40,976 bases of DNA from a virus. The stretch lies in the IMG/VR virus record IMGVR_UViG_3300034167_000617, positions 1 to 40,976 of that record, one strand, 5' to 3'. Under the pieces are notes generated by a model that was not told where the DNA came from, did no database searches, and worked only from the letters and a program-made list of their open reading frames with translations. Both the position numbers and the translations under genes were made by a program. Shown here in pieces: positions 1 to 40,976 of this stretch (positions are counted from its first letter, which is position 1; each line of letters starts with the position of its first letter).

Positions 1-2
1 CT

Positions 3-281
3 AATGCTATATATGATATTTTATCAAACATGGACAATGAAGACATAATAAATGATATGTTTACAGCAATACAGAAAAATCCAGAAATGAAATTAGAAGA
101 TTTCTTAAATCAGTATGATGCTGGAGACAATCCAGGTGATGATAATGATGATAATTATGATGACAGTATGGATGTTTATGATGATAGTTATCCTAACATA
201 GCTGAAGCTAAAAAAGCTAAAGGTAAATTAGATCAAATTAATGAAAATATGTTTCCAATGTTAAAAAGAATTTTAAGATAA
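3..281 (+). CDS. Acidic hypothetical protein, 5' end outside window
   Basis: The frame is open to the left edge with no stop, so the gene probably begins upstream; the first internal ATG is at 30. The visible part is very Asp/Asn-rich (a run of D, N and Y around residues 30-55 from that ATG), then becomes a basic, helical C-terminus ending in LKRILR. Its TAA overlaps the next ATG by one base (TAATG), indicating translational coupling with the gene at 281. No family recognised. It may be the tail of a larger virion protein, since the following genes look like virion or internal proteins, but that is inference. Confidence 0.6.
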   Translation, partial: NAIYDILSNMDNEDIINDMFTAIQKNPEMKLEDFLNQYDAGDNPGDDNDDNYDDSMDVYDDSYPNIAEAKKAKGKLDQINENMFPMLKRILR

Positions 282-1657
282 TGAAACAAAGCATCACTGA
301 AAGACTATTAACTCCTAAGGAATTAGAAAAACGTGATCAGGTTATTAAACAACTTAAAACAAAAAAATCATCGTTAGTAAAACGTTATGGTAATATTGCT
401 GAAAAAGTAATGTATGGACGTGCTACTAATATAGCTAAAAAAACAGTAGAAAACATGAATAAAGATAAAGTACGTGAAATGATTAAGAAGACTCTTATGG
501 GTCCCGTAGGTGGTGAATTCCCTGACTTAAGTGGTGATAATGAAGTGACTCGAAAAGATATTCTAATAGGCAGAGGAGTTAAATTTAAAAACGAAGACAT
601 TGATTTAGGTCATCAAGATGATGAACCAGATATGTTAAAAGCATCTGTTTATCGTATAGCACAATACGCTGCTGGTTTATATAAAATGCTAGACAAGTAT
701 GATCAAATGGATCAAGAAGTTGATTTTCCTGATTGGTGGCAAGAAAAAATTCATTTAGCTGCTGATTATATGGACAAAGCTAAACATTATTTAGAATTTG
801 AAGAAAAACAACCAGCTTTAGATGCTATGATTCAAGAAGAATCTAAATTTTTCGCATCAAAAGAAAATGTTAATCTTGAATTAGTACAAAAAGTAGAAGA
901 CTTTATTAGAGAAGTAGCTCAAGATTATGGTTACGGTGTTGATGATGCTTACTTTGCTATTATGCAGGTTCTTAAAGCTGGTTTAGTAAACGAAGGAGTA
1001 AATGAAGAAGAAGCAGAAGCTAAAGATGCAGTAGATACAGTTACTATGGATGTACCTTTATTTATTCGTATGTTAGAATTTGCTCGTGAAGACGCTAAAG
1101 CAGATATGGATTTACATGATGTAGCTGAAAAAGCTATTGAAATTAATAAAAGTAAAGAAACATTATCAATGCAGGATTACGAAGATATTATCCCAGTAAT
1201 GGATGAACCAATGGATGAGGCTACTGATGCACAAGAAGAATATAGAGTTAAATCATCTAAACCAACACAATTTAAACAGGATATTGCAGCAGCTAAAAAA
1301 ATGATTGATGCTGGAAAATCGGAAAAAGAAGTAGTGTCAAAATATAGTCAAGCAGTTTTCAATGCTGTAAATGCACAGAACATGGATGAAGTTAAATCTT
1401 CAACAAACTCAACATTAGCTGAAAAGATAATGGCTAAACTTAAAAAACCAATGGTTAAAGAAGAAGCCACAGAAGGTGAAAAGTGGGTAGTATGGATCAA
1501 TGTAGATAAAACCGGTAAAAAATTAAGACATACTTTAAATTCAAAAGCTGAAGCTCAAAAAATAGGCCAACGAGTAAAAAATAATTATTATGATGATTAT
1601 GATACTGAAGTAGGTATGATGAGTTTATCAGACTGGAACAAAGAAAATAAAAACTAA
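281..1657 (+). CDS. Multidomain T4-like virion/internal protein
   Basis: A 458-residue protein of unknown function made of several segments that, from memory, recur in proteins of marine T4-like phages. Residues 11-55 are a basic helical segment (KKSSLVKRYG...KVMYGRATNIAKK). Residues 115-175 contain a PDWWQEKIHLAADYMDKAKH-type helical motif. Residues 258-292 contain a DVPLFIRMLEFARED-type motif. The C-terminus (about 400-440) is a small predicted beta-alpha unit. The N-terminus (MKQSITERLL) has an ITE site of the kind cut by the prohead protease. It starts inside the previous stop codon and its own stop overlaps the next ATG (TAATG). A structural or packaged role is inferred from these motifs and the neighbours; no catalytic motif is visible. 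Confidence 0.8.
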   Translation: MKQSITERLLTPKELEKRDQVIKQLKTKKSSLVKRYGNIAEKVMYGRATNIAKKTVENMNKDKVREMIKKTLMGPVGGEFPDLSGDNEVTRKDILIGRGVKFKNEDIDLGHQDDEPDMLKASVYRIAQYAAGLYKMLDKYDQMDQEVDFPDWWQEKIHLAADYMDKAKHYLEFEEKQPALDAMIQEESKFFASKENVNLELVQKVEDFIREVAQDYGYGVDDAYFAIMQVLKAGLVNEGVNEEEAEAKDAVDTVTMDVPLFIRMLEFAREDAKADMDLHDVAEKAIEINKSKETLSMQDYEDIIPVMDEPMDEATDAQEEYRVKSSKPTQFKQDIAAAKKMIDAGKSEKEVVSKYSQAVFNAVNAQNMDEVKSSTNSTLAEKIMAKLKKPMVKEEATEGEKWVVWINVDKTGKKLRHTLNSKAEAQKIGQRVKNNYYDDYDTEVGMMSLSDWNKENKN

Positions 1658-2136
1658 TGGTAAAAGAAGACTTTAAAAATAGAATACGCGCTATTGTAAA
1701 GCAAGTTTACAAAGCCCAATCTAAAATAGATTTAGATGTTCCTAAAACAGATATTTCTTTAGATTTGGATAAGTTTCCTATTTTAGCTAAATTCCCTACA
1801 TTACGTGATTCTATCATTCAATTATTAACAACTCAATATAAAGATTTTGTTAGTGAGATACAATGGATAGCACCTAAACCAACAACATTTAAAATATTAT
1901 TAGCAAACAATCAATTCTTTTACTTACTATACGATGACATCACATGGATTTGTAAATCAGAAGGTAAAAAATATTGGTTAAATGATATAAAAGACGAAGG
2001 GCGGGCTACAGAGTCTATAGCTAGATTATTATCATATGGTGCTTCAAAAGATGCAAACGCATCATTTAAAGATTCAGGTGATGAAGCAGCTACAGAACCA
2101 GGCCCAGCAGAAGCATCGGTTCCAGCAGAAGCATAA
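1657..2136 (+). CDS. Hypothetical protein, acidic Ala-rich tail
   Basis: A 159-residue protein coupled to the upstream gene by TAATG. Residues 1-20 form a basic amphipathic helix (MVKEDFKNRIRAIVKQVYKA), compatible with a targeting or assembly peptide but without a clear LxE site. Residues 35-115 alternate predicted helices and strands with aromatic residues (FFYLLYDDITWICK). The last 30 residues are a disordered tail rich in Ala, Glu, Pro and Ser. I do not recognise the family. Its place in the run of putative internal-protein genes suggests a virion role, which is inference only. Confidence 0.7.
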   Translation: MVKEDFKNRIRAIVKQVYKAQSKIDLDVPKTDISLDLDKFPILAKFPTLRDSIIQLLTTQYKDFVSEIQWIAPKPTTFKILLANNQFFYLLYDDITWICKSEGKKYWLNDIKDEGRATESIARLLSYGASKDANASFKDSGDEAATEPGPAEASVPAEA

Positions 2137-2142
2137 TAAACT

Positions 2143-2853
2143 ATGGCTAATTTAGAAACATACGGTGATTTAAAAAAAGCTATTAGAAATATACAGCTAA
2201 CCAAGAAAACAGGAAGTGTTGGCTCTAAAGCATTAGATGTAGGAATAGAAGCAGCTATAGATGCTGCTAAAACAATAATACCGGGTATAGGGACAGCAAA
2301 ATCAGCAGTTGACTTTATTAGAGCATTTGTTAAAGCCCCAGATACTAAAAAAACAAAAACTTGGTTAGATAAATTACAAGTAGATGATGAAACAAGTGCT
2401 ATAATTGATGATACTGTTGAAAATGGATTTATACAATTAATAACTAAAGCTATTGAATCTGAGCCAGATACAAAATCTTTAGAAGATGATTTTAATATGA
2501 ATGCTAAACTAGTAGATTATCTTAAAAATACATACGCAGGTAGAACAATAACCGGAATACAAGAAAATATTATGAAAAAGTCAGAACTTAAAACATTAAT
2601 AAAAGAACAAATTTTAGAAATCACTATTGACAGTCCAAAACTTCAAGGTCAAATTAAAACAGATGTATGGGACGATTTAAAAATTAAAGATTTTAATCGT
2701 TCAAACTTTAATAATACTATTAGTTTAGTAAAAAATAAAAAAATGTTAAATACAGCTGCTAACACAATATTAGCGAATACTTTTATTGCTTTATTAAACG
2801 CTAATGATGAACAATTACGAAATGCATTTAATAATTTAAAACAATTTAAATAA
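2143..2853 (+). CDS. Hypothetical protein, possible fusion with a second targeting-peptide protein
   Basis: A 236-residue protein. Residues 1-143 contain a Gly/Ala-rich hydrophobic helix (AAKTIIPGIGTAKSAVDFI) followed by KAPDTKKTKTWLDKLQVDDE. I associate this layout with an uncharacterised family of T4-like marine phages, whose members, as I recall, end shortly after a motif like the GRTITG seen here around residue 135. Residue 144 is a Met (base 2572) followed by KKSELKTLIKEQILE, which closely resembles the N-terminal targeting peptides of neighbouring genes. The last 93 residues may therefore be a separate protein, either fused in frame or made from an internal start. No enzymatic motif is seen. 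Confidence 0.75.
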   Translation: MANLETYGDLKKAIRNIQLTKKTGSVGSKALDVGIEAAIDAAKTIIPGIGTAKSAVDFIRAFVKAPDTKKTKTWLDKLQVDDETSAIIDDTVENGFIQLITKAIESEPDTKSLEDDFNMNAKLVDYLKNTYAGRTITGIQENIMKKSELKTLIKEQILEITIDSPKLQGQIKTDVWDDLKIKDFNRSNFNNTISLVKNKKMLNTAANTILANTFIALLNANDEQLRNAFNNLKQFK

Positions 2854-2880
2854 TAATTTAAAGCAATTTAAAACAAAATA

Positions 2881-3933
2881 ATGGATCCAATCGATAAGTT
2901 TTTAAAACAATATTCTTATAAATTTCCTAAAGGATATCCTGACATGAAGAATGAACAGGATATTTTATTAATGGAATCATTATTAAATAATTTAGGTATT
3001 AGTTTAAAAGAAGAAGAAAAAAATTATGATGATGAAATTTTAAATCTTTTAACATCTTTATCTGATGATGAATCTAAAAAGAAAGTAGTTAATTTTTTAA
3101 ATAAAATAAACAGCAAAGAAGATAAAGAAGACGAAAAGTTAGAAGAAAATATAACAAAGGAACTTAATAAAAAAAATATAACAGGCAATGTAGCAGATCA
3201 AATTATATTTTACGCTGACAAAGCAAATCAATTAGATGAATTATCAACCTATATGTCTAAACCAACAGTTAATCATTCTGATTTATTAAATAATAATAAT
3301 CTTTTAAAATTATTTTCTCCAATTCCTCTTTCAGATACATTTAAAGATAAAATAATTGATATGCCTGGAGCAATAAACAATGTTACTTTTGGTAAAGGCG
3401 AATTAGCATTAATTACATTTTTAAAAGACGCAGTAAAATATAAATCAGGCAAAGATAGTGAAGATACAAGCGGTGATATAGGTATAGATGGTCATGTATT
3501 AGAAGTAAAAAGAGGTAAATCTATTATAGCATCCGCTAATTATATTAGCAGAGCAAAAAAAGTAGATCTTTTTAAAGGAGATAAATCTAAAAAATTTATT
3601 GAAGAATATAATATTGACCTTAAACCAGGAACACCTTGGATAAAATTAGTTCAACAAACTGGAGCAGATAAAACTGAAATAGAAGATATATTAACAGAAT
3701 TATATCCAGGGTTAAAAATTAACGTAGATATATCAACTCCTAAATCTTTAAATGATTCTATAGGATTGGCATTAGCTGAAGGTTATTTAAAAAATAAAGA
3801 GTTATTATTTATAAATGATCAAAATAATTATATTTGTATTGAAAGTTTTAATAAATTTAAAGAAGCAATAGAAAATGGTATACTAGTATTCCAACTAGCA
3901 TCAGATATTAATCCTAGATGTTATTTAGCTTAA
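2881..3933 (+). CDS. PD-(D/E)XK nuclease-like virion protein
   Basis: A 350-residue protein. Residues 1-130 are charged, helical and Lys/Glu-rich. Residues 171-216 carry GKGE (E174), then SGDIGIDG (D199), then EVK at 208-210. This spacing of Glu, Asp and E-x-K matches the PD-(D/E)XK nuclease core, and GD-x-x-(I/V)DG-x-x-x-E-(V/I)-K is familiar from large virion proteins of marine T4-like phages. Nuclease activity is inference: such domains can be degenerate. The C-terminal 130 residues show a mixed helix/strand pattern with no recognised motif. It starts 27 bases after the preceding stop and is followed by a short gap with a TATTTATA element. Confidence 0.75.
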   Translation: MDPIDKFLKQYSYKFPKGYPDMKNEQDILLMESLLNNLGISLKEEEKNYDDEILNLLTSLSDDESKKKVVNFLNKINSKEDKEDEKLEENITKELNKKNITGNVADQIIFYADKANQLDELSTYMSKPTVNHSDLLNNNNLLKLFSPIPLSDTFKDKIIDMPGAINNVTFGKGELALITFLKDAVKYKSGKDSEDTSGDIGIDGHVLEVKRGKSIIASANYISRAKKVDLFKGDKSKKFIEEYNIDLKPGTPWIKLVQQTGADKTEIEDILTELYPGLKINVDISTPKSLNDSIGLALAEGYLKNKELLFINDQNNYICIESFNKFKEAIENGILVFQLASDINPRCYLA

Positions 3934-3935
3934 CA

Positions 3936-3943
3936 TATTTATA
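3936..3943 (+). promoter_or_regulatory. TATTTATA late-promoter-like element
   Basis: TATTTATA lies in the 13-base gap before the ATG at 3947 (8-mer start 11 bases upstream). The same 8-mer sits in several other intergenic gaps of this window. It is the reverse complement of the T4 late -10 box TATAAATA. Directional function is unproven, and the motif also occurs by chance within genes of this AT-rich genome. Confidence 0.3.
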
Positions 3944-3946
3944 ATC

Positions 3947-4594
3947 ATGAATAAATTAAAACAACTTATCTCAGAAACTTTGCAAAATTACAAAGTAACC
4001 GATTCATGCAAACACTGCAATACACCGCCTTTACTCGTAGAGTCTAAGCAGTACAATATGGCGATATCTGAGGCGATGCGTTACCATATAGACAGTAAAA
4101 TACAGCTTACTGAGAATATATACCGCCCAGGCAGTTTCGCTCATCAAAAATTATTGACTGAAGCGAGAATGTTATGGTCTAAAGGTATTATTGAATTACA
4201 AGGTACAGATAAAAAAATATTTGAACGAACAGATATTGGTAGATGGGCAAAATATGAAGGTGAATTTGTACCTTTAGATTTACCATTAATGGAAATAATA
4301 ACTGAAGCTAAATACCAAGGTAAAGAAGTAGCATTAGGTAAACCAAAACGTGGTGGATCTAAAAAATTCTACGTTTATGTTAAAGACGGTGATAAAGTTA
4401 AAAAAATATCATTTGGCATGGCTGGTGGAGCTTTAAGAGCAAAACTAAACAATCCTAAAGCACGTAAAGCATTTTCAGACAGAATGAATTGCCCACAAGC
4501 TAAAGATAAAACAACAGCACGTTACTGGTCATGTAGATTACCTCGTTATGCTAACTTATTAGGATTTAAAACTACATTTACCGGTTTTTGGTAA
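3947..4594 (+). CDS. Putative internal protein with DUF5872-like C-terminus
   Basis: A 215-residue protein starting MNKLKQLISETL, a candidate capsid-targeting peptide with an LISE cut site. Residues 15-60 contain a CKHCNTP motif and an acidic stretch. Residues 62-115 (YRPGSFAHQKLLTEAR through DIGRWAKYEGEFVPLDLPLM) resemble a small domain common in T4-like marine phages. Residues 117-200 (GKEVALGKPKRGGSKKFYVY ... ARYWSCRLPRYA) match what I know as DUF5872, a basic domain at the C-terminus of many phage virion proteins, with conserved Cys at NCPQA and WSC. The function is unknown. The basic domain suggests nucleic-acid contact, which is inference. Confidence 0.8.
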   Translation: MNKLKQLISETLQNYKVTDSCKHCNTPPLLVESKQYNMAISEAMRYHIDSKIQLTENIYRPGSFAHQKLLTEARMLWSKGIIELQGTDKKIFERTDIGRWAKYEGEFVPLDLPLMEIITEAKYQGKEVALGKPKRGGSKKFYVYVKDGDKVKKISFGMAGGALRAKLNNPKARKAFSDRMNCPQAKDKTTARYWSCRLPRYANLLGFKTTFTGFW

Positions 4595-4605
4595 TACTTA
4601 CAATT

Positions 4606-4974
4606 ATGAAACTATCAGAAATTAAAAAAGCAATTAAAGAAGAATATTCATCATCAAAAAAAGTATTAGCTATTGGTGGTGTAATTGTTATCAATCCTAA
4701 AGTTGCTAAAATGAAATACATTTTATCTGATGTTAGAGCTGTGTTAGGCGTAACTATTGTTAATAATAGAGAATATCAATCAGGTAATCCATCATCACAA
4801 TATGAATATGCTTATTTAGATATTAAAATTGATCCATCACCATTCCCTAAAGGATTAAATGATACAGCTACTATTGTAACTAAAGTAGAAAAAGATATTA
4901 AATCAATTCGTGGTGTAGTTACATTTAAATTAAAAGAAAAAGCACGTGATGCTAAAACTTGGACTATATCATAA
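4606..4974 (+). CDS. Small putative internal protein with targeting-like N-terminus
   Basis: The ATG at 4606 is chosen over a TTG at 4588 because it gives MKLSEIKKAIKEEYSSSKK, matching neighbouring targeting peptides (AIKE as possible cut site); the product is 122 residues. After the peptide comes a compact predicted alpha/beta domain (strand-rich VLAIGGVIVINP, helix, strand VLGVTIVNN, strand YAYLDIKID, helix, strand GVVTFKLKEKA), reminiscent of small ferredoxin-like folds. No family or active site is recognised. The TAA shares a base with the next ATG (TAATG), so it is translationally coupled to the peptidase-like gene downstream. Confidence 0.7.
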   Translation: MKLSEIKKAIKEEYSSSKKVLAIGGVIVINPKVAKMKYILSDVRAVLGVTIVNNREYQSGNPSSQYEYAYLDIKIDPSPFPKGLNDTATIVTKVEKDIKSIRGVVTFKLKEKARDAKTWTIS

Positions 4975-6026
4975 TGATTAAGTTAATTAATTTATTAAAA
5001 GAAGCATTAAATAAACAAGAAATTGTTAATATTGCTAATGAATTTATAAAATCTAACAGTTATAATAAATCTCATGATTGTAAACGTTCAACTTTTGAAT
5101 TTATAAAGTGGGTAAAGAAAAATAAAGGATTTGAACCTGACGCTTTATTATTAGCTCCACCTAAAGATATTAAAAAATTTCCAGGTAAATCAGGTGATGG
5201 TGATTCACATATATTTTCTATTGTAGATGGATTTGGCATTGATTTTACAGCTAACCAATTTCCAGGAGTATCTGAACCATTAAAAATTACACCTGAATCT
5301 CAAATATCTTCAGAATATAAAAAAATAGGTGGGTATTATACACTGTTTCCAGATTGGTTTCCTGAAGAAGCTAATGGAGGTAAATCATCTTTAAAAGCTA
5401 AATTTAATAGTTTACCACAATGGTTTCGTGATGGACTTGAAAAAGAAGGATTTAAACCAGAAATAACTGAAGGTGCTTCAGATGAAGCATGGGAGTTAGT
5501 AGGGCAAAAAGATCCTAATATATCTAAAATAGTAAAAGATGCAGGATATAAGTATGATGAAGAATCGGTTAGTAAACTAACACCTATTATTGAAAAAACA
5601 CCAATAACTAATATTTCACCGTCTCAAATATTAAAACTTAAAAATTTTAATCATAAACCAGGACAAGAATCTCTTATAAATGATATAGTTAACATAAGTA
5701 AGTCTAAAGATCCAAAACAAGGATATATAGATTTAATGGCTAAGAGAGATAAAAAAGATGATAATAGACAAAGAGGATACGATATTGGAAACTTATATGA
5801 CCAAGTAGTAAAAGGAAATTATGAATCTCCTGTGTTAATTGAAATTAAAGGAGTATTATATGTTATTGGTGGAAGAACTAGATTATACGCTGGTTTAGCA
5901 TCTAATAAAAATATAAATGTAAAAATTATAAAGATTTCTCAATTAAAAGAAACTCCAGATCCTCAATCTGGCAAATCAGCTCCATATGGTTCAGGATATG
6001 CTCCATTTAAAAAAATAAAAAAATGA
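4974..6026 (+). CDS. Cys-His-Asp peptidase-like / ParB-like two-domain protein
   Basis: A 350-residue product from the coupled ATG at 4974 rather than an upstream alternative. It begins MIKLINLLKEALNK, a strong targeting peptide with an LLKE|A cut site. Residues 30-100 show C36 (SHDCKRST), H79 (GDSHIF) and D90 (GIDFTANQF); this order and context fit papain/transglutaminase-fold cysteine enzymes. Residues 210-325 contain YDQVVKGNYESPVLIEI and GGRTRLYAG (299-307), typical of ParB/sulfiredoxin-like domains with a GG-x-TR-x-x-A loop. If packaged and cleaved, it would be a candidate injected effector. Both activities are inferred from motifs only. Confidence 0.7.
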   Translation: MIKLINLLKEALNKQEIVNIANEFIKSNSYNKSHDCKRSTFEFIKWVKKNKGFEPDALLLAPPKDIKKFPGKSGDGDSHIFSIVDGFGIDFTANQFPGVSEPLKITPESQISSEYKKIGGYYTLFPDWFPEEANGGKSSLKAKFNSLPQWFRDGLEKEGFKPEITEGASDEAWELVGQKDPNISKIVKDAGYKYDEESVSKLTPIIEKTPITNISPSQILKLKNFNHKPGQESLINDIVNISKSKDPKQGYIDLMAKRDKKDDNRQRGYDIGNLYDQVVKGNYESPVLIEIKGVLYVIGGRTRLYAGLASNKNINVKIIKISQLKETPDPQSGKSAPYGSGYAPFKKIKK

Positions 6027-6340
6027 TTAATCTTATTCAATTATTAACTGAAGCTAAAGAAAGTTTTGAAACATTTGCTAAAAATCGTTTAGCAGGCGCT
6101 GAAAAAATCATAGCAAATGCTAAAGAAAAAGGCGGCGATGCTTTATTAACTTACACTCACTTTAATGTAAAACCATCTTACTATAAAAAAGCTATAAAAG
6201 GTAAATTTGATAAAGAAGCAGCTAAAAAAGAATTTGATGAAACCTATAAAAAAATATCATTAGATATGACTCAAAATGAATTCCAACGTGAAGTTGGTCG
6301 TTTAGAAGTATTAGGTGAATTGTTAATTAGAGAAAAATAA
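6023..6340 (+). CDS. Small putative internal protein (LLTE|A targeting peptide)
   Basis: A 105-residue protein overlapping the previous gene by ATGA. It opens MINLIQLLTEAKESF, which is among the clearest T4-type capsid-targeting peptides here: hydrophobic, about 10 residues, then LLTE|A. The remainder is basic and helical, with an AEKIIANAKEKGGDALLTYTH segment and a YYKKAIKGKFDKE segment, and it ends in an amphipathic helix (QREVGRLEVLGELLIREK). Segments like DALLTYTHF occur in other T4-like phage proteins as far as I recall, with no known function. Its small size and basic character resemble T4 internal proteins. Confidence 0.75.
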   Translation: MINLIQLLTEAKESFETFAKNRLAGAEKIIANAKEKGGDALLTYTHFNVKPSYYKKAIKGKFDKEAAKKEFDETYKKISLDMTQNEFQREVGRLEVLGELLIREK

Positions 6341-6345
6341 ATAAA

Positions 6346-6780
6346 ATGAGTAACTTTGATTTAAGAAAGTATTTAGCTGAAGGTAAATTATATGAGGCTG
6401 CTATGGCTTGTCCTTTACCTACTCAAAATTTAGAACTTAATACTAAAAATAGAGACTCAGCTATTAAAGCAGATTATATTAAATATGGTCCATTAAATGT
6501 TGATGAACCTGGAGACTTTTGGGATGAATTAGCAGAACATTGGGACACAACAGTTGAAGCAGCTGAACAATCTTTATGTGGTAATTGTGCGGCTTTTGAT
6601 ATTTCTCCAAGAATGGAAGACTGTATGCCTGGCCCACTATCAGATGATGATGGTAGATTAGGATACTGTTGGATGCATAGTTTTAAATGTCACTCAGCTC
6701 GTACTTGTAGAACATGGGCTAAAGGAGGTCCTATAGTTAAAGATGTTATATCTTATGACTGGCAAGAACGTAAAGGATAA
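6346..6780 (+). CDS. Cys-rich metal/Fe-S-binding-like protein
   Basis: A 144-residue protein. Residues 1-16 (MSNFDLRKYLAEGKLY) form a peptide of a kind I recall from many marine T4-like phage proteins, with a YLAE|G cut site. Residues 22-130 hold seven cysteines at 22, 78, 81, 93, 108, 115 and 121, in the contexts LCGNCAAF, LGYC and FKC...RTC, plus HWD and GGPI motifs. This pattern recurs in an uncharacterised phage and environmental family and looks like a Zn or Fe-S site (vaguely like high-potential iron-sulfur proteins). It ends in a TAATG overlap with the next gene. The metal identity and role are unknown. Confidence 0.75.
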   Translation: MSNFDLRKYLAEGKLYEAAMACPLPTQNLELNTKNRDSAIKADYIKYGPLNVDEPGDFWDELAEHWDTTVEAAEQSLCGNCAAFDISPRMEDCMPGPLSDDDGRLGYCWMHSFKCHSARTCRTWAKGGPIVKDVISYDWQERKG

Positions 6781-7310
6781 TGATCAAACTTATTAATTTA
6801 TTAACAGAAAGTTATTCATTCACAGGTCCTAAAAAAACAAGTGATGGTGTACGTTATAATTTTATAAATAAAAAAGGAAACAATATTTTTGTTTCTATAG
6901 ATAATTCATATGAAGATTACTGGATATCTTTAGTAAATTCTAAAGCTAAACCTGAAGATATAACTAATGATAATTTAATATTAGATGTTAGTTTTGGTTT
7001 AAATAAAGGAAATCCATGGGCTCAAACGGAATCAGGAGACGGCATAGCAGTATTAAATACTGTTGCTGATATTTTAAAAAAATTTATTGCAATTGACTTT
7101 AAAGGCTATGGTGAATTTACATTAGAATGTCATCCGGCTAATGAGGCGGATGAAGAAACAAGTAGAAACAGTAAACGAGATAGAATATATCAAAATCTAG
7201 CTGAAAAAATGATGAAACAATTACCATATGTGACTAAAGTTGAATCTTTAGGCGGCGGTTGGGGAGATGATGAATATAAATTATATATATTAATAAATAA
7301 AAATATATAA
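6780..7310 (+). CDS. Hypothetical putative internal protein (LLTE|S peptide)
   Basis: A 176-residue protein starting MIKLINLLTESYS. The first eight residues are identical to those of the peptidase-like gene at 4974, so the two share a targeting module attached to unrelated bodies. Residues 13-176 form one predicted alpha/beta domain: strands around VRYNFINKKGNNIFVSI, a Gly-rich SFGLNKGNPWAQ, helix VLNTVADILKKFI, an FTLECHPANEADEE segment, a helix and a final strand. The DRIYQNLAEKMM helix and GGGWGDDE near the end are distinctive, but no family is recognised. It is coupled to the upstream gene by TAATG. Confidence 0.7.
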   Translation: MIKLINLLTESYSFTGPKKTSDGVRYNFINKKGNNIFVSIDNSYEDYWISLVNSKAKPEDITNDNLILDVSFGLNKGNPWAQTESGDGIAVLNTVADILKKFIAIDFKGYGEFTLECHPANEADEETSRNSKRDRIYQNLAEKMMKQLPYVTKVESLGGGWGDDEYKLYILINKNI

Positions 7311-7314
7311 TTAA

Positions 7315-7575
7315 ATGAGACCATACACTGACATAGAAGTTACAGATGAATATATTATTCGTGAATTTAATGAAAATATAGACCCAATTGAACTAATGTG
7401 GCATCGTGATGATGAAGATAGAACAGTTGAAGTAATAGGTAAAACAGATTGGCAATTACAACTTGAAAACCAATTGCCAACTTCTATAAATCAGCCCATA
7501 TTTATACCAAGACACGAATGGCATAGAGCCATTAAAGGAACAGGAAATTTAAAATTAAAGATATATAAAAAATGA
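7315..7575 (+). CDS. Small cupin-like protein
   Basis: An 86-residue protein with the sequence signature of a small phage cupin family I recall from T4-like marine phages. It has IREFNENIDPIELMWHRDDE, then VEVIGKTDWQLQLENQLP, then IFIPRHEWHRAIKGTGNL and a final strand LKLKIYK. The His residues in WHRD and in RHEWHR are where cupins place metal ligands, and the length covers one beta-barrel. There is no targeting peptide, unlike most neighbours, although the gene overlaps one that has it (ATGA at 7572). The substrate is unknown. Confidence 0.7.
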   Translation: MRPYTDIEVTDEYIIREFNENIDPIELMWHRDDEDRTVEVIGKTDWQLQLENQLPTSINQPIFIPRHEWHRAIKGTGNLKLKIYKK

Positions 7576-7841
7576 AACCAACATTAAACGAACAATTTAT
7601 CCGCATGCAAAAAATAGCAGGTGTAATTAATGAAAACCAAATTAATGAAGATGATATATTTAATAATCAATATTCAGTTAGTAATGAAGCATATGGAATG
7701 ATGGATAGTTTAGTTAATGAAAATGACTATGATAACTTTATTCAATCCGCTACTAATATAATGACTACATTAACAGATAATGATTTTGAACCAAAAGACG
7801 TATTTTACTATCTTTACACTAGATTAACAGCTGAAGTATAA
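7572..7841 (+). CDS. Small acidic protein with scaffold-like RMQKIAG peptide
   Basis: An 89-residue protein. Residues 1-23 follow LNEQFxRMQKxAGxIxENQ, almost identical to the start of the next gene and similar to the last residues of the scaffold protein encoded at 22245-23333. The rest is acidic and helical (DDIFNNQYSVSNEAYGMMDS, FIQSATNIMTTLTD, DVFYYLYTRLTAEV) with no recognisable family. It overlaps the upstream cupin-like gene by ATGA. Shared peptide sequence with the scaffold suggests incorporation into the prohead core; this is inference. Confidence 0.7.
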   Translation: MKPTLNEQFIRMQKIAGVINENQINEDDIFNNQYSVSNEAYGMMDSLVNENDYDNFIQSATNIMTTLTDNDFEPKDVFYYLYTRLTAEV

Positions 7842-7852
7842 TAATTAAACAT

Positions 7853-8902
7853 ATGAAACAACTATTAAACGAACAATTCCTTAGAATGCAAAAATTGGCA
7901 GGAATTATTACGGAAAATCAATATAGAAAAGTATTATTAACTGAAGTAACTGACCAGATATCAGGAAAAGATGGTGTTATTATTTTAGTATCAGATTATG
8001 CTAAAAAACATATTATGGAGCATAATAAACCAGGTATGGGTTCAGTATTTAAAACTGGTGTTACTGAGGATGAAATAATAAATATGGTTAAAGAAGTAGC
8101 TCCTAAAGTATCAGGAGACGGTGGGGCCTATGAATTAAATAAATCAAGTATAGGATATGATCTAGTTTTACCTATGGATAAAGCTAAAGCATTAAAAGAC
8201 GCTAAAGAAGATGAAGTAGAAAAACAAGAAGGTCCTAATAAAGTAAAAGTTTCTTCAATTACAACATCACAACCTTTATCTGATTTTTCATCTAATAGAA
8301 TATCATTAATTATTAGAAAATCTAACCCTCAGTTCTTACCTGATGATATTAAAACAGACACTGAAATAGCTAAAAAAATTGAAGAAGGTAAATGTTACTC
8401 ATTATTAACCGCGTTTCCTGGTAATCCTGATATTCCAAAAGCATCAGAATGGAATGGAAAATTTGCAATAATTATTCCTAGTGGAATTAAAGAAAACATG
8501 GATAATTGGGGAAATGAGACAGATGATCGTGGTGGAAATGAACAAGATTATAAACCAAAACCTAGCTTAGCTGATTTTGATTATAATAAAGAAGAGTATA
8601 AAAAATACATGGAAAAATACTTCCCAGAAGAACCATTAAATGAAGGAAGGCAATATTTTCATAATGGAGCTGAAATGAATCAAATTATTAATTATGATGA
8701 TAGTGATATAATAGATGATCTAGAAGCATTAGGCCAAGGATCAATGGATGGACAAGACTTTAAACCAGGAGAAACATATGATATTGGTGGAAATGAATAC
8801 AAAATAGAATCTCAAGGAGATGAATTTAAACTTGTATTAGCGGAATCAATTAATTCAATAGTAAATAAAGCTTTAAAATCTTATCGTAAATTAAATAACT
8901 AA
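7853..8902 (+). CDS. Putative internal protein with RNase-toxin-like domain
   Basis: A 349-residue protein. Residues 1-23 are the LNEQFxRMQKxAGxIxENQ peptide, with LLNE and IITE as possible cut sites. Residues 41-200 have the order seen in many small toxin RNases: YAKKHIMEHNKPGMGSVF (H53, H57), a helix with TEDEIINMV, a strand with R149/R155 (RISLIIRK), then CYSLLTAFPG (182-190). That H ... R ... S/T-x-x-x-(Y/F)P layout resembles BECR-type toxin folds, but I cannot assign a family and the assignment is weak. Residues 200-349 hold acidic linkers and a small predicted beta domain (YDIGGNEYKIESQGDEFKLV). It is the last gene before the hairpin at 8952. Confidence 0.65.
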   Translation: MKQLLNEQFLRMQKLAGIITENQYRKVLLTEVTDQISGKDGVIILVSDYAKKHIMEHNKPGMGSVFKTGVTEDEIINMVKEVAPKVSGDGGAYELNKSSIGYDLVLPMDKAKALKDAKEDEVEKQEGPNKVKVSSITTSQPLSDFSSNRISLIIRKSNPQFLPDDIKTDTEIAKKIEEGKCYSLLTAFPGNPDIPKASEWNGKFAIIIPSGIKENMDNWGNETDDRGGNEQDYKPKPSLADFDYNKEEYKKYMEKYFPEEPLNEGRQYFHNGAEMNQIINYDDSDIIDDLEALGQGSMDGQDFKPGETYDIGGNEYKIESQGDEFKLVLAESINSIVNKALKSYRKLNN

Positions 8903-8951
8903 CATACAGACAGATTCATAGCCTGTCAATTTTATAAAATATTATGGAGCT

Positions 8952-8981
8952 GTGGCCCACCCTAAAAAAGGTGGGCCACCT
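8952..8981 (+). terminator. GC-rich hairpin, likely terminator of the left gene run
   Basis: GTGGCCCACC (8952-8961) pairs perfectly with GGTGGGCCAC (8970-8979) around an 8-base loop (CTAAAAAA). The downstream tract (CTTAGTTTGG) is only partly T-rich, so it could be a weak intrinsic terminator or an mRNA-stabilising hairpin. It separates the putative internal-protein genes from the accessory block. Confidence 0.7.
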
Positions 8982-8982
8982 T

Positions 8983-9014
8983 AGTTTGGCCTTTAGTTAA
9001 AAATTAATTATATT
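8983..9014 (+). promoter_or_regulatory. Promoter-like element before FAD dehydrogenase
   Basis: AGTTTGGCCT starts 39 bases before the ATG at 9022. TTGGCC (8986-8991), a 17-base spacer and TATATT (9009-9014) fit a sigma70-type promoter. The same layout at identical distance precedes the genes at 11751 and 12055. A start 7 bases past the -10 box would fall at the ATG, implying a leaderless or near-leaderless mRNA. Confidence 0.55.
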
Positions 9015-9021
9015 AAAATAT

Positions 9022-10344
9022 ATGAAGAAAATTGTAATCGTTGGAGCTGGAGTAGCAGGCATTAATGCTGTAACTAAATTAGTAGATAATGGATATGATG
9101 GTAGTTTAATTACTATTATTGATATGGGTAAAGACCCATATAACCGCTTACCTGAAGAGGTAATGACAGGAATGTTAGGCGCTGGTGGATGGAGTGATGG
9201 TAAATTAACATATCATACAGCTATTGGTGGCCAATTAGCTAAATATACAGGCGAGGAAAAAGCAATGGAATTAATGGATCAAGTTATTACTAACTTTAAA
9301 CGTTTCCACCCTAAACCTGAAGAAGTACAATGCTCAAATCCAATTGCTGAACCAGATTTTATTAAACCACATTTCGGTTTACGTTTATTTCCGGTATGGC
9401 ACGTTGGTACAGATTACCTATCTGAAATTGCTAAAAATTGGTACAATTATTTAGTGTCTAAAGGTGTTAAATTTATTTGGGAACATAAAGTAGAACAAAT
9501 TGATTTCGAAAATAATTTAGTTTCATATTATTGGAATAATGAAGCTGCTAAAGAAACCAAACATAAATACTATAATGAACTTATATTTGCTGTAGGTAAA
9601 TCAGGTATTGATTTCGCTCAACAATTAGCTAATCAATATGAACTACCAGACGAGCCTAAATCAGTACAAATTGGAGTTCGATTTGAAGCCCCACAAGAAC
9701 ACTTTCAGAAATTAATTGATATTAGTTACGATTTTAAATTGTATCGTAAATTTGATAATGGTGTTTCATTACGTTCATTTTGTACAAATAATAATGCGGC
9801 TTATGTAGCTGTAGAAGAAACATATGGTGATGTTACTTACAATGGTCACGCTAAAAAAGATCCTAAATATTTAAATAGAATGACTAATTTTGGTATCATT
9901 ATGGAAATTAAGGATATTGAAGATCCATTTAAATGGTGTAGAGAATTAGTAAATAAATTACAAATTAAACCTAACAATACCGGTTTATATTATTCACCTA
10001 ATGGTACTCGTAATCCATCAACCACATCTGAAGGAACTCTTATTAATACAGCCCAAGTTGATGAGATTGGATTAAAAGATATAAAACAAGAATTTCAAGG
10101 ATATTTCCAATACATTGAAGATTTTATTGAGGATATGAAAAAAGTATTTCCAACATTAGGTGATGATTGGGGAATTTACATACCAGAAGTAAAATATTTA
10201 TCACCAGAACCATTAGTTAACTATACTAATTTATCATTAACTAAATATCCAAATGTACATTTTGTTGGAGACGCATTAAGTGCAAGAGGTATAACAGTTA
10301 GTGGTGCACATGGTATTTATGTTGCCGAATCATTATTAAAATAA
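9022..10344 (+). CDS. FAD-dependent dehydrogenase, COG2509-like
   Basis: A 440-residue flavoprotein-like enzyme. Residues 4-14 form the Rossmann FAD-binding loop (IVIVGAGVAGI). GAGGWSDGKLT around residues 53-63 and HVGTDYLSEIA around 127 match the COG2509 family of uncharacterised FAD-dependent dehydrogenases, as does the C-terminal FAD motif (VHFVGDALSARGITVSGAHG, about 413-432). It is full length with no breaks. The substrate is unknown. Such an enzyme is uncommon in phages and may be an auxiliary metabolic gene. The next gene begins one base after its stop, so the two are probably co-transcribed from the promoter-like element upstream. Confidence 0.85.
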   Translation: MKKIVIVGAGVAGINAVTKLVDNGYDGSLITIIDMGKDPYNRLPEEVMTGMLGAGGWSDGKLTYHTAIGGQLAKYTGEEKAMELMDQVITNFKRFHPKPEEVQCSNPIAEPDFIKPHFGLRLFPVWHVGTDYLSEIAKNWYNYLVSKGVKFIWEHKVEQIDFENNLVSYYWNNEAAKETKHKYYNELIFAVGKSGIDFAQQLANQYELPDEPKSVQIGVRFEAPQEHFQKLIDISYDFKLYRKFDNGVSLRSFCTNNNAAYVAVEETYGDVTYNGHAKKDPKYLNRMTNFGIIMEIKDIEDPFKWCRELVNKLQIKPNNTGLYYSPNGTRNPSTTSEGTLINTAQVDEIGLKDIKQEFQGYFQYIEDFIEDMKKVFPTLGDDWGIYIPEVKYLSPEPLVNYTNLSLTKYPNVHFVGDALSARGITVSGAHGIYVAESLLK

Positions 10345-10345
10345 T

Positions 10346-11047
10346 ATGAAAACATTAGTAATGTCTGACCTACATATAGGTTCTAAAGGCTGTAATACTA
10401 AAGCCATCATAAACCTACTTAAAACTGTAGAATACGACCGCTTAATATTAGTAGGCGATATTATTGATGGGTGGTTATTCCAGCGTTATAAGAAGTTTAG
10501 CGCGGAACATAACAAAGTAATACGTAAGTTGTTTAAAATATCTAAAGAAAAAGAAATTATTTGGATATCAGGTAACCATGATGAATTCTTAAGAAAATAC
10601 ACACCTATGCAATTAGGTAATATTAAAATAGTAGACGAATTTATTGAAGGTGGTATTTGGTTTTGTCATGGAGATAAATACGATGGTATTATTAAAATGC
10701 ATTGGTTAGGTATGTTAGGTTCAATTGGTTATGATGCTGCTATTGTTATTGATAGACTATTAAAGAAAATTAATAAGAAAACAAGTTTATCTAAGTATTT
10801 AAAAGACAATGTTAAAGCTGCTGTTTCATTTATGGTTGATTATGAGCATGAAATGATTAGACAAGCTAAAAAACGCAATTGCCATACTGTTATTTGTGGA
10901 CATATTCACACACCAGCAGACAAAACTATAGATAATATTAGGTATATCAATACAGGAGATTGGATTGAAAATCAATCATATGTATTATATGAACTATCTA
11001 ATTATGAAATAGGTAGTGGAACCTTAAAATTATACAATAATAACTAA
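10346..11047 (+). CDS. LpxH-like metallophosphoesterase
   Basis: A 233-residue calcineurin-type phosphoesterase with all metal motifs in order: D8-x-H10 (SDLHIG), GDxxD at 37-41 (GDIIDG), GNHD at 76-79, a His in WFCHGD, and GHIHTP near residue 170. The architecture and length match UDP-2,3-diacylglucosamine pyrophosphatases (LpxH family), which act in lipid A synthesis at the inner-membrane surface. A phage copy could alter host lipid A or act on another phosphoester; the substrate is inference. It sits directly after the flavoprotein gene and one base before a membrane-protein gene, so an operon is likely. Confidence 0.85.
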   Translation: MKTLVMSDLHIGSKGCNTKAIINLLKTVEYDRLILVGDIIDGWLFQRYKKFSAEHNKVIRKLFKISKEKEIIWISGNHDEFLRKYTPMQLGNIKIVDEFIEGGIWFCHGDKYDGIIKMHWLGMLGSIGYDAAIVIDRLLKKINKKTSLSKYLKDNVKAAVSFMVDYEHEMIRQAKKRNCHTVICGHIHTPADKTIDNIRYINTGDWIENQSYVLYELSNYEIGSGTLKLYNNN

Positions 11048-11048
11048 T

Positions 11049-11378
11049 ATGGATTTATATACCGCAGGACTTCTACCAATGATATTTGGTGTTACTTTAT
11101 CACTAGTGTTTGTTGGTGGATTAATTTGGTTTGTTAATTATAAAATTAGCGGACATTTATCACAAAAAGAATGGTTAACTAGATTTGTTGCTTTAATGTT
11201 AACAGCATTTTTAGGTTTATTTTTAGTTGATAAGTTAGTGTCATTTAAAACACCTTTATTAACTCCGGAAATGAGTAATGGGTTATTTGAATTAATAAAA
11301 AATATTGTGTTGATTGTATTTGGATATCAATTCCATACAGCCGATAAAGGTAAAGAAAATAAAGAAACTGAAGATTAA
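11049..11378 (+). CDS. Small multi-pass membrane protein
   Basis: A 109-residue protein with hydrophobic segments at about residues 8-31, 46-65 and 80-94, and a highly charged C-terminal tail (HTADKGKENKETED). Size, two or three membrane helices and a charged tail are typical of holins, but the gene sits among metabolic genes away from other lysis candidates. A generic membrane protein remains equally possible. It is packed one base after the phosphoesterase gene. No family recognised. Confidence 0.65.
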   Translation: MDLYTAGLLPMIFGVTLSLVFVGGLIWFVNYKISGHLSQKEWLTRFVALMLTAFLGLFLVDKLVSFKTPLLTPEMSNGLFELIKNIVLIVFGYQFHTADKGKENKETED

Positions 11379-11388
11379 TGTTTATATA

Positions 11389-11712
11389 ATGTTAATAACA
11401 GATAAAGCTAGAGACAGAATAAAAGCAATCAAATTAGAATCTAATTTTGATGAAACATACTTCCTCCGTGTATCAGTACAAGGAGGAGGTTGTTCTGGCT
11501 TATCTTATAAATTAGACTTTGACAATACTATTAAATCAGGTGACCAGGAATTTGAAGATAACGGAGAAAAATTAGTGTTAGATATGAAATCATTCCTATA
11601 TCTAGCGGGTACTGAACTTGATTTTTCAGATGGGTTAAATGGTAAAGGATTTCAATTCAATAATCCAAATGCAACACGAACATGTGGATGTGGTGAAAGT
11701 TTTGCAGTATAA
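11389..11712 (+). CDS. iscA: IscA/HesB-type iron-sulfur carrier
   Basis: The ATG at 11389 gives a 107-residue protein; an in-frame upstream start would run through the previous gene. It has the complete A-type carrier signature: C35 in GGGCSGLSY, and C99 and C101 in TCGCGESF. These three cysteines bind the cluster in IscA, SufA and ErpA. Length and the central strand pattern match the family throughout. It would deliver Fe-S clusters to apo-proteins in the infected cell; possible clients are unknown. The possible promoter for the next gene starts at its stop codon. Confidence 0.92.
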   Translation: MLITDKARDRIKAIKLESNFDETYFLRVSVQGGGCSGLSYKLDFDNTIKSGDQEFEDNGEKLVLDMKSFLYLAGTELDFSDGLNGKGFQFNNPNATRTCGCGESFAV

Positions 11713-11743
11713 GTTTGGCCTCCTACTAATTGGATGTTATATT
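11712..11743 (+). promoter_or_regulatory. Promoter-like element before the gene at 11751
   Basis: AGTTTGGCCT begins 39 bases before the ATG at 11751, with TTGGCC (11715-11720), a 17-base spacer and TATATT (11738-11743). This repeats exactly the geometry of the element at 8983, including a shared TTATATT heptamer at the same offset. Confidence 0.55.
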
Positions 11744-11750
11744 TAATTAT

Positions 11751-12002
11751 ATGGAAAATAAAAAATTTGAACCAACTAAAAAATTAACAAAAGCAGACGG
11801 AACAATCGCATATGTTTGGGAAGGTAAGTACCATAACTGGGATGGACCAGCATTAATACCTCAAGGTGAAAGAAAAAAACGTGAGTATTATCTATATGGT
11901 ATTAAATATACTGAAAAGTTATTTAAAGAACATTGTAAACAACGTGAAGGTTTACCATGGTTCAAATCATCAACTGGCAATGCAGCTGGTTCTAGAGTTT
12001 AA
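11751..12002 (+). CDS. Small MORN-like hypothetical protein
   Basis: The ATG at 11751 is chosen over TTG at 11730 because it lies exactly 39 bases downstream of the conserved promoter-like element; the product is 83 residues. The central part has WEGKYHNWDGPALIP and KKREYYLYGIKYTEKLFKEH. The GKxHNxDGPA and EYYxxGxxY pattern recalls MORN-type repeats seen in small phage proteins. The C-terminus is Ser/Gly/Ala-rich. The function is unknown. It probably forms its own transcription unit because another promoter-like element follows. Confidence 0.65.
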   Translation: MENKKFEPTKKLTKADGTIAYVWEGKYHNWDGPALIPQGERKKREYYLYGIKYTEKLFKEHCKQREGLPWFKSSTGNAAGSRV

Positions 12003-12015
12003 ACAAATTAATTAC

Positions 12016-12052
12016 AACTTGGTCTCATTAGAGATTTTACATACATTATAAT
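12016..12052 (+). promoter_or_regulatory. Promoter-like element before NadR-like kinase gene
   Basis: AACTTGGTCT starts 39 bases before the ATG at 12055 and matches AGTTTGGCCT at 7 of 10 positions. TTGGTC (12019-12024), a 17-base spacer and TACATT (12042-12047) preserve the geometry of the other two elements. A perfect TATAAT also overlaps at 12047-12052 but with a 22-base spacer. Confidence 0.45.
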
Positions 12053-12054
12053 AT

Positions 12055-12585
12055 ATGAAAATAGGTTTTTGTGGAACAATGAGTGTTGGTAAAACAACAT
12101 TAGTAAAATCATTAGGTGAATTACCTGAATTTAAAGACTACTATGTTACAACTGAACGTAGTAAATATTTAAAGGATTTAGGTATTCCATTAAATACTGA
12201 TAGTACTTTAAATGGTCAAACTATATTTTTAGCGGAACGTGTTAGTGAATTAATGCGTCCTAAATTAATTACTGATAGAACAGTTATTGATGTTATAGCA
12301 TTTGCTAAATGTGCTAAATCTATTAATGTTTTAGATAAAGAAGCGTTTGAAGATTATGCTAAATTGTTTGTTAGTCAATATGATTATATATTTTATGTAA
12401 ATCCTATTGGAACAGTTATGGAAAATAACGGAGTACGTGAAACTGATAATGAGTTTAGAAAAACAATTGATTTCTTTATTCAAAGAATTGCTGATAGATA
12501 TTCACATCGTATGAAAAATTTTGTAGAAATTAGCGGAACTAATGAAGAACGTGTTAAAAAAGTTAAAGAGACAATATTTTCATAA
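12055..12585 (+). CDS. NadR-like P-loop nucleotide kinase
   Basis: A 176-residue AAA/P-loop protein. The Walker A motif GTMSVGKTT is at residues 7-15, near the N-terminus as in kinases. TTERSKYLKDLGIP follows, resembling the TxExAR region of NadR/AAA_28-type kinases, and LITDRTVIDVIAFA supplies the D-R lid and substrate segment. The strand YDYIFYVNPIG and the NGVRETDNEFRKTID helix are typical of the same group. The substrate is probably a nucleoside or NAD precursor such as nicotinamide riboside, but that is inference. It ends the accessory block. Confidence 0.8.
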   Translation: MKIGFCGTMSVGKTTLVKSLGELPEFKDYYVTTERSKYLKDLGIPLNTDSTLNGQTIFLAERVSELMRPKLITDRTVIDVIAFAKCAKSINVLDKEAFEDYAKLFVSQYDYIFYVNPIGTVMENNGVRETDNEFRKTIDFFIQRIADRYSHRMKNFVEISGTNEERVKKVKETIFS

Positions 12586-12593
12586 TATTTATC
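12586..12593 (+). promoter_or_regulatory. Near-match to TATTTATA element
   Basis: TATTTATC starts 21 bases before the ATG at 12607, in a 21-base gap. It is a one-mismatch version of the element found before other structural genes. Confidence 0.2.
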
Positions 12594-12606
12594 AGAAAAA
12601 TATAAC

Positions 12607-13677
12607 ATGAAAATCAAAGAATTTAAATCTTTTATACGTGAAGAAATTATTTCTACATTGTCAGAAAATATAGGAGTTAGAATACAAGGCAAATCAGGTA
12701 AAGAAACAGTAACTTCATTTAAAGATTTAGCAGATGCTAATAAATTTAGACAGGAAAATCCTAATATAACAAAAATTACACCATTAGAAGAAGATAATAA
12801 TTTAACCCTATTACAACAAGCAGTATACGAGTTTGAATCAGAAGTATCTCCAAACCCAGATGAATTTATTGAGGATATTAAAAAATTAAATTCAGTTAAA
12901 GATGTTTATGATTATTATGCTACTAAAAGAGGATGGTTACAAGATAAAGATCTTAAATACTCTTTAAAAGAGTTACTTAAATATCTTGTAAAGAAAAAAT
13001 TAACAACTACAGCTGAATTAAAACAATTATTGCTTAATGAAGAAAATAATTTAAATGAAATGGCTGTATCTTATAATTTAAATGTAGATAAAGCTCAAGA
13101 GTTAAAAGATATAATTGATAAAGCTAAAGAAGGTAATACAAAAAAAGTATTAAACTATCTTTTAGATAAAGAAGTAATACCATCTATGAAAACTGTAGCT
13201 AATGATTTAGGTTTACCTGATTCAGCTAGTTTTAATACTCGTGCCTTTAGAGACTTTATGCTTATGTTAAAAGATAAAGGTATAGTATCAATGGGTGGAG
13301 CTGCTCCAAAAGCAGCAGCTGTTAAACCATCTAAAGAAAAAATAGAAAAAACAGTTAAAGCGATAGAAAAAGATATGGAGACAGGTGAAGAAGAAGCAGA
13401 CAACTACTATAAAGTAAGCGACGAAGATTCAGCACCAGATGAAACAGCTATTGATAAACAAGCAACTCAAAAAGCTAATAAATTAACTAAACGTACTTCT
13501 GAATTAGATATAAACTTAAAAAAGAAAATTAAAATAGAAGCAGAAATTCAAGCATTACTTGATAAATATAAAGAGGCTAAAGGTGACGAAAAATCAAATT
13601 TAGCAGCTAAATTAAAAGAAAAAAACAACGAAAAGAAAGAAGTAGAAGCTTTAATAAATACATTTGATGTTGTATAA
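12607..13677 (+). CDS. Coiled-coil putative internal/core protein
   Basis: A 356-residue protein beginning MKIKEFKSFIREEIISTLSEN, a targeting-type helix with FIRE and TLSE as possible prohead-protease sites. Residues 35-150 are acidic and helical and include a GWLQDKDLKYSLKELLKYL segment. Residues 150-220 form a small helical domain (KEVIPSMKTVANDLGL...). Residues 225-240 are an Ala-rich linker, and residues 240-356 are a strongly charged coiled coil. The length, charge and peptide suggest a prohead core or packaged protein. The next gene starts inside its 3' end (ATG at 13667). Confidence 0.75.
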   Translation: MKIKEFKSFIREEIISTLSENIGVRIQGKSGKETVTSFKDLADANKFRQENPNITKITPLEEDNNLTLLQQAVYEFESEVSPNPDEFIEDIKKLNSVKDVYDYYATKRGWLQDKDLKYSLKELLKYLVKKKLTTTAELKQLLLNEENNLNEMAVSYNLNVDKAQELKDIIDKAKEGNTKKVLNYLLDKEVIPSMKTVANDLGLPDSASFNTRAFRDFMLMLKDKGIVSMGGAAPKAAAVKPSKEKIEKTVKAIEKDMETGEEEADNYYKVSDEDSAPDETAIDKQATQKANKLTKRTSELDINLKKKIKIEAEIQALLDKYKEAKGDEKSNLAAKLKEKNNEKKEVEALINTFDVV

Positions 13678-14014
13678 AGAAATTCTTAAATTTTTAGGAT
13701 ACATAGGATTAGTGTTATTAATTGTAAATATTCTTAACATTAATCCTAATTTCCGTTTGGCTAAAGAAAACGAAGCATTAAATAATAAAATAGATTCACT
13801 ACAAGCAAATATTGACTCTACTAAAATTAAAATTGCCCAATTAGATTCAGTTGCTACTGTTTATAAAAAACAAGTAATTGAAAATAAAACCAAATTATCG
13901 GGTTTAAAATATAAAGCCGATTTATATAAAACTAAATACAATGAAGAACATAATCGTATTAATAACTTGTCTAATGATGCCCTTGTTAGTGAGTTCACAA
14001 ACGCTTTCAACTGA
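13667..14014 (+). CDS. Putative inner-membrane spanin (Rz-like)
   Basis: The ATG at 13667 gives 115 residues; it overlaps the previous gene by 11 bases. A single N-terminal membrane helix (residues 7-26, FLGYIGLVLLIVNIL) is followed by a long coiled coil with no other hydrophobic stretch. This is the layout of type II i-spanins. The next gene begins inside this one in a +1 frame with a 74-base overlap, the nested arrangement common in Rz/Rz1 pairs. Role proposed: outer-membrane disruption at lysis together with the next product. An alternative is a generic coiled-coil membrane protein. Confidence 0.6.
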   Translation: MLYKEILKFLGYIGLVLLIVNILNINPNFRLAKENEALNNKIDSLQANIDSTKIKIAQLDSVATVYKKQVIENKTKLSGLKYKADLYKTKYNEEHNRINNLSNDALVSEFTNAFN

Positions 14015-14351
14015 GGATTTAGTTACAGTTCCTGCTAAAACATTAAAAAACGCTTTAATTGTAAAAAATGAACGTGATTATCTTAAAAATCAAATCACAG
14101 TAGTTAGAGATTCAGTTAATATTTTAGTTACAATTACAAATAATCAAGATTCTATTATAAAAAATCAAGACACATCAATTTCATTATATAAAAAAATTGA
14201 TACAGATCGTCAAAAACAATTAGAATATAAAGATAATATTATTACTGATAAAGATAATATTATTACTGATTACCAAAACCAAATAAAAAAATTCAAATTA
14301 AAGTTTATAGTTAGTTCTATTGCTTTTGTTGGTATTTTACTAGTTATATGA
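13941..14351 (+). CDS. Exported coiled-coil protein, putative spanin partner
   Basis: A 136-residue protein with a clear signal peptide (residues 1-20, MKNIIVLITCLMMPLLVSSQ), a periplasmic helical coiled-coil body (about 35-112) containing a DNIITDKDNIITD duplication, and a C-terminal hydrophobic segment (118-136) ending at the stop. Its start is nested 74 bases inside the putative i-spanin gene. A Cys sits at residue 10 but without a good lipobox, so lipoprotein processing is doubtful; the C-terminal membrane helix instead resembles a unimolecular spanin. The stop overlaps the terminase ATG (ATGA). Confidence 0.6.
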   Translation: MKNIIVLITCLMMPLLVSSQTLSTEDLVTVPAKTLKNALIVKNERDYLKNQITVVRDSVNILVTITNNQDSIIKNQDTSISLYKKIDTDRQKQLEYKDNIITDKDNIITDYQNQIKKFKLKFIVSSIAFVGILLVI

Positions 14352-15925
14352 GTCAAGACTTACGTGAAGTTATAAGACAGGAATATGTAAAATGTGCCTC
14401 TGATCCGGCTCATTTTATGAAGAAATACTGTTATATCCAACATCCTCAAAGAGGAAGAATCATGTTTAATCTATATCCATTCCAGGATAAAGTATTAAAT
14501 TTATGGAAAGACAATCCATACAGTATAGTACTTAAATCAAGACAATTAGGTATTTCAACACTATCTGCTGGTTATTCTTTATGGTTAATGTTATTCCATA
14601 AAGATAAAAACGTACTTTGTATTGCTACAAAGCAAGAAACCGCTAAAAACATGGTAACTAAGGTAAAATTTATGTATGAAAATTTACCATCATGGTTGAA
14701 AGTAACAGCGGATGAAAATAATAAACTTACATTACGATTAAATAACGGATCTCAAATTAAAGCAGTATCAGCTGCTGGTGATGCAGGTAGATCTGAAGCT
14801 GTATCTTTGCTACTAATTGACGAGGCCGCATTTATTGAAGGTATTGACACAATTTGGGCTTCTGCTCAACAAACCTTAGCTACAGGTGGTGGTGCTATTG
14901 TATTATCTACTCCTTATGGTACAGGTAATTGGTTCCATCAAACATGGGTTAAGGCTGAAGCACAACAAAACGATTTCTTACCTATTAAATTACCTTGGTT
15001 TGTCCATCCTGAAAGAAATGAAGCATGGAGAAAAAAACAAGACGAATTATTAGGTGATCCTAGATTAGCATCTCAAGAGTGTGATTGTGATTTTAGTACT
15101 TCAGGAGATACAGTATTTTATTCAGAATGGATTGAATTTATATCTCAAACTACAATAAAAGAACCGCTAGAACGCCGCGGAGTTGACCGTAACTTATGGA
15201 TATGGGAACCGGCGGACTACACTCAATCATATATGGTTATAGCCGATGTAGCACGGGGTGACGGCAAGGATTTTTCCGCAGCTCATGTTATACATGTTGA
15301 ATCAAATACACAAGTAGCAGAATATAAAGGTCAATTACCACCTAAAGAATTTGGATTTTTCTTAGTTGGCTTAGCTACAGAATACAATCAAGCTTTATTA
15401 GTAGTAGAAAATGCTAATATTGGTTGGTCAACATTAGACGCAGTTCAAGAACGTGGATATAAGAATTTATATTTTTCGCCTAAAAGTGATGCTGGAAATA
15501 ATGCTGATGCTTATTTTGACCAATATATGGATAATTCAAAATTAGTACCTGGTTTTACAACATCACTGAAAACTCGTCCTTTAATAGTTAATAAATTTAG
15601 AGAGTATATAGGTGATAAAAGTGTTGTTATTCAATCTAAACGTTTACTAGAAGAAATGAAAGTATTCATTTGGAAAAATGGTCGTCCTGAAGCACAATCA
15701 GGATACAATGATGACTTAATTATGAGTTTTGCAATTGGAATGTATTTAAGAGATACATCATTAAGATTTAAATCACAAAACCTAGAAATGTCTAGAGCAA
15801 CATTAAGTAATATGTCTGTTAACAGAACAGGATTTACAGGTGCTTATGGTTCTAATGTTCCTAACCCATATAGTATAGAAAATGGTATGGGTGGAAATGA
15901 AGACATTAGTTGGTTAATACGATAA
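14348..15925 (+). CDS. terL: Terminase large subunit (gp17-like)
   Basis: A 525-residue DNA-packaging motor with ATPase and nuclease halves. The ATPase has the variant Walker A SRQLGIST (64-71), Walker B LLLIDEAAF (154-162) and coupling motif VLSTPYGTGN (185-194). The RNase H-like nuclease shows an Asp in YMVIADVARGDGKD (about 290), a Glu in LVVENANIGW, and the closing Asp pair in YNDDLIMSFA. It is a little shorter than T4 gp17 (610). It cuts concatemeric DNA and pumps it through the portal. No small terminase gene was recognised nearby. The portal gene follows after 27 bases. Confidence 0.95.
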   Translation: MSQDLREVIRQEYVKCASDPAHFMKKYCYIQHPQRGRIMFNLYPFQDKVLNLWKDNPYSIVLKSRQLGISTLSAGYSLWLMLFHKDKNVLCIATKQETAKNMVTKVKFMYENLPSWLKVTADENNKLTLRLNNGSQIKAVSAAGDAGRSEAVSLLLIDEAAFIEGIDTIWASAQQTLATGGGAIVLSTPYGTGNWFHQTWVKAEAQQNDFLPIKLPWFVHPERNEAWRKKQDELLGDPRLASQECDCDFSTSGDTVFYSEWIEFISQTTIKEPLERRGVDRNLWIWEPADYTQSYMVIADVARGDGKDFSAAHVIHVESNTQVAEYKGQLPPKEFGFFLVGLATEYNQALLVVENANIGWSTLDAVQERGYKNLYFSPKSDAGNNADAYFDQYMDNSKLVPGFTTSLKTRPLIVNKFREYIGDKSVVIQSKRLLEEMKVFIWKNGRPEAQSGYNDDLIMSFAIGMYLRDTSLRFKSQNLEMSRATLSNMSVNRTGFTGAYGSNVPNPYSIENGMGGNEDISWLIR

Positions 15926-15933
15926 TATTTATA
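15926..15933 (+). promoter_or_regulatory. TATTTATA late-promoter-like element before portal
   Basis: TATTTATA starts 27 bases before the portal ATG at 15953, in the 27-base gap after the terminase stop. The surrounding ATATTTATAATT is shared with the element at 25992. Confidence 0.35.
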
Positions 15934-15952
15934 ATTAATAACATATAATAAA

Positions 15953-17830
15953 ATGGCAGACAAAGGCTTATTTTCACGATTACAACGACTATTCTCTACT
16001 GATGTAGTGATGAGAAATCAGGGTGGTGATCAATTAAAAGTAATGGACGTTAACACCATACAACAAACTGGTGATATCGCTACTAACTCATTAATGGATA
16101 GATATAATAGAATCTATTCAACTAATGCATCTTCACTTTATGGAGCTCAATTAAATTTAAATTACCAATACTTACGTACCCAATTATATTCAGACTATGA
16201 TATCATGGATCAGGATGCAATTGTTGGTTCAGCATTAGATATTGTAGCTGATGAATCTACATTAAAAGATGATATGGGTGAAGTATTATCTATTCGTTCA
16301 TCAGACGAAAACATTCAAAGAATTTTATATAACTTATTTTATGATGTATTAAACATTGAATTTAATTTATGGTCTTGGATTCGTCAAATGTGCAAATATG
16401 GTGACTTTTTCTTAAGATTAGAAATTGCTGAAAAATTTGGTGTATATAATGTTATTCCATACACAGCATATCATATTGAAAGACAAGAAAATTATGACAA
16501 AGACAAACCAGCATCTGTTCGTTTCCAATTCAGACCTGAAGGATTTTTATCAGGTGATGGTTATTACAACACACCTAATTTAGGTCGTCAAAATGAACCA
16601 GGTATTTTCTTTGAAAACTATGAGGTAGCTCACTTTAGATTAATCACAGATGTTAACTATTTACCATATGGTAGATCTTATCTAGAACCAGCTCGTCGTT
16701 TATATAAACAATACGCATTAATGGAAGATGCAATGTTAATCCATCGTGTAGTTCGTTCACCAGAAAAACGTACTTTCTTTATTAATGTTGGTTCTATCCC
16801 GCCTAATGAAGTTGAAGCATTTATGCAGAAAACTATTAGTTCAATGAAACGTACTCCATTAATGGATCAAAAGACAGGTGAATATAATGTTAAATATAAT
16901 ATGCAAAACTTACTAGAAGATTTTTATATTCCAGTAAGAGGTAATGATCAGGCGACACGTATTGAAAATACTAAAGGTTTAGATTACGATGGTATTCAAG
17001 ACGTTGCATATTTAAGAGATAAGTTATTCGCAGCATTAAAGGTACCTAAAGCATTTTTAGGTTACGATAAAGACTTACAAGGTAAAGCAACATTAGCAGC
17101 AGAAGATATTCGTTTTGCTCGTACAATCGATCGTATTCAACGTATTACATTATCTGAATTATATAAAATTGCATTAGTACATTTATATGTTCAAGGTTAT
17201 ACTAACGATGAATTAACTAACTTTGAGTTATCATTAACTACACCGTCTATTATATACGATCAAGAACGTATCATGTTAATGAAGGAAAAAGTTGATTTAG
17301 CTAAAAACATCATTGAAACTAAATTAATGCCTACTGATTGGGTTTATGACAATGTATTCAGATTCTCTGAAGATTCATATGATGAATATAGAGATATGAT
17401 GATTGAAGATGCAAAACGTGAATTTAGAATTGCACAAATTAGAGAAGAAGGTAATGACCCAGTAGAAACAGGTAAATCTTATGGTACACCACATGATTTA
17501 GCTAGTTTATATAGCAAAAACGGCGGACCAGAAGGTGAATTGCCACCAGGATATGACAATGATACACAATTAGGTCGTCCAAAAGAAAGAGTATCTAATA
17601 TTAATACACAGGATAACGCATTAGGTCGCGATAGATTAGGTGTTAAAGATATGAAATCTGATGACCAATCAGGATATGGTAAATCAACAGCTAAACCATT
17701 TGCTTTAGAAAGTGCTAAATCAGCTTTTGCAAGAAATAAACGTTTGTTTGAACAAGTTGACAAAAAATTATGTCTTAGTCAAGAAAAACCAGGAGATTCG
17801 CTATTAGATGAATCCCAAATTAGAGAATAA
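15953..17830 (+). CDS. gp20: Portal vertex protein (gp20-like)
   Basis: A 625-residue T4-type portal. Supporting segments are DQDAIVGSALDIVADEST near residue 90, the PYGRSYLEPARRLYKQ segment with MEDAMLIHRVVRSPEKR (about 240-275), the KVPKAFLGYDKDLQGKATLA loop near 365, and a helical C-terminal region. It forms the dodecameric DNA gate at one capsid vertex and nucleates prohead assembly with the scaffold. It is longer than T4 gp20 (524), mainly at the disordered charged C-terminus, which ends with SAKSAFARNKRLFEQ. The position right after terminase skips the sheath and tube genes found between them in T4. Confidence 0.93.
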   Translation: MADKGLFSRLQRLFSTDVVMRNQGGDQLKVMDVNTIQQTGDIATNSLMDRYNRIYSTNASSLYGAQLNLNYQYLRTQLYSDYDIMDQDAIVGSALDIVADESTLKDDMGEVLSIRSSDENIQRILYNLFYDVLNIEFNLWSWIRQMCKYGDFFLRLEIAEKFGVYNVIPYTAYHIERQENYDKDKPASVRFQFRPEGFLSGDGYYNTPNLGRQNEPGIFFENYEVAHFRLITDVNYLPYGRSYLEPARRLYKQYALMEDAMLIHRVVRSPEKRTFFINVGSIPPNEVEAFMQKTISSMKRTPLMDQKTGEYNVKYNMQNLLEDFYIPVRGNDQATRIENTKGLDYDGIQDVAYLRDKLFAALKVPKAFLGYDKDLQGKATLAAEDIRFARTIDRIQRITLSELYKIALVHLYVQGYTNDELTNFELSLTTPSIIYDQERIMLMKEKVDLAKNIIETKLMPTDWVYDNVFRFSEDSYDEYRDMMIEDAKREFRIAQIREEGNDPVETGKSYGTPHDLASLYSKNGGPEGELPPGYDNDTQLGRPKERVSNINTQDNALGRDRLGVKDMKSDDQSGYGKSTAKPFALESAKSAFARNKRLFEQVDKKLCLSQEKPGDSLLDESQIRE

Positions 17831-17841
17831 TAATCCTTATA

Positions 17842-17849
17842 TATTTATA
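17842..17849 (+). promoter_or_regulatory. TATTTATA late-promoter-like element
   Basis: TATTTATA starts 24 bases before the ATG at 17866, inside the 35-base gap after the portal gene. The local context ATATTTATAAT is shared with the sites at 15926 and 25992. Confidence 0.35.
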
Positions 17850-17865
17850 ATAAAACACTTTAGGA

Positions 17866-18720
17866 ATGATTGTTAAACATTCAAAATACAAGAATACTGG
17901 CATTTTATTTGAGCTTTTAGTTAGACAAATCACGTCTGATACATTGTCAGGCGTAGACTCAAAAGCGGCAACTATTCTAAAAAAACACTTTGTAAAAACA
18001 GAGTTAGGAAAAGAGTATAAGTTATATGAAACGTTGTTAAACAACATTAGACTAAGCGAAGGCAAAGCAGATATCATTATTAATACTTTATTAGAAAGTG
18101 GTAAATATTTAAACAGATCAGCATTACGTCGTCAAAAATATAATTTAATTAAAGAAATTAAAGCAAATTATAACGTTGATGAATTTTTTAAAACTAAACT
18201 CCCTAATTACAAAACACAAGCAGCGTTCTATACATTATTAGAAATGTATGATGGTATTAACCAACCAGAAGCTAATCAAGTAATCTCAAATAAATTAATT
18301 CTATTAGAACATTTAACTTCAGCACCACTTACAACAGTTGCTAAAGATACATTAATGGAAGAATTTAAGTCATACGATAAAGATATTCGTATGTTAACTT
18401 ATAGAGCGTTATTAGAAAAATTTAATTCTAAATACGCTAATTTAAATGAAGGACAAAAATCAGTATTAAAAGAATTTATCAATAGTGTTGATAATCCATC
18501 TAAATTAAAAGATTTTTACAATACTAAAGTAACAGAAATTAAATCTGACTTAACTAAATTAAATAAAAAAGTTAAAGACAAGACAACTCAAATTAAAATT
18601 AATGAGGTGTCTAATATTTTAGTTACATTAGAAAAAAATGACAAAATTAGTAATGATGATATGACTAATTTACTTCATTACTATGAATTACTAGAAGAAT
18701 TACATAAAGTAAATGGATAA
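17866..18720 (+). CDS. Conserved T4-like head-cluster protein of unknown function
   Basis: A 284-residue, almost entirely helical protein. The N-terminus (HSKYKNTGILFELLVRQITS, then a SKAATILKKHFVKTELGKEY segment and RSALRRQKYNLIKEIK near residue 85) resembles a protein I recall in the same place, between portal and prohead protease, in marine T4-like phages. It has no T4 counterpart by sequence that I can name; a prohead core or assembly role (the position of gp67/gp68) is inferred. There is no targeting peptide at the start. It overlaps the next gene (ATG at 18713). Confidence 0.75.
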   Translation: MIVKHSKYKNTGILFELLVRQITSDTLSGVDSKAATILKKHFVKTELGKEYKLYETLLNNIRLSEGKADIIINTLLESGKYLNRSALRRQKYNLIKEIKANYNVDEFFKTKLPNYKTQAAFYTLLEMYDGINQPEANQVISNKLILLEHLTSAPLTTVAKDTLMEEFKSYDKDIRMLTYRALLEKFNSKYANLNEGQKSVLKEFINSVDNPSKLKDFYNTKVTEIKSDLTKLNKKVKDKTTQIKINEVSNILVTLEKNDKISNDDMTNLLHYYELLEELHKVNG

Positions 18721-19258
18721 TTTAAAACGTATTATTAAAGATACATTAAAAAAGATATCTGAAGAGTCAGGCACAGGAGGTGGAGCATCAGCTGGTGCTT
18801 TTAGCCCAGGTGAAGGACCACAAACAGCAGAAAAAGTAAAAAAAGAAGGAACCGATGCTGCTTATAAAAAAAATACTAATTCTAAAGGTACAACAAATAA
18901 TATTTATGTTAAAAACTTTAAATATAAGTTAGTTAACCAAAAAGCATTAAATAAACAGGCAAAGGGAATTGAAGTTAAACAAATGTGGAAAGAAAATGTA
19001 AACGAAGCACAATTAGATGTAGACGCTTATATTGATTCTTTAAACATAGATAAACCAGAATTAAAAACATTTATCAAATCTAGATTAGAAGGATTTGATA
19101 CATTAGAACAAAAATTAAACGAATTATTACCATTATTACAAAACGCAAAACAAAAAACATTAGATTACTATAAAAATAATCCTAATTTTAATGTATTATA
19201 TGGTACTGATTTAGCAAACGATTATTTAAACGACTTAATAAACTTATTTAAAGACTAA
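18713..19258 (+). CDS. Putative prohead core/internal protein with TGGG-SAG motif
   Basis: A 181-residue protein. The N-terminal helix MDNLKRIIKDTLKKISEES is followed by TGGGASAGAFSPGEG. The major capsid protein has a near copy (TGGGSSAGSFSVGQ) just after its own predicted propeptide cleavage point, so the two share a maturation-site context (ISEE and VMEQ, respectively). The middle is a basic disordered linker, and residues 95-181 are helical and acidic. It overlaps the previous gene by 8 bases. Prohead core function is inferred from position and motif; no family recognised. Confidence 0.75.
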   Translation: MDNLKRIIKDTLKKISEESGTGGGASAGAFSPGEGPQTAEKVKKEGTDAAYKKNTNSKGTTNNIYVKNFKYKLVNQKALNKQAKGIEVKQMWKENVNEAQLDVDAYIDSLNIDKPELKTFIKSRLEGFDTLEQKLNELLPLLQNAKQKTLDYYKNNPNFNVLYGTDLANDYLNDLINLFKD

Positions 19259-19259
19259 T

Positions 19260-19484
19260 ATGGCAAATATACCTGTTAACACAACCGGAATAGTAACTAC
19301 AACATCAATCACTGGTTCATACGCTGGCTTTACAGTAGTATCAGGCTCAGCTACCTTCACTGGTATAAAAGATTTTAATGGAAATTCATTAACAACTCCT
19401 TGGGTTGTACCTGCAGGATTTACTGTACCTATTTATGTAACTAGCGCTTCTTTATCTTCAGGAGCAGTATTATTTTACAATTAA
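19260..19484 (+). CDS. Small beta-rich virion-like protein
   Basis: A 74-residue protein rich in Thr, Ser, Val and Gly with alternating strands (GIVTTTSITGSYAGFTVVSG, PIYVTSASLSSGAVLFYN). The composition resembles the larger protein at 26010, so it may be a small decoration or spike-like structural protein; this is inference. It starts two bases after the preceding stop (TAATATG) and precedes a putative core protein. No signal peptide and no targeting peptide. Confidence 0.6.
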   Translation: MANIPVNTTGIVTTTSITGSYAGFTVVSGSATFTGIKDFNGNSLTTPWVVPAGFTVPIYVTSASLSSGAVLFYN

Positions 19485-19497
19485 TAACTCATTATAA

Positions 19498-20865
19498 ATG
19501 AAAACATTACAAGAACAATACATCCTTATTAAAGAAGGAAAAGGAAATAAAGATCATTTCTTAAAACAAGCAAAAAATCTATTTCCTGAATATATTAATC
19601 AGTATTCTAGCTACGATTCTACAGTAAGTGTACTTAAATCAAAAAGTATCTTAAGTGAAGGTATTGGTGGTGTGATTAGTCACAAACCATCTCCATCATG
19701 GTTAGAAATATTTAGAGAAAATACAAATAATGAAGCAGTAGATATGACTTCAGCTCCTTCTGGTCCATTTGGAGATGCTATAGGTTGGATATCACGAAGT
19801 AATGAGTATGGTAAAAACTTATTAATGAGTAACGGTATTACTAAAGCGGATGACGCTATTATTTTATTTAAAGCACTTAAATCCGGAAAAATTACAGAAG
19901 AAAATCTTAGTAAGGTTATAATGGCTGGTGGAAAGAGATTTACTGATACTGAAACATGGATAAAAGATATGAAACCTCTTTTAAAAAAGGCTAATGAACC
20001 AAATACAGTGAAAGAAGGTAATAATCTTAGTGTTAAATTAAGTGATGGTTCTGAAATCCAAAAAGGTAGTAAAGCTAAAATAAATGACGAAGTAGTAACA
20101 ATTGTAAATATTACTAAAGTTGGTAACCTTAAGCATATTACAGGTAAAACTAAAGATGGTAGAGAATTATTAGCAAAAGGTAGTGCTTATGTATCTTCAT
20201 ATGACTCTAAAGAAGAAAATCTATCAGAAGTTATTGGTGTTCCAAATAGAAAAACATACGGTGACTATGATGAGTTTGCAAAACCATCTAAACAAGTTCA
20301 AAAAGATTTAGCTGATCAATTTGATAATGAAGATAAGAAAAATATTGACAATGTTTATGGTACATCTTTCTTAAATGGCTACTATGCTGAAATGAAAGAT
20401 CCTAAAAACAAAACTAAAACAGTAGACGAATTAAAACAAATTGTACTTAAAAACATGGTTAAAGACATAAACTATTATGCTAAAAATGCTATGTTTGGAA
20501 CTAAAGGAGTAGGATTTAAAACTGAAAAATTAACAATTGCACCTAAAGGTAAATATAAGTCAAGCGGATATGGTGATTTACCTAAAACTAAAACTATTAA
20601 AGAAAGTATCCATGACCTAGATATATTATTAAGACCTCTTTCAAACCCAGATTTTCCACCATTAACGCGATCACCTGAAGAGTTAGGTAAAGAGGCAGAT
20701 AATAGATCTGAAAACATGTTGTTAATGAAATACCAAAAGCAAATTAATGATCGTAATATAACAGATGATGAATTGAGAGATATATTAAGTGGTCAAGGTG
20801 TTAAGGGATTTGGAGGAAGAAAAAATGCAATTGAAAAAATTATAAGTAATAGAAATACAAATTAA
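19498..20865 (+). CDS. Putative prohead core/internal protein with EQY-IKEGKG peptide
   Basis: A 455-residue protein. Residues 1-60 (MKTLQEQYILIKEGKGNKD, then LFPEYINQYSSYDSTVSVLK) match a module I recall at the N-terminus of head-cluster proteins of marine T4-like phages. LIKE|G is a possible gp21-type cut site. Residues 175-240 form a small predicted beta domain (NLSVKLSDGSEIQKGSKAKI...). Residues 240-345 contain a second helical region with NVYGTSFLNGYYAEMKD. A KTIKESIHDLD motif near residue 372 is another targeting-like stretch. It lies directly upstream of the protease gene, the place of core proteins in T4. Confidence 0.75.
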   Translation: MKTLQEQYILIKEGKGNKDHFLKQAKNLFPEYINQYSSYDSTVSVLKSKSILSEGIGGVISHKPSPSWLEIFRENTNNEAVDMTSAPSGPFGDAIGWISRSNEYGKNLLMSNGITKADDAIILFKALKSGKITEENLSKVIMAGGKRFTDTETWIKDMKPLLKKANEPNTVKEGNNLSVKLSDGSEIQKGSKAKINDEVVTIVNITKVGNLKHITGKTKDGRELLAKGSAYVSSYDSKEENLSEVIGVPNRKTYGDYDEFAKPSKQVQKDLADQFDNEDKKNIDNVYGTSFLNGYYAEMKDPKNKTKTVDELKQIVLKNMVKDINYYAKNAMFGTKGVGFKTEKLTIAPKGKYKSSGYGDLPKTKTIKESIHDLDILLRPLSNPDFPPLTRSPEELGKEADNRSENMLLMKYQKQINDRNITDDELRDILSGQGVKGFGGRKNAIEKIISNRNTN

Positions 20866-20871
20866 CGTAAT

Positions 20872-21477
20872 ATGAGACAAGTATTAATTGAAACACAATT
20901 ATTCTCACCCAAAGCTGTTAGCTTAACTGAAGGAACTAATCCTGGAGGTAACCTATTAGTAAAAGGTGTATTAGCTACTGTCGAAGTAAAAAACGGTAAT
21001 GGTAGATATTACGCTAAAGAATTATGGGAACGTGAAATGGATCGCTACATGGAATCAATTCGTGAGAATAGAGCTTTAGGTGAATTAGACCACCCAGATT
21101 CTTCAATTATTAACTTAAAAAATGTTTCACATAATATTAAAAAATGCTGGTGGGATGGAAATAATGTAATGGGTATGATTGAAATCTTACCTACTCCATC
21201 TGGTAACATTTTAAAAGCATTAATCGATAGTGGTATTACAGTAGGTGTATCATCAAGAGGAATGGGTTCATTAGAACAAAAAGGTAATGTAATGGAAGTA
21301 CAAGATGACTTTGAATTACTATGTTGGGATTTCGTTTCAACACCTTCTAATCCGGGTTCATGGATGCTACCAACTAGCTTAAATGAATCATATATTCCTA
21401 GTATAAATCAATACAGTAAAATTAATTCAATTATTACTGATATTTTATGTGCTAATGGATCATGTCCGTTATTCTAA
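20872..21477 (+). CDS. gp21: Prohead protease (gp21-like)
   Basis: A 201-residue serine protease of the T4 gp21 type. The catalytic His is H74 in LGELDHPDS, and the Ser is in VGVSSRG (S127/S128). The closing motif DFVSTPSNPGSW (153-164) is typical. It cleaves scaffold, capsid protein and internal proteins after Glu in hydrophobic-x-Glu contexts during prohead maturation. Its own N-terminus carries VLIE|T and SLTE|G, sites for self-processing. The substrates predicted here are the many peptide-bearing proteins in this window. The signal-peptide nuclease gene follows after one base. Confidence 0.92.
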   Translation: MRQVLIETQLFSPKAVSLTEGTNPGGNLLVKGVLATVEVKNGNGRYYAKELWEREMDRYMESIRENRALGELDHPDSSIINLKNVSHNIKKCWWDGNNVMGMIEILPTPSGNILKALIDSGITVGVSSRGMGSLEQKGNVMEVQDDFELLCWDFVSTPSNPGSWMLPTSLNESYIPSINQYSKINSIITDILCANGSCPLF

Positions 21478-21478
21478 C

Positions 21479-22072
21479 ATGAAAAATTTATTTCTAGTAA
21501 TATTAATTTGTCTATCAACAGTAGTTTTTGGACAAACTAAATTAAGAGATAGTGTTAACTATCAAACTCCTAACTTCCGTATTGTTTATTCTGAAATTTT
21601 AGAACAACCTAAATGGGTTACCTACACAGTTAAATGTCCTACAGGTACTGCTTCTAGAGCAAGTATGGAATTCTACACAGACAAAAATATTAAAACATCT
21701 GATAACGAAGATTATGTTAATAATGAATGGGATAAAGGACATATTGCTCCTGCTGCTTCATTTAATTGTACTAAAGAAATGTTATACTCAACATTTACCT
21801 ATATTAACTCAGCAATGCAACAACAATCACTTAATCGTGGTCCTTGGAAAACATTAGAAATATGGGAACGTGAACAAGCTAAAACTACAACAGTATCAGT
21901 ATATGTTAGATTAGATTATGATAAAGTACCTAAACGTGTACCTACAAACGCGGCGATACCTAAAGGATTTTATAAAGAATTAAAAGTAGGTAATACTAAG
22001 TATTGTTATTATTTTCCTAACATCGCCCCTACATCAAAAGACTTAAATACGTTTAAGTGCAATTGTAAATAA
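21479..22072 (+). CDS. Secreted DNA/RNA non-specific endonuclease
   Basis: The ATG at 21479 gives 197 residues with a signal peptide (1-19, ending VVFGQ). The NUC1/Endonuclease_NS active site is DKGH (85-88; usually DRGH) in WDKGHIAPAASF, followed by the metal Asn N110 in YINSAMQQQSLNRGPWKTLE (109-128), whose spacing to N119 and E127 matches the family. Cys pairs in the mature part would suit the periplasm. It would degrade nucleic acid in the periplasm or outside the cell, for example from competing phages or host debris; the purpose is inference. It lies between protease and scaffold, and tandem terminators follow. Confidence 0.9.
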   Translation: MKNLFLVILICLSTVVFGQTKLRDSVNYQTPNFRIVYSEILEQPKWVTYTVKCPTGTASRASMEFYTDKNIKTSDNEDYVNNEWDKGHIAPAASFNCTKEMLYSTFTYINSAMQQQSLNRGPWKTLEIWEREQAKTTTVSVYVRLDYDKVPKRVPTNAAIPKGFYKELKVGNTKYCYYFPNIAPTSKDLNTFKCNCK

Positions 22073-22078
22073 AACATG

Positions 22079-22102
22079 GCTCTTCCAAAAGAAGAGCTTT
22101 TT
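22079..22102 (+). terminator. Intrinsic terminator after nuclease gene
   Basis: GCTCTTC (22079-22085) and GAAGAGC (22091-22097) form a 7-bp stem around CAAAA, followed by TTTTTC. It ends the transcript containing portal, protease and nuclease genes. Confidence 0.8.
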
Positions 22103-22105
22103 CTT

Positions 22106-22124
22106 TGCACTTCTGTGCATTTTT
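22106..22124 (+). terminator. Second tandem terminator hairpin
   Basis: TGCAC (22106-22110) and GTGCA (22115-22119) form a 5-bp stem with a TTCT loop, followed by a run of five T. Directly behind the first terminator, it would back up termination before the scaffold gene. Confidence 0.6.
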
Positions 22125-22153
22125 AGAAAATCCGGACATATGTATATTAGAAT

Positions 22154-22181
22154 ATACTGCCCGCAATCGCATTTGCAGTAT
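22154..22181 (+). promoter_or_regulatory. Inverted repeat upstream of the scaffold promoter
   Basis: ATACTGC (22154-22160) and GCAGTAT (22175-22181) are perfect inverted repeats around 14 bases. The right arm abuts the CTATAAATA late-promoter-like box. It could be an operator or activator site, or an RNA hairpin. Confidence 0.35.
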
Positions 22182-22182
22182 C

Positions 22183-22190
22183 TATAAATA
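22183..22190 (+). promoter_or_regulatory. T4-type late promoter (TATAAATA) for scaffold and capsid genes
   Basis: CTATAAATA at 22182-22190 is the canonical T4-family late -10 box in the correct orientation, 55-62 bases before the scaffold ATG and just after two terminators. It would drive high late expression of the scaffold and major capsid protein. Confidence 0.65.
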
Positions 22191-22200
22191 ACAATTCTAT

Positions 22201-22219
22201 TACACTTCAAATAAGTGTA
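22201..22219 (+). other. Hairpin in the scaffold mRNA leader
   Basis: TACACTT (22201-22207) and AAGTGTA (22213-22219) form a perfect 7-bp stem around CAAAT, a few bases after the expected late transcription start. It may stabilise the mRNA. There is no T-tract, so a terminator is unlikely. Confidence 0.4.
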
Positions 22220-22244
22220 TTTCCCAAACAAAATTTTAGGACAA

Positions 22245-23333
22245 ATGAGTAAAAACAGAGATTTGCTTAAAGAAGCAATCGAAGATGCTAAAGTTGTTAA
22301 AGAAACAGCAATAGCAAGCGCAAAAGCTGCTCTTGAAGAACACTTTACTCCACAATTAAAATCTATGCTATCAGCTAAACTTGCAGAAATGGAAGAAAAG
22401 GAAGAGGCAGAAATGGACGATAATATGGAAGAAATGTATTCTAAAAAAGATGAAAACTTAATGGGCTACAAACCAGTTAAAAAAGAAGAAATTGAGTATG
22501 ATCACGGTAACATCGACACAGAAGAAGGTAACCCGTTAGATGAACTTAATCTTGAAGAATTATTAGCTGAATTAGAAGAAGACATGGAAAAAGAATCCGC
22601 GTATGAAGCTAAAGAAGACGACAAAATGAAGAAAGAAGAATTAAACGAAGCAGAAGGTGAAGAAGAAGTTGAAACTGAAGAAGAAATCAACATCGAGGAC
22701 ATGACTGAAGAAGAGTTAAAATCATTCATTGAAGACGTAATTAAAGACATGGTTGAAGCTGGTGAATTAGAAGCTGGTGAAGGCATGGAAGACATGAAAG
22801 GTGAAGAAGGTGAAGAAATGGAAAGTGAAGAAGAAGAAATTTCAATTGATGAAATTTTAGCTGAAATCGAATTAGATGAAGCTAAAAGAAAAAAACTAAT
22901 TAAATCAAAAGACGAAGACAAAAAAGACAAAGAAGACGAAGAAGACAAAAAAGAAATCAAAAAACTTAAAAATGAGTTAGAAGAAGCTATGTCTACTATT
23001 TCTACTATGAGATCTGATATCAATGAAGTTAATTTGTTAAATGCGAAATTACTTTACACTAACAAAATTTTCAAAGCTAAAAACTTAACCGAGTCACAAA
23101 AAGTAAAGGTTTTAAATGCATTTGATAAAGCATCAACAGTAAAAGAAACTAAATTAGTATTCGAAACATTATCAGAAGGATTAAAAGAAACTTCTAAATC
23201 ACATGTTAATGAATCATTAAAAACTAGTTTAGCATCTAAAACAACAGGTATCATGCCAACAGCAAGAAAGCCTATTGTAGAAGTTAATGACACATTCAAA
23301 AGAATGCAAAAAATAGCAGGAATTATTAAATAA
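22245..23333 (+). CDS. gp22: Prohead core scaffold protein (gp22-like)
   Basis: The ATG at 22245 (after TTTTAGGACAA) is preferred over an upstream GTG; the product is 362 residues. It is extremely acidic and helical with Glu-rich blocks at about 45-215, as in T4 gp22. Residues 225-310 hold a coiled coil and then NAKLLYTNKIFKAKNLTESQ, a segment typical of phage scaffold C-terminal halves. Several E-containing sites would be cut by the protease. The last residues, DTFKRMQKIAGIIK, repeat the N-terminal peptide of the genes at 7572 and 7853, suggesting a common core-binding element. It lies just upstream of the capsid gene as in T4. Confidence 0.9.
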   Translation: MSKNRDLLKEAIEDAKVVKETAIASAKAALEEHFTPQLKSMLSAKLAEMEEKEEAEMDDNMEEMYSKKDENLMGYKPVKKEEIEYDHGNIDTEEGNPLDELNLEELLAELEEDMEKESAYEAKEDDKMKKEELNEAEGEEEVETEEEINIEDMTEEELKSFIEDVIKDMVEAGELEAGEGMEDMKGEEGEEMESEEEEISIDEILAEIELDEAKRKKLIKSKDEDKKDKEDEEDKKEIKKLKNELEEAMSTISTMRSDINEVNLLNAKLLYTNKIFKAKNLTESQKVKVLNAFDKASTVKETKLVFETLSEGLKETSKSHVNESLKTSLASKTTGIMPTARKPIVEVNDTFKRMQKIAGIIK

Positions 23334-23360
23334 AACAATTTAAAAAAAAATTTTAAAAAA

Positions 23361-25037
23361 ATGAGCACAATTCAATCATTATTAGAATCAGCTAGTCCTT
23401 GGAAATCACTCCAAAGTGACGCAGCTAAATTGTCTTCTAAATGGAACAAAACGGGTCTATTAGAAGGCTTAACAAATGTAGAGGCAAACAACATGTCTTT
23501 ATTATTAGAAAACCAAGCTAAGCAATTAGTTATGGAACAATCAGATACAGGTGGAGGTTCATCAGCAGGTTCATTCTCTGTTGGTCAATCAGAAAACTGG
23601 GCTGGTATCGCTTTACCTTTAGTACGTAAAGTATTTGCTCAAATTGCAGCAAAAGAATTTGTTTCAGTTCAACCAATGTCAATGCCTTCAGGTCTTGTGT
23701 TCTTCTTAGATTTCCAATACGGAACAGCTAAAGATCCATTTGCAGTAGGTAGTTCATTGTATGGTAACAGAAATGCAACAGGTGAATTCCCGTTTGCAAC
23801 TCCAGCACCATCAGGTGGTTTATACGGAACAGGTCGTTTCACTTACTCTACTAACCAATTCTCATCATCTGCAATCACAATTGCAACTGGTTCACTTATC
23901 GTTTCAGGTACAGCTGCTACAACTAACTTTGATTCAAATTATTCAGCTTCAGTTACTGCAGGTCAAATTAAAGCGATCACTTTAATTAGTGCTTCTACAA
24001 ACATCCCTTCATTTGATATGGATGCTGTTAGAGGTTTCTTAATTTTATCAGGTTCAGCTATTACTGCTGCTAATAACTTACAACAGTTTACTACATTTGA
24101 TTACACAAACAACACAATTACATTCTTTGTAAGTGCTTCTACAGCTGCAATTGCTAACGCAGGTGATTATACAATTTTGTATAACAAAGCTACTCAAATG
24201 AGCCCGTATAACGTAGGTGATTTTGAAGATTCATCATCATTCGCAGTTCCAAATGCTCAAGATAACAGTAGTATTGTTATTCCTGAAATCAACGTGAAAA
24301 TGCAATCACAAGCCATCACTGCCAAAACTAAAAAATTGAAAGCAGTATGGACACCTGAATTCTCACAAGATTTAGCTGCTTACCAAAACATTGATGCTGA
24401 AGCGGAAGTAACAAACATCATGTCTGAGTATATTTCAATGGAAATTGACCTTGAAATCTTAGATATGTTGATCGAAGACGCAGCAGCAGGTACTGAATAC
24501 TGGTCAACTATTAACAACAACGTTTATAACCCAGGTACAGGTACTTTCTCAACAGCTGGTTCAGCGTTCTACAACACACAAGGCCAATGGTTCCAAACTT
24601 TAGGAACTAAAATCCAAAAATTAAGCAACAAAATTCACCAATTAACTTTAAGAGGTGGTGCTAACTTCATCGTTACATCTCCAACTGTAGCTACAGTATT
24701 AGAATCAATCCCAGGATTTGCTTCTAACAACAATGGTGATGCTGCTCAAATGGAATACGCTTTCGGTGTACAAAAAGCAGGTCAATTAAATGGCCGTTAC
24801 ACAGTTTACAAAAACCCTTACATGACTGAAAACATCATGTTATTAGGTTACAGAGGTTCACAATTCTTAGAAGCTGGTGCTGTATTTGCTCCATACGTTC
24901 CATTAATTATGACTCCACTTGTGTACGATCCAGATACATTTACTCCACGTAAAGGTTTATTAACTCGTTACGCTAAGAAAATGTTAAGACCAGAATTTTA
25001 TGGTAAGATCTACATTAACGGATTAAACACTATCTAA
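23361..25037 (+). CDS. gp23: Major capsid protein (gp23-like)
   Basis: A 558-residue T4-type capsid protein. The N-terminal propeptide (MSTIQSLLESAS...) probably ends at VMEQ (E59), close to the E65 cut of T4 gp23. SDTGGGSSAGSFSVGQ follows, then the conserved head of the mature protein (ENWAGIALPLVRKVFAQIAA, FVSVQPMSMPSGLVFFLDF). The HK97-fold C-terminal half includes LTLRGGANFIVTSPTVATVLE and GRYTVYKNPYM. The leader is extremely A-rich with no Shine-Dalgarno, and the gene uses AAC, TTC and TAC codons far more than its neighbours, as expected for the most abundant protein. A strong terminator follows. Confidence 0.95.
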   Translation: MSTIQSLLESASPWKSLQSDAAKLSSKWNKTGLLEGLTNVEANNMSLLLENQAKQLVMEQSDTGGGSSAGSFSVGQSENWAGIALPLVRKVFAQIAAKEFVSVQPMSMPSGLVFFLDFQYGTAKDPFAVGSSLYGNRNATGEFPFATPAPSGGLYGTGRFTYSTNQFSSSAITIATGSLIVSGTAATTNFDSNYSASVTAGQIKAITLISASTNIPSFDMDAVRGFLILSGSAITAANNLQQFTTFDYTNNTITFFVSASTAAIANAGDYTILYNKATQMSPYNVGDFEDSSSFAVPNAQDNSSIVIPEINVKMQSQAITAKTKKLKAVWTPEFSQDLAAYQNIDAEAEVTNIMSEYISMEIDLEILDMLIEDAAAGTEYWSTINNNVYNPGTGTFSTAGSAFYNTQGQWFQTLGTKIQKLSNKIHQLTLRGGANFIVTSPTVATVLESIPGFASNNNGDAAQMEYAFGVQKAGQLNGRYTVYKNPYMTENIMLLGYRGSQFLEAGAVFAPYVPLIMTPLVYDPDTFTPRKGLLTRYAKKMLRPEFYGKIYINGLNTI

Positions 25038-25055
25038 TTCTAAATTAATAGAATA

Positions 25056-25090
25056 AAAAGAAGGGACTCGCATTGCGAGTCCTTTTTTTT
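25056..25090 (+). terminator. Strong intrinsic terminator after capsid gene
   Basis: GGACTCGC (25064-25071) pairs with GCGAGTCC (25075-25082) around an ATT loop. It is followed by eight T and preceded by an A-rich arm that can extend the stem. This is the best terminator in the window. Confidence 0.92.
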
Positions 25091-25095
25091 GTCTA

Positions 25096-25103
25096 TATTT
25101 ATT
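25096..25103 (+). promoter_or_regulatory. Near-match to TATTTATA element
   Basis: TATTTATT lies just after the capsid terminator and 25 bases before the small ORF at 25121. It is a one-mismatch version of the element before other structural genes, and it could restart transcription toward phoH. Confidence 0.25.
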
Positions 25104-25120
25104 GAAAACTAATAAGTTTT

Positions 25121-25279
25121 ATGAGTGGAAATATTGCAAGAATACCGCTTATTATCAATTTGAATATTAATATACGCAACTATATTATCTCCTATTTACC
25201 CACTGTATTAGACGGGTTAATCAACAAATCAACAATTTTATTCACTAAACGACTGTATTATGAGTTCAAACCATCATGA
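25121..25279 (+). CDS. Possible small ORF between capsid and phoH genes
   Basis: ATG AGT at 25121 opens a 52-codon frame ending TGA at 25279, overlapping the start of phoH by 20 bases in another frame. The product is hydrophobic and basic (IARIPLIINLNINIRNYIIS then KRLYYEFKPS). The ORF fills most of the otherwise empty 222-base gap after the capsid terminator and has an AT-rich element upstream. Coding is uncertain: codon use (CGC, CCC, GGG) differs from its neighbours, and the stretch may instead be a leader or regulatory RNA. Confidence 0.3.
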   Translation: MSGNIARIPLIINLNINIRNYIISYLPTVLDGLINKSTILFTKRLYYEFKPS

Positions 25280-25973
25280 GGACGAGATCTTCAAAGAGAA
25301 ACGCAAACCTAAAACTCCAATTAAATTTAAAATTCAATTAAACGAAGAACAGAAACAAGCAAAAGAAAAAATTTTAAATAATACAGTTACATTATTAGCT
25401 GGTTCAGCTGGTTCAGGTAAAACTTTATTAGCATGTCAAATAGCATTAGAAAAGCTATTTATGAAAGAAGTAGAAAAAGTAATTATTACTAGACCTACAG
25501 TATCAAAAGAAGAAATTGGTTTTTTACCTGGTGATTTAAGAGAAAAAATGGATCCTTGGGTTCAACCAATTTATCAAAACATGTTTTTACTATATGATAA
25601 AGTTGCTATAGAAAAACACATTAATGAAGGTAATATAGAAATTGTACCTGTATCATTTATGCGTGGTAGAACATTTGTTAACTCAATTGTTATTGTAGAT
25701 GAGGCTCAAAATGTGACACATGAACAAATGGAAATGATTGTTACTCGTATTGGTATTGATTCTAAAATGATAGTATGTGGTGATGATAATCAAGTAGATT
25801 TAAAAAATAAACGTGACTCTGGATTTAAATTCTTATATACAGCAGCGTCAAAAATTAAAAACTTAATTGGAATTAAATTAACTACTAACCATAGAAATCC
25901 AATAGTTGAAGATTTAATTGAATTATATAATGATGCTTACGAAAGAGGCATGACCAATGTTAAAGTTAAGTAA
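25260..25973 (+). CDS. phoH: PhoH-like ATPase
   Basis: A 237-residue P-loop ATPase of the PhoH family. It has LNEEQKQAKEKIL before Walker A (GSAGSGKT, 48-55), then ITRPTVSKEEIGFLPGDLREKMDPW (the PhoH signature), Walker B SIVIVDEAQN near 140, the sensor segment VCGDDNQVD and the closing TTNHRNPIVEDLIELY. PhoH is common in marine phages; its role (RNA metabolism or phosphate response) is unsettled. Its place among structural genes, between capsid and neck, suggests late expression here. Confidence 0.95.
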   Translation: MSSNHHEDEIFKEKRKPKTPIKFKIQLNEEQKQAKEKILNNTVTLLAGSAGSGKTLLACQIALEKLFMKEVEKVIITRPTVSKEEIGFLPGDLREKMDPWVQPIYQNMFLLYDKVAIEKHINEGNIEIVPVSFMRGRTFVNSIVIVDEAQNVTHEQMEMIVTRIGIDSKMIVCGDDNQVDLKNKRDSGFKFLYTAASKIKNLIGIKLTTNHRNPIVEDLIELYNDAYERGMTNVKVK

Positions 25974-25991
25974 GGAACCATATTTTTTTGA

Positions 25992-25999
25992 TATTTATA
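25992..25999 (+). promoter_or_regulatory. TATTTATA late-promoter-like element
   Basis: TATTTATA starts 18 bases before the ATG at 26010, in the gap after phoH. The context ATATTTATAATT is the same as before the portal gene. Confidence 0.35.
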
Positions 26000-26009
26000 A
26001 TTAAAAGGC

Positions 26010-26444
26010 ATGGCAACTTTCACTTCCCAAATATTTGAAATTTTAACTTTAAATGGAGATAACGTAGGATCTTCTGTTACTAACACAATTAATGATATTA
26101 ATTATGTAGATAACAGAATCCTTAGCATCCCTACTGGGTCAGTTACTACATTATTTTCGATGGATTCAGTACCAGGTGCTGGAACCTTTGTAACAAGTAG
26201 TGTTAAATATATTAGAGTAACTAATAATTCAACTATTACACCTATTAAATTAATTGTATCTTCTTCAACAGAAGCTATGAGTTATTTAATTTCTGCTGGT
26301 AGTTCATATATGATATCTACAAGTAAAATGACAGGAAGTGTAAGTGTTGGTACTGGTAGCTTTAATTTTAGTGACATCCAATCAGTTAAAGCACAACCTT
26401 CATCAAGCGCTGCTTCAATAGAATATTATATCATAACAACTTAA
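26010..26444 (+). CDS. Beta-rich structural protein, unknown
   Basis: A 144-residue protein rich in Ser, Thr, Ile and Val with regular short strands (SVTTLFSMDSV, VKYIRVTNNSTITPIKLIVS, SMSYLISAGSS-type segments). The IRVTNNSTITPI...SAGSS layout resembles small phage beta-sandwich proteins that decorate virions or sit at fibre bases. The family is unknown. It starts the block of neck and tail-completion genes and ends 9 bases before the gp13-like gene. It shares composition, not clear sequence, with the 74-residue protein at 19260. Confidence 0.65.
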   Translation: MATFTSQIFEILTLNGDNVGSSVTNTINDINYVDNRILSIPTGSVTTLFSMDSVPGAGTFVTSSVKYIRVTNNSTITPIKLIVSSSTEAMSYLISAGSSYMISTSKMTGSVSVGTGSFNFSDIQSVKAQPSSSAASIEYYIITT

Positions 26445-26453
26445 TAAAATAAT

Positions 26454-27674
26454 ATGAATATACCTATTTGGCCTGGTTCTAGTTCATTTGCTCAAGTATC
26501 AGCTTCTTACTATAATGTTCCTTCATCAGGAATCCCTCCTACCCCGTTTGGATTTTATGATAATGAAGCCCAATTTAAAACAGACGCTGATAGTGTAGCT
26601 ATGTTTGTTACTCGTAGATTAGGATATCCTATTATGGATATTGAATTACAAGATATTAACATATATGCTGCTTTTGAAGAGGCAGTTACTACATACGGTA
26701 ATGAATTATATGCTTTTTTAACTAGAGATAATTATCTTTCGTTTGAAGGAGCTTCAACATCTATTGACGCTGATAATGCTTTAATTACTCCTTCAATGGC
26801 TAATATTGTTAGATTATCTGAACAATATGGAGAAGAAGCAGGCTCAGGAGGTAATGTTACTTGGAGAAAAGGTAGATTAACTTTAATTCCTGGAGTACAA
26901 AGATATGATTTAAAAGCTTGGGCTGAGTCTCAAGGTATTGTAGGTGGAATTGAAATTAAAAGAGTATTTTACCAACCTCCTCCAGCTGTATCTCAAATGT
27001 TTGCTCCTTTCTTAGGAACAATGGCAGGAGGTTTAGGCGGAGTACCAGCAGCTGGTGCTTATGGTTTAGGAATGGGTTATACAAATTATTTAATGATGCC
27101 TACAAGTTTTACAGCTCAAACTATTCAAGCTATTGAGATGCAAAACACTATAACATTATCTAACTATACTTTTGAAATTACAAATAATGTAATCTCAGTA
27201 TTTCCAGTTCCTGGAACTGGTTTCTTTAATGAAGAAATGGATTCTAGTTTAGATTATGGTATTTATTTAAATTTTGACTATATTGTATTACAAGAAAGAT
27301 TAGATTCAGCATTTGGTGATGGCACAAATAAAATTACTAATACATCAAATGTACCTTATACTAATCCAAACTATAATGCTTTAAATTCAGTAGGTAGAAG
27401 TTGGATATATGAATACACTTTAGCTTTAACTAAAGAAATATTAGGATATGTCAGAGGAAAATACAGTAGTGTTCCTATTCCTAATTCTGAAGTAACTTTA
27501 AATCAACAAGATTTATTATCTTCAGCTACAGCTACTAAAGACGCGTTAATTTTAAGATTAAGAGAATATTTTGATCAAACTTCACGCCAAGCATTGCTTG
27601 AAAGAAGAGCAGCTGAATCAGCAGCCCGTGTAACAGAAATAAATCAAGTACCAATGGTAATTTATATAGCATAA
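26454..27674 (+). CDS. gp13: Neck protein (gp13-like)
   Basis: A 406-residue protein. Residues 45-90 (FVTRRLGYPIMDIELQDINI then YAAFEEAVTTYGNELYAF) match the N-terminal helix-loop of T4-type gp13 neck proteins (x-RRLGxPVxxxEL followed by an acidic helix). The middle has a GRLTLIPGVQRYDLKAWA segment and a Gly/Ala-rich loop (FLGTMAGGLGGVPAAGAYGL), and the C-terminus a long helix with SARQALLERRAAES-type sequence. It is longer than T4 gp13 (309), mainly through the loop. The next two genes look like gp14 and gp15, which supports the call. It closes the head after packaging. Confidence 0.75.
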   Translation: MNIPIWPGSSSFAQVSASYYNVPSSGIPPTPFGFYDNEAQFKTDADSVAMFVTRRLGYPIMDIELQDINIYAAFEEAVTTYGNELYAFLTRDNYLSFEGASTSIDADNALITPSMANIVRLSEQYGEEAGSGGNVTWRKGRLTLIPGVQRYDLKAWAESQGIVGGIEIKRVFYQPPPAVSQMFAPFLGTMAGGLGGVPAAGAYGLGMGYTNYLMMPTSFTAQTIQAIEMQNTITLSNYTFEITNNVISVFPVPGTGFFNEEMDSSLDYGIYLNFDYIVLQERLDSAFGDGTNKITNTSNVPYTNPNYNALNSVGRSWIYEYTLALTKEILGYVRGKYSSVPIPNSEVTLNQQDLLSSATATKDALILRLREYFDQTSRQALLERRAAESAARVTEINQVPMVIYIA

Positions 27675-27675
27675 A

Positions 27676-28224
27676 ATGGCATTATTTGGAAGTACAAGAG
27701 ATGTTTCAGCTTTAAGATTTATTAATAGAGAATTAATGGGTAATATTATTACCCAACAGGTTGCTTATTATAAATTTAATCTAGGTCAAACTAGAGTTAA
27801 TATGTATGGTGAAAACGTAGAAGGTAAATTTTATATTGGACCAGTTCTATTAAGTTGTTTAATTGAAAGAAATGATCAATTATTTCCTACAAGTGATTTA
27901 GGTCCTGATTTAGTATATGGAATAGATGTAGCATTTTTAAAAGATGATTTATTAAATAAAAATTATGATTTTAATATTGATACTGAGTTTTATGGTGCTA
28001 ATTTAGTTCCACAAGTAGGAGATATTATAATGTTCCAAGAAGGATATTTTGAAGTAGATAATGTTGTAAATAATCAATTATTTGTAGGTAAAGATCCTGA
28101 ATATCCAAACAGTGTAAATCCTTTAAATCCAGGATTACAAAACTTTGGTTGGGATATTTCAATACTTTGCAAAACACATTATGTACCACAAGATAGAGTA
28201 AATATAACTAAAGCAAGATTATAA
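27676..28224 (+). CDS. gp14: Neck protein (gp14-like)
   Basis: A 182-residue protein starting two bases after the previous stop. The features fit T4-type gp14: an N-terminal INRELMGNIITQQVAYYKFN segment, RVNMYGENVEGKFYIGPVLL, then a beta-rich middle with a GDIIMFQEGYFEVDNV motif typical of head-tail connector proteins, and a short basic C-terminus. It probably forms the neck ring with the gp13-like protein. Assignment rests on these weak motifs and on gene order (13-14-15). It overlaps the next gene by one base (TAATG). Confidence 0.7.
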   Translation: MALFGSTRDVSALRFINRELMGNIITQQVAYYKFNLGQTRVNMYGENVEGKFYIGPVLLSCLIERNDQLFPTSDLGPDLVYGIDVAFLKDDLLNKNYDFNIDTEFYGANLVPQVGDIIMFQEGYFEVDNVVNNQLFVGKDPEYPNSVNPLNPGLQNFGWDISILCKTHYVPQDRVNITKARL

Positions 28225-29093
28225 TGGCAGGAAGAATACCTATACCTAAAACACAAAAAGAGATACTTGTAGATCAACAAGTACCTTTTGATGTTGAAAG
28301 AGGTAACCCTAATAAGTCTAATAATCCTAATAGAGCTACACAAACTTCTTTTAGAAATGATAATACTAAACCATTTAGTATTGGTCTTCAAGATATTGAT
28401 GGAGCTATTATGTATTACTTTCAAAATGTTATTAAACCTTTTGTAGTACAAAATGAAGAAAGAATAGAAGTTCCTGTTATATATGGTTCACCTGAAAAAT
28501 GGAAATCATATCAAAAGGATGGTTACTATAGAGATGTAAACGGTGCTATTATGGCTCCGCTTATTATGTTTAAAAGAGATAGTATAGAAAAAAATAGGAC
28601 TGTAGCTAATAAATTAGATGCTAATAAACCTAATAATTATACAGTAACAGAAAAACAATACTCTCAAGGTAATGTATATAGTAATTTTAATGTTTTAACT
28701 AACAGAGCACCAACTACTACATATTATGCTTCAGTAGTACCTGATTATTTAACATTAACTTATAGTTGTGTAGTATTTACTTACTATGTAGCTCAATTAA
28801 ATAAAATAGTAGAGGCAATTGAATATGCCTCAGATGCGTATTGGGGTAACCCAGAACAATTTCAATTCCAAACTCGTATTGACACATTTAATACAGTAAC
28901 AGAATTACAAAATGATGCTGAACGATTAGTTAGAAGTACATTTAATATTAAAGTATATGGATATATAGTTCCAGAAGTATTACAAAAAGATTTAAACTCT
29001 ATCAAGAAATTTTCAAGTAAGAGTAAAATAATTATAAATTTAGAATCAACAATAACAAACCCAACAAACGAAATACAATATGGCCAGAATTAA
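28224..29093 (+). CDS. gp15: Tail completion / sheath stabiliser (gp15-like)
   Basis: A 289-residue protein. [20 protein letters not shown] near residue 90 corresponds to the (I/V)PITYxSxE segment of T4 gp15, followed by [11 protein letters not shown], a central [20 protein letters not shown], the membrane-like but soluble strand-helix [20 protein letters not shown], and [20 protein letters not shown]-type strands. This order mirrors gp15, the hexameric ring at the top of the contractile tail. It supports a myovirus although sheath and tube genes are outside the window. The start overlaps the previous stop, and the next gene begins 14 bases before its end. Confidence 0.75.
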
Positions 29094-32000
29094 TAACTCC
29101 ATACCTAGAAATAATGTACGATTTTTAGATCAAGTATCTATAGCTTCTTTTGAAGTGCCTACTTCAGAAGGTAGTAGTGGTATTGGTACATCTGGACTTT
29201 CAGGTTTATCAGGTATTTCAGGCCTAAGTGGTACTGGTGGTTCAGGTCTTTCAGGCTTAAGTGGCATTGGTAGTTCAGGTATTTCAGGTTTATCAGGAAC
29301 AGGTACATCAGGTATCTCAGGACTAAGTGGTACTGGAACATCTGGTTTAAGTGGTTTATCAGGAACAAATGGTACAAATGGTACTTCAGGACTTTCAGGT
29401 TTAGAAGGCTTATCAGGTATAAGTGGCTTATCAGGTATAAATGGTACTTCAGGACTTTCAGGCTTAGAAGGTTTGTCAGGTTTAAGTGGTACTGGAACTT
29501 CAGGCTTATCAGGATTAAGTGGAACTGGCACCTCAGGATTAAGCGGTTTATCAGGAATTAATGGTATTTCAGGTTTAAGTGGATTAGAAGGTCTTTCAGG
29601 TCTTAGTGGTATTGGCACTTCAGGACTTTCAGGTTTAAGCGGTATTAGCTCATCTGGTATATCTGGCTTAAGTGGAATAGGTACATCAGGTATCTCAGGA
29701 TTAAGCGGTTTATCAGGAACTAATGGTACCAATGGTACTTCAGGCCTTTCAGGATTAGACGGTGTATCAGGATTAAGTGGTACAGGTATATCTGGTTTAT
29801 CAGGTTTAAGTGGTGCTTTAGGTATTTCAGGTTTAAGTGGTTTATCAGGCACAAATGGTAACTCAGGACTTTCAGGTCTTGAAGGTACATCAGGACTTTC
29901 AGGACTAAGTGGTACTGGAACATCAGGATTGTCAGGTTTAAGTGGAATAGGAACATCAGGTCTTTCTGGTTTATCTGGTACTAATGGAGCATCAGGTCTT
30001 TCAGGCCTAGAAGGTACATCAGGTATTTCAGGACTAAGTGGTACCGGAATCTCAGGACTTTCAGGTCTTAGTGGTATTAGTACTTCAGGCCTTTCAGGTT
30101 TATCAGGTATTAATGGTACTTCAGGACTTTCAGGTCTAGAAGGTACATCAGGTATAAGTGGATTAAGTGGTACTGGTCTATCTGGTCTTTCAGGATTAAG
30201 TGGTACAATTGGTACATCCGGCTTATCAGGTATTAATGGTATTTCAGGAACAAGTGGAACGGATGGTTTAAGTTGTTTAAGTTATACTGTAACCTATCAA
30301 GTAGGTGGCGGTGATTTATATTTTGATTACAATGATTGCTCGGGTGCTTTAGTAAGTGTGGGGCCTGTAACAAGTGGTTCTTTAACATTTTGTGCGCTTA
30401 GTTTCGGGAGTTCTCCCAGCATAGTTATAATTTCGGGTAATGCTACGATTTTAAGTAACGGAGTTTGCGTAGGCACAAGTGGTTTATCTGGTTTAAGCGG
30501 AACAGGAACATCAGGACTTTCAGGTCTTAGTGGAATAGGAACATCAGGTCTTTCTGGTTTATCAGGTATTAGTGGTACAAACGGAACTTCAGGTTTATCA
30601 GGTTTAGAAGGTACATCAGGTTTATCTGGTTTAAGCGGAATAGGAACTTCAGGTATTTCAGGTCTAAGTGGAATTAGTACATCAGGCTTATCAGGTATAA
30701 GTGGTTTAGAAGGTAATTCAGGCTTAAGTGGTTTATCAGGTACATCAGGTTTAAGTGGTACATTAGGTATTTCAGGATTAAGTGGTTTATCAGGAACTAG
30801 TGGTGATTCAGGTCTTTCAGGTCTATCAGGTTTAAGTGGTAATTCAGGTCTAAGTGGTACCTCAGGTCTTTTAGGTAATTCAGGTCTTTCAGGTTTAGAA
30901 GGTACATCTGGTTTAAGTGGAATAGGAACTTCAGGCTTATCAGGTATAAGTGGCTTATCAGGTACATCAGGTATAAATGGTATTTCAGGTTTAGAAGGTA
31001 CTTCAGGATTAAGTGGAATAGGAACATCAGGTCTTTCAGGTACTTCAGGTTTAAGTGGTGAAAGTGGTTTATCAGGTATAAATGGCACGTCAGGACTTTC
31101 AGGTGTATCAGGCATCTCAGGTCTAAGTGGTACTAATGGAGAGTCAGGTTTAAGTGGATTAAGTGGTACAGTAGGTACTTCAGGTATAAGTGGTTTATCC
31201 GGTCTAGAAGGTATATCAGGTTTAAGTGGTACATCAGGTTTAAATGGTACTTCAGGTATTTCTGGTTTAAGTGGCACTTTAGGTTTATCAGGTATAAGTG
31301 GCTTATCAGGTTTAGATGGCAATTCAGGTCTTTCAGGACTTTCAGGTTTAAGTGGCTTAAATGGTACATCAGGTTTATCAGGTTTAAGTGGTATTTCAGG
31401 TATAAACGGTGACTCAGGTCTTTCAGGTCTAAGTGGTACATCTGGAATTTCAGGAACATCAGGATTGTCAGGTATATCAGGTATAAACGGTGACTCAGGT
31501 CTTTCAGGCTTGTCAGGTACAAGTGGTATTTCTGGTTTAAGTGGTACATTAGGTATATCTGGTTTATCAGGTACATCAGGTATTTCAGGATTAAATGGTG
31601 ACTCAGGTCTTTCAGGTGTAAGTGGTTTATCAGGTCTCTTAGGTACATCAGGTATTTCAGGTCTAGAAGGTATATCAGGAATTTCAGGTTTATTAGGAAC
31701 TTCAGGTATAAGTGGATTAAGTGGTACTTTAGGTGTAAGTGGTCTATCAGGTATTTCAGGTTTAGAAGGTACATCAGGAATTTCAGGTTTAAGTGGTACA
31801 GTAGGTACCTCAGGCCTATCAGGTTTAAGCGGCACATCAGGTATATCAGGTATAAATGGTGACTCAGGTCTTTCAGGATTATCAGGCATCTCAGGTACAA
31901 ATGGTATTTCTGGTTTAAATGGCATATCAGGTTTATCAGGTGAAAGTGGTTTATCCGGCTTATCAGGTACATTAGGACTTTCAGGATTATCAGGTACAAG

Positions 32001-35000
32001 TGGCATTTCAGGATTATCAGGTGAATTAGGTTTATCCGGGTTAAGTGGTACATCAGGTTTATCAGGAACGAGCGGCATTTCAGGTTTATTAGGTACTTCA
32101 GGTTTAAGTGGTACATCAGGTCTTTCAGGTTTATCAGGAACTTTAGGTATAAGTGGATTAAGTGGTGAGTCTGGCTTGTCTGGAACTTCAGGCTTATCAG
32201 GTTTAAATGGTACATCAGGACTTTCTGGTTTATCAGGTACAAGCGGTATCTCAGGTACAAGCGGTATATCAGGCTTAAGTGGTACATCAGGTTTAGGATT
32301 CACAGCACAAACTGTTGGTCAATCTTTTGTAACTAATGGTTCTTTAGTAGGTACAAATATTAATTTTTATGTTGCTGATTACGGAGCATTTGCAGTAGGT
32401 AATTTTATTAATTTAGTTGACCAAACTAGTGGTAGTACATTCTACTATAATGGTAAAATAACATTAATTCAATTTGCTGGAGGATTTGGATGGGCTATCC
32501 ATATGGATGTGTTAGGTTATGGTGGAACACCAATTTCATCTCCATCTAATAGTTGGTTAATGGAATTAACAGGAGCAACGGGTACATCAGGAATTTCAGG
32601 CTTAAGTGGCTCATCTGGTCTTTCAGGTGTATCCGGTTTATCAGGAGAATCAGGTCTTTCAGGTATATCAGGAACTTCAGGACTTTCAGGCTTATCCGGT
32701 TTATCTGGTTTAAGTGGTATAGGTACATCAGGTATATCAGGACTTTCAGGTATGTCAGGTACCTCAGGTTTAAGCGGTTTATCAGGACTTTCTGGTATAG
32801 ATGGTATATCAGGTCTTTCAGGAATATCAGGCTTATCAGGATTAAGTGGCACCTCAGGATTGTCAGGTACAAGCGGTATTTCAGGCTTATCAGGTGAATC
32901 AGGCATTTCAGGATTATCAGGAACATTAGGTATAAGTGGTTTAAGTGGCACATCAGGTCTTTCAGGTTTATTAGGTGAAAGTGGTTTATCCGGTCTTAGT
33001 GGTACCTTAGGTCTCTCAGGCTTAAGTGGTGAATCAGGTTTATCAGGTACAAGCGGTATTTCAGGTTTAAGTGGTACTTCAGGCATATCAGGTTTATCAG
33101 GTGAATCAGGTTTATCTGGTCTATCAGGTTTAAGTGGTACTTCAGGTTTATTAGGAACAAGTGGCATTTCAGGCCTATCAGGTGAAAGCGGATTATCTGG
33201 TCTATCAGGTACAAGCGGTATTTCAGGTCTAAGCGGTACATCAGGTTTATCAGGTGATTCAGGACTTTCTGGTTTAAGTGGTTTATCAGGTACAAGTGGA
33301 ATATCTGGTCTAAGTGGTACTTTAGGTATAAGTGGCTTAAGTGGTGACTCAGGTCTTTCAGGATTATCAGGATTATCAGGTACATCAGGATTTTCAGGTT
33401 TAAGTGGTATATCAGGACTTTCAGGAATTGATGGTACATCAGGTCTTTCAGGATTATCAGGTACAAGCGGTATTTCAGGACTTTCAGGTTTATCAGGTGA
33501 ATTAGGTTTAAGTGGTTTATCCGGCTTAAGTGGCTCATCAGGTATTTCAGGTATAAATGGTGACTCAGGTCTTTCAGGTTTAAGTGGTACTTCAGGCATA
33601 TCAGGATTAAGTGGTACTTCAGGTACATCAGGTTTATCAGGTACAAGCGGTATTTCAGGTCTATCAGGTGAAAGTGGTTTATCAGGATTATTAGGTTTAT
33701 CAGGTTTATCAGGTATAAACGGTATTTCAGGTTTATCAGGTATTTCAGGTTTAAGCGGTGAATCCGGCTTATCAGGTACAAGTGGTACTTCAGGACTTTC
33801 AGGTTTAAGTGGTACATCTGGTTTATTAGGAGAGTCAGGATTGTCAGGTACAAGTGGTATTTCAGGCATAAATGGTAATTCAGGTTTGTCCGGGTTAAAT
33901 GGTACATCAGGCTTAAGTGGTTTATCAGGTACATCAGGCATCTCAGGATTAAGTGGTGAATCAGGTTTATCCGGAACATTAGGTATATCAGGTTTATCAG
34001 GTCTTTCAGGACTTAGTGGTTTAGAAGGTACATCAGGTCTTTCAGGACTAAGTGGCACTTCAGGACTTAGTGGTTTAGAAGGTACGTCAGGTCTCTCAGG
34101 ACTAAGTGGCACTTCAGGACTTAGTGGTTTAGAAGGTACGTCAGGTCTCTCAGGACTAAGTGGTATATCAGGAACATCAGGTATAAGTGGTCTTAATGGA
34201 GAAGCTCAATCTGGAGCATCAGGTACAAGTGGTATTTCAGGATTAAGTGGTAATGTAGGAACATCAGGACTTTCAGGTCTAAGTGGTACAGTTGGTACTT
34301 CAGGCTTATCAGGTCTTTCAGGTACTAATGGTACAAACGGAGAATCAGGATTAAGTGGTTTAAGTGGTACAATAGGTACTAGTGGTCTTTCAGGTTTAAG
34401 TGGAGCATCAGGAACAGGAGGTGGAAGTGGTACTTCAGGTCTTTCAGGTTTATCAGGTATAGATGGAACATCAGGTTTAAGTGGTACTTCAGGTATTGAA
34501 GGAATATCAGGACTTTCAGGTATAAGCGGCTTATCAGGTACATCAGGACTTTCAGGTCTTTCAGGTACATCAGGTTTAGATGGTACCGGAGGAACATCAG
34601 GTTTAAGTGGTACAAGTGGTCTATCAGGCTTAAGTGGTATTAGTGGCTTAAGTGGCACAAGTGGTCTTTCAGGAACATCAGGTTTAGATGGTACAGGAGG
34701 AACTAGTGGTTTAAGTGGTACATCAGGATTATCAGGAATATCAGGTTTATCTGGTCAAAGTGGTCTTTCAGGAACATCAGGACTTTCAGGTGAATCAGGT
34801 TTATCAGGTCAATCAGGTATAAATGGAACTTCAGGTTTAAGTGGTATTAGTGGTTTAAGTGGTACAAGCGGTTTATCAGGTATAAGTGGTTTAGATGGTA
34901 CAGGAGGAACTTCAGGATTAAGTGGTACTAGTGGTTTAAGTGGTACAAGTGGTCTATCAGGAATATCAGGTATTGATGGAACATCAGGACTAAGTGGTTT

Positions 35001-36153
35001 ATCAGGAACTAGTGGCTTAAGTGGTACAAGTGGTCTTTTAGGTACATCAGGTTTATCTGGTATCTCAGGATTAAGTGGTGAATCAGGTTTAAGTGGATTA
35101 AGTGGTACTATAGGAACTTCAGGCATCTCAGGATTAAGTGGTACTTCAGGTATAAGTGGTACAAATGGAGAATCAGGATTAAGTGGTTTATCAGGTTTAA
35201 GTGGTACAAGTGGCATTTCAGGTTTATCAGGTATAAGCGGTATTGATGGAACTTCAGGATTAAGTGGTACATCTGGTTTAAGTGGTCTTTCAGGTATAAA
35301 TGGAACTTCAGGTTTATCAGGTATATCAGGTTTATCAGGTGAAAGTGGTTTATCAGGTTTAAGTGGTACTTTAGGTTTATCAGGTCTTTCAGGCCAATCA
35401 GGTATTTCAGGTTTATCAGGAACTTCAGGTATAAGTGGTACAAACGGAGAATCAGGATTAAGTGGTACTTCAGGTCTTTCAGGAACAATAGGAACTTCAG
35501 GACTTTCAGGACTAAGTGGAATCTCAGGAACTAATGGTACAAGTGGAGAGTCAGGTCTATCAGGTTTAAGTGGTACAGTAGGAACAAGCGGTCTGTCAGG
35601 ATTAAGCGGTATATCAGGCTTATCAGGTACATCAGGAATTTCAGGATTAAGTGGTACTTCAGGTACAAATGGTGAATCAGGACTAAGTGGAATTTCAGGT
35701 CTTTCAGGAACAATAGGTACAAGTGGTATCTCAGGCTTATCAGGTACATCAGGTATTTCAGGTCTAAGTGGTACAGTTGGCACATCAGGACTTTCAGGCA
35801 CATCAGGCTTATCAGGTATATCAGGTACTCTAGCTTTAACAGGTACAACAGATAATGGTGTGATTACTTATATAAGTTCTTCAAATTCAGGACAAGTAGA
35901 AGCTAATTTTACATTTAATGGTACTAGTTTATCATTAACAGGAAGTCTTACTTCATCAGGAGACATAACAGCACCTTATATTTCCGCATCAAGTGGTATA
36001 TATGATAATTCAGGAGCAGCCGCTATACAATTTGTATATATATCATCATCTAAATTATTGACATATATAACACCTTTAACAGATGGTGATATACTCCAGT
36101 ATAGTGGAAGTGTGATGACTGGTTCAAATCTTATTGACGGAGGTACATTCTAG
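29080..36153 (+). CDS. Giant collagen-like fibre protein
   Basis: A 2357-residue protein. Residues 1-30 ([20 protein letters not shown]) form a short anchor-like head. The rest is almost wholly Gly-X-Y, mostly Gly-(Leu/Thr/Ile)-Ser, with essentially no proline; by arithmetic about 680 triplets. The first third is regularly interrupted by GT or GI dipeptides (GTGTSG, GIGTSG); later blocks are nearly perfect. Globular inserts lie at about 30265-30475 (four Cys) and 32293-32580. The last 110 residues are a beta-rich tip ([20 protein letters not shown]...). It is likely a trimeric triple-helical virion fibre; attachment site and receptor are unknown. It overlaps the gp15-like gene by 14 bases. 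Confidence 0.85.
29170..30264 (+). repeat. Collagen-like repeat block 1, with G1G interruptions
   Basis: This block encodes Gly-X-Ser triplets broken about every 12-20 residues by two-residue GT or GI units, giving GTGTSG or GIGTSG. Recurrent longer modules such as [11 protein letters not shown] also appear. Ser is written with both TCA and AGT codons throughout. Confidence 0.85.
30265..30475 (+). other. Cys-containing globular insert in fibre 1
   Basis: About 70 non-collagen residues within the fibre gene, reading [15 protein letters not shown], then a [12 protein letters not shown] segment, then LTFCALS and NGVCVG. Four Cys and alternating strands suggest a small disulfide-stabilised beta domain. 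The base composition is richer in G and C than the flanks (for example GTGTGGGGCC), hinting at a separate origin. Confidence 0.6.
32293..32580 (+). other. Second globular insert in fibre 1
   Basis: About 95 non-collagen residues: [19 protein letters not shown], a [19 protein letters not shown] strand region, [12 protein letters not shown] and [13 protein letters not shown]. It is predicted to be a beta-sandwich and returns to the repeat with LTGATGTSG. It may be a receptor-binding or bend-forming module; no family recognised. Confidence 0.6.
34009..34170 (+). repeat. 54-bp tandem repeat, three copies, in fibre 1
   Basis: Copies start at 34009, 34063 and 34117 (18 codons each: [18 protein letters not shown]). 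Copies 2 and 3 are nearly identical and copy 1 differs at a few silent positions, which indicates recent in-frame duplication. Confidence 0.85.
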
Positions 36154-36156
36154 GTA

Positions 36157-36164
36157 TATTTATA
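36157..36164 (+). promoter_or_regulatory. TATTTATA late-promoter-like element before fibre 2
   Basis: TATTTATA starts 46 bases before the ATG at 36203, in the 49-base gap between the two fibre genes. The gap also holds CCTATATAGG, a short palindrome at 36170-36179. Confidence 0.3.
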
Positions 36165-36202
36165 CGAGACCTATATAGGTATCCTTTATATAAACCATAG
36201 AT

Positions 36203-39200
36203 ATGGCCCAAAAAATAAAATTACGCAGAAGTTCTGTAGCAGGGAATGCCCCTACTACAACCCAATTAGAACTGGGAGAGTTAGCTATCAATACAAATGA
36301 TGGTAAAATATATTTTGAAAAATCATCTTCAGTAGGAGAATCAATTCAACAAATAGTTGTAACAGATGCTTGGATTACAGGGTCAGTTAATGTATCAGGA
36401 TCAATTGCTGTATCAGGTAGTGTAACCTTTCCTAATATTCCTCAAGGTACAACTGAAACTAATATTGTATTAAAAGACTCTAATGGTAATTTAGTTTATA
36501 GATCAGATTTAAATATATCAGGTCTATCTGGTCTTTCAGGTACTTCAGGATTAAGTGGAACAAGTGGACTATCAGGTCAATCAGGACTTTCAGGTGCAAG
36601 TGGTTTATCAGGTACATCAGGTATTGATGGTACAAGTGGATTATCAGGCTTAAGTGGTACTTCAGGACTTTCAGGAACATCAGGTCAAAATGGTGCTTCA
36701 GGTCAGGTTGGTACAAGCGGTTTAAGTGGAACTTCAGGTTTATCAGGTGTATCAGGTACAAGTGGCTTAAGTGGCACTTCAGGTATAGATGGTACTTCAG
36801 GTTTAAGTGGTACATCAGGTCTTTCAGGAACATCAGGTCAAAATGGTACTTCAGGACAAGTAGGAACAAGTGGCTTAAGTGGTACATCAGGTCTATCAGG
36901 AACATCAGGTATAGATGGTACTTCAGGTCTTTCAGGTACATCAGGTATAAGTGGTAGAAGTGGTATTTCAGGTTTATCAGGTACATCTGGTTTATCCGGT
37001 GATTCTGGTTTATCAGGTTTATCAGGTACTTCAGGGTTAAGTGGTATTTCAGGAACAAATGCTGGTATAACATCTTATACCAATCCAGGTAATGACCGTG
37101 TTATAACATCAGTAAATGCAAGTACAATAAATTCTGAAGCTAATTTAACATTTAATGGTTCACTTTTAAGAGTATCATCTTCAATACGGATTACTAGTGG
37201 TTCTGAAAGTTTTGACATAAATCAAGGAGCAAATCCTACCCAATCAATAGCTATTGGTGGTACTATATTAACAAATAATACAATAGGACAATTAAATATT
37301 GGTATAGGTGATGGAGCTCTTACAAACAATACTACAGGTCAAGAAAATACTGCTATTGGTTTATATGCATTACAAGTAAACTCAACTGGCAATTATAATG
37401 TAGCTGTAGGTAATTTAGCTTTACAAAATACATCAGGTAGTAATAATACAGCACTTGGATATTCAGCAGGAGGTGGTGGAGGTGTTGATTCATCAACATC
37501 AGCTTCAGTATTTATAGGTTATAATACTACTCCTAATAGTAATAATCAAGTTAACCAAATTGTTATAGGAGCAGATGCTGGAGGTAATGGTTCTAACACA
37601 ACAGTAATAGGTAATTCAAATACTGTTAGTACACAATTACGAGGAACTATAACAGGTTCAGGAGTAAAATTAACAGCTATACCAGTAGGTACAACTGAAG
37701 ATAGAATATTAGTATCAAATAATTCAGGAAATATATTCTATAGAACTAATTTAAGTCTATCAGGTTCATCTGGTTTATCAGGAACTTCAGGATTAAGTGG
37801 TACTTCAGGTTTATCAGGACAATCAGGAATCTCAGGTTTAGAAGGTATATCAGGTTTAAGTGGTCGTTCAGGTTTATCCGGTCTCTCAGGTTTATCCGGT
37901 GTTGATGGAATTTCTGGTATATCAGGTTTAAGTGGTCAAGTTGGAACTTCAGGTCAAGTTGGAACAAGTGGTATTTCAGGTTTAAGTGGTGCAGTAGGCA
38001 CATCGGGTATCTCAGGTCTAAGTGGTCAAATAGGCGCTTCAGGACAAATTGGAACTTCAGGCTTAAGTGGATTAAGCGGTCAAGTAGGAGCATCAGGACA
38101 AATTGGTACTTCAGGATTAAGTGGTACTTCAGGTCTATCAGGAACATCAGGACAAGTAGGTGCTTCAGGCCAAGTAGGAACTTCAGGCTTAAGCGGTACG
38201 TCAGGATTAAGTGGCACAAGTGGTCTTTCAGGAACATCAGGTCAAAATGGGGCTTCAGGTCAAGTAGGAACATCAGGTCTTTCAGGCCAATCAGGTATAA
38301 ATGGTACAAGTGGTTTAAGTGGAACTTCAGGCTTATCAGGCACAAGTGGTTTATCAGGAACTTCAGGACAAAATGGTGCCTCAGGTCAAGTCGGAACTTC
38401 AGGTCTTTCAGGCACAAGTGGTATTTCAGGTACATCGGGTATCTCAGGTCAATCAGGACAAGTTGGAGCATCAGGCCAAATAGGAACAAGTGGTTTAAGT
38501 GGTACATCAGGTTTATCAGGTACAAGTGGTCTTTCAGGTCAATCAGGCCAAGTAGGAGCCTCAGGACAAGTTGGTACTTCAGGTTTAAGTGGTACAAGTG
38601 GTTTAAGCGGTACTTCAGGACTTTCAGGCACAAGTGGTATATCAGGAGCTTCAGGCCAAGTTGGAGCATCAGGCCAAATTGGAACATCAGGACTTTCAGG
38701 AACTTCAGGTTTATCAGGTCAATCAGGTATTAATGGTGCCTCAGGCCAAGTTGGTACTTCAGGCTTAAGTGGTACTAGTGGCTTAAGTGGTACTTCTGGT
38801 TTAAGTGGTACAAGCGGTTTATCAGGAACATCAGGTCAAAATGGAGCTTCGGGTCAAGTTGGTACAAGCGGTTTATCAGGAACATCAGGACTTTCAGGTA
38901 CATCAGGTCAAGTAGGTGCATCAGGTCAAGTAGGAACAAGTGGTATTTCAGGTCTAAGTGGCCAAGTTGGTGCCTCAGGACAAGTAGGAGCATCAGGTCA
39001 AGTAGGAACAAGCGGTATATCAGGACTTTCAGGCCAATCAGGTCAAATTGGCGCTTCAGGCCAAATAGGTACAAGTGGTATTTCAGGACTAAGTGGTACA
39101 AGTGGCATATCAGGTTTAAGTGGCACATCAGGTATATCAGGACTTTCAGGCCAATCAGGTCAAGTAGGCGCTTCAGGACAAGTAGGAACAAGTGGTATTT

Positions 39201-40976
39201 CAGGCCTAAGTGGCCAAGTAGGCGCTTCAGGCCAAGTAGGTACATCAGGTATAAGTGGTTTAAGTGGTCAAGTTGGCGCATCGGGTCAAGTAGGTGCTTC
39301 AGGCCAAGTTGGAACTAGTGGCATTTCAGGTTTATCAGGACAATCAGGTCAAGTTGGTACATCAGGCCAAATAGGAACATCAGGTATAAGTGGTCTTTCA
39401 GGTCAAGTCGGCGCTTCAGGACAAGTCGGAGCATCAGGACAAGTTGGAACATCAGGACTTTCAGGTCAAGTAGGTGCTTCAGGACAAGTCGGAGCCTCAG
39501 GACAGGTGGGTACAAGTGGTCTTTCAGGCCAAGTTGGCGCCTCAGGTCAAGTAGGTGCATCAGGTCAAGTTGGTACAAGTGGTATTTCAGGTTTAAGTGG
39601 CCAAGTAGGAGCATCAGGTCAAGTAGGAACAAGCGGTATATCAGGACTTTCAGGCCAATCAGGTCAAGTCGGTGCTTCAGGTCAAGTTGGAACTAGTGGC
39701 ATAAGTGGATTAAGCGGTCAAGTCGGTGCTTCAGGCCAAGTTGGAGCATCAGGACAAGTAGGTACTTCAGGACTTTCAGGCCAAGTTGGTGCTTCAGGCC
39801 AAGTCGGCGCTTCAGGCGCAGTAGGTGCTTCAGGTGCTGTAGGTATTTCAGGACTTTCAGGCCAAGTAGGAGCATCAGGACAGGTAGGTACAAGTGGCCT
39901 TTCAGGTCAAGTAGGTGCTTCAGGTCAAGTAGGTGCTTCAGGTCAAGTTGGAACAAGTGGTCTTTCAGGCTTAAGCGGTCAAGTTGGTGCGTCAGGACAA
40001 GTTGGAGCATCAGGCCAAGTTGGAACTAGTGGCATAAGTGGATTAAGCGGTCAAGTCGGTGCTTCAGGCCAAGTTGGTGCTTCAGGACAAGTCGGAGCTT
40101 CAGGAGCAGTAGGTGCTTCAGGACAAGTAGGAGCGTCAGGTCAAGTTGGAACAAGTGGTCTCTCAGGACAAGTTGGTGCTTCAGGACAGGTAGGAGCATC
40201 AGGTCAAGTTGGTACATCAGGTTTATCAGGAACATCAGGTCTTTCGGGTTTAGTAGGTCCTGTAGCAGGATCAGCAAACCAAGTGGTTTATAAAAATGGA
40301 TCTAATGTAGCTGCAGGTTCAAATAACTTTAGTTTTGAGGACGTAACTCAAGTTTTATTTGTAAGTGGAAGTATTGCATCAGCAACTAAGATGACTACTC
40401 CAAATATTAGATTAAATAATGTAGGAGCAGGAAGTACTGAAAATAAAATTTTATTATTAGATGCATCAAATGATATAGTATATAGAACTGATTTATCTTT
40501 ATCTGGTTTATCAGGTACATCAGGTTTATCAGGTCAATCAGGCCAAGTTGGTGCTTCAGGACAGGTAGGAGCATCAGGTCAAGTAGGTGCCTCAGGCCAA
40601 GTTGGAACATCTGGTTTAAGTGGTCAAGTCGGAGCTTCAGGTCAAGTCGGAGCTTCAGGACAGGTAGGTACTTCAGGTCTCTCAGGACAAGTTGGTGCTT
40701 CAGGCCAAGTAGGCGCCTCAGGACAAGTAGGAGCTTCAGGACAAGTAGGAACAAGTGGTCTCTCAGGACAAGTTGGTGCTTCAGGTCAAGTTGGAGCTTC
40801 AGGCCAAGTTGGTACTTCAGGTCTAAGTGGTCAAGTTGGAGCTTCAGGTCAAGTCGGTGCTTCAGGACAGGTAGGTACTTCAGGTCTCTCAGGACAAGTA
40901 GGAGCATCAGGTCAAGTAGGCGCTTCAGGCCAAGTAGGCGCCTCAGGACAAGTCGGTGCTTCAGGACAGGTAGGTA
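36203..40976 (+). CDS. Second giant collagen-like tail fibre, 3' end outside window
   Basis: The ATG at 36203 opens a frame that stays open for about 1590 codons to the window edge. Residues 1-45 ([37 protein letters not shown]) are the classic N-terminal module of phage tail-fibre proteins. Three linker modules of the type TE(N/D)xI(V/L)...(V/I)(V/F)YR(S/T)(D/N)L(N/S) lie at about 36440-36540, 37680-37770 and 40400-40510, each followed by Gly-X-Y blocks. Bases 37050-37670 encode a YadA-head-like domain ([20 protein letters not shown]...). Late blocks change to [13 protein letters not shown]. It is probably a long host-recognition fibre. Confidence 0.85.
37237..37640 (+). other. YadA-head-like beta-roll domain in fibre 2
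   Basis: Repeats of about 14 residues with IG or VG and NT(A/G) motifs: [20 protein letters not shown], then [19 protein letters not shown], then [10 protein letters not shown]. This is the left-handed beta-roll pattern of trimeric autotransporter heads (Hep_Hag type), which here would form a trimeric adhesive knob between collagen-like shafts. Confidence 0.7.
39683..39744 (+). repeat. 62-bp perfect direct repeat, copy 1
   Basis: Identical to 40016-40077 and offset by 333 bp (111 codons), within the GQVGASG region of fibre 2. This indicates a recent duplication or gene conversion. Confidence 0.85.
40016..40077 (+). repeat. 62-bp perfect direct repeat, copy 2
   Basis: Second copy of the sequence at 39683-39744, running from CAAGTTGGAACTAG to GCCAAGTTGG. 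Confidence 0.85.

What the first reader, a model, noticed from the sequence alone, without database searches (positions are those of the whole stretch)
29080..40976. Two giant, nearly proline-free collagen-like fibres
Over 11 kb encodes Gly-X-Y repeats with Ser in most Y positions and Leu, Thr or Ile in X, almost without proline. Collagen-like triple helices usually depend on proline (or charged pairs); a Gly-Leu-Ser type helix of this length would be unusual, perhaps stabilised by trimeric knobs or by Ser/Thr glycosylation. Alternatively the repeat adopts another Gly-rich fold.
Basis: partly seen in the sequence, partly recalled or inferred. Interest (0 to 1): 0.75.

Follow-up and report, generated by a model that had tools for sequence, protein, structure and literature searches.

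The report
Giant proline-free collagen-like phage fibres
A T4-like phage, probably of flavobacteria, carries two very long genes for knob-and-stalk fibres whose stalks have the collagen Gly-X-Y pattern but almost no proline; the kind is known and the proline-free type proves fairly common in environmental phages, but the length is extreme and what keeps such a stalk stable is untested.

Summary
Two adjacent genes (29080-36153, 2357 aa; 36203-end, >=1591 aa, cut by the contig end) hold about 670 and 390 Gly-X-Y triplets. Among 2120 X/Y positions there is one proline (about 78 expected), and Ser fills 72-81% of Y. Every register Gly is kept while its third codon base varies, and Y-Ser uses both TCN and AGY, so the protein is under selection.

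The genes lie between neck genes and, in relatives, the tail sheath of a T4-like myovirus related to Flavobacterium phage immuto. Relatives show a knob-and-stalk mosaic: a fixed N-terminus, stalks of varying length, exchangeable knobs (CBM5/12, beta-roll) and sometimes an S74 chaperone end. In one relative the same cap follows a conventional proline-rich stalk, so both stalk types probably share the collagen triple helix.

Best reading: very long (about 0.6 um for p1) homotrimeric host-recognition fibres. Phage collagen fibres are known. Proline-free ones are not rare: 21 of 117 sampled viral Gly-X-Y proteins have under 1% proline, 13 of those also low-charge and Ser-rich. Glycosylation has no support here. 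Triple-helix formation, stability and presence in virions remain untested.

The parts
26454..27674 (+). neck/head-completion protein (gp13-like position), upstream anchor of the operon
   Evidence: PHROG 211 head-tail adaptor Ad2; 36% identical to immuto gp61 'putative head completion protein'
28224..29093 (+). conserved neck-module gene just upstream of the fibres, overlapping p1 by 14 nt; used to find relatives
   Evidence: 51% identical to immuto gp57; 104 viral contigs encode relatives
29080..36153 (+). p1, knob-and-stalk collagen-like fibre, 2357 aa, complete
   Evidence: PHROG tail fibre / collagen-like minor tail
29080..29184 (+). p1 N-terminal segment [30 protein letters not shown], conserved across relatives
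29185..30273 (+). p1 stalk 1 (Gly-X-Ser with many five-residue interruptions)
30274..30471 (+). p1 knob 1, four cysteines, no family match
30472..32298 (+). p1 stalk 2 (longest uninterrupted run 141 triplets); identity to L012 ends at 30482
32299..32571 (+). p1 knob 2, no family match
32572..35832 (+). p1 stalk 3 (runs of 164 and 180 triplets)
35833..36150 (+). p1 C-terminal domain ([33 protein letters not shown]... cap)
   Evidence: first ~39 residues shared with caps of relatives
36203..40975 (+). p2, second collagen-like fibre, at least 1591 aa, cut by the contig end
36203..36520 (+). p2 N-terminal module ([10 protein letters not shown]...[16 protein letters not shown]), predicted virion-attachment end
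   Evidence: at least 254 viral contigs carry relatives; PHROG 17885 tail fibre and 32294 baseplate wedge; AF2 pLDDT 82, beta-rich
36521..37060 (+). p2 stalk 1, 60 triplets
37061..37762 (+). p2 knob with NTAIGxxALxxNTTG beta-roll-type repeats between two recurring stalk adapters
   Evidence: 61% identical knob in L004; PHROG tail spike / virion structural; AF2 low confidence
37763..40264 (+). p2 stalk 2, 278 uninterrupted triplets ([15 protein letters not shown] type)
40265..40504 (+). p2 small knob [14 protein letters not shown]...YRTDLSLS (cap plus adapter); the same cap follows a proline-rich stalk in L044
40505..40975 (+). p2 stalk 3, open at the contig end

Best explanation
p1 and p2 are homotrimeric knob-and-stalk fibres of a T4-like myovirus. 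The N-terminus fixes the fibre to the virion at the neck, tail or baseplate. Long Gly-X-Ser stalks form a collagen-type parallel triple helix that acts as a thin spacer, about 0.59 um for p1 and at least 0.33 um for p2 at 0.286 nm per residue. The trimeric globular inserts and ends start and clamp the helix and carry the binding surfaces for the host. Without proline, stability would have to come from sheer length, from the trimeric clamps, from Ser/Thr/Gln hydration and from low ambient temperature. Shown here: Gly periodicity under selection, tail operon, domain modularity, stalk-length turnover. Inferred: trimer, triple helix, virion location, receptor binding.
For: Strict register: 0 non-Gly at 1060 register positions although third bases vary. 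Y-Ser is coded by both TCN (373) and AGY (172) in p1, so Ser is kept at protein level. Interruptions in p1 are almost all one class, five-residue units (G-Z-G-X-S or G-X-S-Z-S), the commonest class in relatives too (105 of 161). Pfam Collagen and PHROG tail-fibre / collagen-like minor tail hits. Fibre genes lie between the neck genes and the tail sheath in relatives. Relatives carry S74 endosialidase-chaperone ends and CBM5/12 knobs. Stalk types interchange: the cap [14 protein letters not shown]...FDGTTLTV follows a conventional GPT/GAQ collagen stalk in L044 and proline-free stalks in p2 and others, and the p2 N-module sits on proline-rich (L261) and proline-free (L253, L283) stalks. Total protein length in the p1 slot varies from 1387 to 3624 aa beside neighbours that are about 90-95% identical at DNA level. 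Phage collagen domains from E. coli O157 prophages are proven trimeric triple helices that melt at 42 C (PMC3368898).
Against: No solved triple helix made of Gly-Leu/Thr/Ile-Ser was found. An additive host-guest estimate, using propensity values recalled from Persikov 2000 and not retrieved, puts p1 in the lowest 9% of sampled viral stalks (mean about 26 versus a median of 33 on that scale). Trimer formation could not be modelled. Fold searches of the two modelled domains gave nothing. No recognised trimerisation domain was identified in p1 itself. No virion proteomics exists for this phage. Some distant Thr-rich relatives do replace register Gly (42 cases), so the register is not absolute across the family.
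Confidence: 0.68

Rival explanations
1. The Gly-X-Ser stretches form bundled polyglycine-II / PPII helices connected by turns, as in phage S16 gp38 or snow flea antifreeze protein, rather than a three-chain helix.
For: Gly every third residue without proline is the pattern of such bundles, and PPII bundles exist in a phage adhesin (PMC6851490). An untwisted PPII trimer has been described as an alternative collagen geometry (PMC11869133).
Against: Runs of up to 180 and 278 triplets have no turns, while gp38 has ten short motifs in a 73-residue domain with loops. Flanking domains and relatives look like trimeric fibre parts. Proline-rich collagen stalks take the same place.
Confidence: 0.12
2. 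The stalks are not folded helices but flexible, hydrated, largely disordered linkers between knobs, with Gly kept for flexibility.
For: Low predicted helix propensity (values recalled); Ser/Gly-rich low-complexity sequence; few charged residues.
Against: A disordered linker needs no strict three-residue Gly register (0 exceptions in 1060) nor one single class of interruption. Leu/Ile at 65% of X in p1 is unlike usual disordered linkers.
Confidence: 0.13
3. A collagen triple helix stabilised by O-glycosylation of Ser/Thr.
For: Ser/Thr make up about half of all X/Y positions. A collagen-like protein of Bacillus spores (BclA) is glycosylated (PMC8968730).
Against: No glycosyltransferase family among the window genes scanned; the phage genome is incomplete and host enzymes are unknown. 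Relatives and p2 use Gln/Val/Ala as well, with fewer sites.
Confidence: 0.07

Closest known systems
E. coli O157 prophage collagen-like proteins EPclA/EPclB (PMC3368898)
   Same: phage fibre proteins with N- and C-terminal globular domains, internal domains and Gly-X-Y stalks; proven trimers
   Different: short stalks with more imino and charged residues; Tm 42 C; no relation outside the repeat was tested
Host recognition cluster proteins of pelagimyophages (PMC7029224)
   Same: T4-like phage structural region holding collagen repeats, major tropism determinant and YadA-type domains
   Different: different phage group and hosts; the paper does not describe proline-free giant stalks in the passages read
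Synechococcus phage S-CBS2 gp052 (triple helix repeat-containing collagen)
   Same: same N-terminal module as p2 (61% over residues 1-51), followed by Gly-X-Y repeats
   Different: 22 triplets with 20% Pro in X/Y
Flavobacterium phage vB_FspM_immuto gp52 'putative tail fiber-like protein'
   Same: same operon region; its ends are homologous to the ends of collagen-bearing fibres in relatives L044 and L009
   Different: no Gly-X-Y stalk in the immuto structural region
Salmonella phage S16 gp38 polyglycine sandwich
   Same: Gly-rich PPII-type helices in a phage adhesin
   Different: monomeric, short loop-linked motifs, poly-Gly rather than Gly-X-Ser

Membership tests
Collagen triple helix repeat proteins (PF01391) | Gly at every third residue over long runs | tested here: met
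   670 and 390 triplets, no non-Gly in register; Pfam 813 and 533 bits
Collagen triple helix repeat proteins (PF01391) | substantial Pro (or charged pairs) in X/Y | tested here: not met
   1 Pro in 2120 positions; few charged residues. This is a usual property, not part of the sequence definition
Collagen triple helix repeat proteins (PF01391) | three chains in a right-handed superhelix | not testable with these tools
   no trimer modelling or spectroscopy available
Phage collagen-like tail fibres (PHROG 1806, 5073, 6320 and others) | encoded in the tail/neck structural operon | tested here: met
   downstream of neck genes; upstream of the sheath in relatives
Phage collagen-like tail fibres (PHROG 1806, 5073, 6320 and others) | N-terminal module shared with other tail fibres | tested here: met
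   p2 residues 1-61 hit tail fibre and baseplate PHROGs. The p1 N-terminus is conserved only in relatives of this group
Phage collagen-like tail fibres (PHROG 1806, 5073, 6320 and others) | present in virions | not testable with these tools
   uncultured phage; no proteomics found
S74 / endosialidase-chaperone trimeric fibres | C-terminal Peptidase_S74 domain | tested here: inconclusive
   present in relatives L012 and L014; absent from p1; p2 is cut before its C-terminus
YadA-type trimeric adhesin head | YadA_head profile match or left-handed parallel beta-roll | tested here: inconclusive
   no Pfam match for the p2 knob; AF2 mean pLDDT 58 with regularly spaced short strands; no PDB match
Polyglycine-II sandwich (S16 gp38) | short Gly-rich helices joined by turns into a bundle | tested here: not met
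   uninterrupted runs of up to 180 and 278 triplets
Scl/Lcl bacterial collagen-like adhesins (NCBIfam names) | LPXTG cell-wall anchor or Lcl end domains | tested here: not met
   model hits cover only Gly-X-Y; p1 ends ...[10 protein letters not shown] with no LPXTG; phage operon

The most novel reading that the evidence does not exclude
A natural collagen triple helix (or an untwisted PPII trimer) more than 0.5 um long that is stable with essentially no proline, no charged pairs and no sugars, using Leu/Ile/Thr in X and Ser in Y; this would define a separate sequence rule for collagen stability that many environmental phages share.
Probability: 0.35. Interest if true: 0.68.

Novelty: new variant of a known kind. 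Interest (0 to 1): 0.45.

Why it matters
Collagen stability is usually explained by imino acids and salt bridges. A widespread phage stalk that keeps the Gly register but has neither would be a natural test of the minimum needed for a triple helix and a source of proline-free collagen materials. The swapping of knobs along such stalks also bears on how phages change hosts in nature.

Tried and rejected
Chance or compositional origin: rejected by shuffles and by the Pro expectation from neighbouring genes. DNA-level repeat expansion without protein selection: rejected by synonymous diversity and by two Ser codon families. Assembly artefact: no exact repeat of 100 bp or more, and two independent assemblies (L002, L003) agree on the same stalk pattern. 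Long minus-strand ORFs (up to 658 aa): mirror frames of the Gly-X-Y codons, not genes. NCBIfam 'Lcl' and 'SclB' names above cut-off: artefacts of the repeat. AlphaFold of the p2 knob and N-module followed by a PDB fold search gave no usable match. phmmer of the p2 N-module against PDB returned only antibody chains, judged chance. The Nilsson 2020 paper on Baltic Flavobacterium phages, fetched in the hope of virion proteomics for immuto, does not mention it. No paper with a table of host-guest values was found, so rests on recalled values and is used only for ranking.

Full report
Observation. The window is a complete IMG/VR record of 40,976 bases. Two forward ORFs fill its last 12 kb: p1 29080-36153 (2357 aa) and p2 36203-40975 (1591 aa, no stop before the contig ends). 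p1 has 670 and p2 390 Gly-X-Y triplets. p1 has Leu/Thr/Ile in X and Ser in 81% of Y. p2 has Gln/Leu/Thr/Ala in X, Ser in 72% and Val in 23% of Y. One Pro occurs among 2120 X/Y positions where about 78 are expected at the 3.7% of the other window genes; shuffles of p1 never give a run above 14 triplets, against 180 and 278 observed. Pfam Collagen scores 813 and 533 bits.

Selection. Gly codons vary in their third base (diversity 0.49 and 0.60) while no register position in either protein holds a non-Gly. Ser in Y of p1 is coded 373 times by TCN and 172 times by AGY. The DNA repeats are therefore old and diverged and the protein pattern is maintained. No exact repeat reaches 100 bp, so the assembly is credible. 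Interruptions inside p1 stalks are almost all five-residue units such as G-T-G-T-S; the same class dominates in relatives (105 of 161), while 42 cases of a replaced Gly occur, mostly in Thr-rich distant relatives.

Setting. Terminase, portal, protease and capsid genes are T4-like, nearest to Flavobacterium phage immuto (59.5% terminase), then Microcystis phage Mel-JY01 and Rhodothermus phage RM378. The gene just before p1 is homologous to immuto gp57. In relatives with longer contigs the fibre genes are followed by the contractile tail sheath and tube. A flavobacterial host is likely but inferred.

Relatives. A search with the upstream gene gave 80 loci (104 found); most of those with enough downstream sequence carry Ser-rich, Pro-free Gly-X-Y ORFs. 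Collapsing the repeats shows a mosaic: a fixed N-terminus [24 protein letters not shown], stalks of varying length, and knobs that change from phage to phage. CBM5/12 modules occur in L003, and Peptidase_S74 chaperone ends in L012 and L014. Total length in the p1 slot runs from 1387 to 3624 aa, while the neighbouring DNA is about 90-95% identical. L012 is 100% identical to the window for 1973 bp and then departs at 30482, just inside the stalk after knob 1, which suggests recombination in the stalk that swaps distal parts; both are metagenome assemblies, so this single case is not proof.

Stalk types are exchangeable. The same cap ([10 protein letters not shown]...FDGTTLTV) that follows a proline-free stalk in p2 follows a conventional GPT/GAQ stalk in L044. 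The p2 N-terminal module is on at least 254 viral contigs; in the best 80 it precedes proline-rich stalks (L261), proline-free stalks (L253/L254, L283) and, mostly, non-collagen bodies. This is the strongest indirect evidence that proline-free stalks adopt the same fold as ordinary phage collagen.

How unusual is the composition? A scan of viral contigs with a pattern that fixes only the Gly positions gave 117 usable Gly-X-Y proteins. Median Pro in X/Y is 13.5%; 21 are below 1%, 16 of these also have under 10% charged residues, and 13 of those also have Ser in more than half of Y. Proline-free Ser-rich stalks are thus a recurrent phage type. The length is extreme: the survey's maximum is 663 triplets, although its loci are cut short, while relatives of p1 reach about 950.

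Mechanism. Phage collagen domains are known to be trimeric triple helices (PMC3368898). Bacterial collagens without hydroxyproline gain stability with length up to about 150 residues (PMC7824840) and from hydration by polar residues (PMC8968730). p1 and p2 would rely on length, caps and polar Y residues. By an additive estimate with recalled host-guest values p1 ranks in the lowest 9% of viral stalks, so the fibre may be built for cool water, but this is a ranking, not a melting temperature. At 0.286 nm per residue (textbook rise) the p1 stalks span about 590 nm.

Known and new. Collagen repeats with tropism-determinant and YadA-type domains in T4-like phages are already reported (PMC7029224), so the kind is known. 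What is added here is the size, the near absence of proline, its frequency among viral Gly-X-Y proteins, and the stalk and knob exchange. Unproven: triple helix, trimer, virion presence, receptor binding, and absence of glycosylation.

Noticed in passing
window 30327-32303 (-), 32517-34112 (-), 34809-35801 (-): Long antisense ORFs rich in Pro (PxxP patterns) are mirror frames of the Gly-X-Y codons; automated gene callers could mistake them for genes.
   Followed up: partly
window 29080-40975: NCBIfam equivalog models for Lcl and SclB adhesins score above their curated cut-offs purely on the Gly-X-Y repeat, an annotation hazard for phage collagens.
   Followed up: yes
window 9022-10344, 10346-11047, 12055-12585, 21449-22072: FAD/NAD oxidoreductase-like, metallophosphatase, deoxynucleoside-kinase-like and DNA/RNA non-specific endonuclease genes in the phage late region.
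   Followed up: no
L077 10478-12211 and 12267-13610 (continuing into L107): Two tandem copies of a tail-sheath-like gene in one relative.
   Followed up: no
L003, 8 knobs after residue 2000 of the fibre ORF: Repeated CBM5/12-like carbohydrate-binding knobs threaded on one Gly-X-Y stalk, suggesting multivalent glycan binding.
   Followed up: partly
L044 17891-20831: Three consecutive ORFs downstream of the proline-rich collagen fibre made of NTAIGxxAL-type repeats, like the p2 knob.
   Followed up: no
L026, L034, L073, L079: Thr/Ser-rich relatives replace a register Gly at regular places (GTSATAG, GTSETSG), a different interruption style from the window.
   Followed up: partly
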